DNA of 48,556 nucleotides. Source: Acidimicrobiia bacterium. Lineage in GTDB: Bacteria; Actinomycetota; Acidimicrobiia; Acidimicrobiales; AC-14. Location of the stretch: positions 1-48,556 of the forward strand of contig JAHFUR010000030.1 in the NCBI GenBank assembly GCA_023264995.1, given 5' to 3'. Below the pieces are notes generated by a model, which saw only the letters and a list, made by a program, of their open reading frames with translations, was not told the origin of the DNA and did not search any database. Shown here piece after piece: positions 1-48,556 of this stretch. Each line of letters begins with the position of its first letter. The stretch's first letter is position 1. Made by a program: the position numbers and the translations under genes.

Positions 1-341
1 CTGGGCCGTGTCTCAGTCCCAGTGTGGCTGGTCGTCCTCTCAGACCAGCTAGCCGTCGTCGCCTTGGTGAGCCGTTACCTCACCAACAAGCTGATAGCCC
101 GCGAGCCCCTCCCGAAGCAAAATTCCTTTCCTCCCTAGGCCATGCGACCAGAGGAGGGCATCCGGTATTAGCACCGGTTTCCCGGTGTTATCCCAGTCTT
201 CGGGGCAGGTTGCTCACGTGTTACTCACCCGTTCGCCGCTAGGTCTTCCCCAGTGTTGCCACTGGATGGACCTCGCTCGACTTGCATGTGTTAAGCACGC
301 CGCCAGCGTTCGTCCTGAGCCAGGATCAAACTCTCCATCGA
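1..341 (-). rRNA. rrs: 16S ribosomal RNA, 5' part only
   Basis: The reverse complement carries the universal bacterial 16S 5' sequence AGAGTTTGATCCTGGCTCAG at 334 down to 315, followed by GACGAACGCTGGCGGC. The conserved ACTGAGACACGGCCCAG block lies at the very left edge, so the fragment covers roughly the first 335 bases by E. coli numbering. The mature 5' end is placed near 341 by analogy with E. coli. The rest of the gene, and presumably 23S and 5S, lie beyond the window. Upstream is tyrS, on the same strand. Confidence 0.97.
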
Positions 342-693
342 GACCTCGAACCGACCGACCCTGCATTTCGACAGGTCTGCTTCGATCGATCCAAAATCGG
401 AGAGTCGGCTTGCGAGGTAACTGAACCTCGTTCGCCAACTGGCACAGAAACGGTTTTGAGTTCCGAAGACTTGTGATCTCCGAAGCTCCGTTGTCCGTTT
501 CAGTGCAAATACAATGCGACCCCGTGCGAAGGGGGTCGCCCGCACTGGCTTCTAGCTCTCTGTTCCGTTTTCAAGGAGCGCTGGCTGGGCACACGTCCGG
601 AGACGTTGGTGCCGCTGCTCGACTAGCTCTGCCTTTCGGCAGTGCCCAGTGCCGGTCTTGCGGACCAAACCTGGGCGCTAGGCGCAAGAGGTG
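342..693 (-). other. 16S rRNA leader region
   Basis: This stretch of about 350 bases lies between the probable rRNA promoter and the 16S 5' end and holds no credible protein gene. Read on the minus strand it contains a GNRA-type hairpin (CTGCC-GAAA-GGCAG, 629-642), the motif TTGAAAACGGAACA near 560-575, which resembles sequences often seen in Gram-positive rRNA leaders and spacers, and a GC-rich hairpin at 516-539. Its likely role is in antitermination and in processing of the rRNA precursor; that role is inferred from position and motif type. Confidence 0.6.
516..539 (-). terminator. hairpin in the rRNA leader
   Basis: GCGACCCC at 516-523 pairs perfectly with GGGGTCGC at 532-539 across an 8-base loop. 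On the minus strand it is followed by ATTGTATTTG, a T-rich but imperfect tail. It may stop read-through from tyrS or be a structured part of the pre-rRNA leader. A true terminator here would sit downstream of the proposed rRNA promoter, so a leader-structure role is at least as likely. Confidence 0.35.
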
Positions 694-722
694 AACTTAT
701 CAGCTCTTGGCTTGCCTGGCAA
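694..722 (-). promoter_or_regulatory. probable rRNA operon promoter
   Basis: On the minus strand TTGCCA (717-722, five of six matches to TTGACA) is separated by exactly 17 bases from TAAGTT (694-699), which fits the TANNNT -10 pattern. It lies about 25 bases past the tyrS stop codon and would start a leader of about 345 bases ahead of 16S. Long leaders of this kind are normal for rRNA operons. Confidence 0.55.
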
Positions 723-745
723 CCTGGCCCCTCACGGAGCCGGGC

Positions 746-2032
746 TCACCCGACGTGCAGCAGATGGTAGCTCCTCTTGCCCCGACGCAGGACCAGGTAC
801 CCGCCGGCCAGCAGATCGGCCGGCGTGAGGCGCCGCTCCAGGTCGGTCTCCCGGGCACCGTTCACGGACACCCCACCCTGGGCGACGGCTGTCCTGGCCG
901 CCGTCTTCGACGCCACCAACCCGGTCTCGGCCAGCAGGTCGACGAGGCTGACGCCGGCGCCGGCCAGTCGCCCGAGAGGCAGCTCGCTCGACGGCGCGTC
1001 GGCGAACGTCGTGGCCAGCTCCGTCTCGCTCAACGCACGGAGGTCGCCGCCGAACAGCGCCGCCGACGCCTGTGCGGCCGCGGCCGCGGCCGGTCCCCCG
1101 TGGACCAGGCGGGTGACCGCCGTCGCCAGGGCCAGGTGGGCCCGCCGGTCGCCGGGCGCAAGATCCAGGGCCACGATCTCGTCCTCGGCGAGGGACGTGA
1201 ACGTCCGCAGGTACCGGCCGACATCGCGGTCGTCGGCGTGCATCCAGAACTGGAACAGCTCGTACGGGCTGGTGCGGGCCGGGTCGAGCCACACGTTGCC
1301 GGCCTCGCTCTTGCCGAACTTGGTGCCGTCGGCCTTGGTGACGAGGGGCCACGTGAGCCCGTAAGCCTCGGCGCCACGCACCCGCCGGATGAGGTCGATA
1401 CCGGCAGTGATGTTGCCCCACTGGTCGCTGCCGCCGACCTGCAGGCGGCACCCCCCGGTACCTGGGAAGTCAGTGTCGAAAAGATGGAGAAAGTCGTAGG
1501 CCTGGAGGAGCATGTAGCTGAACTCGGTAAAGGAGATGCCGATGTCCGCCTCGGAGAAACGCGCCCTCACGGAGTCCTTGGCCAGCATGGCGTTCACGGT
1601 GAAGTGCTTGCCCACGTCGCGGAGGAAGTCGAGCAGCGACAGCGGCCCGAGCCAGTCGGTGTTGTCGAGCAGCACGGCGCCGGCGGGGCCGGGGCGGAAG
1701 TCGAGCAGGCCCTCGAGCTGGGCCTGGATGCCGGCGGCGTTGGCTGCGATCTGCTCAGGCGACAGGAGCGGGCGCTCGGCCCGCTTCCCGCTGGGGTCGC
1801 CGATGCGCGTGGTGCCCGCCCCCAGCAGGACCACGGGCCGGTGCCCGTAGGACTGGAACAGCCGGAGGACGAGGACCCCGACCAGGCTGCCGACGTGGAG
1901 GCTGTCGGCGGTGACGTCGATGCCGTGGTACACGGTGAACGGCTCGCCGGCCAACTTGGCCGCCAGCCCGTCGTCGGTCACCTGGTGGACCAGGCCCCGC
2001 CACCGGAGCTCGTCGAACACGTTGCCTTCCAC
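746..2032 (-). CDS. tyrS: tyrosyl-tRNA synthetase
   Basis: This class I synthetase of 428 residues charges tRNA-Tyr with tyrosine in the cytoplasm. Visible features are the HIGH-type signature as HVGS (residues 46-49), the KMSKS-type loop as KFGKS (238-242), the tyrosine pocket region including GGSDQWGN (about 200-207), and a C-terminal S4-like RNA-binding domain (about 360-425). The GTG at 2032 was chosen because the family N-terminus (NVFDELRWRGL) follows at once and a TACGGT box lies exactly 6 bases upstream, suggesting a leaderless mRNA. An upstream start would run into the diverging membrane-protein gene. It ends 24 bases before the likely rRNA promoter. Confidence 0.95.
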   Translation of the reverse strand: MEGNVFDELRWRGLVHQVTDDGLAAKLAGEPFTVYHGIDVTADSLHVGSLVGVLVLRLFQSYGHRPVVLLGAGTTRIGDPSGKRAERPLLSPEQIAANAAGIQAQLEGLLDFRPGPAGAVLLDNTDWLGPLSLLDFLRDVGKHFTVNAMLAKDSVRARFSEADIGISFTEFSYMLLQAYDFLHLFDTDFPGTGGCRLQVGGSDQWGNITAGIDLIRRVRGAEAYGLTWPLVTKADGTKFGKSEAGNVWLDPARTSPYELFQFWMHADDRDVGRYLRTFTSLAEDEIVALDLAPGDRRAHLALATAVTRLVHGGPAAAAAAQASAALFGGDLRALSETELATTFADAPSSELPLGRLAGAGVSLVDLLAETGLVASKTAARTAVAQGGVSVNGARETDLERRLTPADLLAGGYLVLRRGKRSYHLLHVG

Positions 2033-2038
2033 GACCGG

Positions 2039-2044
2039 ACCGTA
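2039..2044 (-). promoter_or_regulatory. -10 box for leaderless tyrS
   Basis: TACGGT on the minus strand is followed by six bases and then the GTG start of tyrS. This TANNNT-N6-start geometry recurs at several genes in the window. No convincing -35 box is seen. Confidence 0.45.
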
Positions 2045-2084
2045 CCCGAGCGCGCGATGGGCGCCGCCGGGATTCCGCGACAGG

Positions 2085-2636
2085 ATGGCACCCGTGGCGG
2101 CACTGGCGCGGGTGGAGCGGGGGCTCGCGACCGTCGGCGCGTTGGCGTTGGCCGTGCTCCTCCTGACCGGGGTGTGGCTCACCCGCTACTACCGGCCCTC
2201 CCCCGGCCTGGGCGAGCTCGCCCACCGTTACCCGGGGATTGCCATCGCGATCGGCGTCCACCGGGCAGCCGCCGGCACCCTCCTCCTGGCCGCGGGCGTG
2301 CTGCTCGGCGTCCGCGTGGCAACGGCAGTACGACGAGCCGCACCGGCGGCCCTGGCCGTGCTGGCCACCGTCGCCCTGGTCGTGACCGGCCGGCGCCTGG
2401 CATGGGACGCCCTCGCGCTGTGGGCGGTCACGGTCAATTCGGACGTCAGCGGCATGCTGTTCGCCGCCTTCGACCCCAGGGTCCGCTTCGTGCTGCGGGC
2501 CGGCACCGGGGAGATCAGCCCGGCGACATTCCGGCTGGGGCTGGGTGCGCACACGCTGGCCCTACCCGCGGTGCTGGCCGTCGCGCTGTGGTGGGCCTAC
2601 CGAGCCCGGGAGAGCCCGACCGCCCCCGGCACGTAG
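2085..2636 (+). CDS. small cytochrome b-like membrane protein
   Basis: This 183-residue integral membrane protein has about four hydrophobic segments (residues 15-33, 52-76, 86-102 and 155-172). The pattern TGVWLTRYYRPS after the first helix, a histidine at the start of the second helix (H59) and HxxxLP at the start of the last (H156) resemble the N-terminal domain of cytochrome b/b6. The second histidine expected about 14 residues later in each heme helix is missing, so two full b-heme sites look unlikely. The ATG at 2085 begins directly before the first helix; longer starts would run into tyrS. It diverges from tyrS, and its last 40 bases overlap the end of mpg. Redox partner and function are unknown. 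Confidence 0.6.
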   Translation: MAPVAALARVERGLATVGALALAVLLLTGVWLTRYYRPSPGLGELAHRYPGIAIAIGVHRAAAGTLLLAAGVLLGVRVATAVRRAAPAALAVLATVALVVTGRRLAWDALALWAVTVNSDVSGMLFAAFDPRVRFVLRAGTGEISPATFRLGLGAHTLALPAVLAVALWWAYRARESPTAPGT

Positions 2637-3178
2637 AACCGCCACGGCACCTCCGCCGCCACCGACAGCCCGATCCGGCCGCTCACGCCGGCTGGCGCCG
2701 GCGGCGCGACACCGTCGTCGACCACCTCGACACCCCGGTCGCCGGTCGCCAGGTCGGCCCCGTCGAAGGCCCGGTCCAACCCGAGGGCCTGGCACAGCTT
2801 CCCCGGCCCGCTGCAGAGGTCCCGGTCGGTGCGGGCCGCCCGGCCCCGGGCCCGGCGCATCTCGTCCAGGCCCGACAGTGCGGTCAGCCCCCTGAGGAGG
2901 ACGGCCGACGCCTCCCCGTCAGGGCCGCAGACGACGTTGGCGCAGAAGTGCATACCGTAGGTGAAGTACACGTAGAGGTGGCCCGGCGGGCCGAACATGG
3001 TGGCGTTGCGAGCCGTGCGGCCCCGGAACGCGTGGCTGGCCGGGTCGGCGGCGCCGGCGTAGGCCTCCACCTCCACGATCCTCCCCGCCCGGCCGGCCCG
3101 CACGAGGACCTTGTTCAACAGGAGCGGCGCCAGCTCCCGGCTGTCGACGGCATAGAACGAGCGGGCCAGCCGGTTCAG
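2597..3178 (-). CDS. mpg: 3-methyladenine DNA glycosylase (AAG/MPG family)
   Basis: This protein of about 193 residues removes alkylated purines such as 3-methyladenine in base excision repair. Family hallmarks are IVEVEAYAG with the catalytic glutamate, SHAFRGRTARNATMFG, the YVYFTYGMH strand, and GPGKLCQALG. The conserved N-terminus (ARSFYAVDSRELAPLLL) lies upstream of the first ATG/GTG/TTG codon, a TTG at 3118. The only in-frame start that keeps it is a CTG at 3178, which overlaps the stop of the previous gene as CTGA; a second CTG lies at 3169. Initiation is therefore probably at CTG by translational coupling. The 3' end overlaps the opposing membrane-protein gene by 40 bases. Confidence 0.88.
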   Translation of the reverse strand: MNRLARSFYAVDSRELAPLLLNKVLVRAGRAGRIVEVEAYAGAADPASHAFRGRTARNATMFGPPGHLYVYFTYGMHFCANVVCGPDGEASAVLLRGLTALSGLDEMRRARGRAARTDRDLCSGPGKLCQALGLDRAFDGADLATGDRGVEVVDDGVAPPAPAGVSGRIGLSVAAEVPWRFYVPGAVGLSRAR

Positions 3179-3924
3179 CGGTTCGAGACCCGGACGTTCC
3201 CGCCGCCGGACATCGCGGTGATGGCCCGGTTCCCGCCCGGGTTCTGCTCGACGTCGACCTTCACGTTCCCGCTCTTCGTCGTGGCGTCAACCCGGTAACC
3301 GCCGGCAACGGCCGGGAGGGCCACGGCGATGTCGCCGGCGCCCGAGTTCAGGCCGAGGCGGCCGGGCGGCTCTTCCAGCGACAGGCGGATGCGGCCGGCG
3401 CCGGTCGTGGCGTCAAGGAAGCCGGCGGCCAGGTCGACGCCGTCGACATTGCCGCCCGATGTCGTGACCCGAGCCGGGCCGTGGGTGTGGTCGAGGCGCA
3501 CGCTGCCCGAGGTCGTGGCCACCTCGACCATGCCGGCGATGTCGGCGACGGTGACCGCACCCCGCCCGGTGCGGATCTTGACGGCCACGCCGGCGGGCAC
3601 CGCCACCCGGTAGTCGACGGCACACCCGAAGGTGATGACCCGCGGGCACTCGGCGTGGATGCGCAGCACGCCGTCAGCCACCGTCTCCTCGGCCACCGGC
3701 ACGCCCCGCAGGTAGCGGCGGGTGCGTTCGACGGTGACGGCGTCGGCGGGGCCGGCCACCACCGCGACCCGGCCGACCTCCACGTCGACCTCGACCCGGC
3801 GGACCGGCCCGGGAGGCACGATCGTCGCCCGGTCCTCCTCGGGCGCGAAGGTCGACAGGCCGACCACGACCACCGCGGCCGTGCCCACCAGGGCGATGAG
3901 CATGGCCAGGAGCCGGCGGGTCAT
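3175..3924 (-). CDS. DUF4097-type envelope-anchored protein
   Basis: This 249-residue protein starts with a signal-anchor (MTRRLLAMLIALVGTAAVVV) followed by a domain rich in short repeated strands of the type VATTSGSVRL, VTTSGGNVDG, ATTGAGRIRL and NSGAGDIAVAL. That is the pattern of DUF4097/DUF2807 beta-helix proteins, which are often envelope-associated and of unsettled function. The ATG overlaps the argH stop as ATGA, and the stop overlaps the CTG start proposed for mpg, so it seems to be a late gene of the arginine transcript. No catalytic residues are recognisable. The fold call is from the repeat pattern; the function is unknown. Confidence 0.7.
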   Translation of the reverse strand: MTRRLLAMLIALVGTAAVVVVGLSTFAPEEDRATIVPPGPVRRVEVDVEVGRVAVVAGPADAVTVERTRRYLRGVPVAEETVADGVLRIHAECPRVITFGCAVDYRVAVPAGVAVKIRTGRGAVTVADIAGMVEVATTSGSVRLDHTHGPARVTTSGGNVDGVDLAAGFLDATTGAGRIRLSLEEPPGRLGLNSGAGDIAVALPAVAGGYRVDATTKSGNVKVDVEQNPGGNRAITAMSGGGNVRVSNR

Positions 3925-5312
3925 CCCCCTAGCCTGCCCCGATCGAGCGTGAGCCGATCACCGAAGTGCGCGAGCTGGGCGGCGACGGGCGCCGGCCCGG
4001 CGCCGCCGGCGGTGGTGCGCCGGCGCACGGCCGCGCCGGGCTCCAGCAACGGCACGGCCTCGGGGCCGAGGTCGGGGTGGGCGGCCACCAGCTCGGCCAG
4101 CGTCCCCCGGCCGGCGCCGGCATCGCGCACCAGGCCGGCGACGACGTGGTGGGCGTCGCGGAACGGCATGCCGGCGGCGACCAGCCACTCGGCCAGGTCG
4201 ACGGCCGCGGCGGCGCTCTCGGGGGCGTCGGCCGCGGCGGCCATCCGCACCGCGTCGAAGGTCGCCGTGGCCAGAAGGCCGGCCAGTGCGGCCAGGGCCA
4301 GGTTCACCTGGTCGACCGCGTCGAACAACGGCTCCTTGTCCTCCTGCAGGTCGCGGTTGTAGGCCAGGGGCAGCCCCTTGAGGGTGACCAGGATCCCGGT
4401 GAGGTGCCCGATCAGCCGACCGGCCTTGCCCCGGGCCAGCTCGGCCACGTCGGGGTTCTTCTTCTGGGGCAGCATCGAGCTGCCGGTGGCCCACGCGTCG
4501 TCGAGGCGCAGGAACCCGAACTCGGCGCTGGACCACAGCACCACCTCCTCGCCGATCCGGGAGAGGTGCACGCCCAGCAGGGCCAGGTCGAAGAGGGCCT
4601 CGGCCACGAAGTCTCGGTCGCTCACCGCGTCGAGAGAATTGTCGAACGCGCCGGCGAAGCCCAGGTCGGCCGCGGTGCCCACCGGGTCGAGCGGCAACGA
4701 CGAGCCGGCCAGGGCGCCGGCGCCCAGGGGCGACACGTCGAGGCGCCGGCGGGTGTCGACCAGCCGGTCGACGTCGCGAGCCAGCGCCCACCCGTGGGCC
4801 AGCAGGTGGTGGGCCAGAAGTACGGGCTGGGCCCGCTGGAGGTGGGTGTAGCCCGGGACGTAGGTGCCGTCCTCGAGGGCCGCCGCCGCCCGCTGCAGCA
4901 GGACCTCCTGCAGCGCCAGGGCCCGCCGGCCCACCCCGGTCAGCTCCCGCTTGGCCCACAGGCGCAGGTCGGTGGCCACCTGGTCGTTGCGGCTCCGGCC
5001 GGTGTGCAGCCGCCCGCCGACCGGCCCGGCCAGCTCGGTGACCCGCCGCTCCACCGCCGTGTGGACGTCCTCGTCGGTGGCGGCGAACACGAACGAGCCG
5101 GCGGCCAGCTCGGCGGCCACGGTGTCGAGGGCCGCCAACAACGCCGCCTCGTCGGCCGGGCTGAGCAGCCCGCCGCGGGCCAGGCCCCGCACGTGGGCGC
5201 GCGAGCCGGCGACGTCGTCGGCCGCCATGCGCCGGTCGACGTCGAGGCTGGCGGTGAACGCCCACAGCGCCTCGGCCGGGCCGCCTTCCAGGCGCCCCGC
5301 CCAGAGGGTCAT
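3921..5312 (-). CDS. argH: argininosuccinate lyase
   Basis: This 463-residue enzyme performs the last step of arginine synthesis, splitting argininosuccinate into arginine and fumarate. It shows the fumarase/aspartase superfamily blocks: HTGRSRNDQVATD, the TH region in PGYTHLQRAQPV, and the mobile signature loop GSSMLPQKKNP. ATG 5312 overlaps the argG stop as ATGA, and MTLWAGRL matches the family start, so no upstream start is needed. It ends overlapping the DUF4097 gene, also as ATGA. Length is typical. Confidence 0.97.
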   Translation of the reverse strand: MTLWAGRLEGGPAEALWAFTASLDVDRRMAADDVAGSRAHVRGLARGGLLSPADEAALLAALDTVAAELAAGSFVFAATDEDVHTAVERRVTELAGPVGGRLHTGRSRNDQVATDLRLWAKRELTGVGRRALALQEVLLQRAAAALEDGTYVPGYTHLQRAQPVLLAHHLLAHGWALARDVDRLVDTRRRLDVSPLGAGALAGSSLPLDPVGTAADLGFAGAFDNSLDAVSDRDFVAEALFDLALLGVHLSRIGEEVVLWSSAEFGFLRLDDAWATGSSMLPQKKNPDVAELARGKAGRLIGHLTGILVTLKGLPLAYNRDLQEDKEPLFDAVDQVNLALAALAGLLATATFDAVRMAAAADAPESAAAAVDLAEWLVAAGMPFRDAHHVVAGLVRDAGAGRGTLAELVAAHPDLGPEAVPLLEPGAAVRRRTTAGGAGPAPVAAQLAHFGDRLTLDRGRLGG

Positions 5313-6499
5313 GCCCGCGTCTGGCGGGCGGCCCAGGTCTGCACGCCCAGCCCGAACAGCCGGACGAAGCCCTCGGCGTCGGCGTGACGGAACGAGTCGG
5401 CCGCCTCGTAGGTGGCCAGCCCGTAGTCGTACAGGCCGACATCGCTGCGCCGGCCGGCCACCGTGCACCGGCCCGCCTCGCACCGCAACCGCACCTCGCC
5501 GGTCACGTAGCGCTGGGTCTCGGTGATGAAGGCGTCGAGGGCGTTCTTCAGCGGCGAGAACCACAGCCCGTCATAGACCAGCTCGGCCCAGCGGGGTTCC
5601 AGGCGCAGCTTCTCGTGGAACACATCGCGCTCGAGGGTGAGGCCCTCCAGGTCGGCGTGGGCCATGATCAGGGCCAGCGCGCCGGGCGCCTCGTACACCT
5701 CGCGGCTCTTGATGCCGACCCGCCGGCTCTCGACCATGTCGATGCGGCCCCAGCCGTAAGAGCCGGCGATCCCGCCGACGTGGCCGACCAGCTCGTGCAT
5801 CGGCATGGCCACACCGTCGACGGCCACCGGCAGGCCGGCCTCGAAGGTCACCACCAGCTCGCGCGAGCTCGCCGTCGCCGTCGGCCGGGTCAGGGTGTAG
5901 ACGTCCTCGGGCGGCGACTCCCACGGGTCCTCGAGCACGCCGCACTCGATGGCCTTGCCCCACAGGTTCTCGTCGATCGAATAGGGGCTGGCCCGGGTCA
6001 CGTTCACCGGGATGTCGTGCCGCTCGGCGTAGGCGATGGAGTCGTCGCGGGTCAGGCCCCACACCCGCACGGGCGCCAGCAGTTCCAGGTCGGGCGCCAG
6101 GGCCCGGACCCCGACCTCGAAGCGGACCTGGTCGTTGCCCTTCCCGGTGCAGCCGTGGGCCACGGCGTCGGCGCCGAACGTGCGGGCCGCCTCCACCAGG
6201 TGGCGGACGATCACCGGCCGCGACAACGACGACACCAGGGGGTACCGGCCCTCGTACAGGGCGTTGGCCCGCAGCGCCGGCGCCACGAAGTCGGCGGCGT
6301 ACTCCTCCCGGCAGTCGACGACGACCACGTCAGCCGCGCCGGCGGCCAGGGCTCGGGCTTTCACCACTTCGAAGTCACCGCCCTGACCGACGTCGACAGC
6401 GACGGCGACCACCTCCACGCCCCACTCCTCGGCCATCCACCGGACGGCCACCGACGTGTCCAGGCCCCCGCTGTACGCGAGCACGACTTTCTTTGCCAC
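5309..6499 (-). CDS. argG: argininosuccinate synthase
   Basis: This 396-residue ATP-dependent enzyme condenses citrulline and aspartate. The N-type ATP pyrophosphatase loop AYSGGLDTS lies at residues 8-16, and GCTGKGNDQVRFE, the DENLWG block and the IDMVESR region follow in family order. The GTG at 6499 is preceded by a GAGGGA ribosome binding site and gives the canonical KKVVLAYSGG start. It lies 17 bases after argR and runs into argH with a 4-base overlap. Confidence 0.97.
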   Translation of the reverse strand: MAKKVVLAYSGGLDTSVAVRWMAEEWGVEVVAVAVDVGQGGDFEVVKARALAAGAADVVVVDCREEYAADFVAPALRANALYEGRYPLVSSLSRPVIVRHLVEAARTFGADAVAHGCTGKGNDQVRFEVGVRALAPDLELLAPVRVWGLTRDDSIAYAERHDIPVNVTRASPYSIDENLWGKAIECGVLEDPWESPPEDVYTLTRPTATASSRELVVTFEAGLPVAVDGVAMPMHELVGHVGGIAGSYGWGRIDMVESRRVGIKSREVYEAPGALALIMAHADLEGLTLERDVFHEKLRLEPRWAELVYDGLWFSPLKNALDAFITETQRYVTGEVRLRCEAGRCTVAGRRSDVGLYDYGLATYEAADSFRHADAEGFVRLFGLGVQTWAARQTRA

Positions 6500-6516
6500 T
6501 GTTCCCTCGGTCCCTT

Positions 6517-6984
6517 CTAGAGCCCGGCCAATTCGGACAATCGCCGCGCCACCGCTTCGCCGCCCACCCGCTCGCTGGTGATCACCAGCACGGTGTCGTC
6601 GCCGGCCACGCTGCCGAGCACGTCGGCCAGGCCGGCCCGGTCGATGGCCGAGCCCACCACGTGGGCCGACCCCGGCGGCGTGCGCAGCACCACCAGGTTG
6701 GCCGAGTGCGACACCTCCACCAACCACTCCCCCAGCACCCGCCTGAGGTGGCTCTCGGGCGCCACCTGGTCCTTGGGCAGCTCGGGGATGGCGTACACCG
6801 ACTCGCCGCCGGCGGTGCGCACCTTCACCGCCCCCAGCTCCTCGAGGTCGCGCGACACCGTCACCTGGCTGGCCACCACGCCGTCGGCCGCCAGCAGCTC
6901 GACGAGCTGGTCCTGGCTCGTCACCGCGTGCTCCTCGAGGATGCGGGCGACCCGGTGCTGGCGCTGCGGTTTCGCCAGCCTCAC
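6517..6984 (-). CDS. argR: arginine repressor
   Basis: ArgR of 155 residues is the arginine-sensing repressor expected to act on the operator upstream of argC. The N-terminal winged-helix DNA-binding domain spans about residues 1-70 (SQDQLVELLAADGVVASQVTVSRDLEELGAVKV). The C-terminal oligomerisation and arginine-binding domain includes the GSAHVVGSAIDRAG region, and the family signature GDDTVLVI is visible near the end. Start is GTG 6984. The 126 bases between argF and argR hold no gene; a CGGTACCG palindrome near 7070 is the only structure noticed there. Confidence 0.95.
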   Translation of the reverse strand: MRLAKPQRQHRVARILEEHAVTSQDQLVELLAADGVVASQVTVSRDLEELGAVKVRTAGGESVYAIPELPKDQVAPESHLRRVLGEWLVEVSHSANLVVLRTPPGSAHVVGSAIDRAGLADVLGSVAGDDTVLVITSERVGGEAVARRLSELAGL

Positions 6985-7110
6985 GGCAGCCTCACGGCTC
7001 GCTCAAGTGCTCGTTGGGCGCCGCCTCCCAGGCGTCGCTCGCCAGCCATATCCCGAGTGTGGGCATTCCGGTACCGCATGTCAGCGCGAACCGCCCACTC
7101 TCGACTGTCG

Positions 7111-7967
7111 TCACTGGGACAGCAGCCACAGGACCAGGCCCCGCTGGGCGTGCATGCGGTTAGCGGCCTGCTGCCAGACCGCGCTCTGCGGCCCGTCGAT
7201 CACCGAGGCGGCCACCTCCTCGCCGCGGTGGGCGGGGAGGCAGTGCAGGAACAGGGCGCCGGGCGCGGTGCCGGCCATGAGGTCGTCGTCGACGGTGAAC
7301 CCGGCGAAGTCGGCCCTCCGCCGGGCTGCGTCGGCCTCCTGGCCCATGGACGCCCACACGTCGGTGTAGACCGCGTCGGCGCCGGCGACGGCCTCGGCCG
7401 GGTTGTTCGTCAGCAGGCTGACGCCGTCGGCCGGCGGCTCGTACCCGGCCGGCGTGGCCACCCGCATCTCCACGCCGGCCCGGGCCGCGCCAAGCATCAG
7501 GGACCGGCACACGTTGTTCCCGTCGCCGACGTAGGCCAGGCTGCGCCCGACGAGGGAGCCGAGCCGTTGGCGCATGGTGAGGAGGTCAGCGAGGATCTGC
7601 ACGGGGTGGGCGTCGTCGGAGAGCAGGTTCACGACGGGCACCGTTGCCGCCGCGGCCATGCGCACCAGCTTGGCGTGCTCGAAGACCCGGCCGCCGATCA
7701 GGGCGCAGAACTCCGAGAACACCCGGCCCAGGTCCTCGGCCGTCTCCCGGGTGTCGATGCCGACCTCCTCGTTGCGGAGGCTCACCGGGTGGCCGCCGAG
7801 CTGGACCACGGCCAGCTCCATCGACAGGCGGGTGCGGTTCGAGGGCTTCTCGAACAGGAGGGCGACGCCCCGGCCGGCCAGGACCTGCGGCGGGCTGGCA
7901 ACCTCGGCCCGGTCGAGGACGTCGGCGAGCTCCTCGGCCGACAGGTCGTCGATGTCGAGCAGGTGCC

Positions 7968-7974
<7 letters not shown>
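7111..7974 (-). CDS. argF: ornithine carbamoyltransferase
   Basis: The 287-residue enzyme makes citrulline from ornithine and carbamoyl phosphate, linking this operon to carAB further along the window. Carbamoyl-phosphate binding is by SNRTR (residues 45-49, in place of the usual STRTR) and HPVQILADL (in place of HPCQ). The ornithine loop DVWASMGQE and the HCLPAHRGEEV signature identify it as an OTC and not an aspartate enzyme. GTG 7974 overlaps the end of argD by 7 bases. It is somewhat shorter than typical OTCs (300-330 residues), with no obvious domain missing. Confidence 0.93.
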
Positions 7975-9163
<1,189 letters not shown>

Positions 9164-9167
<4 letters not shown>

Positions 9168-10006
9168 GCCGACACCATGGTGCCGATGCCGTCGTCGGTG
9201 AACATCTCCAGTAGGAGGGCGTGCGGCACTCGCCCGTCGAGGATGTGGGCGCGGGCCACGCCGTTGCGCACGGCGTGGGTACACGACGTGATCTTGGGGA
9301 TCATGCCGCCCGTCAGGATGCCGTCCTTGATCATCGTGTCGAGCTCGTCGGCTGTCGCCGTCGGGACCAGGCTGAAGGGGTCGCCCACGTTGCGGAGGAC
9401 GCCGACGACATCGGTGAGGTAGACCAGCTTCTCGGCACCGACGGCCTCGGCCACCGCCCCGGCGGCGGTGTCGGCGTTGATGTTGTAGGCCTGCCCTTCG
9501 AGGTCGGTGCCGATGGTGGCGACGACCGGGATCAGCTCCTCGGCCAGCAGCCGCTCGAGGATGCCGGGGTTCACCGCGTCCACGTTGCCGACGTAGCCGA
9601 GCTTCGGGTCACGGGCCGATGCGGTGATGAGGCTGGCATCCTCCCCCGACAGGCCGACGGCCAGGGGGCCGTGGACGTTGATGGCGGCCACGATGTCACG
9701 GTTGACCCTGCCCACCAGGACCATGCGGGCCACGTCGAGCGTCTCGGCGTCGGTGACCCGCAAGCCCTCCCGGAACTCCGGGACCATGCCCAGGCGCGCC
9801 ATCAACGCGCCGATCTGGGGGCCACCGCCGTGGACGACCACCGGCCGCATGCCCACCGAGCGCATCATCACCACGTCCTGGGCGAACAGGGCGGCCAGGT
9901 CGGGGTCGGTCATGGCCGCTCCCCCGTACTTGACCACCACCACCTTGCCCCGGAACCGCTGGATGTAGGGCAGCGCCTCGACAAGGACGTCGGACTTCAC
10001 GCTCAC
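9164..10006 (-). CDS. argB: acetylglutamate kinase
   Basis: This 280-residue amino acid kinase phosphorylates N-acetylglutamate. Visible are the phosphate-binding lysine in VVKYGGAAM (K26), VVHGGGPQI, INADTAAGAVA and the C-terminal TGGMIPKI. GTG 10006 (reading MSVKSDVLVEALPYIQRF) is the canonical start. It overlaps the stop of the 22-residue small ORF at 10003-10071 as GTGA, so its translation probably depends on ribosomes finishing that small ORF. Confidence 0.97.
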
Positions 10007-10071
10007 TGGTCGACCCTCTTCGAGGGATGGCCCGGTGAATGCTCCATGGACCGGCCTCCCGGGCCGGTCAT
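10003..10071 (-). CDS. coupled small ORF between argJ and argB
   Basis: This 22-codon reading frame starts at an ATG that overlaps the argJ stop (ATGA) and ends at a TGA that overlaps the argB GTG start (GTGA). The peptide begins MTGPGGRS, contains HSPG in the middle and ends VDQ. It closely resembles the small ORF at 11213-11281 in length and in 12 of 22 residues, and also the one at 39827-39898. Nucleotide differences from its relatives are mostly non-synonymous but keep hairpin pairing, so the RNA may matter more than the peptide. Whether the peptide accumulates is unknown. Confidence 0.6.
   Translation of the reverse strand: MTGPGGRSMEHSPGHPSKRVDQ
10003..10071 (-). repeat. arg/pyr junction element, copy A
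   Basis: Read on the minus strand, hairpin 1 is GACCGGCC-CGGGA-GGCCGGTC and includes two bases of the argJ stop codon. Hairpin 2 is CCCTC-GAA-GAGGG, whose right arm holds the only Shine-Dalgarno-like sequence ahead of argB. An outer pair, TCACCGG with CCAGTGA (one C-A mismatch), encloses hairpin 2 and covers the argB GTG codon. The layout suggests that argB initiation is closed unless a ribosome translates through. The fold is predicted by eye. Confidence 0.7.
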
Positions 10072-11216
10072 GACGTCCTCATGTTCTCGGCGATGTACTC
10101 GGGCGACAGGTCGGTGAAGGTGATGACGGCGGTGCCGGCGCCCAGGCCGAGGTCGGCGGTGATCTCGACCTCCCGGGCGCCGATGGCGGCTGCGGCCGCG
10201 GCCTGGTCGTGGGCCAGGGCCACGCCGGCCCGGCACACCTCGACCCCCCCGTAGGAGATCGACACGCGGTCGGGGTCGAACGCCGCCCCCGAGCTGCCCA
10301 GCTCGCTCACGATGCGGCCCCAATAGGGGTCGGCGCCGTAGAGCGAGCACTGGACGAGCTGGCTCTCGGCCACCTTGCGGGCCGCCCGCCGGGCGTCGTC
10401 GGCCGACTCCGCCCCGATGACCCGGATCCGTGCCCGCTTCGTCGCACCCTCGGCCCCGTCGGCCATCAGGGTGGCCAGCTCGGTGCACACGTCGGCCATC
10501 AGGCCGTCCAGGCCCGGCCGGGGCCCGGCGCTCCCGCCGGCCAGGGCGATCACCGTGTCGTTGGTGGACGTGCAGCCGTCGACGGAGAGCTCGTTGAACG
10601 ACCCGGACACCGCGGCCAGCAGGGCGGCGTGCAGCGCTGCCGGCGTCGCCTCGGCGTCGGTCGTCAGGATGGCGAGCATGGTGGCCATGTTGGGCGCCAG
10701 CATGGCGGCGCCCTTGGCGATGCCGCTGACGACGAAACCGCCGCCGACGTGGAGCACGTCCTTGGGGCCGGCGTCGGTGGTCATCATGGCCCGGGCCGCC
10801 GCGGCATAGCCGCCGGCCGCCCGGGCCGCGACCAGCGGCCCGATGCCCGAGACCAGCGCGCCGAACGGCAGGGGGATCCCGATGAGCCCGGTCGAGCAGA
10901 CCAGCACCTCCTCGGGCTGGCAGCCCAGGCCCTCGGCCACCAGCTCGCACGTGCGCTCGGCCTGCTCCCGCCCCGTGGCGCCGGTGGCCGCGTTGGCGTT
11001 GCCGCTGTTGATCACGACGGCGGACGCGTACCCGCCGGTGGCGGCCAGGTGGGCCCGGCTGACCTGCACAGGTGCCGCCGGCGCAAGGTTGGAGGTGAAG
11101 ACGGCGGCCGCCGGCACCGGACGCCCGTCGGCCGTGGCCACCAGGGCCAGGTCGGGGTCGCCGCTCTCCTTGATGCCACAGGCCACGCCCGACGCCACGA
11201 ACCCCGGAACGCTCAC
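10068..11216 (-). CDS. argJ: glutamate N-acetyltransferase / ornithine acetyltransferase
   Basis: ArgJ (382 residues) recycles the acetyl group from N-acetylornithine to glutamate; a bifunctional form also starts the pathway from acetyl-CoA. The self-cleavage site is seen in KGAAMLAPNMATML, with T179 as the expected nucleophile of the beta chain. SGNANAATG, the DGCTSTNDT region and the C-terminal SPEYIAENMRTS match the family. GTG 11216 overlaps the stop of the small ORF at 11213-11281. No argA gene is seen in the window, which fits the cyclic acetyl pathway. Confidence 0.96.
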   Translation of the reverse strand: MSVPGFVASGVACGIKESGDPDLALVATADGRPVPAAAVFTSNLAPAAPVQVSRAHLAATGGYASAVVINSGNANAATGATGREQAERTCELVAEGLGCQPEEVLVCSTGLIGIPLPFGALVSGIGPLVAARAAGGYAAAARAMMTTDAGPKDVLHVGGGFVVSGIAKGAAMLAPNMATMLAILTTDAEATPAALHAALLAAVSGSFNELSVDGCTSTNDTVIALAGGSAGPRPGLDGLMADVCTELATLMADGAEGATKRARIRVIGAESADDARRAARKVAESQLVQCSLYGADPYWGRIVSELGSSGAAFDPDRVSISYGGVEVCRAGVALAHDQAAAAAAIGAREVEITADLGLGAGTAVITFTDLSPEYIAENMRTS

Positions 11217-11281
11217 TGGTCCGCCTGCTTCGCAGGACGCCCCAGTGAATGCCTGATGGACCGACCTCCCGGGTCGCTCAT
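11213..11281 (-). CDS. coupled small ORF between argC and argJ
   Basis: This 22-codon frame starts at an ATG overlapping the argC stop (ATGA) and ends at a TGA overlapping the argJ start (GTGA). The peptide begins MSDPGGRS, has HSLG in the middle and ends ADQ. Its length equals that of the argJ/argB small ORF, and the PGGRS, HS, G and DQ positions are shared. It was recognised by its double stop/start overlap and its resemblance to the other two copies; it has no known homologue that I recognise. Confidence 0.6.
   Translation of the reverse strand: MSDPGGRSIRHSLGRPAKQADQ
11213..11281 (-). repeat. arg/pyr junction element, copy B
   Basis: On the minus strand hairpin 1 is CGACC-CGGGA-GGTCG, with an A-T pair where the other copies have G-C, which is a compensatory change. 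Hairpin 2 is CCTGC-GAA-GCAGG, different in sequence from copy A but equally paired. The outer stem TCACTGG/CCAGTGA is perfect and contains the argJ GTG codon. Total length from stop to start is the same as in copy A. Confidence 0.7.
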
Positions 11282-12300
11282 GGGTAGACCCCGATCGAGG
11301 AGAGGCCCGACGTCTCGTCGAGGCCGAGGAGGATGTTGGCGCACTGTACGGCCTGGCCCGATGCGCCCTTGACCAGGTTGTCGAGGGCGGCGAGCACGAC
11401 GACCCACCCGGTGCGTTCGTCGTAGCGGGCGGTCAGGTGGGCGGCGTTGGAGCCCCAGGTGGCCTTGGTCGACGGGCTGGTGGGCGAGACGACCACGAAG
11501 GGCTCGCCGGCGTAGGCGCCGGCCAGGATGTCGAGCAGCCACTCAGTCGATGGCGAGGTGCCCGCCGCCGGCCGGGCATAGCAGGTGGCCAGGATGCCGC
11601 GGGTCATGGGGGCCAGGTGGGGCGTGAACAGGACCGTGGCACCGACCGACTGCTCCATCTCCGGGGTGTGGCGGTGGTCGAGCAGGCCGTAGGCGAGGAA
11701 GTCTTCGTTGGCCGTGCCGAAGTGGGTCCCGTGCTTCAGCGCCCGGCCCGCGCCCGAGACCCCACTGGCCGCGTCGACGATGATCCCGGCCGTCTCGATG
11801 GCGCCGGCCGTCGTGAGCGGGGCCAGAGCCAGGGCCGCGGCCGTCGGGTAGCACCCCGCCGAGGCCACTGCGTCAACCGAGGCGATCCGGTCCCGGTTGA
11901 GCTCGGGCAGCCCGTAGGCGAAGCGGCCGAGCAGGTCGGGGGCCACGTGGGGCTCGCCGTACCAGCGGGCGTAGACCGCAGGGTCGCGCAGGCGGAAGTC
12001 GGCCCCCAGGTCGACCACCTTCACGCCGGCCTCGAGCAGCCCGGGCATCAGCCGCTGGGAGGCCCCGTGGGGCAGGGCCAGGAAGACGAGGTCGACGCCG
12101 GTGGCCATGGCCGGGTCGAACGTGGCGAACTCCAGACCGGGGTAGGCGGCAGCCAGGCTCGGGTAGAGGGCGCCGACTAGTGTGCCGGCCTGGGTGTCGC
12201 CCGTCGCCCATGCCACTTCCAGGTCGGGATGGGAGTGGCACAGGCGGAGGAGCTCGGCCCCCGCATACCCAGACGCTCCGACGACCCCGACCCGAACCAC
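11278..12300 (-). CDS. argC: N-acetyl-gamma-glutamyl-phosphate reductase
   Basis: This 340-residue NADPH-dependent enzyme heads the arginine operon. It has the Rossmann start RVGVVGASGYAGAELLRL, the catalytic cysteine C150 in ASAGCYPTAAAL, and HFGTANEDFLAYGLLDHRHTPEM downstream. GTG 12300 was chosen because the dinucleotide-binding strand starts two codons later and a TATTCT box lies seven bases upstream, implying a leaderless transcript. An ArgR box overlaps the promoter. The stop overlaps the small ORF at 11213-11281. Confidence 0.96.
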   Translation of the reverse strand: MVRVGVVGASGYAGAELLRLCHSHPDLEVAWATGDTQAGTLVGALYPSLAAAYPGLEFATFDPAMATGVDLVFLALPHGASQRLMPGLLEAGVKVVDLGADFRLRDPAVYARWYGEPHVAPDLLGRFAYGLPELNRDRIASVDAVASAGCYPTAAALALAPLTTAGAIETAGIIVDAASGVSGAGRALKHGTHFGTANEDFLAYGLLDHRHTPEMEQSVGATVLFTPHLAPMTRGILATCYARPAAGTSPSTEWLLDILAGAYAGEPFVVVSPTSPSTKATWGSNAAHLTARYDERTGWVVVLAALDNLVKGASGQAVQCANILLGLDETSGLSSIGVYP

Positions 12301-12307
12301 GGGACTG

Positions 12308-12336
12308 AGAATACATAATGATGAATAATCATTCAA
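12308..12336 (-). promoter_or_regulatory. argC promoter
   Basis: On the minus strand TTGAAT (12331-12336) and TATTCT (12308-12313) are separated by exactly 17 bases. The -10 box lies seven bases before the argC GTG, so transcription would begin at or next to the start codon. The ArgR box at 12322-12335 covers the -35 region and spacer, a position suited to repression. Confidence 0.72.
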
Positions 12337-12779
12337 CTGGTCGTTGGGCTTCCGCCCTCGTGCTCGTCGGCGCGCTGGCCGGGGCCTGCGGTGGCGGGGG
12401 CGGCTCCGACAGCGGCGGGGCCACCAACAAGGCCGGCTGGGAGAAGAAGTACGCCAGTGCGGTCAAGGTGGTGAGCGACGACCTCGACCGGTCGATCCAG
12501 GCCCTCAACGCCGGCGAACGCAACGTGGTGCTGATGTCGTGCACCCAGTTGAACGAGGACCTGGCCGACGCCCGCAAGGCCACGCCGGTGCCCGATGCCA
12601 CGGTGGACGCCGCCCTCAAGTCTGCGCTCGACGCCACTACCACCGGGGTGACGACCTGTCTCCAAGGCGCCCGGCTCACCAGCAACCAAGCCGACACCGT
12701 CGAGAAGGCCCAGCGGGAGATGAAGACGGCCCGTACGTCCTTCGACGCGGCGCAGACCGCGATCGGGGCCTGGAAGTAG
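12318..12779 (+). CDS. putative small lipoprotein
   Basis: This 153-residue protein has an N-terminal hydrophobic segment (ASALVLVGALAGA) followed by C and a glycine run. That resembles a lipoprotein signal, though the lipobox AGAC lacks the usual L at -3. The mature part is helical and charged, with two further cysteines (in LMSCTQL and TTCLQGA) that could form a disulfide. ATG codons at 12318 and 12321 lie inside the ARG-box region, so the true start is uncertain. It converges on pheT with a single base between the stops. I do not recognise a family. Confidence 0.65.
   Translation: MMNNHSTGRWASALVLVGALAGACGGGGGSDSGGATNKAGWEKKYASAVKVVSDDLDRSIQALNAGERNVVLMSCTQLNEDLADARKATPVPDATVDAALKSALDATTTGVTTCLQGARLTSNQADTVEKAQREMKTARTSFDAAQTAIGAWK
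12322..12335. promoter_or_regulatory. ArgR operator (ARG box)
   Basis: TGAATAATCATTCA is a perfect palindrome in its TGAAT/ATTCA arms and matches the known ARG-box core TGAATWWWWATTCA at all but one base. A weaker half-matching copy (AGAATACATAATGA) adjoins it at 12308-12321. The box overlaps the argC promoter and also the first codons of the diverging lipoprotein gene, so ArgR could affect both. Confidence 0.85.
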
Positions 12780-12780
12780 C

Positions 12781-15135
12781 TCAGCCCCGCAGGCGGGCGG
12801 GATGAGCGGCGGTGACCGCGTCGATGCAGCGCAGGCGGAGCGCGGTCAGCTCGTCCTCGGTGAGGGTGTGGTCCATCGACGAGAACCGCAGCCGCCAGGC
12901 CAGGCTGCGGGCGCCTTCGAGCTGTGGGCCGCGGAAAATGTCGAACAGCTCGAGGTGCTCGAGGACGTCGCCGGCGGCCCGGGCCAATGACCGCTCGACC
13001 GCGGCCGCCGGCACGCCCTCGTCGACGACGAACGCCAGGTCGATGTCGGCGGAGGGGAACCGGCTGACCGGCCGGTAGACGGCCGGCCGCCGGGGAGCGC
13101 CCAGCAGCGCGCCCAGGTCGGCCTGGAACCACCCCACCCGGCCGTCGATGCCGTGGGCGGCCAGCACCTGGGGGTCGACCTCGCCGATGGCGCCGACGAC
13201 CGTGCCGCCGGCGAGCACCCGGGCGCTGCGGGTCGGGTGCAGCCCGGGGATCTCGGCGGCCTCGGTGCCGGCATTGACCAGCCGGAGGCCGGCGGCGAGC
13301 ACGTGCCACACCCTGACGGCCTCGGCGGCGTCGGCCCCGCCCAGGGCCACGGCCAGGTGCTCGGGCTCGACCGGGAGCGCCTCGCCCGCCGGCGGCGGGA
13401 GGAACACGTGGCCGATCTCGAACAGCTCGACGTCGGGCCGGCGGTGGCCGGCGTTGGCGGCCAGGGCGCGGAGGAGCCCCGGGAGCAGCGACGGCCGCAG
13501 GATCGACTCCTCGACGGCCAGCGGGTTCTCGACCTCGACCGCGTCGGACGGCAACCCGGCCCGGGTCAGGTCGTCGACGGCAAGGAACGTCGTGGCCCAC
13601 GCCTCGGACAGGCCGGTGCCGACCAGGATCTCCCGGACCAGCCGGCGGTCGCGCTGGTAGGGCGTGAGCCCGCCGACCTGGGTGATCGGCGGCATGGTGC
13701 GGGCGATCTCGGTGTAGCCGTGGTGGCGGGCCACCTCCTCGACAACGTCGATCTCCCGCTCGCAGTCCGGCCGCCACGACGGGATGTCGACCCGGAAGTC
13801 GCCGTCGCCGGTGGGCGTGCAGCGGAAGCCGATGGGCTGGAGGTAGCTCGACACCTCGGCGGGCGACAGCTCGGTGCCGAGCAGCTCGTTGACCCGGCCT
13901 GTCCGCACGACCACGCGCGCCGGCCGCGGGAGCCCGGCCCGCACGTCGACCCACGGGCCGTCGACCGAGGCCCCGGCCACCTCGGCCGCCAGCTGACAGA
14001 AGCGGGCCACGGCCCGGCCCACGCCCTCGGGGTCGACGCCCCGCTCGAACCGGACCGACGCCTCGGTGCGCAGGCCGACCCGCTTGGATGTGCGGGCGAT
14101 GGCCACCGGGTCGAACCAGGCCGCTTCGAGGGCGACAGTGGTGGTCGAGGGCCCGATCTCGCTCGACGCCCCGCCCATGACGCCAGCGATGCCGACGCCG
14201 GCGCCCTCGGCGTCGCAGATCAGGCAGTCGTCGGGGCCGACGGAGCGCTCGACGTCGTCGAGGGTGACCAGGGTCTCGCCCTCGCGTGCCCGGCGGACCA
14301 GCAGGCCGCGGCCCGGGAGCCGGTCGAGGTCGTAGGGGTGGTTGGGCTGGCCCAGCTCGAGCATCACGTAGTTGGAGACGTCGACGATGTTGTTGATGGG
14401 CCGCATGCCGGCCAAGGTCAGGCGCTGGGCCATCCACTGAGGCGACGGGCCGATGGTCACGCCAGTCAGGACCGTGGCCGTGAACTGAGGGCAGAGGTCG
14501 GGCGCCTCGACGACCACGCTCACCGGCCCGGCGGCGCCGGCCCCGGCGGGAGCCGGCGGGCCCGGCACCGAGAACGGCACGCCGAAATGGGCGGCCAGGT
14601 CACGGGCCACGCCGGCCACCGACAGGGCGTCGGGGCGGTTCGGGGTCACGTCGACGTCGAACACCACGTCGGCCACGATGCCCAGGGCCTCGGTGAGGGC
14701 CGTACCGGGGGCCAGGCCGGCGTCGAGGATCATGATGCCGTCGGCGTCGGACGTCAGCCCGAGCTCGGTACCCGAACAGAGCATGCCGTTCGACCACTCG
14801 CCACGGACGTTGCGCCGGCCGATCTGCATACCCCCGGGGAGCCGGGAGCCCACCGGCGCCAGGGGCACGACGTCGCCGGCGCCGAAGTTGAAGGCCCCGC
14901 AGACGATCTGCAGCGCCTCGCCGTCGCCGGCGTCGACATCGACCACCTGGACCTTGTCAGCGTTGGGGTGGGGCCGGGTGGCCAACACCCGGGCCACCAC
15001 GACGTCAGCCAGGCCGGCGCCGAACGTCTCCATACCCTCGACCACCAAGCCAAGACCCGAAAGTGCAGAAGCGATGTCCGCAGGATCGGCGATGAGGGGC
15101 GCGAAGTCACAGAGCCATGAAAGGGGCACGCGCAT
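12781..15135 (-). CDS. pheT: phenylalanyl-tRNA synthetase beta subunit
   Basis: The 784-residue beta chain pairs with PheS to charge tRNA-Phe. It has the N-terminal start MRVPLSWLCDF, an EMAP-type tRNA-binding domain (about 40-145, with HPNADKVQVVDVD), B3/B4 editing (with FERGVDP), B5, a degenerate class II core and the C-terminal anticodon-binding FDX-ACB domain (ending in SMDHTLTEDEL). It lies 165 bases after pheS, an unusually long gap for this operon, filled by structured sequence. Confidence 0.96.
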   Translation of the reverse strand: MRVPLSWLCDFAPLIADPADIASALSGLGLVVEGMETFGAGLADVVVARVLATRPHPNADKVQVVDVDAGDGEALQIVCGAFNFGAGDVVPLAPVGSRLPGGMQIGRRNVRGEWSNGMLCSGTELGLTSDADGIMILDAGLAPGTALTEALGIVADVVFDVDVTPNRPDALSVAGVARDLAAHFGVPFSVPGPPAPAGAGAAGPVSVVVEAPDLCPQFTATVLTGVTIGPSPQWMAQRLTLAGMRPINNIVDVSNYVMLELGQPNHPYDLDRLPGRGLLVRRAREGETLVTLDDVERSVGPDDCLICDAEGAGVGIAGVMGGASSEIGPSTTTVALEAAWFDPVAIARTSKRVGLRTEASVRFERGVDPEGVGRAVARFCQLAAEVAGASVDGPWVDVRAGLPRPARVVVRTGRVNELLGTELSPAEVSSYLQPIGFRCTPTGDGDFRVDIPSWRPDCEREIDVVEEVARHHGYTEIARTMPPITQVGGLTPYQRDRRLVREILVGTGLSEAWATTFLAVDDLTRAGLPSDAVEVENPLAVEESILRPSLLPGLLRALAANAGHRRPDVELFEIGHVFLPPPAGEALPVEPEHLAVALGGADAAEAVRVWHVLAAGLRLVNAGTEAAEIPGLHPTRSARVLAGGTVVGAIGEVDPQVLAAHGIDGRVGWFQADLGALLGAPRRPAVYRPVSRFPSADIDLAFVVDEGVPAAAVERSLARAAGDVLEHLELFDIFRGPQLEGARSLAWRLRFSSMDHTLTEDELTALRLRCIDAVTAAHPARLRG

Positions 15136-15300
15136 CTCAGCGACCGCCAGGGGCGCCGCCGGCTGCGAGCGCGGCCAAAGGCCGCCCCGTCAGCTGGTGG
15201 CCAGAGGGGGAACGGCGGAGGTCGGCCCGCTCCGCGGGCCGACCGGAGCGCAGCTGCCTCGACAGAACGGAGCGAGCGCAGCGAGCGAGTGATGTCGAAA
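15136..15300 (-). repeat. structured pheS-pheT spacer with inverted repeats
   Basis: The 165-base gap holds no convincing ORF. It contains a perfect 10-base stem GGTCGGCCCG/CGGGCCGACC (15220-15229 and 15235-15244), a 6-base stem GCGGCC-AAA-GGCCGC (15171-15185) and the alternating sequence GAGCGAGCGCAGCGAGCGAG (near 15272-15291), a type often repeated in high-GC genomes. No T run follows the stems, so they are not simple terminators. They may be an extragenic palindromic repeat or adjust pheT expression. Confidence 0.55.
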
Positions 15301-16350
15301 TCAAAACTGCTCCAGGAAGCGGATGTCGTTGGCGATGAAGTGGCGGATGTCGTCGATGTCGTGGCGCATCATGGCGCAGCGGTCGATGCCGAACCCGAAG
15401 GCGAAGCCCGAGTACTCCTCGGGGTCGATGCCGACGGCGGCGAACACGTTGGGGTCGACCATGCCGCACCCGCCCAGCTCGATCCAACCCGACTGGGAGC
15501 ACACCCGGCACCCGCGGCCCTGGCAGAAGATGCAGCTGATCTCGAACTCCGCCGACGGCTCGGTGAAAGGGAAGAACGACGGCCGTAGGCGGGAGTGGAT
15601 GTCGGGCCCGAAGTAGGCGCTGGTGAAGGCCTCGATGGTGCCGGCCAGGTCGCCGAAGGTGATGCCCCGGTCGACGACCAGGCCCTCGATCTGGTGGAAC
15701 ACGGGAAGGTGGCGGGCATCGGGCGTGTCCCGGCGGTAGCAGCGCCCGGGCATGACCACATGGATGGGCGGCGGCTGGGACTGCATCACCCGGATCTGCA
15801 CCGGCGACGTATGCGTGCGCAGCAGCGTCGACTCGGCCTCGCCCAGGCGCACGTAGAGCGTGTCCCACATGCTCCGGGCCGGGTGGGCCGGCGGCATGTT
15901 CAGGGCTTCGAAGTTGTACCAGTCCGTCTCCACCTCGGGACCCTCGGCGACCTGGTAGCCCATGGCCACGAACAGGTCCTCCAGCTCGTCCCGGGCCTGG
16001 GTGACCAGGTGGCGCCGGCCTCGTGCCGTGGTCCGGCGGCCGATCACCTCGGTGAGGTCCAGGCGCTCGGCGGCAATGCGGGCCTCCCGCTCGCCGGCGG
16101 CCAGGTGCTCGGCCCGCTCGGCGATACGGGCCTCGACCCGGGTGCGGGCCGCGTTGATGGCCCGGCCCACCTCCTTGCGCTCCTCGACGGCGAGCTGGCC
16201 CAATCGCTGGTTGAGCGCGGCCAGCGCCGAGCGCTTGCCCCCGACGAGCTCCTGCTCGACGGCGCGGAGGTCGGCCACCGACGCGGCGGCGTCGATGCGC
16301 GCCAGCCCGTCGGACTCGACGGCGGCAACATTGTCGACCAGGTCGGTCAC
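15301..16350 (-). CDS. pheS: phenylalanyl-tRNA synthetase alpha subunit
   Basis: This 349-residue class II catalytic chain has an N-terminal coiled coil (about 1-90) and then motif 2 and motif 3 regions (MWDTLYVR, the TSPVQIRVM stretch, GRCYRRDTPDARH, and FGFGIDRCAMMRH near the C-terminus). A CxxC-type stretch (FCQGRGCRVCSQSGW) is typical of many PheS proteins. GTG 16350 overlaps the stop of the histidine kinase gene as GTGA, so the two are translationally coupled. Confidence 0.96.
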   Translation of the reverse strand: MTDLVDNVAAVESDGLARIDAAASVADLRAVEQELVGGKRSALAALNQRLGQLAVEERKEVGRAINAARTRVEARIAERAEHLAAGEREARIAAERLDLTEVIGRRTTARGRRHLVTQARDELEDLFVAMGYQVAEGPEVETDWYNFEALNMPPAHPARSMWDTLYVRLGEAESTLLRTHTSPVQIRVMQSQPPPIHVVMPGRCYRRDTPDARHLPVFHQIEGLVVDRGITFGDLAGTIEAFTSAYFGPDIHSRLRPSFFPFTEPSAEFEISCIFCQGRGCRVCSQSGWIELGGCGMVDPNVFAAVGIDPEEYSGFAFGFGIDRCAMMRHDIDDIRHFIANDIRFLEQF

Positions 16351-17402
16351 TGCAACTCCTCGGGAGGGGCGACGGGAAGGGAGAAACGGAAGGCCGAGCC
16401 CCGGCCGACCTCGGACTCGACCACCAGGTGCCCGCCGTGGGCCTCGACAAGGCCCCGGCTGATCCACAGCCCGAGGCCGGAGCCGGTGGGACGGGTCTCG
16501 GCCCGGCGGAAGAACTTGGTGAACACCCGGGGCAGGTCGGACACCGGGATGCCCTCGCCCTTGTCGGCCACCTCCACCGTGACCTGGTCGCCGTCGACCC
16601 GGCCGGTCACGCACAGGCTCCGGGGGTCGGCGTACTTGGCCGCGTTCTCCACCAGGTTGGTGAGCACCTGCTCGATCTTGTCGGGGTCGGCGTAGACCTG
16701 CGGGAACATTTCGGGGAAGTCCAGCTCGGCGGCCAGGCTGGTCTCCATCATCCGGACCTTGTCGAGCACCCCGGTCACCAGCGGGAGGAGGTCCACCATC
16801 TGCCGGCGCAGGACCAGCCGACCGCTCTCCAGGCGGCTGATGTCGAGCAGCTCGGTGACCAGGCGGGTGACCCGGTCGGCGTCGTGGTGGACCTGCTCGA
16901 GCATCATCCGCTTCTGGTCCTCGCCGAGGCGGTCCCAGCGGTTGAGGAGGAGGCTGGTGTACCCCTTCACCGAGGTCAGGGGCGAGCGGAGCTCGTGGCT
17001 CACCGTGGAGATGACCTCGATACCGTCGCCAGCCGACGAGCGCCGGCGGGCGCCGCCGCGCAGCAGGAGGACGGCGCCGGTCACCGTGCCGGCGGCGTTG
17101 CGCTCGTACTTCCCGGTGACGAGGGCCCGCACCCGCCGGCCACCGGCGGCCCGGAGCCACACCTCCTGCTCGGGGATGCGCGACACCGAGGCCAGCGCGG
17201 CCGAGGGGTGCCACCCGCCGGCCATCAGCGCCCGGCCGTCGGCACCGCGGGGTTCGAGGACGTCGGCCAGGACGTGACCGACCAGGTCGCCGGAGCGGTG
17301 GCCGGTCAGCGCCAGCGCCGCGGCGCTGACCATGCGCACGCGGCAGTCACCGTCGAGCTCGATGACCCCGTCGGGCAGCCGGTCGACCGGGAGATCGCTC
17401 AC
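16347..17402 (-). CDS. soluble PAS-domain histidine kinase
   Basis: This 351-residue sensor kinase has a PAS-like domain (about 5-115), a HisKA domain with the phospho-acceptor H136 in STVSHELRSPL, and a HATPase domain with N box NLVENAAKYAD, G1 DKGEGIP, F box FTKFFR and G2 GSGLGLWI. There is no membrane segment or signal peptide, so it senses something in the cytoplasm. GTG 17402 overlaps the spoU stop, and its own stop overlaps the pheS start, both as GTGA. No response regulator is nearby. From memory, a kinase in this position is conserved in Streptomyces. Its signal and partner are unknown. Confidence 0.88.
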   Translation of the reverse strand: MSDLPVDRLPDGVIELDGDCRVRMVSAAALALTGHRSGDLVGHVLADVLEPRGADGRALMAGGWHPSAALASVSRIPEQEVWLRAAGGRRVRALVTGKYERNAAGTVTGAVLLLRGGARRRSSAGDGIEVISTVSHELRSPLTSVKGYTSLLLNRWDRLGEDQKRMMLEQVHHDADRVTRLVTELLDISRLESGRLVLRRQMVDLLPLVTGVLDKVRMMETSLAAELDFPEMFPQVYADPDKIEQVLTNLVENAAKYADPRSLCVTGRVDGDQVTVEVADKGEGIPVSDLPRVFTKFFRRAETRPTGSGLGLWISRGLVEAHGGHLVVESEVGRGSAFRFSLPVAPPEELQ

Positions 17403-18292
17403 CGGCCCGAGGCGCGCTGACGGGCGGCCTCGAAGCACAGCACGGCGGCGGCCATCCCCACGTTGAGCGACTCGGACCGGCCGGCCATCGGGATCGTGAC
17501 CCACCCGTCCAGAGAAGCGGCCGCGGCCTCGGGAAGGCCGTGGGCTTCGTTCCCGAACACCAGGGCGGTCGGCCCGGCCAGGTCGGCCCGGTAGTACGGC
17601 TCGCCGGCGTCGGGTCGCGTGCCGAGACGGCGCAGGCCCCATCCGCCCAGCGTGCCAAGCACCGTCACCGGCTCTCCTCCAGCCACGATCCGTGTGTGGA
17701 ACAGCGAGCCGGCCGACGCCCGAACGCATTTCGGGTTGTAGACGTCGACCGAACCGTCGCAGCAGATTATCCCGCCGACCCCCGACGCCACCGCGCTACG
17801 CACCACGGTGCCGAGGTTGCCCGGGTCGCGTACGTCGATGCAGACCACCACCAGCGAGGCGCGGGCCAGGTCGTCGAGCCCCACGTCGACCGTGCGGGCG
17901 ATGGCCAGCACCGGCTGGGGCGTGACCGTGCCCGCCACCCGCTCGAGCACGCCGGCCGCCAGCTCGAACACGGCGACGCCAGCGGCCGCGGCCCGGGCCA
18001 CCACGGGCGGGCCGGCGCCGGCGGCCACGAAGACGCACTCCAGCTCGGCGCCGGCGTCAAGGGCGTCGCCGACCGACGTCGGGCCCTCGACGACGAACGC
18101 CCGCTCCCGTTCCCGCGCCGCCGGCCGGGCCAGGAGCTGGCGCAACCGCTTGACCCGGGCGGACGTGAAGGCGAGCCCTGTTCCCCGCTCAGTGGGCCGC
18201 TCGGGCCCTGCTCCCCGCTCAGTGGGCCGCTCGGGCCCTGGCCCCCGCTCAGTGGGCCGCTCGGGCCCTGGCCGGCCCGGCCCCGGGCTCAC
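17399..18292 (-). CDS. SpoU/TrmH-family rRNA 2'-O-methyltransferase
   Basis: This 297-residue SPOUT methyltransferase probably modifies rRNA, as in the TsnR/RlmB group. The N-terminal substrate-binding domain (RVKRLRQLL...AFVVEGP) is followed by the knotted domain with motif 1 [18 protein letters not shown], motif 2 [10 protein letters not shown] and motif 3 [18 protein letters not shown] 18292 overlaps the rplT stop as GTGA. The first 39 or so residues are an unusual extension made largely of three copies of a ten-residue repeat (GPERPTERG plus one), absent from the family core. Confidence 0.92.
18181..18270 (-). repeat. three 30-base tandem repeats in spoU
   Basis: Three units of exactly 30 bases (18181-18210, 18211-18240, 18241-18270) differ only in their first two bases on the plus strand. 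Each contains CCGCTCAGTGGGCCGCTCGG followed by GCCCTG and encodes GPERPTERG plus one residue. Each unit can form a GGGCC-CGAGC-GGCCC hairpin on the minus strand. The near identity implies recent expansion. Related single units lie at 42117-42142 and, in part, at 41199-41212. Confidence 0.9.
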
Positions 18293-18651
18293 GAGGCTTG
18301 GCGGCTCTCCCCTGCCAGCTTGACCAGCCCGGCGAACGCGGTGGGGTCGGTGACGGCCAGGTCGGCCAGGACCTTGCGGTCGACCTCGACGCCGGCCACC
18401 CGGAGCCCGGAGATGAACTGGCTGTAGCTCATGCCGTGCTGGCGACACCCGGCGTTGATGCGCTGGATCCACAGCTGGCGGAAGTCGCCCTTGCGCGCCC
18501 GCCGGTCACGGTAGGCGTAGTGCAGGGCGTGCATGACCGCCTCGTTGGCGGACTTGTAGCTGCGGCTGCGGTTGCCGTAGTACCCCTTGGCCGCGTCGAG
18601 GACGGCGCGATGGTGCTTGCGACCGTGGACGGAACGCTTGACCCTGGCCAT
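18289..18651 (-). CDS. rplT: 50S ribosomal protein L20
   Basis: This 120-residue protein starts with [30 protein letters not shown] and contains [27 protein letters not shown], both hallmark L20 blocks. It binds 23S rRNA early in 50S assembly and in several bacteria represses its own operon by binding the mRNA. It is the third gene of infC-rpmI-rplT. A strong GGAGGA ribosome binding site lies just upstream of ATG 18651. Confidence 0.98.
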
Positions 18652-18824
18652 GAGGAGGAACCTTTCTTCTGGTCGCCGGCCCGGGCCTTTCGGACCACGC
18701 CTGCGACTGCCGGTGGGGGCCCTAGCCCTACCGGCCGCCGACTGGCGCGACCGGGGGTCAGGGTTGCTGCGACTGCCTTCGTTGTTGCTGGACCGTGCCG
18801 CCCGTTGTCAGAGGGCCCTGTCGC
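18652..18824 (-). other. rpmI-rplT spacer, structured
   Basis: The 173 bases between rpmI and rplT hold no ORF. On the minus strand GGCAGTCGCAG occurs twice (near 18776 and 18715), and CCGGT...ACCGG can close a hairpin between them. Next to the rpmI stop, GGGCC and GGCCC can pair. The usual gap here is short, and L20 is known elsewhere to bind leader or intergenic mRNA that mimics its rRNA site, so an autoregulatory site is possible. That role is inference. Confidence 0.4.
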
Positions 18825-19019
18825 TCAGAGGCCCAGCATGCGCTTGACCTGGGCCTTGTCGCCTCCGGTGACCTCGGAGGCCCGGCCCAGCCGGCGGGTG
18901 ACGACCGACGACTTCTTCTCGAGGAGATGGGACCTGAACGCCTTGCGCCGCATGATCTTGCCGGTGCCGGTCACCTTGAACCGCTTGGCCGCGCCGCGGT
19001 GCGTCTTCATCTTGGGCAT
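18825..19019 (-). CDS. rpmI: 50S ribosomal protein L35
   Basis: This 64-residue basic protein begins [21 protein letters not shown] and continues [15 protein letters not shown], the standard L35 sequence. It lies 20 bases after infC with ATG at 19019. It is translated from the infC transcript. Confidence 0.98.
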
Positions 19020-19039
19020 TACGTTCGTCTCCTCACCGC

Positions 19040-19633
19040 TCAGGTGGCGGGTGGCGTCTGGGGTTCTGGTTGCGTTGCGGGTTCGTGGCCGCCGGCCTTG
19101 GCCGCAGCCCGGGCTCGCCGGTCGGGTGCGAGCACCATCACCATGTTCCGCCCGTCGAGCTTGGGTGCGGCCTCCACCTTGGCCAGGGGGAGCTGCTCGG
19201 CGATGCGGTCGAGAATGCGCTTCCCCAATTCAGGGTGGGCCACCTCCCGGCCTCGGAACATGATCGTGATCTTGACCTTGTGCCCCTCGTCGATGAACTC
19301 GCCGACCTTGCGGGTCTTCGTCTCGAAGTCGCCCCCACCGATCTTCGGTCGGTACTTCATCTCCTTGATCGAGCTGGTGGCAGCCTTCTTCCGGGACTCC
19401 TTGTCCCGTTGTGCGGCCTCGTACTTCCACTTGCCGTAGTTGAGAATGCGGCACACCGGTGGTTCAGCGAGAGGCGCAACCTCGACCAGATCGAGCTCGA
19501 GCTCCCTGGCGATGGACAGTGCCTCCGGCAGGGTCTTGATCCCCAGCTGGTTGCCGTCCGGGTCCACGAGGCGCACTTCGCGCGCCCTGATCCGGTCGTT
19601 GATCCTGAGGTCGGCGCCTTCCGGTGCGGCTAT
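19040..19633 (-). CDS. infC: translation initiation factor IF-3
   Basis: IF-3 prevents premature subunit joining and checks start-codon choice. The N-domain ([21 protein letters not shown]), linker and C-domain ([18 protein letters not shown]) are all present. The family N-terminus lies upstream of every in-frame ATG, GTG or TTG. The only codon with a proper ribosome binding site is ATA at 19633: AAGGAG sits nine bases upstream, and a stop codon (TGA) lies three codons upstream in frame. Rare AUU/AUC/AUA starts are characteristic of infC and make it self-limiting. From ATA the protein has 197 residues, with a proline- and alanine-rich tail. Confidence 0.95.
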
Positions 19634-19666
19634 GCGGCATCACTCCTTGAAGAAAAGACGGGTACG

Positions 19667-19701
19667 AAAAAAGGACGGACGTCAAGAAGCAACGTCCGCC
19701 C
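19667..19701 (-). terminator. intrinsic terminator/attenuator in the infC leader
   Basis: On the minus strand GGGCGGACGT (19692-19701) pairs with ACGTCCGTCC (19673-19682) through ten pairs including one G-T wobble. A 9-base loop separates them and six Ts follow (19667-19672). It lies only about 33 bases before the infC start, with no gene between. It should end transcripts before infC unless relieved, as in L20- or IF3-responsive attenuation of this operon in other bacteria. Which factor acts here is not shown. Confidence 0.8.
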
Positions 19702-19802
19702 GTTTGGCGGTCGATCGACCCGGCGCACTGGTGCCGTCATTGCTGGCGGCTGGTGGCCGGGTGGGGGCCGATGGCCCCGCTTCCCGTATGCAGTTGTGGA
19801 CG

Positions 19803-19808
19803 TAGGGT
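19803..19808 (+). promoter_or_regulatory. -10 box for the leaderless DUF1844 gene
   Basis: TAGGGT is followed by six bases and then ATG 19815, with no ribosome binding site between. The complementary strand of the same position (TACCCT at 19804-19809) could serve as a -10 box for the infC transcript in the other direction. Confidence 0.45.
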
Positions 19809-19814
19809 ACCAGC

Positions 19815-20219
19815 ATGAGTACCTTCTGGACACCTTCCGGTGAGCGGCCGATCCCCCGGGACGACCCGGCCCCCGCGGCGCCGGCCCCGAGCGGAGCCTC
19901 CGCCGAGCGCCATGACCCCGAGCTGGACGGGGAGATGGACGAGGAGATGCGGGCCGAGCTCATGGCCATGCAGGAGCAGATGCTGCGCACGCCGGCGGCG
20001 ATCGTGGTCGCCAACCACTGCATCGGCCTGGTCGAGCTGGCTGCCCTCCACCTGGGCCAGGACCCGCCCAACCTGGCCGACGCCCAGGTGGCCATCGACG
20101 CCCTCGCCGGCATGATCGAGGCCGTCGGGGCCCGGATGGGCGAGAACGGCCCCCCGCTGCGCCAGGCCCTCAACCAGATGCGCATGGCCTTCATCGAGGC
20201 CAGGACGGCGGGGGCGTAG
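19815..20219 (+). CDS. DUF1844 family protein
   Basis: This 134-residue acidic protein has a disordered N-terminus (about 1-40) and a helical domain with TPAAIVVANHCIGLVELAALHLGQDPPNLADAQVAIDAL, the DUF1844 pattern. Genes of this family lie next to infC in many actinobacteria, as here, where they diverge from it. The molecular function is unknown; it is soluble, without signal peptide or cofactor motif. Confidence 0.82.
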   Translation: MSTFWTPSGERPIPRDDPAPAAPAPSGASAERHDPELDGEMDEEMRAELMAMQEQMLRTPAAIVVANHCIGLVELAALHLGQDPPNLADAQVAIDALAGMIEAVGARMGENGPPLRQALNQMRMAFIEARTAGA

Positions 20220-20282
20220 GCCCGCCGGCGACCGGGGGCACCTCGGGGTGCCGGGGCACCGCGCCATGTCCCGGGAACGAGA

Positions 20283-20327
20283 GGTACGGGGCCGGGCGCC
20301 CCCCCAACTAGCGCCCGGCCCCGTACC
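20283..20327. terminator. strong bidirectional hairpin between convergent genes
   Basis: A perfect 17-base inverted repeat (20283-20299 with 20311-20327, arms beginning GGTACGGGGCC) surrounds an 11-base loop. It lies between the ends of the DUF1844 gene (20219) and the BNR-repeat gene (20337). No T run follows on either strand, so it is a stem-only type of terminator or mRNA 3'-end stabiliser. The rest of the 117-base gap is featureless. Confidence 0.75.
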
Positions 20328-20336
20328 GACCCTCGC

Positions 20337-22034
20337 TCAGCCGACCTTGGCCTTCTTGGCCGGTGTGGTCTGGCCCGGCTTGGTGCCGGCTGGGCCGTTG
20401 CCGCCCCGCCGGCTCAGCATGGAGACCACCAGCAGCGCCAGCCCGACGAGGAGCAGCCCGACGACGCCGGCGAGGGCGACCTTGGCCGCGCTCGACGAGC
20501 CGCCGCCGATCTCGGCGTACTGGACGTTGGCCGAGTAGATGTCCTGAGCCTGCCCGACGGCGTCACCGTTGCGGGTGTCGTCCCAGGCCACGAGCGTGAA
20601 GGCCTTGGTGGCGGCCAGCCCCGGGGGGGCGTTGACGTCGGCGTTGTTGGCGAAGACACCGATCTTGCGGTCGATCGACCGGTCGGTGATGCGGACGTTC
20701 TTCGACCAGGTGGTGCCGTTGTCCGACGACGAGGTCAAGTACACGTCGTTCGAGCGGGTGCCCGGGTCGTTGCGGGTGTCGAAGAAGGCGATGTCGACCC
20801 GGCCGTCAGGCGCCACGGCGATGTTGGGGTACACCTGGCCGTAGAGGTCCTTCGGGTTGTCATCGGTGACGTTCTTGCGTTCGGTCCAGGTCTTCCCGCC
20901 GTCGGTGGACCGGTAGTAGTAGATGTCGGTGTTGCCGGCGATGTTCGGGTTCTCGGTGCCGTCGGAGACGACGTGGAGGGTGCCCTGGGGCCCGCCCTTC
21001 GGGCTCCACACCGCGGTGACGAACGAGCCGATCTTGAAGTCGTACGCGGTCACGGTGGTGGTGGTCCAGGTCTTGCCCTTGTCGGTGGACTTGGAGACGA
21101 GGAGCGCCCCCGCCGGTCGCGGGTTCAGGTTGGCGTAGGTGACCGGCCAGGCCGCGTACACGGTGCCCTTGTCGTCGACGGTCATCGAGGGCCCGAAGCC
21201 GCCGAAGTTGGCCGCCTGGTCCTGGGTGGCCGCCCGGGTGCCGGCGGGGGCGGTCGTGGTGGTGCTGTTGGGCACGGTGGTGGTGGACTTGAAGGCATTG
21301 GCCCGGGCGCCGGCGTCGGCGTAGGCCTGGGCCGAGAGGTCGACCGGCTCACCGAAGGTCTTCCCGCCGTCGGTGGACACGATCACGATGGGCTGGTTGG
21401 GCAGGGCGTTGGCCCCGCTGAAGCCCGGCGACCGGCGGCTGGCGCCCACGTAGATGATGTCGCTGCTACCGGACTTGCGGTCGACGGCGATGCCGGTGAC
21501 GGGCCGGTCGGCCTCCTGCTGCTCGCCGGTCTTGCCGCGGTTGTCCCGGGCCACGACCGGCGTCCAGGTGTCGCCCAGGTTGATGGACTTGGACACGACG
21601 ATGCTCGGGTTCCCGCCGACGCCGCCGTCCTGGGTGTCCCAGCCGTCGAGGGCCATGTAGAGGGCGCCGTCACGGCCGAACGCGGGCTGGGCCTGGAACG
21701 TGCCCCGAGGGTTGGAGTTGCAGTTCGGGTACGACGAGGGCGACGGCGAGCTCTGCGACGGGTCGATCCGAGTCCAGGTCTCCCCGCCGTCGGTCGTCCG
21801 GATCAGGCCGCACCGCCGCGTCCGCAGCTCGGCGAAGGCACCCACGATGACCTGCGGGTCCGAGGGGTCGACGGCGAAGTTCGGCGACGAGTACGTGCGG
21901 CCCGGGTTCAGGTCGTCCTTGGTGGCCTGGACCGGCTTGGTGAGCGTCGGGCCGGCGGCGGCGCCGGCCGTCCCGCCGGCCAGCAGGAGCAGGCCTGCGG
22001 CGGCGGCGGCCAGGCCGCGAGTCGTACGTGACAT
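20337..22034 (-). CDS. exported BNR/Asp-box repeat protein with C-terminal anchor
   Basis: This 565-residue protein has a signal peptide (GLAAAAAGLLLLAGGTAGAAA) and at least five Asp-box repeats of the sialidase-fold type (TTDGGETWTR, STDGGKTFGE, STDKGKTWTT, STDGGKTWTE, SSDNGTTWSK). A hydrophobic helix near the end (VALAGVVGLLLVGLALLVVSML) is followed by a lysine-rich tail, so it should be displayed outside and anchored in the membrane. The catalytic arginine triad and nucleophile of sialidases are not evident, so enzyme activity is not claimed. A Thr- and Pro-rich loop lies near residue 250. It starts at ATG 22034 after an AGGGGGA site. Confidence 0.8.
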   Translation of the reverse strand: MSRTTRGLAAAAAGLLLLAGGTAGAAAGPTLTKPVQATKDDLNPGRTYSSPNFAVDPSDPQVIVGAFAELRTRRCGLIRTTDGGETWTRIDPSQSSPSPSSYPNCNSNPRGTFQAQPAFGRDGALYMALDGWDTQDGGVGGNPSIVVSKSINLGDTWTPVVARDNRGKTGEQQEADRPVTGIAVDRKSGSSDIIYVGASRRSPGFSGANALPNQPIVIVSTDGGKTFGEPVDLSAQAYADAGARANAFKSTTTVPNSTTTTAPAGTRAATQDQAANFGGFGPSMTVDDKGTVYAAWPVTYANLNPRPAGALLVSKSTDKGKTWTTTTVTAYDFKIGSFVTAVWSPKGGPQGTLHVVSDGTENPNIAGNTDIYYYRSTDGGKTWTERKNVTDDNPKDLYGQVYPNIAVAPDGRVDIAFFDTRNDPGTRSNDVYLTSSSDNGTTWSKNVRITDRSIDRKIGVFANNADVNAPPGLAATKAFTLVAWDDTRNGDAVGQAQDIYSANVQYAEIGGGSSSAAKVALAGVVGLLLVGLALLVVSMLSRRGGNGPAGTKPGQTTPAKKAKVG

Positions 22035-22090
22035 GGAGTTCGTCCCCCTACGTGCAGAAAATTGCGATCGTGAAAGTGTCCCTCGCTATG

Positions 22091-22128
22091 GAGGCGCCTC
22101 TCAATAGGTGTCCACTGCCTCTAGAGGC
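22091..22128. terminator. two palindromes between hisG and the BNR gene
   Basis: GAGGCGCCTC (22091-22100) and GCCTCTAGAGGC (22117-22128) are perfect palindromes in the 118-base gap downstream of hisG. They share the GAGGC/GCCTC arms and so could also pair with one another. They may end the rib-hisG transcript, although no T run follows. The BNR gene promoter must also lie in this gap, but I could not place it. Confidence 0.4.
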
Positions 22129-22152
22129 GGCGGACCTAGTTGGAAGAGGGAG

Positions 22153-23028
22153 TCAGTGGACGATCTTGGAGATCGGCAGCTCGATGATGTCGGTGGCGCC
22201 GTGGTCCTTGAGAGCGGGGATCAGCGTGTTGATCCGGTCCTTGGGGACCACCGTCTCGACGGCGTAGGCGTCGGCACCGAACAGCTTCGACACCGTCGGC
22301 GAGCGCAGGGAGGGGAGGACGTCGATGACCCCGCCGAGCTCGGCGGCGCCCACGTTGAGCTTCACCAGCACCCGGCCCCGGGCCTCCAGCGTGCCCTGGA
22401 GAAGGGTCTGGATCTGGTGCATGGCGTGGCGCTTGTCGGGGTCCTCGTAGGCCTCGGGGTTGGCGATGAGCTCGGTGTGGCTGACCAGGATCGTCTCGAT
22501 CACCCGCAGGCCGGCGGCCTTCAGCGCCCGACCGGTCTCGGTGAGCTCGACCACCACGTCGACGATCTCCGGCACCTTGGCCTCGGTGGCCCCGTAGGAA
22601 AGCCGGATGTCGGCGGCGATCGAGTGCTTCTCGAGGAACTTCCGGGTCAGCTCGGGGTACTCGGTGGCCACCCGTACCCCGTCGGCCAGGTCGGCCACCG
22701 AGTGGGCGGGGTCGCCTTCGGCCACCGCCAGCACGATGCTCACCGGCCGGGCCGTGGCCTTGGAGTAGTGCAGCTCGCCGAGGGACACCACCTCGCTGGC
22801 CGTCTCCTCGATCCAGTCGCGGCCGGTGATACCCAGGTCGAAGAGGCCCTCGGCCACGTAGCGGCCGATCTCCTGGGGCCGGAGGATGCGGACGCTGTCG
22901 ATGCGCGGGTCGGAAACGGTGGCCTTGTAGTCGACGTCGGAGGCCCGGCGCACGGCCAGGTCGGCATCCTCGAACAGGGCCAGGGTGGGCTTCTCCAGGG
23001 AGCCCTTGGGCAGGACGAGCTTGAGCAC
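22153..23028 (-). CDS. hisG: ATP phosphoribosyltransferase, long form
   Basis: HisG catalyses the first step of histidine synthesis, joining ATP and PRPP. It begins LKLVLPKGSLEKPTLALFEDADL and contains the PRPP-binding stretch EIVDVVVELTETGRALKAAGL. A C-terminal regulatory domain (about 215-291) marks the long, histidine-inhibited form; no hisZ is needed. GTG 23028 lies only four bases after the ribH stop. It is the last gene of the riboflavin cluster, and no other his gene is near. Confidence 0.95.
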   Translation of the reverse strand: MLKLVLPKGSLEKPTLALFEDADLAVRRASDVDYKATVSDPRIDSVRILRPQEIGRYVAEGLFDLGITGRDWIEETASEVVSLGELHYSKATARPVSIVLAVAEGDPAHSVADLADGVRVATEYPELTRKFLEKHSIAADIRLSYGATEAKVPEIVDVVVELTETGRALKAAGLRVIETILVSHTELIANPEAYEDPDKRHAMHQIQTLLQGTLEARGRVLVKLNVGAAELGGVIDVLPSLRSPTVSKLFGADAYAVETVVPKDRINTLIPALKDHGATDIIELPISKIVH

Positions 23029-23032
23029 CGAG

Positions 23033-23509
23033 CTACCCGGCGGACTTGGGGAGCTGGCGCAGCAGGTCGACCATCTCGATGGCCGTCGCCGCCGCCTCGA
23101 AGCCCTTGTTGCCCATCTTGCCGCCGGCACGTTCGAGCGCGGCGGCCACGTCGTCGGTGGTGAGGACACCGAACACCACGGGCACGCCGCTGTCGAGCTG
23201 GACGCGCGACAGACCGGCCGCGCACTGCCCCCCGACGTGGATGTGGTGGTCGGTGGAGCCGCGGATGACGGCGCCGATGCAGATCACGGCGTCGACCTCG
23301 CCGGAGGTGGCCAGGCGTTGCGCAGCCAGCGGCAGCTCGAGGGCACCTGGTACGGAGACGTCGAAGACCGACCCCGGGTCGACGCCGTGGCGGGCCAGGC
23401 CGTCGATGCACCCGGCCCGTAGCCGGTCGGTGACCAGGTCGTTGAACCGGCTGGTGACCACGGCCACCCGCATCCCGTCGCCCCGGAGCCGCCCCGAATA
23501 GCTGGTCAT
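23033..23509 (-). CDS. ribH: 6,7-dimethyl-8-ribityllumazine synthase
   Basis: This 158-residue enzyme makes the lumazine precursor of riboflavin and usually forms a pentamer or 60-mer. It shows [26 protein letters not shown], the [14 protein letters not shown] catalytic block and [11 protein letters not shown] 23509 overlaps the ribBA stop as ATGA. The extension before [11 protein letters not shown] is short and normal. Confidence 0.97.
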
Positions 23510-24720
23510 TCCTCAAGTCCTTCCAGGAGGTGGCCCATGCGCTGCTGCTTGGTGCGCAGGTACCGGATGTTCTCGGGGTTCGGCACCGACTCGAGGGGCA
23601 CGCGCTCGACGATCTCCAGCCCGTAGCCGTCGAGCCCGCCGAACTTGGCCGGGTTGTTGGTCAGCAGGCGCATGGTGGTGATGCCCAGGTCAACCAGGAT
23701 CTGGGCGCCTGTGCCGTACCTGCGGGTGTCGACGGGCAGGCCGAGGTCGAGGTTGGCGTCCACCGTGTCGCGGCCCTGGTCCTGCAGCGTGTAGGCCCGC
23801 AGCTTGTGGGCGATGCCGATCCCCCGGCCCTCGTGCCCCCGCAGGTACACGACCACGCCCATGCCCTCGGCGGCGATGCGCTGGAGGGCCATCTGCAACT
23901 GGGCCCCGCAATCGCAGCGCATCGACCCGAGGGCGTCGCCGGTGAGGCACTCGGAGTGCACGCGCACCAGGACGTCGCCCACGCCCTGCACCGCGCCCAT
24001 GACCATGGCGACGTGCTGGTCGCCGTCGAGGAGGGACTCGTAGACGTAGCAGGTGAACTCGCCCCACTCGGTGGGCATCCGGGCCTCGGCCACCCGCTTC
24101 ACCAGCTTCTCCCGCTGCCGCCGGAAGCGGATCAGGTCGGCGATGCTGATCAGCGGCATGCCGTGGGCCTTGGCCAGCCGTTCGAGCTCGGGGAGGCGGG
24201 CCATGGAGGCCTTGTCCTCGCTGACCACCTCGCACAGCACGCCCGAGGGATAGAGGCCGGCCAGGCGGCACAGGTCGACGGTGGCCTCGGTGTGGCCGGC
24301 CCGGTTGAGCACGCCCCCCTCCCGGGCCCGCAGCGGGAAGACGTGGCCGGGACGGGCCAGGTCAGTCGGTCGGGTGGCCGGGTCGATGAGAGCGGCGATG
24401 GTGGCGGCCCGGTCGGCGGCGGAGATGCCGGTGGTGGTCCCCTGGCGGCCGTCGACCGAGACGGTGAAGGCGGTGCGATTGCTCTCGGTGTTGTCGATCA
24501 CCATCGGGGGCAGGTCGAGCTCGTCGAGGCGCGTCCCCACCATCGGCATGCAGATGACGCCCGACGTGTGGTTCAGGAAGAAGGCGATGGTGTCGGCGGT
24601 GGCGAACTCGGAAGCCACGACCAGGTCGCCCTCGTTCTCCCGGTTGGCGTCGTCGACGACGACCACCACCTGCCCCGCGGCCATGGCGGCGACGGCCTCT
24701 TCTATCGGGGCGAACGGCAC
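23506..24720 (-). CDS. ribBA: bifunctional DHBP synthase / GTP cyclohydrolase II
   Basis: This 404-residue fusion supplies both riboflavin precursors. The N-terminal RibB domain (about 1-200) has [23 protein letters not shown] and the GHTEATVDL block. The C-terminal RibA domain (about 205-404) has [21 protein letters not shown] with the three zinc cysteines, and RGHEGRGIG. Start is GTG 24720, 28 bases after ribE. It overlaps ribH as ATGA. Confidence 0.97.
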
Positions 24721-24748
24721 GCGTTCATCTTGCCAGCAACCATGCTGC

Positions 24749-25303
24749 CTACCTGGCGAATAGCCGCTCGACGTACTTGGCGAGGAGGTCGAACTCCAGG
24801 TTGACCCGGTCGCCGGCCCGCCGGCGCCCGAGGGTCGTGACCGCCGCGGTATGGGGGATCACCGCCACTCCGAACCGGGCGTCGTCGACCGAGACCACCG
24901 TGAGGCTCACCCCGTCGACGGCCACCGAGCCCTTCTCCACGATGTAGCGGGTGCCGGGGGACTCGATGACCAGTCCCGGCGCCGGCGCCACGACCGTGCC
25001 GACGCCGTCGACGTGGCCCTGGACGACGTGGCCGCCGAGGCGGTCGCTGAGCCGGACCGGCCGTTCGAAGTTGACCGGGTCCCCCGGCCCGAGCTCGCCG
25101 AGCGTCGTCCGGGAGAGGGTCTCGTCGACCACGTCGGCGGCCCACCAGCCCGGCCCGAGCCCGACCACCGTGAGGCAGCACCCGTTCACCGCAATGGAAC
25201 TGCCCACCCGGGCGTCGTCGGTGACCACGCCGGCCGCGAACGTGAACCGGGGCCCGTCGCGCGCCACCAGTGAGCCCAGCTCCTCGATCAGGCCGGTGAA
25301 CAT
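24749..25303 (-). CDS. ribE: riboflavin synthase alpha chain
   Basis: This 184-residue enzyme dismutates two lumazines to riboflavin. It begins with the invariant [10 protein letters not shown] and contains two homologous barrel repeats, with NGCCLTVV and the [10 protein letters not shown] stretch in the first and [12 protein letters not shown] and [11 protein letters not shown] in the second. ATG 25303 overlaps ribD by 16 bases. No FMN riboswitch is seen ahead of the cluster. Confidence 0.97.
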
Positions 25304-26325
25304 TCCACCCTCAGGTCATCGCCCAGCCGCTCGACGGAGACGATCCGGCCCCGCCAGAGGTCGGTGACCGTCGGCGCGCCGGAGCCGGCGAACAGGGGCC
25401 GGGCATCGTCGCCGCCGAAGAGGGCCGGCGCCAGGTAGAGCACGTAGCGGTCGACCAGGCCGGCCCGGTGGAAGTCACCGGCCACGGTGGCGCCGCCCTC
25501 GACCATGGCCTGGAGGACCCCCCGCCGGCCCAGCTCGTCGAGCACGCCGCCCAGGTCGCCGCTGAGCTCCAGCGCCGGGTGCACCCGGGCCTCGGCCGGC
25601 GCCCGGCCCAGGACGACCCGGAGCGGGTCGCGCCCGGCGACATCACGCACGGTCAGGGCGGGGTCGTCGGCCCGCACGGTGCCGGCGCCGACGACGACGG
25701 CGTCGGACTCGGCCCGGATGCGGTGGGCGTCGGCCCGGGCCTCGCGCCCCGTGATCCACCGGCTCGACCCGTCGGGAGCCGACGTCCGGCCGTCGAGGGT
25801 GGCCGCCAGCTTGAGGACCACCCACGGCCGCCCCGTGCGCCGGTGCTTCAGGTAGGGGGCGAGCTGGTCGCCGACCTCCTCGGCGCACACCCCGACGTCG
25901 ACAGTGACGCCGGCGGCCCGCAACGCCTCGATTCCGGCGCCCCGCACCCGCTCGTCGGGGTCCTCGACGCCCACCACCACCCGGGCCACGCCGGCGGCGA
26001 TGATGGCGTCGGCACAGGGCCCGGTGCGCCCGGTATGGGCGCAGGGCTCCAACGTGACGTACAGGGTGGCGCCCGCCGCCGCGTCACCGGCGGCCCGCAG
26101 GGCGACGATCTCCGCGTGCGGGCCGCCCGGCGGCTGGGTGGCCCCGCCGAAGCCGCCGGGTTCGATCACGCACCCCACCCACGGGTTGGGCGACGTGGTG
26201 GCCCGCACGCCGGCAGCCAGGGCGATCGCCCGCCCCATGGCCGCCTGGTCCTCGACCGAACTGGTGACGGAAGTGGGGGCCGGAGCACCGATCGGTGTCA
26301 CCGGTCCGGTCGGTGGGCCGGTCAT
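25288..26325 (-). CDS. ribD: riboflavin-specific deaminase / reductase
   Basis: This 345-residue enzyme carries out deamination and then reduction of the pyrimidine intermediate. The N-terminal cytidine-deaminase-type domain has HAEIVAL and the zinc motif PCAHTGRTGPC. The C-terminal reductase domain begins at about RPWVVLKLAATLDGRTSAPDG. ATG 26325 overlaps the mog stop as ATGA. The first 25 or so residues (MTGPPTGPVTPIG onwards) are low in complexity, and their DNA starts with ATGACCGGCCC, like the arg/pyr junction elements, though the resemblance ends there. Confidence 0.95.
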   Translation of the reverse strand: MTGPPTGPVTPIGAPAPTSVTSSVEDQAAMGRAIALAAGVRATTSPNPWVGCVIEPGGFGGATQPPGGPHAEIVALRAAGDAAAGATLYVTLEPCAHTGRTGPCADAIIAAGVARVVVGVEDPDERVRGAGIEALRAAGVTVDVGVCAEEVGDQLAPYLKHRRTGRPWVVLKLAATLDGRTSAPDGSSRWITGREARADAHRIRAESDAVVVGAGTVRADDPALTVRDVAGRDPLRVVLGRAPAEARVHPALELSGDLGGVLDELGRRGVLQAMVEGGATVAGDFHRAGLVDRYVLYLAPALFGGDDARPLFAGSGAPTVTDLWRGRIVSVERLGDDLRVECSPA

Positions 26326-26801
26326 TGCGGGTGCCCGGTCGGGCGGCCGGCCAGCAGGTCGAGGGCGTGGGGCAGCACGTCGAGCACGGCTTCGATCGAC
26401 TCGACGGCGCCGGCGGACGACCCGGGCGTGTTGAGCACCAGGCACGCGCCGACGGTCCCGGCGAGGCCGCGGGACAGCCGCCCCTTGGGCGGGTTGGCCA
26501 GCCGCATGGCCTCGGCCAGCCCCGGCGCCTCCCGGTCAAGGACCAGCCTCGTACCTTCAGGTGTGAGGTCGCGCGGCCCGAACCCGGTCCCGCCCGTCGT
26601 GACCAGCAGGCCGGCGAAGGCGTCGGTCATCGCCGCCAGGGCGTCGGCAACGGAGTCGACCCCGTCAGCCACCGCCCGGCGCTCGACCACCTCGTAGCCG
26701 GCTGCGGCCAGCCGCTCGACGAGAACCTGGCCCGACTTGTCCTCCCGGGTGCCGGCGATCACCCCGTCGGAAACGGTGAGGACCTTGGCCGCGAGCGTCA
26801 C
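26322..26801 (-). CDS. MogA/MoaB-family molybdopterin adenylyltransferase-like protein
   Basis: This protein of about 159 residues has the MoaB/Mog fold. Motifs are LTVSDGVIAGTREDKSG, TTGGTGFGPRDLTPEGT (the MPT-binding loop) and LNTPGSSAGAVESIEAVL. It would adenylylate molybdopterin in molybdenum cofactor synthesis, yet no other moa or moe gene is in the window. Of two adjacent GTG codons (26804 and 26801), 26801 is favoured because a TACGAT box lies exactly six bases upstream. It overlaps ribD as ATGA. Confidence 0.87.
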   Translation of the reverse strand: MTLAAKVLTVSDGVIAGTREDKSGQVLVERLAAAGYEVVERRAVADGVDSVADALAAMTDAFAGLLVTTGGTGFGPRDLTPEGTRLVLDREAPGLAEAMRLANPPKGRLSRGLAGTVGACLVLNTPGSSAGAVESIEAVLDVLPHALDLLAGRPTGHPQ

Positions 26802-26807
26802 CACCCG

Positions 26808-26813
26808 ATCGTA
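26808..26813 (-). promoter_or_regulatory. -10 box for leaderless mog-rib transcript
   Basis: TACGAT on the minus strand is followed by six bases (CGGGTG) and the GTG at 26801. Together with the 95-base gap after fmt this suggests that the mog-rib-hisG unit has its own promoter. No -35 box is clear. Confidence 0.45.
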
Positions 26814-26814
26814 G

Positions 26815-26874
26815 GCGTCACCTACCGAACCGGTGACGCGAACGCCGGGGCTGACCCCCCGGATCTGTCACCAG
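26815..26874 (-). promoter_or_regulatory. competing hairpins upstream of mog
   Basis: On the plus strand GGTGACGC (26832-26839) can pair with GCGTCACC at 26815-26822 or with the identical GCGTCACC at 26795-26802, which covers the mog start codons. CCGGTGAC (26830-26837) can instead pair with GTCACCAG (26867-26874) around an inner CCGGGG/CCCCGG stem. The three folds exclude one another. A similar CTGGTGAC...GTCACCAG stem of nearly the same span lies at 39774-39817 in carA. A switch is possible but unproven, and the stems also overlap the proposed promoter. Confidence 0.4.
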
Positions 26875-26896
26875 TTCGACGGGGGCCGCCGCCGGC

Positions 26897-27772
26897 CTAC
26901 CCCAGCCGCTCCCCCGCCAGCAGGCGGGCGCCGTTGCGCCACGCCGGCGCCGGCTGCGGCCCCTTCCCCTCGGGCTGGACCTCGACCAGTTCCAGGGCAC
27001 CGGCGCCGGCGCCGACGACCAACGACCCGGGGCTCACCTCGCCCGGCGCCAGGTCGCCCGGCGCCAGGTCGCCCGGCGCCAGCCGGGCCCGCAGCACCCG
27101 GAGCCGGCGGCCCCGGAAGGTCGTCCACGCGTGGCCGAGGCGGACGACCCGGTGCAGCTCCACGGCGGGTCGCGACCAGTCCAGGGCGTACTCGGCGGGG
27201 TCGATCTTGGACGCGTAGGTCGGCTCGCCGGCCTGGGCCACCGGCTCCGGCAACCCGGTGGCCAGGTGGTCGACGAGCATCCGCGTGCCGATGCCCACCA
27301 GTGCCGACCGCAGCTCGTCCAGCGTCTCGTCCGGGCCGATGGCCCGCTCCTGCACCGCGTAGACCGGGCCGGTGTCGAGGCCCTCCTCCAGCGCCATCAG
27401 GCACACGCCGGTGACCGCGTCGCCGGCCAGGATGGCCCGCTCCACCGGCGCCGCCCCCCGCCACCGCGGCAGCAGCGAGAAATGGAGGTTCACCATGGGC
27501 AGCACGGCCAGGACGTGGGGCCTGATCAGCCGGCCGTAGGCCACCACCACCCCCAGCTCGGCGCCGGCGGTGAGCAGGTCGTCGACCCGGTCGGTGATGG
27601 GCAGGCCCAGCTCGACCGCGGCGGCCTTCACCGGGCTGGGAACCAGGGCGCCCCCGCGGCCCCGCCTGCGGTCGGGGTTGGACACGACCAGGACCACGTC
27701 GTGGCCGGCCTCGACCAGGGCACGCAGGGGCGGGACGGCGACCTCGGGCGTCCCGAGATAGGCGAGGCGCAG
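26897..27772 (-). CDS. fmt: methionyl-tRNA formyltransferase
   Basis: Fmt (291 residues) formylates initiator Met-tRNA; the neighbouring def removes the formyl group later. The N-domain shows RLAYLGTPEVAVPPL, the catalytic region NLHFSLLPRWRGAAPVERAI and GVCLMALEEGLDTGPV. The C-terminal OB-type domain follows. The start best matching the family is CTG 27772, seven bases after GGTGAGG and two bases past the def stop; the nearest ATG/GTG/TTG option upstream would add about 16 unrelated residues. A 15-base tandem repeat lies in the C-domain. Confidence 0.93.
   Translation of the reverse strand: MRLAYLGTPEVAVPPLRALVEAGHDVVLVVSNPDRRRGRGGALVPSPVKAAAVELGLPITDRVDDLLTAGAELGVVVAYGRLIRPHVLAVLPMVNLHFSLLPRWRGAAPVERAILAGDAVTGVCLMALEEGLDTGPVYAVQERAIGPDETLDELRSALVGIGTRMLVDHLATGLPEPVAQAGEPTYASKIDPAEYALDWSRPAVELHRVVRLGHAWTTFRGRRLRVLRARLAPGDLAPGDLAPGEVSPGSLVVGAGAGALELVEVQPEGKGPQPAPAWRNGARLLAGERLG
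27041..27082 (-). repeat. 15-base tandem repeat within fmt
   Basis: GCCCGGCGCCAGGTC (plus strand) occurs twice exactly (27041-27055, 27056-27070), and a third copy begins (27071-27082). In the protein this gives LAPGD repeated in the C-terminal domain at about residues 230-245. The exact copies imply a recent in-frame expansion in a surface loop. Confidence 0.85.
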
Positions 27773-27774
27773 AG

Positions 27775-28305
27775 CTACCTCACCGGCTCCCGGTCGTCGC
27801 CGGAATCCGCATCGGACAGGCCCATGGCCCGCCGGCGCAGGGCCCGCATGGCGTCCTTGTGCTGGCGGCGGTCGAGGTGCGACAGGAGCAGGCGGCCGTC
27901 GAGATGGTCGACCTCGTGCTGGAGCATCCGGGCCATCAGCTCGCTGCCCTGGATCGTCAGGGGCTGCCCGTCGAGGTCGCGCCCATCGACCCGCACCTCG
28001 GCGAAGCGCACGATCGGCCAGGCCAGGTCGGGCACCGACAGGCAGCCTTCGGTGTATTCCCATTCGCCGCTGTGGCCGGACAGCACCGGGTTGACGATGA
28101 CGCCGGGCCCGTCGCCGATGTCGTAGACGAACATCCGCTTCTGGACGCCCACCTGGTTGGCGGCCAGGCCGACCCCGGGGGCGTCGTACATGGTCTCGAG
28201 CATGTCGTCGGCCAGCCGGCGCAGTGTGACGTCGAACTCGGTGACCTCGGCGCACGGGAGGCGCAGGACGGGGTCGCCGAACGTGCGGATGGGGTACACG
28301 GCCAT
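27775..28305 (-). CDS. def: peptide deformylase
   Basis: This 176-residue metallo-enzyme removes the N-formyl group from new proteins. The three diagnostic motifs are present: GVGLAANQVG, EGCLSVP (metal-binding cysteine) and QHEVDHLDG (two metal histidines and the catalytic glutamate). ATG 28305 is preceded by TACTCT at six bases, suggesting a leaderless start. The C-terminal tail is rich in charged residues. Confidence 0.97.
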   Translation of the reverse strand: MAVYPIRTFGDPVLRLPCAEVTEFDVTLRRLADDMLETMYDAPGVGLAANQVGVQKRMFVYDIGDGPGVIVNPVLSGHSGEWEYTEGCLSVPDLAWPIVRFAEVRVDGRDLDGQPLTIQGSELMARMLQHEVDHLDGRLLLSHLDRRQHKDAMRALRRRAMGLSDADSGDDREPVR

Positions 28306-28311
28306 GCTTCG

Positions 28312-28333
28312 AGAGTAGTGGCCCGATCGGGCC
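28312..28333 (-). promoter_or_regulatory. def -10 box and adjoining palindrome
   Basis: On the minus strand TACTCT (28312-28317) lies six bases before the def ATG. Just upstream is the perfect 14-base palindrome GGCCCGATCGGGCC (28320-28333), which could be an operator or the end of the priA transcript. Both interpretations are tentative. Confidence 0.4.
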
Positions 28334-28350
28334 GCCGGCCGGCCTTCAGG

Positions 28351-30051
28351 TCACATCCGCAGGGGGTCGACCTCGAGACGGAGCCGGCCCGGCGGGCGGG
28401 GGGTGGCGGCCAGGGCGTCGCACAGGGTGCGGTGGTCGGCCGCCCGCACCAACCACCGGTCGTTGTTGGGGCCGAGCACCTCGACACCGCGCTCGGTGGG
28501 CACGGCGGCCGCGAACGCCGGCGCAGCCTGGCCCGACACGACGGCGACGGCGGTCTCGGGCGGGAAGCGGAGCGCGGCCCGCCGGGCCGCCTCGACCACG
28601 GCCAGGCGCGACGGGTCGGCGTGCACCGCGGCGTCGAGGACCTCGTGGCCGGGTAGGCGGGTCTGCACCATGATCCGCCCGCCCGCTCCCCGGCCCCCGA
28701 CCAGCCGGGCCGCCCGGGTGAGGAGGGCGAGCGCGGCCTCCGCCGCCCGGTAGCGGGGCGCCAGCAGCTCCTGGTCGAAGTCGAGGAACGCCACCGCGCC
28801 GGCGCCAGCCGCCCGGTGGAGCACGGCCTCGGTGCCGACCAGGATGGGCACGCCGGCTGGCGGCGGCCCGGCTGCGCTGTCGGCGGAGACCTCGGCCACG
28901 GCCAGGTTGGCCAGCAGCTCCAGCTCCTCCCGGGCCCGGGTCACGCCCACTCGGAGCGTCGCCAGCCGGGTGGCGCCACAGGCCAGGCAGACCGGCGGGC
29001 GCTCGGTGGCGCAGCGCCGGCACCGCAACCCACCGTCGACGCCTTCCACGGCCGCCCCGCATGCCTCGCACCGCACGACCTCGCGGCAGGCGGTGCAGGC
29101 CAGCAACCGGGCCCGGCCCCGCCGGTTCAAGACGCACAGCAGTCGGGCATCGGGAGTGGCGGCCCGCGCCAGGGCGACCAGGCGGGACGAGTACAGGCCC
29201 GCGCCCGGGGGCTCCCGCCGGCGGTCGACCACCTCGATGATCGGCCAGCCGGCTCGCTCCTCGGTGCGCGACGGGACGACCAGCCGGCCGTAGCCCAGCG
29301 CCTCGAGCGACGGGGCCGGCGACGTCAACACGCACGGCACCCCGGCCCGGCGGGCCCGCTCGACCGCCACGTCCCGTGCGTTCCAGGTCGGCGCCCGCTC
29401 CTCCTGGTACGCCTCGGCGCCCTCGTCGACGACGAGCACCGCGCCGAGGGCCGGCCGGGGCGCCCAGGCCGCGGCCCGGGCGCCGACGGCGACACACCCA
29501 CCGGCGGCGGCCACGCCCCACTGCTCGGGCACGAGCGCCACCCGGTAGCCGTCCCGCCGCAGGCGGTCCGCCAGGTGCGCCGCTGCGCTGACCGACGGCG
29601 CCAACACCAGGGCGTCCCCCCGGGCGGCCACGTCCAAGGCGAAGGGAAGCACGTCGCCCGCCGGCGGCACCCGCACGACGGTGACGCCGGGGCCCAGCCG
29701 GCCCGGCGCCGCGGGGAGCTCCGCCGGCCCGGCGGCGGGAAGTGCCCGCACCGCCCGGGGTGGCGAGGCCGTGGCCAGGAGCTTGGCCGGGCGGCCGGCC
29801 CAGCGCCACGCCGCCCACCGGGCCAGGGCCACGACGTCGGCCGGCGGCCCCCAGCCGGTGACCTTGGCCAGCGGGTGCAAGGGCCGATCGGTGGACGCCT
29901 CGGTGGCCAGCCCGACGACCCACCCCCCGACCCGCCGGCCGTGGAGGGGGACGCGCACCATGGTGCCCACCCGCACTTCGGCGGCCAGGTGGGCGGGGAT
30001 GAGGTAGTCGAACACCTTGTCGAGCGGCAGGTCCGGCAGGACCTTGGCCAC
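28351..30051 (-). CDS. priA: PriA-like primosome protein lacking helicase motifs
   Basis: This 566-residue protein matches PriA over its 3' DNA-binding domain (KVLPDLPLDKVFDYLIP, about 1-100), the zinc region (CTACREVVRCEACG ... CRRC ... CLACG, about 375-425) and the C-terminal domain. The Walker A GxTGSGKTE motif is absent, and the DEEH box reads VVDEGAEAYQEE. It therefore cannot be a normal ATP-driven helicase; actinobacterial PriA proteins are known to be degenerate in this way. It is also shorter than E. coli PriA. GTG 30051 lies 14 bases after the metK stop. Confidence 0.88.
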   Translation of the reverse strand: MAKVLPDLPLDKVFDYLIPAHLAAEVRVGTMVRVPLHGRRVGGWVVGLATEASTDRPLHPLAKVTGWGPPADVVALARWAAWRWAGRPAKLLATASPPRAVRALPAAGPAELPAAPGRLGPGVTVVRVPPAGDVLPFALDVAARGDALVLAPSVSAAAHLADRLRRDGYRVALVPEQWGVAAAGGCVAVGARAAAWAPRPALGAVLVVDEGAEAYQEERAPTWNARDVAVERARRAGVPCVLTSPAPSLEALGYGRLVVPSRTEERAGWPIIEVVDRRREPPGAGLYSSRLVALARAATPDARLLCVLNRRGRARLLACTACREVVRCEACGAAVEGVDGGLRCRRCATERPPVCLACGATRLATLRVGVTRAREELELLANLAVAEVSADSAAGPPPAGVPILVGTEAVLHRAAGAGAVAFLDFDQELLAPRYRAAEAALALLTRAARLVGGRGAGGRIMVQTRLPGHEVLDAAVHADPSRLAVVEAARRAALRFPPETAVAVVSGQAAPAFAAAVPTERGVEVLGPNNDRWLVRAADHRTLCDALAATPRPPGRLRLEVDPLRM

Positions 30052-30065
30052 CCGAAGATCAGCGG

Positions 30066-31261
<1,196 letters not shown>

Positions 31262-31265
<4 letters not shown>

Positions 31266-32527
31266 GTGCCTCCCCCTGTGGTGGGCGGATTTGCCGTGCC
31301 CGCAGCCAATCCTTGCGCAGAAAGCAGCCCGGCCACCAGACCGAGCACGATCGACGCCAGCCGGCGCTTACTGGTACGCGCCACCTCGGTCCAGTTCCCG
31401 GCGGCGTCGAGCACCGACGCGGCGTTGGTGTCGTGGCCGAACCCGGCCCCCGGGGCAGTGAGGTCGTTGGCCACGATCAGGTCGAGGTGCTTCTCCTTCA
31501 GCTTCCGTTGCGCGCCCTCCCGGAGGTCGGCGGTCTCCGCCGCGAAACCGACCAGCACCTGCCCGGGGTGCCGGCGCCGGCCCAGCTCGGCCAGGATGTC
31601 CACCGTCGGCTCGAGGACGACCTCCGGCGGGCCGCCGGCCTTGTGCACCTTGTGCTCGGCGACGGTGGCGGGCCGGAAGTCGGCAACGGCTGCGGCCATC
31701 ACCACGACGTCGGCCGACGCGGCGCGGCGGAGCACCTCGACCTCCATCTCGGCAGCCGTCGCGACGGCCACGACCTCGACGCCCGCCGGCGGCGGGCGGT
31801 CGGCGGCCGTCACCAGGGTCACGGTGGCGCCTCGGGTCGCGGCCTCCACGGCGATGGCCTCGCCCTGTTTGCCCGACGAGTGGTTGCCCAGGAACCGCAC
31901 GGGGTCGAGCGGCTCGCGCGTGCCGCCGCCGGTGACCAGCACGTGGCGCCCGGCCAGGTCCTTGGCGGTCAGCGCCCGCTCGGTGGCGAAGAGGATGTCC
32001 TCGACGCCCGCCAGGCGGCCGGCGCCCTCGTCGCCCCCCGCCAGCCGGCCGACAACCGGCCCGACCACGACCACGCCTCGCCGACGGAGCGTGGCCACGT
32101 TGTCCACGGTTGCCGGGTGCTCCCACATCTCGGTGTGCATGGCCGGGCACACGATGACCGGCGCCCGGGTGGCGAGGAGCGTCGCCGTGAGCAGGTCGTC
32201 GGCGATCCCCGCCGCGTACTTGGCCAGCAGGGTGGCCGTGGCCGGGACGACGACAACCACGTCGGCCCGGCGGCCGAGCGAGGTGTGCGGGACCGGGTCG
32301 GTGTCGGCCCACAGCGAGGCGTGGACGGGCTCCGACGCCAGCGCTGACAGGGTGGCCGGCCCGAGGAAGCGGGCGGCGCCGGCGGTCATGACCGGCGCGA
32401 CGTGGCAACCGGCGTCGACCAGCCGGCGGCACACGTCGACCGCCTTGTAGGCGGCGATGCTGCCGCACACGCCGAGGACGACCTGCCGGCGGGGCCGGTC
32501 CGCACCCGGTACCCCAGGCGGGCTCAG
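31262..32527 (-). CDS. coaBC: phosphopantothenoylcysteine synthetase/decarboxylase
   Basis: This 421-residue fusion performs two steps of coenzyme A synthesis. The N-terminal flavin decarboxylase (CoaC) shows [34 protein letters not shown] and PAMHTEMW. The C-terminal CTP-dependent synthetase (CoaB) shows [26 protein letters not shown]. The first ATG/GTG/TTG codon (GTG 32470) would cut off the first beta strand (QVVLGVCGS). A CTG at 32527, overlapping the rpoZ stop as CTGA, restores a complete N-terminus and is preferred. Confidence 0.93.
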
Positions 32528-32790
32528 GTGTTGGACGCCTCGGCCTCTTCGGTGCGGACGAAGGTGATCTTGCTGGCCGCGATCTCCTCGAGGGCGATCG
32601 AGAGCGGCTTGCGGGAGACCGATGCCACCTGGGGAGGCACGATGGCGCCGAGGCCCTCGCCGAGCTGGCTGAAATAGGAGTTGATCTGCCGGCCGCGCTT
32701 GGCGGCCAGGCTGACCAGGCTGAACTTGGAGTCCACCTTGTCGAGCAGGCTCTCGATGGCCGGGTGGATCATGGTGGCGCGTTCAGACAT
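32524..32790 (-). CDS. rpoZ: RNA polymerase omega subunit
   Basis: This 88-residue protein assists folding and assembly of the beta' subunit. It shows [30 protein letters not shown] and the [14 protein letters not shown] stretch typical of omega. It follows gmk by 14 bases, the usual neighbourhood. The stop overlaps the proposed CTG start of coaBC. Confidence 0.97.
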
Positions 32791-32804
32791 GGGGGTCCTT
32801 GGGC

Positions 32805-33356
32805 TTACTGGCGGCGGGATCCCAGGATAGCAGCGACCTCCTCGATGGCCCGGCCAAGGTCGTCGTTCACCACCACGTGGTCAGCCAGTGCCCGCCCCGC
32901 CCGTTCCTCCTCGGGCGCCGCCGCCAGCCGCCGGGCAATGAGGTCCTCCCGGTCGCCCCGGCGGCGCAGGCGCTCCTCCTGGGCCTCTCGGGACGGCGGC
33001 TCGACGAAGACGACCACCGCGCCGGGATGGCGGGCCCGCACCTGGGCCGCGCCCTGCACGTCGATCTCGAGGAGGACGTCGTCGCCCTCGGGCGGGTCGG
33101 GCCACGGCGTCCCGTAGCGCTGGCCGAAGACGTCGGCCCATTCCAAGAACCCGCCGGCGGCCGCGTGAGCGTCGAAGGTGGGCCGGTCGACGAACACGTA
33201 CGCGTCGGCGGGCTCCCCATCGCGGCGGGGCCGGGTCGTCCAGGAGCGGCTGAGCCAGAGGCCGGGGATCTGCCGGCGGAGCGCGGTGGCGATCGACCCC
33301 TTGCCAGCACCCGAAGGGCCGGCGATGACGAAGATCTGCCCGCGCTGGCTGCTCAG
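32805..33356 (-). CDS. gmk: guanylate kinase
   Basis: GMP kinase of 183 residues. The P-loop [12 protein letters not shown], the GMP-binding [13 protein letters not shown] and [30 protein letters not shown] are intact only if translation begins upstream of GTG 33197. The frame is open back to CTG 33356, giving the start [20 protein letters not shown], which fits the family. CTG is thus the probable start, ten bases past the mihF stop; no strong ribosome binding site is visible. Confidence 0.93.
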
Positions 33357-33366
33357 CGGTACGCCG

Positions 33367-33690
33367 CTACGAGTCGGCGGGGAACGCCTTCAGCAGCGAC
33401 TCGCGCTGCTGGGCACCCAGGCCCCGGACCCGCCGGGCCTCGCTGATGCCGATCTGCTCCATCATCCGCCGGGCCCGGACCTTGCCGACGCCAGGCAACG
33501 ACTCCAGGACGGTGACCACCTTCATCTTGCCGACGACCTCGTCACGCTCGGCCTGCTCGAGCAGTTCTTTCAAGGTGGTTGAGCCCATCTTGAGCTTTTC
33601 TTTCAGCTCTGCCCTCTGGCGGCGGGCAGCAGCAGCCTTGGCGAGCGCTGCCGAGCGCTCGTCGGGTGTGAGCGCGGGCGGCAGCGGCAT
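33367..33690 (-). CDS. mihF: actinobacterial integration host factor
   Basis: This 107-residue nucleoid-associated protein matches mIHF: MPLPPALTPDERSAALAKAAAARRQRAELKEKL, then KVVTVLESLPGVGKVRARRMMEQIGISEARRVRGLG with a helix-two-turn-helix DNA-binding core. It is restricted to actinobacteria and supports that assignment. ATG 33690 is preferred over GTG 33699. Between it and pyrF (33691-33760) is a CACGCC-TCACG-GGCGTG hairpin. Confidence 0.95.
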   Translation of the reverse strand: MPLPPALTPDERSAALAKAAAARRQRAELKEKLKMGSTTLKELLEQAERDEVVGKMKVVTVLESLPGVGKVRARRMMEQIGISEARRVRGLGAQQRESLLKAFPADS

Positions 33691-33760
33691 GCCGCGCACG
33701 ATAGCGCACGCCTCACGGGCGTGGCTCAGGCCCGACCGGCCATGCCGCGCCCCGGTTCGC

Positions 33761-34453
33761 TCAGCCGCCGGCCTCGAGCGACGAAACGAGCAGGGCGGCG
33801 GCGGCGGGCGGGTCGGCGGCGGCGGTCACGGTGCGGCCGATGACCAGCAGGTCGGCACCGAACCCGACGGCCTGGCTGGGCGTGGCCGGCCGGGCCTGGT
33901 CGTGGCGGTCGGTGGTGGCCATCCGGATCCCGGGGACGACGGCCAGCAGCCGCGGCGCCAGCTGCTTGGCCTCCCGGATGTCAGCGGCCGCCACCACCAT
34001 TCCCCCGCAACCGGCCTCGACCGCGGCCGCCACCCGGTGGCCGAGGATGTGGGCCGGGGCGTCGCCGTCGCTGGTGAGGATGGTGACGGCCAGGGCGACG
34101 GGCTGGGGCAGGCCGGCCGCCTCGGCGCCCTCCTTCAGGCCTTCGACGCCGGCCCGGAGCATGGTCGGCCCGGACCGGGCGTGCAGCGTGAGGTAGCTGG
34201 CGCCCAGGGCACCGATCACCCGGGCCGCCTTCCGCACGGTGGTCGGGATGTCATGGAGCTTCAGGTCGAGGAACACGTCGTAGCCCAGGTCGGCCACGGC
34301 GCTGACCGCATCGGGCCCCGAAGCACTGAACAGCTCCAGCCCCACCTTGGCCGTGGCGAACCACGGCTGCAGCTGGCGGGCCAGGCGGAGGGCCTCCACC
34401 AGGTCGTCGACGTCGAGGGCGAGCACCAGCTGGTCACGTGTCTGCACGGGCAC
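33761..34453 (-). CDS. pyrF: orotidine-5'-phosphate decarboxylase
   Basis: This 230-residue class I enzyme makes UMP. The N-terminal LALDVDDLVEAL strand, the catalytic K-D-K-D array in DVFLDLKLHDIPTTV, and the phosphate loop DLLVIGRTVTAA are present. GTG 34453 overlaps the end of pyrD by 20 bases. Confidence 0.97.
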   Translation of the reverse strand: MPVQTRDQLVLALDVDDLVEALRLARQLQPWFATAKVGLELFSASGPDAVSAVADLGYDVFLDLKLHDIPTTVRKAARVIGALGASYLTLHARSGPTMLRAGVEGLKEGAEAAGLPQPVALAVTILTSDGDAPAHILGHRVAAAVEAGCGGMVVAAADIREAKQLAPRLLAVVPGIRMATTDRHDQARPATPSQAVGFGADLLVIGRTVTAAADPPAAAALLVSSLEAGG

Positions 34454-35380
34454 TCCCTACCAGATCGGCGACCCGAGCGACACCGTGGCGCCGGCACCAT
34501 CGCTCCAGCTCGCCGAGGATCCGCGCCGGCGCCCGGGGGTCGGCGAAGGTGGCCGTGCCCACCTCGACGGCCGATGCGCCGGCCAGCAGCAGCTCGACGG
34601 CATGGTCGCCGGTGGCGACACCACCCACGCCGACCACTGCGGCGTCGGGGAACGCCGTGCACACGTCGTAGACCGCCCGGACGGCCACCGGGCGGATCGC
34701 CGGCCCCGAGAGGCCGCCGCCACCGGCACCGAGGCGGGGCCGGCGGGTCTCGACGTCGATGGCCATGCCCATGACGGTGTTGACCAGGGTGAGGGCGTCG
34801 GCGCCGGCCGCCAGGGCGGCGCCGGCGATCTCGGTCAGGTCGGTGACGTTGGGGCTCAGCTTGGCCCAGCGAGGCCGACCACAGCCCGCCGTCGCGGCCA
34901 CCGCCTCGGCCGTGAGCGTGGCCGAGTGGGCGAACATGGCTCGCCGGCTTTCGACATTGGGGCAGCTCAGGTTGACCTCGACTGCCACCACCTCGGCAGG
35001 GGCGCCGGCCAGGGCGTCGGCCGCCTTCTCGTAGGCCTCGATGGTGAAACCCCAGATGCTGGCCACCACCCGGGCGCCGGTGGCGAGCAGGGCTGGCAGC
35101 TCGTCGGCCAGCCAGGCCTCGACCCCGGGGTTCTGCAGGCCGACGCTGTTGAGCATGCCGGCGTCGACCTCGGTGACCCGGGGTGCCGGGTTGCCACCCC
35201 ACGGTTCGGCCGACAACGACTTCACCACCACCGCGCCGAGCGACGACAGGTCCATGTACCGGGCCAGCTCGGCCCCGTGGCCGGCGGTGCCCGAGGCGGT
35301 CAGCACCGGGTTGGCCAGGCGGACCGAGCCGACCGACGTCGACAGGTCTACGCTCTTGTCGGGCCGGCCTCCCGGGCCGC

Positions 35381-35384
<4 letters not shown>
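34434..35384 (-). CDS. pyrD: dihydroorotate dehydrogenase, class 1B type
   Basis: This 316-residue FMN enzyme oxidises dihydroorotate. The active-site base is cysteine C141 in EVNLSCPNV, as in class 1B enzymes, which normally work with the iron-sulfur/FAD subunit PyrK. No pyrK lies between carB and pyrD or elsewhere in the window. GTG 35384 overlaps the carB stop as GTGA. The first nine or so residues (MSGPGGRPD) come from a half copy of the arg/pyr junction element; the family core begins at [17 protein letters not shown]. Confidence 0.95.
35361..35383 (-). repeat. half copy of arg/pyr junction element (carB/pyrD)
   Basis: On the minus strand TGAGCGGCCCGGGAGGCCGG begins at the carB stop codon and repeats the hairpin core of the full elements (CGGCC-CGGGA-GGCCG). 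The right half with HSPG and the second hairpin is absent, and the frame continues into pyrD. Confidence 0.75.
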
Positions 35385-38675
<3,291 letters not shown>

Positions 38676-38692
<17 letters not shown>

Positions 38693-39830
38693 GACTGCCT
38701 TTCGAGGGTGACCGCATCAGCTCTCGGAACTCCTCGAAGAGATAGCGGGCATCGTGGGGGCCGGGCCCGGCCTCGGGGTGGTACTGCACGCTGAAGGCCG
38801 GGATCTCCCGGCAGCGCAGCCCCTCGACCACACCGTCGTTGAGGTTGACGTGGGTCACGTCGGCGGCGTCGACCGAGCCCTGGGTCACCGCGTAGTTGTG
38901 GTTCTGGCTGGTGATCTCAACGGCCCTGTCGCGTAGGCGCATGACCGGGTGGTTGCCGCCGTGGTGGCCGAACGGGAGCTTGTAGGTCTGGCCCCCGAGG
39001 GCGGCGGCCAGCAGTTGGTGGCCGAGGCAGATGCCGAAGATCGGCACCTGGCCGAGCAGCGAGCCGATGGTGGCGATGGCGTAGGTGACGGCGGCCGGGT
39101 CGCCCGGCCCGTTCGACAGGAACACCCCGTCGACCGGCTGCAGCAGGAGCTCCTGCGCCGGCGTGGACGCCGGGACCACGTCGACCGTGGCGATCTCGCC
39201 GAGCTGGCGCAGGATGCTGGTCTTGATGCCGAAGTCGTAGGCCACGACCCGCAGCGGCCCGTCGCCGACGGTGTAACGGACGGGCGTGGTCACGCCGGCC
39301 ACCAGGTCCACACCGTCGGTGCCCCGCTCGGCGAGCGCCGCGGCCCGCAGGGTGGCCTCGTCCGCAGTGCCGAACGCACAGGGCATGGCGCCGGCGTCGC
39401 GGATGTGGCGGGTGAGCCGGCGGGTGTCGATGCCGGTGATGCCCGGCACGCCGTGGGTGGCCAGCCAGGTCCCCAGATCCACGGTGGACCGCCAGTTCGA
39501 GGGCCGCCGGGCCAGCTCCCGCACGATCACGCCCCGGCAGAAGGGCCGGGCGCTCTCGTAGTCGGCGTCGCTGATCCCGTAGTTGCCGATGTGGGGGTAG
39601 GTGAAGGCGATCACCTGGCCGGCGTAGGACGGGTCGGTGATGACCTCCTGGTACCCGGACAGCACGGTGTTGAACACCACCTCACCCGTCGCCACCTCGA
39701 CCGCCGCGCCCATGGCCTCGCCCTCGAACACCGTGCCGTCGGCGAGGACGAGGTGCGCCTCCACCCCTTCGTTCTGGTGACGGTTCGACACGCCCGAACG
39801 TGTCCGATCGTCACCAGTTGCGGGGGTCAC
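38676..39830 (-). CDS. carA: carbamoyl-phosphate synthase small subunit
   Basis: The glutaminase subunit (384 residues from GTG 39830) feeds ammonia to CarB. The class I amidotransferase triad is seen in [10 protein letters not shown] (nucleophile cysteine) and [13 protein letters not shown] (His and Glu). GTG 39830 overlaps the stop of the small ORF at 39827-39898. The family core starts about 23 residues later at [15 protein letters not shown], where another GTG occurs. The extra residues are encoded by a strong hairpin, so the true start is uncertain. Confidence 0.94.
39774..39817 (-). promoter_or_regulatory. nested hairpin at the 5' end of carA
   Basis: CTGGTGACG (39774-39782) pairs perfectly with CGTCACCAG (39809-39817), and inside it GACACG (39787-39792) pairs with CGTGTC (39799-39804). 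It falls in the extension before the conserved start of CarA and directly follows junction element C. A similar outer stem lies upstream of mog. It may control carA translation. Confidence 0.55.
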
Positions 39831-39898
39831 CGGTCCACGCTCCCGTTGGGAGCGCGTCCCGGTGAGTGCTTGCTGGACCGGCCTCCCGGGCCGGTCAC
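39827..39898 (-). CDS. coupled small ORF between pyrC and carA
   Basis: This 23-codon frame starts at a GTG overlapping the pyrC stop (GTGA) and ends at a TGA overlapping the GTG start of carA (GTGA). The peptide begins MTGPGGRS, contains KHSPGR and ends SVDR. It is clearly related to the two small ORFs in the arginine operon, and it has one more codon. Translation would couple pyrC to carA. Confidence 0.6.
39827..39898 (-). repeat. arg/pyr junction element, copy C
   Basis: On the minus strand the first 23 bases from the stop are identical to copy A, forming GACCGGCC-CGGGA-GGCCGGTC. Hairpin 2 is CGCTCCC-AAC-GGGAGCG, unlike copies A and B in sequence but fully paired. The outer stem TCACCGG/CCGGTGA is perfect and includes the carA GTG. 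Compared with copy B, the central T-A pair is C-G, a compensatory change. Confidence 0.7.
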
Positions 39899-41184
39899 CG
39901 CTGCGCCTTCCCGTCGACCACGACCGGTTCGCCCCGCAGCACGGTGTGGCGCACGCGGCCGGTAAGCGTGCGGCCGGCGTAGGGCGTGTTGCGCGACCGG
40001 CTGGCCAGGGCGCCGGCGTCGACGACCCATGCCGCCGCCGGGTCGAACACGCACAGGTTGGCCGGGCGGCCCTCGGCCACCGGGCCCCCGTGGGCCAGCT
40101 CGAGGCCGGCGATGCGGGCCGGGTTCCAGGAAAGGAGGGCGAGGATGGTGTGCAGGGGGAGCTCCAGCTCGGTGAGGGCGAGGGCCAGGGCGGTCTCGAG
40201 GCCGAGCATGCCGGGCCGGGCCTGGTCGAAAGGGACGTCCTTGTGCTCGGCGGCGTGGGGGGCGTGGTCGGTGGCGATGGCGTCGATGGTGCCGTCGGCC
40301 AGGCCGGCCTTGACCGCGGCCACATCCACGGCCGTGCGCAGCGGCGGGTTGACCTTGAAGGCGGTGCCGTAGCCGGCGACGTCGGCATCGGTGAGGCTGA
40401 AGTGGTGAGGGGCGGCCTCGGCCGTGACGGCCAGGCCTTCGACCTTGGCCGCCCGCACCGCGGCGATCGAGCCGGCGGTGGACAAATGGAGGAAGTGCAC
40501 CCGCCCGCCGGTGAGGCGGGCCAGGGCGATGTCGCGGGCCACCATCAGCTCCTCGGCCTCCGCCGGCTGGCCGGGGATCCCGAGGCGGCTCGACCACTCC
40601 CCCTCGTGCATGTGGCCGCCGGCGGCCAGCACCTTGTCCTCGCAGTGCTGGGCCAGGGTCACGCCGAGCGAGGACGCGTACTCCAGCGCCCGGCGCATGA
40701 GCCGGGCGTCCTGCACGCCGTCGCCGTCGTCGGTGAACAACCGCACACCCAGGTCGGCCATCTCGCCGAAGGGAGCCAGCTCCTTGCCCTGGCGGCCCCG
40801 GGTGATGGCACCGGCCACCCGCACGTCGCAGGTCGACGTGGCACCGAGCTCGAGGACCTCCCGCACGGCGGCGGCACTGTCCAGCGCCGGCTCGGTGTTG
40901 GGCATGGCCACCACCGCGGTGTACCCGCCGAGGGCCGCGGCCCGGGCCCCGGACTCGACCGTCTCCGCCTCCTCCCGGCCCGGCTGGCGCAGGTGGGTGT
41001 GGAGGTCGACCAGCCCCGGCGCCACGACGCAGCCGCCGGCATCGAGCACGGTGGCGCCGGCCGGCGCGTCGAGGTCGGCGCCCACGGCGCGCACCAGGCC
41101 GGCGGCCACGAGCACGTCGGCCACGCGCTCGCCGGTGGCGTCGACCACTCGGCCACCCCTGAGCAGCACGACCAGGTCAGCCAC
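39895..41184 (-). CDS. pyrC: dihydroorotase
   Basis: This 429-residue zinc amidohydrolase closes the dihydroorotate ring. The metal site starts with [13 protein letters not shown], followed by [10 protein letters not shown], the HCED stretch, [10 protein letters not shown] and TDHAPH. GTG 41184 overlaps the pyrB stop by 8 bases. The stop overlaps the small ORF at 39827-39898. Confidence 0.97.
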
Positions 41185-42112
41185 GGGGCTCCGATCGTCC
41201 GCTCGGGCCCTGGCCGAGCAGGAGGAACAGGACCGCCATCCGCACGGCGACGCCGTTGGCCACCTGGCGGGTGATGAGCGAGCGAGGCAGGTCGGCCACG
41301 TCGGCGGCGATCTCGACGCCCCGGTTGATCGGTCCGGGGTGCATGACGACGGCATCGTCGGGCAGCATCCGTACGCGGTCGCCGGTCAGGCCGAAGCGGG
41401 CTGTGTACTCACGCAGCGACGGCAGCAGGGCCTCGCTCTGACGCTCGGCCTGCATGCGCAGGAGATAGACCACGTCGACTTTCGGCAGCACGCTGTCGAG
41501 GTCGGCGCTGACCTCCACCGGCCAGCCAGCCAGGCTCGGGGGGAGCAACGTCGGCGGGGCGACGAGGGTGACCTCGGCCCCGAGCATGGTGAAGGCCAGC
41601 ACGTTGGAGCGGGCCACCCGGGAGTGCTTCACGTCGCCCACGACGGCGATGCGCAGGCCGAGCAGCGAGCCCCGCCGGCCACGGATCGTGTAGCAGTCGA
41701 GCAGGGCCTGGGTGGGGTGCTCGTGCCACCCGTCGCCGGCGTTGATCACCGAGCAACCGACCCAGGAGGCCACCTGCCAGGGCACCCCGGCCGAGCCGTG
41801 GCGGACGACGAGGGCGTCGACCCCCATGGCCTCGATGGTCCGGCAGGTGTCGAGGAGCGACTCGCCTTTCTTGGCCGACGAGGTCGACACCGCGAAGTTC
41901 ATGGTGTCGGCCGAGAGGCGCTTGGCCGCCATCTCGAACGACAGCCGGGTCCGGGTGGAGTCCTCGTAGAACAGCGACACCACCGTCTTGCCGCGCAGCG
42001 CCGGCACCCGGGGAATGGCCCGCTCCGACACCTCCACGAACGAGTCGGTCATCCGCATGACCTCTTCGATCCCGTCCGCCCCCAGGTCGGCGATGGAGAG
42101 CAGGTGCTTCAA
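41177..42112 (-). CDS. pyrB: aspartate carbamoyltransferase catalytic chain
   Basis: This 311-residue enzyme commits carbamoyl phosphate to pyrimidines. STRTR in [26 protein letters not shown] and [10 protein letters not shown] are present. No regulatory pyrI is near. TTG 42112 overlaps the pyrR stop as TTGA, giving [11 protein letters not shown], the family start. The C-terminal residues [10 protein letters not shown] are encoded by a fragment of the GC-rich repeat found in spoU and pyrR. Confidence 0.97.
41199..41212 (-). repeat. fragment of the GC-rich repeat at the end of pyrB
   Basis: CCGCTCGGGCCCTG on the plus strand is an exact 14-base match to the core of the 30-base repeat at 18181-18270. 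Here it is read in a different frame, as part of GQGPSGR. A chance match in GC-rich DNA cannot be excluded for this short copy. Confidence 0.5.
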
Positions 42113-42708
42113 TTCGCCCGCTCAGAGGGCCGCTCGGGCCCCCGTGGGTGCTTCTCGCCCACGTCGACACCGTCGTCCCGAACGTCGACGATCTCGTCGA
42201 TCCGGGTAGGGAGGTTCTTGCCCACGTAGTCGGGGCGGATGGGCAGCTCCCGGTGGCCCCGGTCGACCATCACCGCCAGCTGCACGGCACGCGGCCGGCC
42301 ATAGGCATTGAGCGCGTCAAGGGCGGCCCGCACCGTGCGCCCGGTGAACAGCACGTCGTCCACCAGGACGACGGTCAGACCCGTGAGGTCGAACGGTATG
42401 TCCGTGACCGCCTCGGGCAGGACCGGGCGCAGCCCGATGTCGTCGCGGAAAAGCGCCACGTCGATGCTGCCCGTGGGCACCGTGACGCCCTCGATGCGCG
42501 ACAGCGCCTCGGCCAGCCGCTGGGCCAGGGGCACGCCGCCGGTCTGCAGCCCGATCAGGACCACACCGTCGAGGCCGTGGTTGCGTTCGACGACCTCGTG
42601 GGCGATACGGGTGACGGCCCGGCGCAGGTCCTCGGCGTCCATGACCTGGCTGCGGGCAGAGAAAACGCCCCCGTACGGGGGCGTCGCTGCGCGCTCTCGC
42701 TCGGCCAT
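42109..42708 (-). CDS. pyrR: PyrR regulator / uracil phosphoribosyltransferase
   Basis: This 199-residue protein binds pyr mRNA when UMP is plentiful and may also have uracil phosphoribosyltransferase activity. The PRPP-binding motif is [18 protein letters not shown]- and [20 protein letters not shown]-type blocks match the family. ATG 42708 follows a GAAGAGGAG site. The first 22 codons precede the conserved [16 protein letters not shown] and include a terminator-like hairpin, so a start at ATG 42642 is an alternative. The C-terminus ([10 protein letters not shown]) is built from the GC-rich repeat. Confidence 0.94.
42117..42142 (-). repeat. single GC-rich repeat unit at the pyrR 3' end
   Basis: CCCGCTCAGAGGGCCGCTCG followed by GGCCCC on the plus strand differs by one base over 24 from the spoU repeat units at 18181-18270. 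It encodes GPERPSER at the C-terminus of PyrR, immediately before the overlapping pyrB start. Confidence 0.8.
42662..42684 (-). terminator. pyr attenuator terminator inside the pyrR 5' region
   Basis: ACGCCCCC (42665-42672) and GGGGGCGT (42677-42684) form an 8-base stem with a GTAC loop, followed on the minus strand by TTTTC. It lies within codons 9-14 counted from ATG 42708. The five Cs just upstream of the start (near 42711-42715) could form an alternative pair with the G run. A terminator overlapping the first codons of the regulator is unusual. Confidence 0.65.
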
Positions 42709-42727
42709 GCGGGGGTCGGCTCCTCTT

Positions 42728-42759
42728 CCGTGCCGGCCTCACAGGACCAGCGTTAACGG
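42728..42759 (-). promoter_or_regulatory. PyrR-binding RNA stem-loop
   Basis: The minus strand reads GGTCCTGTGAGGCC (42735-42748), matching the known PyrR-binding consensus ARUCCNGNGAGGYU from UCC onward. It sits in a stem CCGT-(bulge)-GCTGG...CCGGC-ACGG with TCCTGTGAGG as the loop side, the expected architecture. It lies about 20 bases upstream of the pyrR start codon and about 45 before the terminator. Confidence 0.78.
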
Positions 42760-42779
42760 CTCACTCCGAGCGTAGCGCG

Positions 42780-43322
42780 TCAGGGCAGGATGGCTGCGAC
42801 CTCTAGGACAAGGTCGGGGAATACCAGGGGCGCCAGCGAGTCCCCAGCGCGTCGCTCCTGGCGCTCGGCCCCACGCGCCACATGGACGACGTTGGCAATC
42901 AGGTCGACGACCCAGACCTCGGGCACGCCGCCGGCGATATACAGCGGCATCTTGCGCAGCAGGTCATGCCGTAGCGACGTGTCGGCCACCTCGATCACGA
43001 GGAGCACGTCAGGCGGCATGGCGTGGTGGTCGGCGTAAAAGTTGGCTCGAGGACGCAGGAGCACCACATCGGGCTGCGGCTGGCTCAACTCGCCCACCTG
43101 GACCGGGTGCTGCACGCCGACGATCGCTCGCTCGTTGACGGCCGGCAGGACCAGTTGTGTCAGGCGCATGACGCACGCGGCATGGCGGGACCCAATGGGT
43201 GACATCTCGAAGACCTCCCCGTCGACCAGTTCGACGCGGTCGTCAGGTTCGAAGACGTCAGCCTCGGCCATGCGGTGATAGTCCTTCACCGTGAACCGGT
43301 ACGTCGTGGGACTGAAAGCCAC
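42780..43322 (-). CDS. Uma2-family putative nuclease (DUF820)
   Basis: This 180-residue protein has the restriction-endonuclease-like fold of the Uma2 family: VKDYHRMAEADVFEPDDRVELVDGEVFEMSPIGSRH, then QPDVVLLRP and LLVIEVADTSLRHDL, the D...ExA arrangement of the PD-(D/E)XK site, and the typical IPEVWVVDL-like segment (VPEVWVVDLIANVVHV). GTG 43322 was chosen over ATG 43349 because a TATACT box lies exactly six bases upstream. The biological role of this widespread family is unclear. It ends at the pyr leader. Confidence 0.85.
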   Translation of the reverse strand: MAFSPTTYRFTVKDYHRMAEADVFEPDDRVELVDGEVFEMSPIGSRHAACVMRLTQLVLPAVNERAIVGVQHPVQVGELSQPQPDVVLLRPRANFYADHHAMPPDVLLVIEVADTSLRHDLLRKMPLYIAGGVPEVWVVDLIANVVHVARGAERQERRAGDSLAPLVFPDLVLEVAAILP

Positions 43323-43328
43323 GAAGCG

Positions 43329-43334
43329 AGTATA
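43329..43334 (-). promoter_or_regulatory. -10 box for the leaderless Uma2 gene
   Basis: TATACT on the minus strand is followed by six bases and GTG 43322. It sits in the 16-base gap shared with the diverging gene at 43339, so the two promoters must overlap. Confidence 0.5.
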
Positions 43335-43338
43335 GCCA

Positions 43339-43785
43339 ATGTCGCACACTGACGATGTACTTCATGCTGCCGGTGACCAGGCGCTCGCCGCCGGCCACAA
43401 GATGCTCGACCACGTCGCCCTTACCGCCACCTGCGAGGCCCAGGGGCTCACCCACGACCAGTGGTTCGGCGGCCTGGTGGAGCTGCGAGAGCGCAAACTG
43501 GTACAGATGCGCGCCTACGACGACAAGGTGGCACTGCTGGCCCTCACCCAGACCGGGCTCTGGGCCTACGCCACCCGCTTCCGGGCCGACCTGGCCGATG
43601 TCACCGAGCGCCTCCTGGACGTGCTCGACCAGGTGGAACCGAACGTCGCCCTCCCCCTCGGTGCGGAGATCGACGCCTCGCCGCTACTGGTGGAGGCCGT
43701 CCTCGAGCACCTGGCCGGCCGGCGCCTCGTGATCTTCAGCCGCGTCGGCGCCGACAGCTTCCGCATCCATCGCTTCACCGGCTGA
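43339..43785 (+). CDS. hypothetical protein, possibly winged-helix
   Basis: This 148-residue soluble protein has a basic, mixed-helix first half (LDHVALTATCEAQGLTHDQWFGGLVELRERKLVQM) that looks like a winged-helix unit, a central LTQTGLWAYATRFRADL stretch and a second helix-strand unit (SPLLVEAVLEHLAGRRLVIFSRVGADSFRIHRF). ATG 43339 is 16 bases from the diverging Uma2 gene. The last 102 bases overlap the 3' end of nusB on the other strand. I do not recognise a family; the codon pattern looks genuine. Confidence 0.6.
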   Translation: MSHTDDVLHAAGDQALAAGHKMLDHVALTATCEAQGLTHDQWFGGLVELRERKLVQMRAYDDKVALLALTQTGLWAYATRFRADLADVTERLLDVLDQVEPNVALPLGAEIDASPLLVEAVLEHLAGRRLVIFSRVGADSFRIHRFTG

Positions 43786-44190
43786 GCTCTCGGGCCGTAC
43801 GGCCTCGCCGATGCGGGCCAGCATGCCGTTCACGAACCGGCTCGACTCGTCGGTCGAGAAGCGCTGCGCCAGTTCGACGGCCTCGGAGATGAGGGCGCCG
43901 GTGGGCACGTCGGGCCGGTAGAGCAGCTCGAAGATGCCCATGCGCAGGAGGGCGCGGTCGAGCGCCGGCATGCGGTCGATGGTCCAGTCCCTGGCGTACC
44001 GGGTGATGAAGCCATCGAGCTCGGCCATGTGCGCCCCCACGCCGGCCACGACCTCGCACGCGAACGGGACCGGCTCGACCGGGAGGCCGGCGAGGACGGC
44101 GGCTGGGGTGATGTCCTTGCTCTCCGCCTCGTACAGCAGCGACAGGGCTCGCTCGCGGGCCTGCCGGCGGCTCCCCGCTTGGTCAGGCAC
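43684..44190 (-). CDS. nusB: transcription antitermination factor NusB
   Basis: NusB (168 residues) acts with S10 on boxA RNA during rRNA transcription. Family blocks are RRQARERALSLLYEAE, the DWTIDRMPALDRALLRMGIFELLYRPDVPTGALISEAVELAQRFS stretch and SSRFVNGMLARIGE. The core ends near residue 130; a further 35 or so acidic residues (SSAGEAMDAEAVGADAAEDHE) form an extension that overlaps the opposing hypothetical gene. Start is GTG 44190, two bases after efp. Confidence 0.95.
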   Translation of the reverse strand: MPDQAGSRRQARERALSLLYEAESKDITPAAVLAGLPVEPVPFACEVVAGVGAHMAELDGFITRYARDWTIDRMPALDRALLRMGIFELLYRPDVPTGALISEAVELAQRFSTDESSRFVNGMLARIGEAVRPESSAGEAMDAEAVGADAAEDHEAPAGQVLEDGLHQ

Positions 44191-44192
44191 GC

Positions 44193-44753
44193 CTACACAC
44201 GGGTGAGGTACTCGCCACTGCGGGTGTCGACCTTGATGCGGTCGGCCGGGTTGACGAACAGCGGGACCTGGACGACGAGGCCGGTCTCCAAGGTGGCCGG
44301 TTTGCGGGCCCCCGACACCCGGTCACCCTGCACGCCCGGCTCGGTCTCGGTGACCGTCAGCTCCACCGACGCCGGCAGGTCGACGCCGACGACCTGCTCG
44401 TTGTAGATCTGCAGCACGGCCGAGTCGCCCTCGCGCAGGTAATTGGTGGCGTCGCCCAGCGTCGGCGCGTCCACGTTCATCTGGTCGTAGGACGAGTTGT
44501 CCATGAACACGTAGTGCTCGGTCTCGCGGTAGAGGTACTGCATCTCCCGCTTGTCAATGATGGCCTGGTCGAGCTTCTCGTCGGCCCGGTACGTGCGGTC
44601 GAGCACGGCCCCGGTGCGCACGTTCTTGAGCTTGGTGCGCACGAAGGCACCGCCCTTGCCCGGCTTCACGTGCTGGAACTCGACGACGGTGAACAACCCC
44701 TCGGGCAGGTCGAGGGCCATGCCGTTGCGCAGGTCGTTGGTGGACACGTTCAT
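44193..44753 (-). CDS. efp: elongation factor P
   Basis: EF-P (186 residues) rescues ribosomes stalled at proline runs. It has three beta-barrel domains; the tip loop is VKPGKGGAFVRTK, with K33 as the site that is modified in some bacteria, and RVSGARKPATLETGLVVQVPLFV marks domain III. ATG 44753 follows a GAGAGGG site. It sits in the usual aroQ-pepQ-efp-nusB order. Confidence 0.98.
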   Translation of the reverse strand: MNVSTNDLRNGMALDLPEGLFTVVEFQHVKPGKGGAFVRTKLKNVRTGAVLDRTYRADEKLDQAIIDKREMQYLYRETEHYVFMDNSSYDQMNVDAPTLGDATNYLREGDSAVLQIYNEQVVGVDLPASVELTVTETEPGVQGDRVSGARKPATLETGLVVQVPLFVNPADRIKVDTRSGEYLTRV

Positions 44754-44838
44754 GGGCCTACCCTCTCACGATTGTCGGCCCATGATTGTTGGCCGGAACG
44801 GCCGCCGCCGCGTTCGGGCACGCAGTCGGCCGGGCCGT

Positions 44839-45939
44839 TCATACGACGACGAGCTCCTTGGGGGCATTGGTAAAGACGAGGCAGCCCTCGTCGGTGACGA
44901 CCATCGTGTCCTCGATGCGGACGCCGCCGTGCTCGGGGAGGTACACCCCGGGTTCGACGGTGACGACGTGGCCGGCCACCAGGGTATCTGTCGAAACCGA
45001 CGACACCCTCGGATCCTCGTGGATCTCCAGCCCGACACCGTGCCCGGTGCTGTGCAGGAACGCCTCGGCCCACCCCGCCTCGGCGATGATCGCCCGGCAC
45101 GCTTCGTCGACTGCCTTGCCCTCCACGCCGGCGCGCACCGCGTCCACGCCCGCCCGCTGGCTCTCCGCCACCACGTCGACCATCCGGCGGGCCGTGGCCG
45201 ACGCCGGCTGGCCGACGCAGAAGGTGCGGGTCATGTCCGAGCAGTACCCCTCGACGATGGCGCCGAAGTCGACGACGACCAGCTCACCGGCGCCGATGCG
45301 CCGGTTGCTCGGCCGGTGGTGGGGCTGGGCGCCGTTGGGGCCGGAGGCGACGATGGTCTCGAACGACGGTGCCGTCGCCCCGCCCCGCCGCATCTCGAAG
45401 TCCAGCTCCAGGGCGAACTCCTCCTCGGTCGGAGCCGCCGCCAGCCGGTGCAGGACCCGGGCCAGGGCCTCGTCGGCGATGGTGGCCGCCGCCGCCATCC
45501 GTTCCACCTCGCCGGCGTCCTTCACCTTGCGCAGCTCCTCCACCAACGATTCGGTGGCCACCAGCTCGGCGTCGGGGAACCAATCGGTGTCGTACCGGCG
45601 CTGCTGGGCCCAGCTCACGGCAGCGGCTTCGAGGCCGAGGCGGCCCAAGCCGGCGGCCTCCTCCTGCAGCGACTCCTTCTGGGCACCGGCGGTGAGGCCG
45701 ACACGGATCCGGGCCTCGACGCCGGCCCCGGCCAGTTCCGACGCCGATTGGTCCCGGTAGCGCCCGTCAGTGACGAAGACCACGTCGTCAGGCCGGACGA
45801 GCACCAGCGCCGCCGAGCCGGTGAACCCGGTCAGGTAGCGGATGTTGACCATGCGGGTCACGAGCAGGGCATCGCACTCGGCGCCGGCAAAGGCCTGGCG
45901 AAGCCGGGGGATGCGGGCGGCGACGTCCATGGGTCTCAT
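44839..45939 (-). CDS. pepQ: Xaa-Pro dipeptidase/aminopeptidase (M24 family)
   Basis: This 366-residue metallopeptidase removes residues next to proline. The N-terminal creatinase-like domain (1-135) begins at RIPRLRQAF, and the pita-bread catalytic domain has all five metal ligands: VVDFGAIVEGYCSDMTRT (two Asp), HSTGHGVGLEIHE (His), VEPGVY (Glu) and GVRIEDT (Glu). It lies 13 bases after aroQ. The 85 bases before efp hold no gene, only a GGCC-GGAAC-GGCC stem. Confidence 0.93.
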   Translation of the reverse strand: MRPMDVAARIPRLRQAFAGAECDALLVTRMVNIRYLTGFTGSAALVLVRPDDVVFVTDGRYRDQSASELAGAGVEARIRVGLTAGAQKESLQEEAAGLGRLGLEAAAVSWAQQRRYDTDWFPDAELVATESLVEELRKVKDAGEVERMAAAATIADEALARVLHRLAAAPTEEEFALELDFEMRRGGATAPSFETIVASGPNGAQPHHRPSNRRIGAGELVVVDFGAIVEGYCSDMTRTFCVGQPASATARRMVDVVAESQRAGVDAVRAGVEGKAVDEACRAIIAEAGWAEAFLHSTGHGVGLEIHEDPRVSSVSTDTLVAGHVVTVEPGVYLPEHGGVRIEDTMVVTDEGCLVFTNAPKELVVV

Positions 45940-45952
45940 GCCAGCAACTCTG

Positions 45953-46390
45953 TCACCTGAGGAGTCGGCCCACGGCTTCGACGGCCAGCCCGTAGCCGAG
46001 GCCCCCGAACCCGGCGATGACCCCGGTGGCCACCGGCGTCACAACCGAGGTGTGGCGCCACGGTTCGCGGGCCGCGGTGTTGGAGAGGTGGAGCTCGACG
46101 ACCGGGCCCTCGAAGGCGGCCAGGGCGTCGCGGAGCGACCACGAGTAGTGGGTCATCGCCGCCGCGTTCACGATGATGGCCGCCACCCGGCCCCGGGCAC
46201 CGTGGACGGCTTCGACGAGCGCGCCCTCATGGTTCGACTGGAGGTGCTCCAGCTCCAGTCCCAGGCCGGCGGCAACGTCGGAGGCCTGGGCCACGTGGTC
46301 GGCAAGGGTGGCCGCGCCGTAGATCTCGGGCTCCCGGATGCCCAGCAGGTTCAGGTTGGGCCCCGACAGGAGCAGGACGGTGACGGCCAT
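45953..46390 (-). CDS. aroQ: 3-dehydroquinate dehydratase, type II
   Basis: This 145-residue dodecameric enzyme of the shikimate pathway shows GPNLNLLGIREPEIYG (with the catalytic tyrosine), QSNHEGALVEAVH, NAAAMTHYSWSLRDAL and HLSNTAAREPWRHTSV. ATG 46390 shares one base with the aroB stop (TGATG). Confidence 0.97.
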   Translation of the reverse strand: MAVTVLLLSGPNLNLLGIREPEIYGAATLADHVAQASDVAAGLGLELEHLQSNHEGALVEAVHGARGRVAAIIVNAAAMTHYSWSLRDALAAFEGPVVELHLSNTAAREPWRHTSVVTPVATGVIAGFGGLGYGLAVEAVGRLLR

Positions 46391-47397
46391 CAGCCGGCCT
46401 CCTTCAGGGTTGCTTCGACCGCCTCGGCGGGTACGCCGGCGACGACCTCGACGCCCCGGGGGCCGTCGAGGACGAACGTCAGGCCGGTCAGGGCCTTCTT
46501 GTCCCGGGCCATGAGGCCCACCAGGGCCGCCGGTTCGGTGCCCGCCGGGACCTCGGTGGGCAGGTCGTAGCCCGCCACCACCCGGAGGTGCCGCTCGACG
46601 GTGCCGTCGTCGACCCGTCCGAGCCGGCGGGCCAGGCGGGCGGCGAACACCAGCCCGATGGCCACCGCCTCGCCGTGGCGCAGGTCATAACGACCGGCCG
46701 TCTCGAGGGCATGGGCCAGCGTGTGCCCGTAGTTGAGCAAGGCGCGTGTGCCGGTGGTCTCCAGCTCGTCGGCGGCGATGTGGGTGGCCTTGCACCGCAC
46801 GCAGGCGGCCACCGCGTCGTCGAGGGCCAGGTCGGGTAACCGGTCGACGCCGAGAAAGGCGTACTTGGCCATCTCGCCCAGGCCGCTGCGGTACTCCCGG
46901 GGGGCGAGCGTGGCCAGCACCTCGGTATCGCAAAGGACCGCCGCCGGCTGCCAGAACGCGCCGACCAGGTTCTTGCCCTCCGGCAGGTTGACGCCGGTCT
47001 TGCCGCCGATGGCCGCGTCGACCTGGCCGAGGAGCGTGGTCGGGACGTGGACGACGGCAACCCCCCGGTGGTACACCGCCGCCGCGAAGCCGGCGGTATC
47101 GGTCACCACTCCCCCGCCCACGGCCACCACCACGTCGGCCCGGGTCAGGCCCCAGCGGGAGAAGGCGCGGCAGAGCTCCTCGATCGTCTCCAGGCACTTG
47201 GCCGGCTCGCCGTCGCCCATCAGGAAGGTGCGCTGCTCGACGCCGGCGTCGACCGTGACGCCGACGGCCTCCTGGGTGACGACGGCCGCCCGGCGGGCGC
47301 CGGCGGGCAGGACCTCCAGCAACCGGTGGCGGGCGCCGGCGCCGACCAGCACGTCGTAGGCCCGGCCGGCGCCGAGCGGGACCGCCACGGTGATCAC
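46390..47397 (-). CDS. aroB: 3-dehydroquinate synthase
   Basis: This 335-residue NAD- and metal-dependent enzyme closes the carbocycle of the shikimate pathway. DVVVAVGGGVVTDTAGFAAAVYHRG, VPTTLLGQVDAAIGGKTGVN and LLNYGHTLAHALE (metal histidine) are present. GTG 47397 overlaps the aroK stop as GTGA. Confidence 0.97.
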   Translation of the reverse strand: MITVAVPLGAGRAYDVLVGAGARHRLLEVLPAGARRAAVVTQEAVGVTVDAGVEQRTFLMGDGEPAKCLETIEELCRAFSRWGLTRADVVVAVGGGVVTDTAGFAAAVYHRGVAVVHVPTTLLGQVDAAIGGKTGVNLPEGKNLVGAFWQPAAVLCDTEVLATLAPREYRSGLGEMAKYAFLGVDRLPDLALDDAVAACVRCKATHIAADELETTGTRALLNYGHTLAHALETAGRYDLRHGEAVAIGLVFAARLARRLGRVDDGTVERHLRVVAGYDLPTEVPAGTEPAALVGLMARDKKALTGLTFVLDGPRGVEVVAGVPAEAVEATLKEAG

Positions 47398-47930
47398 CCG
47401 GCCACCCCATGCTCGAGCGCCGCCTCCACGCACGCCACCACCTGCTCGAGGGTGAGCTCGTCGACGTCGACCGTCACGTCGGCCACCTCCGCGTAGAGGG
47501 GCCGGCGGTCCGTGTCGAGGCGGGCCAGCACACCGGCCGGGTCATCGTCGAGCAGCGGGCGGTGGGCACCCGTGACCGCCCGGGTGGCCAAGATGTCGGG
47601 CCGGGCCCGGAGCCAGACGACTGGGTGGTGCTGTTCCAGGAGCCGGCGGTTGGCAGGGTCGAGCACGGTGCCCCCGGCCGCGGCGACGACCCGCGGGGTC
47701 GTCGACGCCAGCGCATCGGCCAGCACCTGCGATTCCAGACGCCGGAACGCCGGCTCACCCTCGGCCCGCCAGATCTCGGCCACCGTCCGGCCCGTCCGGG
47801 CCTCGATCTGGCGGTCGGAGTCGAAGAACTCCCAACCCCGCCGTTCGGCCAGGCGCCGGCCCACACTGGTCTTTCCCACGGCCATCATCCCCACCAGCAC
47901 GATCGAGCGGTCCTCAGTCAAGGGCGGCAA
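47394..47930 (-). CDS. aroK: shikimate kinase
   Basis: This 178-residue P-loop kinase phosphorylates shikimate. Walker A is [18 protein letters not shown], the shikimate-binding DSDRQIE and the adenine-lid region RPLLDDDP are visible. No ATG is available; TTG 47930 and TTG 47921 both precede the core, each overlapping the end of aroC, so the exact start is uncertain by three codons. Confidence 0.95.
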
Positions 47931-48556
47931 GGTAGGCGTCCCGGTTGCGGACCACCTCGGCCACGGAGTCGCCGCCGAACTTGGCCAGGGCCTCGCCGGC
48001 CAGCACCAGCGCCATCATGGTCTCGGCCACCACGCCCGCCGCCGGTACCGCGGTGACGTCGGTGCGCTCCTTGAAGGAGACCGTTGCCTCCTTGGTGTCG
48101 ACATCGACGGTCTTGAGGACGGGCCGGTTCAGGGTCGACAGCGGCTTCATCGCCGCCTGCACGACGATCAGCCCACCGGTGGACATGCCCCCCTCGATGC
48201 CACCGGCCCGCGCCGTCTCCCGGTGGTAGGACCGCTCGCCGTCCCAGTGGATCTCGTCGTGGGCCTCCGAGCCCCGCCGGGCGGCCGAGGCGAAGCCCTC
48301 GCCGAAGCCCACGGCCTTGATGGCCTGGATGCTGCACATGGCCTGGGCCAGCAGGCCGTCGAGCCGGCGGTCCCACTGCACATGGCTGCCCAGGCCGACG
48401 GGCACGCCGTAGGCCAGGACCTCCACGACCCCTCCGAGCGAGTCGCCGTCCTTGGCCGCGGCCTTGATCTCGGCGATCATGGCCTCCTCGGCGCCGGGGT
48501 CGAAGCAACGGACTTCCGACGCGTCGACGGCCGCCAGGTCGTCGGGGCCGGGCCGG
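47914..48556 (-). CDS. aroC: chorismate synthase, C-terminal part
   Basis: Only the last 213 or so codons are in the window; the frame is open to the right edge. The visible part runs from [18 protein letters not shown] through [36 protein letters not shown] and [25 protein letters not shown] to the C-terminus, all characteristic of the FMN-dependent chorismate synthase. It overlaps aroK, giving aroC-aroK-aroB-aroQ. Confidence 0.96.

Follow-up and report, generated by a model that had tools for sequence, protein, structure and literature searches.

Apparent CTG start codons recur in fmt and gmk of Acidimicrobiia-like bacteria

The window (the whole stretch of DNA that was analysed, 48,556 nucleotides) is one contig (C59) of a draft assembly of an Acidimicrobiia bacterium, 3,815,911 bases (~3.8 Mb) in 81 contigs, labelled G000 below. 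Five genes on its minus strand, fmt, gmk, coaBC, mpg and infC, appear to begin at codons other than ATG, GTG or TTG, the codons on which start prediction relies (PMC5472188). For the first four, an earlier note on this DNA had proposed a CTG start with no standard codon in the right place, and reading of the DNA together with profile alignments bears out both points. The features are as follows, each coding region being read from the non-standard codon.

2597..3178, minus strand: mpg (DNA-3-methyladenine glycosylase), coding region from CTG, 193 aa; NF002003, E 8e-76, above cut-off
3175..3178, minus strand: CTGA, putative mpg start CTG (3178-3176) overlapping the TGA of the gene at 3175-3924
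19040..19633, minus strand: infC (IF3), coding region from ATA; TIGR00168, E 9e-60, above cut-off
19631..19633, minus strand: ATA, probable start codon of infC; no ATG, GTG or TTG before the RINDRIR block
26897..27772, minus strand: fmt (methionyl-tRNA formyltransferase), coding region from CTG, 291 aa; TIGR00460, E 8e-51
27770..27772, minus strand: CTG, putative start codon of fmt, at TIGR00460 profile position 1
27778..27784, minus strand: GGTGAGG, Shine-Dalgarno-like, with 5 nt between it and the fmt CTG
31262..32527, minus strand: coaBC, coding region from CTG, 421 aa; TIGR00521, E 5e-114, above cut-off
32524..32527, minus strand: CTGA, putative coaBC start CTG (32527-32525) overlapping the TGA stop of rpoZ
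32805..33356, minus strand: gmk (guanylate kinase), coding region from CTG, 183 aa; TIGR03263, E 3e-45
33354..33356, minus strand: CTG, putative start codon of gmk, the sole NTG among the 14 codons preceding the core at 20 of 30 loci
33367..33699, minus strand: mihF-like gene upstream of gmk, its TAG stop 10 nt before the gmk CTG

Translation from CTG yields the family N-terminus for each of fmt, gmk, coaBC and mpg, and every one of the four codons lies within about 10 residues of profile position 1. That of fmt is exactly there, position 2 of TIGR00460 being the residue directly after the CTG; the protein scores 173 bits, under the curated cut-off of 201.5, while the Pfam families Formyl_trans_N and Formyl_trans_C are both above cut-off. 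The stop codon of def (TAG, 27777-27775) stands upstream of the fmt CTG with a 2-nt gap, the next downstream standard start is at +25 codons, and the nearest upstream one is a GTG 97 codons back, inside def. The GGTGAGG that the note had described at proper spacing is indeed found at 27784-27778. Its duplex energy with a generic anti-Shine-Dalgarno sequence (-8.9) beats that of every internal CTG of the gene, and 34% of base shuffles score equally well.

In gmk, position 1 of TIGR03263 falls five residues after the CTG, and the score of 154 bits is just below the cut-off of 160.45, with Pfam Guanylate_kin above cut-off. The earlier claim that a standard start would cost this protein its P-loop holds: the next one is at +53, beyond GPSGAGKG, and upstream there is none between the CTG and an in-frame stop 12 codons away. 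The gene at 33367..33699 we take to be mihF-like, a family name not obtained from a profile search. For coaBC, position 3 of TIGR00521 lies twelve residues after the CTG and the first standard codon is a GTG at 32470 (+19), within the conserved core; for mpg, position 6 of NF002003 lies two residues after the CTG and no standard start occurs between the upstream stop (36-37 codons back) and a TTG at +20. In both genes the CTG shares a CTGA with the preceding stop, as had been claimed, and the genome pattern to which this was likened is also present, lone stop-start overlaps being dominated by GTGA (36) and ATGA (30) over TTGA (4) and CTGA (4).

The list of unusual starts drawn up earlier stands for its four CTG genes but missed infC. 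Here AAGGAG occurs at 19648-19643, nine bases before the ATA, an in-frame TGA lies at 19642-19640, and the ATA is the only plausible start that we can read in the window. It recurs near the same place in five of six relatives compared, the sixth having ATC and ACG, and the IF3 protein aligns over nearly its whole length with a solved IF3.

The start of fmt was followed by searching the Fmt protein against 60 genomes (own included), of which 59 match, and reading the 30 best-scoring loci; gmk was treated likewise (60 genomes, 57 matching, 30 best read), and because the loci read are the best-scoring ones, the fractions for both genes lean to near relatives. At the fmt start column CTG stands in 14 of the 30, ATG in 4 and GTG in 3. 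The CTG is at the exact aligned position in 11 (G000, G001, G002, G003, G005, G006, G008, G009, G018, G019 and G038), both congeners carrying it there, and one codon earlier in three (G023, G037 and G046). Other leucine codons (CTC, CTT, CTA, TTA) were found at this position in 0 of the 30 loci; CTG makes up just over half of the leucine codons for which frequencies were tabulated, so that a freely varying leucine position would not look like this. Comparison with orthologues, which the earlier note had put forward as a check, gives ATG or GTG at one of the two places of the CTG in 7 of 30 loci and 2-14 codons upstream in 7 more, and the start is ambiguous in two (G027 and G004). At the G004 locus (L056) an in-frame TAG lies four codons back; from there to the conserved core no NTG occurs, and the start position is occupied by ACG.

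These proteins might instead start at standard codons elsewhere, either far upstream, as extensions overlapping the previous gene, or downstream, as truncated but working products. Some frames are open far upstream, that of the window fmt reaching back to its GTG in def, and the presence of conserved blocks is by itself no proof of translation. Against this, none of the 14 CTG-bearing fmt loci of the order has an ATG, GTG or TTG within 60 codons upstream or before an in-frame stop, and in three of them (G002, G009 and G037) such a stop lies only 6-15 codons before the CTG. Downstream, the 14 loci have their next standard start between +10 and +47, which is beyond the LGTP/LGSP motif, and use of downstream starts would delete the LGTP motif of fmt as well as the P-loop of gmk. 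Orthologues also carry ATG or GTG at the very same codon, and we regard starts elsewhere as unlikely.

The putative CTG starts of fmt are accompanied by strong Shine-Dalgarno pairing, calculated for bases -20 to -4 against the generic anti-Shine-Dalgarno sequence because a search for bacterial 16S rRNA (RF00177) found no match in the 81 contigs (the genome is estimated to be 98% complete). Within the order the mean duplex energy is -6.9 at 14 CTG starts vs -2.2 at 14 standard starts (p 9e-6), and outside it -8.6 at 5 CTG starts vs -5.7 at 23 standard starts (p 0.04), these p-values being too small because the rows are related. Internal CTG codons of the fmt genes average -3.9 (319 codons), and each of the 19 CTG starts pairs more strongly than does the median internal CTG of the gene concerned. 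Upstream DNA that is rich in G gains through its composition, and only 2 of the 19 sites reach the 5% level against shuffles of their own bases; the effect on this measure is modest, so part of it is G-richness. A Shine-Dalgarno motif learned from confident starts of the genome was too weak to help.

A phylum-wide sample (80 genomes drawn, 79 matching, 28 best new loci read) gave a CTG in five further fmt loci, G060, G076, G104, G128 and G135, the first four forming one family of another class; in two of these five cases outside the order, G060 (+3) and G135 (-9), a usable GTG lies near the CTG. On an Fmt tree of 42 rows (the 30 order-level loci and 12 of the 28 phylum-wide ones) the start label needs 10 changes, of which starred branches force at least five; its clustering is only mild, with 21 of 500 shuffles as low. 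To judge from these alignments, the apparent CTG start of fmt is persistent but labile.

In gmk, the 14 codons before the core (counted from the conserved I of IFVIAGP) hold CTG as the only NTG in 20 of the 30 loci, a standard codon in eight and no NTG in two (G041 and G057). In 16 of the 20 CTG-only loci the codon overlaps the TGA of mihF by exactly 4 nt (-4) as CTGA, and GTGA occurs at the same overlap in two further loci. The congener candidates are a CTG 120 nt after the stop in G002 and a TTG 10 nt after it in G001. No Shine-Dalgarno excess was found at the gmk CTGA sites (p 0.70 vs internal CTG), in contrast to the CTG sites of fmt, and thus the codon occurs in two settings.

The exact junction of the two frames at CTGA, seen in 16 of 30 loci, could also be read as a -1 frameshift or stop-hopping site producing an mIHF-Gmk fusion rather than as a start. 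However, the same overlap reads GTGA in two loci, the mihF stop is followed by ATG, GTG or TTG in others, and in the window the mihF stop is a TAG located 10 nt upstream of the gmk CTG, and we consider a fusion very improbable.

How far the CTG starts extend to other genes was examined by searching the window genes in neighbourhoods (13.5-20 kb) of 20 relatives, keeping homologues that begin no more than 25 residues from the query start and do not lie at an edge, and scoring a gene as having no standard start when ATG, GTG and TTG are all missing from a stretch that opens 30 codons upstream (or at the in-frame stop) and closes 2 codons beyond the first aligned residue. By this rule fmt has no standard start in 9 of 17 cases (all CTG) and gmk in 11 of 20 (10 CTG), compared with 0 of 233 for 22 other genes, including coaBC, rpoZ, metK, def and carB; infC (3/3), priA (7/19), mog (2/14) and pyrD (2/19) also gave cases. 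At 20 named loci the counts were 5/20 for gmk (all CTG), 2/13 for fmt (both CTG), 3/3 for infC, 2/6 for ribD, 3/16 for priA, 1/13 for carA and none for other genes, and at six outgroup loci 3/6 for gmk (one with CTG), 1/5 for pyrD and 1/6 for pyrC. Because the outgroup gmk cases mostly have no CTG, the rule is not proof by itself, and it can misfire (priA, mog and pyrD; gmk, pyrD and pyrC in the outgroup). As a further CTG gene priA was dropped, its CTG positions being inconsistent among relatives. Within the order, CTG thus appears to concentrate in fmt and gmk; of the recurrent CTG starts described earlier, the recurrence is real, but in the compared cluster it belongs to particular genes and is not an even habit.

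The other two CTG genes stand apart in this comparison. A missing standard start of coaBC was seen in 0 of 19 relatives, making its CTG private to its own genome, and homologues of mpg, argG and one more gene were not found in the neighbourhoods of the 20 relatives. For coaBC and mpg the CTG start is the best reading, given the profile alignment, the CTGA overlap and the lack of an alternative in their own genome, whereas for fmt and gmk the reading is supported by recurrence in many genomes, exchange with ATG, GTG or TTG, and Shine-Dalgarno strength or overlap. The original finding is right in its essentials, and for these two genes stronger than first stated. The same division applies to sequencing or assembly errors that would have turned an ATG or GTG into CTG, or frameshifts that would hide the true start. 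In a draft of 81 contigs conservation cannot clear the one-genome cases coaBC and mpg of such an error; for fmt and gmk it is very unlikely, the same aligned codon being present in many separate assemblies and, for fmt, in both congeners. As an account of the whole we give error only the slightest weight.

In a sample of the genome (1016 called genes in 1.15 Mb), 29 genes have a coding score that drops by more than 8 nats when their best ATG, GTG or TTG is taken as the start, our definition of a poor standard start. At their coding boundary CTG is found 13 times vs 4.7 expected from codon frequency, and CTC 5 times vs 4.3; relaxing the cut (66 genes) gives 22 cases of CTG vs 11.4 expected, but TAC, TTC and ATC are enriched as much. 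A single-genome estimate of CTG start frequency (EM over codons, with likelihood gain per codon) gave about 4% in G000 and was discarded, since GCA gained equally, a control genome (G082) gave 11.5%, and for G015, a member of the same order, the figure was 2.4% and the gain unremarkable. Such estimates being unspecific, the case rests on conservation. Eighteen of the 29 genes were run against Pfam and NCBIfam, and in this genome the CTG agrees with the alignments for three genes besides fmt, gmk and mpg, namely pth, hypF and hisN, with folC as a possible fourth on which profiles disagree about the start.

L214:9196-9795 (contig C11), plus strand: pth (peptidyl-tRNA hydrolase), CTG candidate
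L177:11352-13766, plus strand: hypF, CTG candidate
L178:6946-7806, minus strand: hisN, CTG candidate
L246:7131-8498, minus strand: folC, possible CTG candidate

In pth a single codon separates an in-frame stop from the CTG, and about 35 codons follow before an ATG, GTG or TTG is reached. Several poor-start genes matched no family, and CTG starts were rejected for an ECF sigma factor, a nitroreductase-like gene and a FIST-domain gene, to which the alignments do not fit. A nitroreductase/BluB-like frame (L173:17327-17851, plus strand) offers no usable start in the stretch from the upstream stop to the domain, and is either a broken gene or one with an unusual start.

Several CTG-start genes in one genome would also be explained by a special initiator tRNA that reads CUG as a standard start, through either a CAG anticodon or a relaxed anticodon stem. 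An initiator arm pattern allowing CAT or CAG matches 47 of the 60 genomes (own included), every listed match having CAT and none CAG, and 13 genomes have no match. The GGG/CCC anticodon stem, which contains a pair that in E. coli influences how CUG is discriminated against (PMC11497404), is found in 49 of the 60 genomes and in 11 of the 14 order-level genomes with a CTG fmt (the G000 copy being a 3′ half only), where neither an M1-like C30-G40 change nor another loss of a G-C stem pair was found; of the remaining three, G005 and G019 gave no match, and G018 only a GCG...CGC arm that could be an elongator. The genomes with no arm match, and the own genome, among whose tRNA hits no intact initiator was found, leave this explanation some room; the CAT anticodons, the conserved stem and the standard start that is always available to the 22 other cluster genes speak against it, and it is the least probable of those considered here. 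In the own assembly, L223:7464-7520 (contig C42, minus strand) is the 3′ half of an initiator tRNA, from anticodon arm to CCA, joined to unrelated-looking 5′ sequence; it may be what is left of an integration site, or reflect a gap in the assembly.

We consider it probable that the ordinary initiator tRNA, with anticodon CAU, begins translation of fmt, gmk, coaBC and mpg at CUG. With an ordinary initiator arm CUG should be a weak start, which would be raised in one of two ways. In fmt the Shine-Dalgarno site would place the ribosome and offset the weak C-U pairing at the first codon position, whereas in coaBC and mpg, and in gmk for most of the relatives that have CTG there, the CTG and the upstream TGA have their TG in common, and a ribosome that has just terminated could restart there. 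Gene-specific CUG starts in these two settings, led by a Shine-Dalgarno site or by a stop-start overlap, thus seem to be real. Across an order of Acidimicrobiia-like bacteria, fmt and gmk appear either to have retained this codon or to have acquired it anew, a pattern suggesting that these two genes benefit from initiation that is low or can be adjusted.

Each part of this arrangement has a known counterpart. CUG is reported, in a paper citing earlier work, to account for 0.024% of bacterial start codons and to give 0.86% of the AUG yield in E. coli (PMC11497404); the codon and its C-U mismatch with anticodon CAU are the same here, but of the loci read, about half for fmt and two thirds for gmk apparently start with CTG. 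Overlapping gene pairs of the ATGA type are translated by termination-reinitiation (PMC6728339). The 4-nt overlap is shared by coaBC and mpg in the window and by gmk in 16 of 30 loci, with the differences that the restart codon would be CUG and that the gmk sites have no Shine-Dalgarno excess; in the window, gmk and fmt are instead separated from the preceding stop by gaps of 10 and 2 nt.

Rare starts are also known in infC, which begins with ATT in E. coli and ATC in Streptomyces and is autoregulated by IF3, and in sigR of Streptomyces, which has a GTC start and is repressed by IF3 (PMC5472188). The likeness to infC is a rare start in genes of the translation apparatus (here infC ATA and fmt CTG), although fmt is a different gene and its codon is CTG, not ATH; that to sigR is a conserved non-canonical start, missed by annotation, in a gene of actinobacteria, although codon, genes and lineage differ and the present cases are read from sequence. 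A non-standard codon at the conserved N-terminus is seen in fmt, gmk, coaBC and mpg (CTG) and in infC (ATA), and the codon is conserved in fmt (14/30), gmk (20/30) and infC (5/6), but not in coaBC (0/19). By this comparison fmt and gmk probably belong to the small class of conserved non-canonical starts; a CTG start of either gene was not found in the literature searched (open-licence papers).

In E. coli, extra IF3 is reported to lower both non-canonical initiation and re-initiation that lacks a Shine-Dalgarno site (PMC2268962), and both CTG settings could therefore answer to IF3. Control of the CTG-start genes by IF3 is plausible by this analogy, and the codon may be kept for low set expression, for tuning by IF3, or as drift tolerated in coupled genes. 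A more speculative proposal, which we think doubtful, is a circuit in which infC (AUA), fmt (CUG), gmk (CUGA) and perhaps pth (CUG) carry codons discriminated against by IF3 and IF2-GTP-fMet-tRNA, so that their output would follow IF3, formylated initiator and GTP. As core enzymes, fmt formylating the starter tRNA and gmk making GDP, the two are natural test cases for the use of poor start codons and for control by IF3 level beyond infC and sigR.

The apparent CTG habit is common to many related genomes, and ordinary gene finders easily miss such starts; annotations of fmt and gmk in these genomes are likely to be truncated, that of gmk before the P-loop.

Three of the loci, L064, L067 and L080, are titled Acidobacteriota, Bifidobacterium breve and Acidobacteria; their gmk neighbourhoods are Acidimicrobiia-like, and they are probably mislabelled MAGs.
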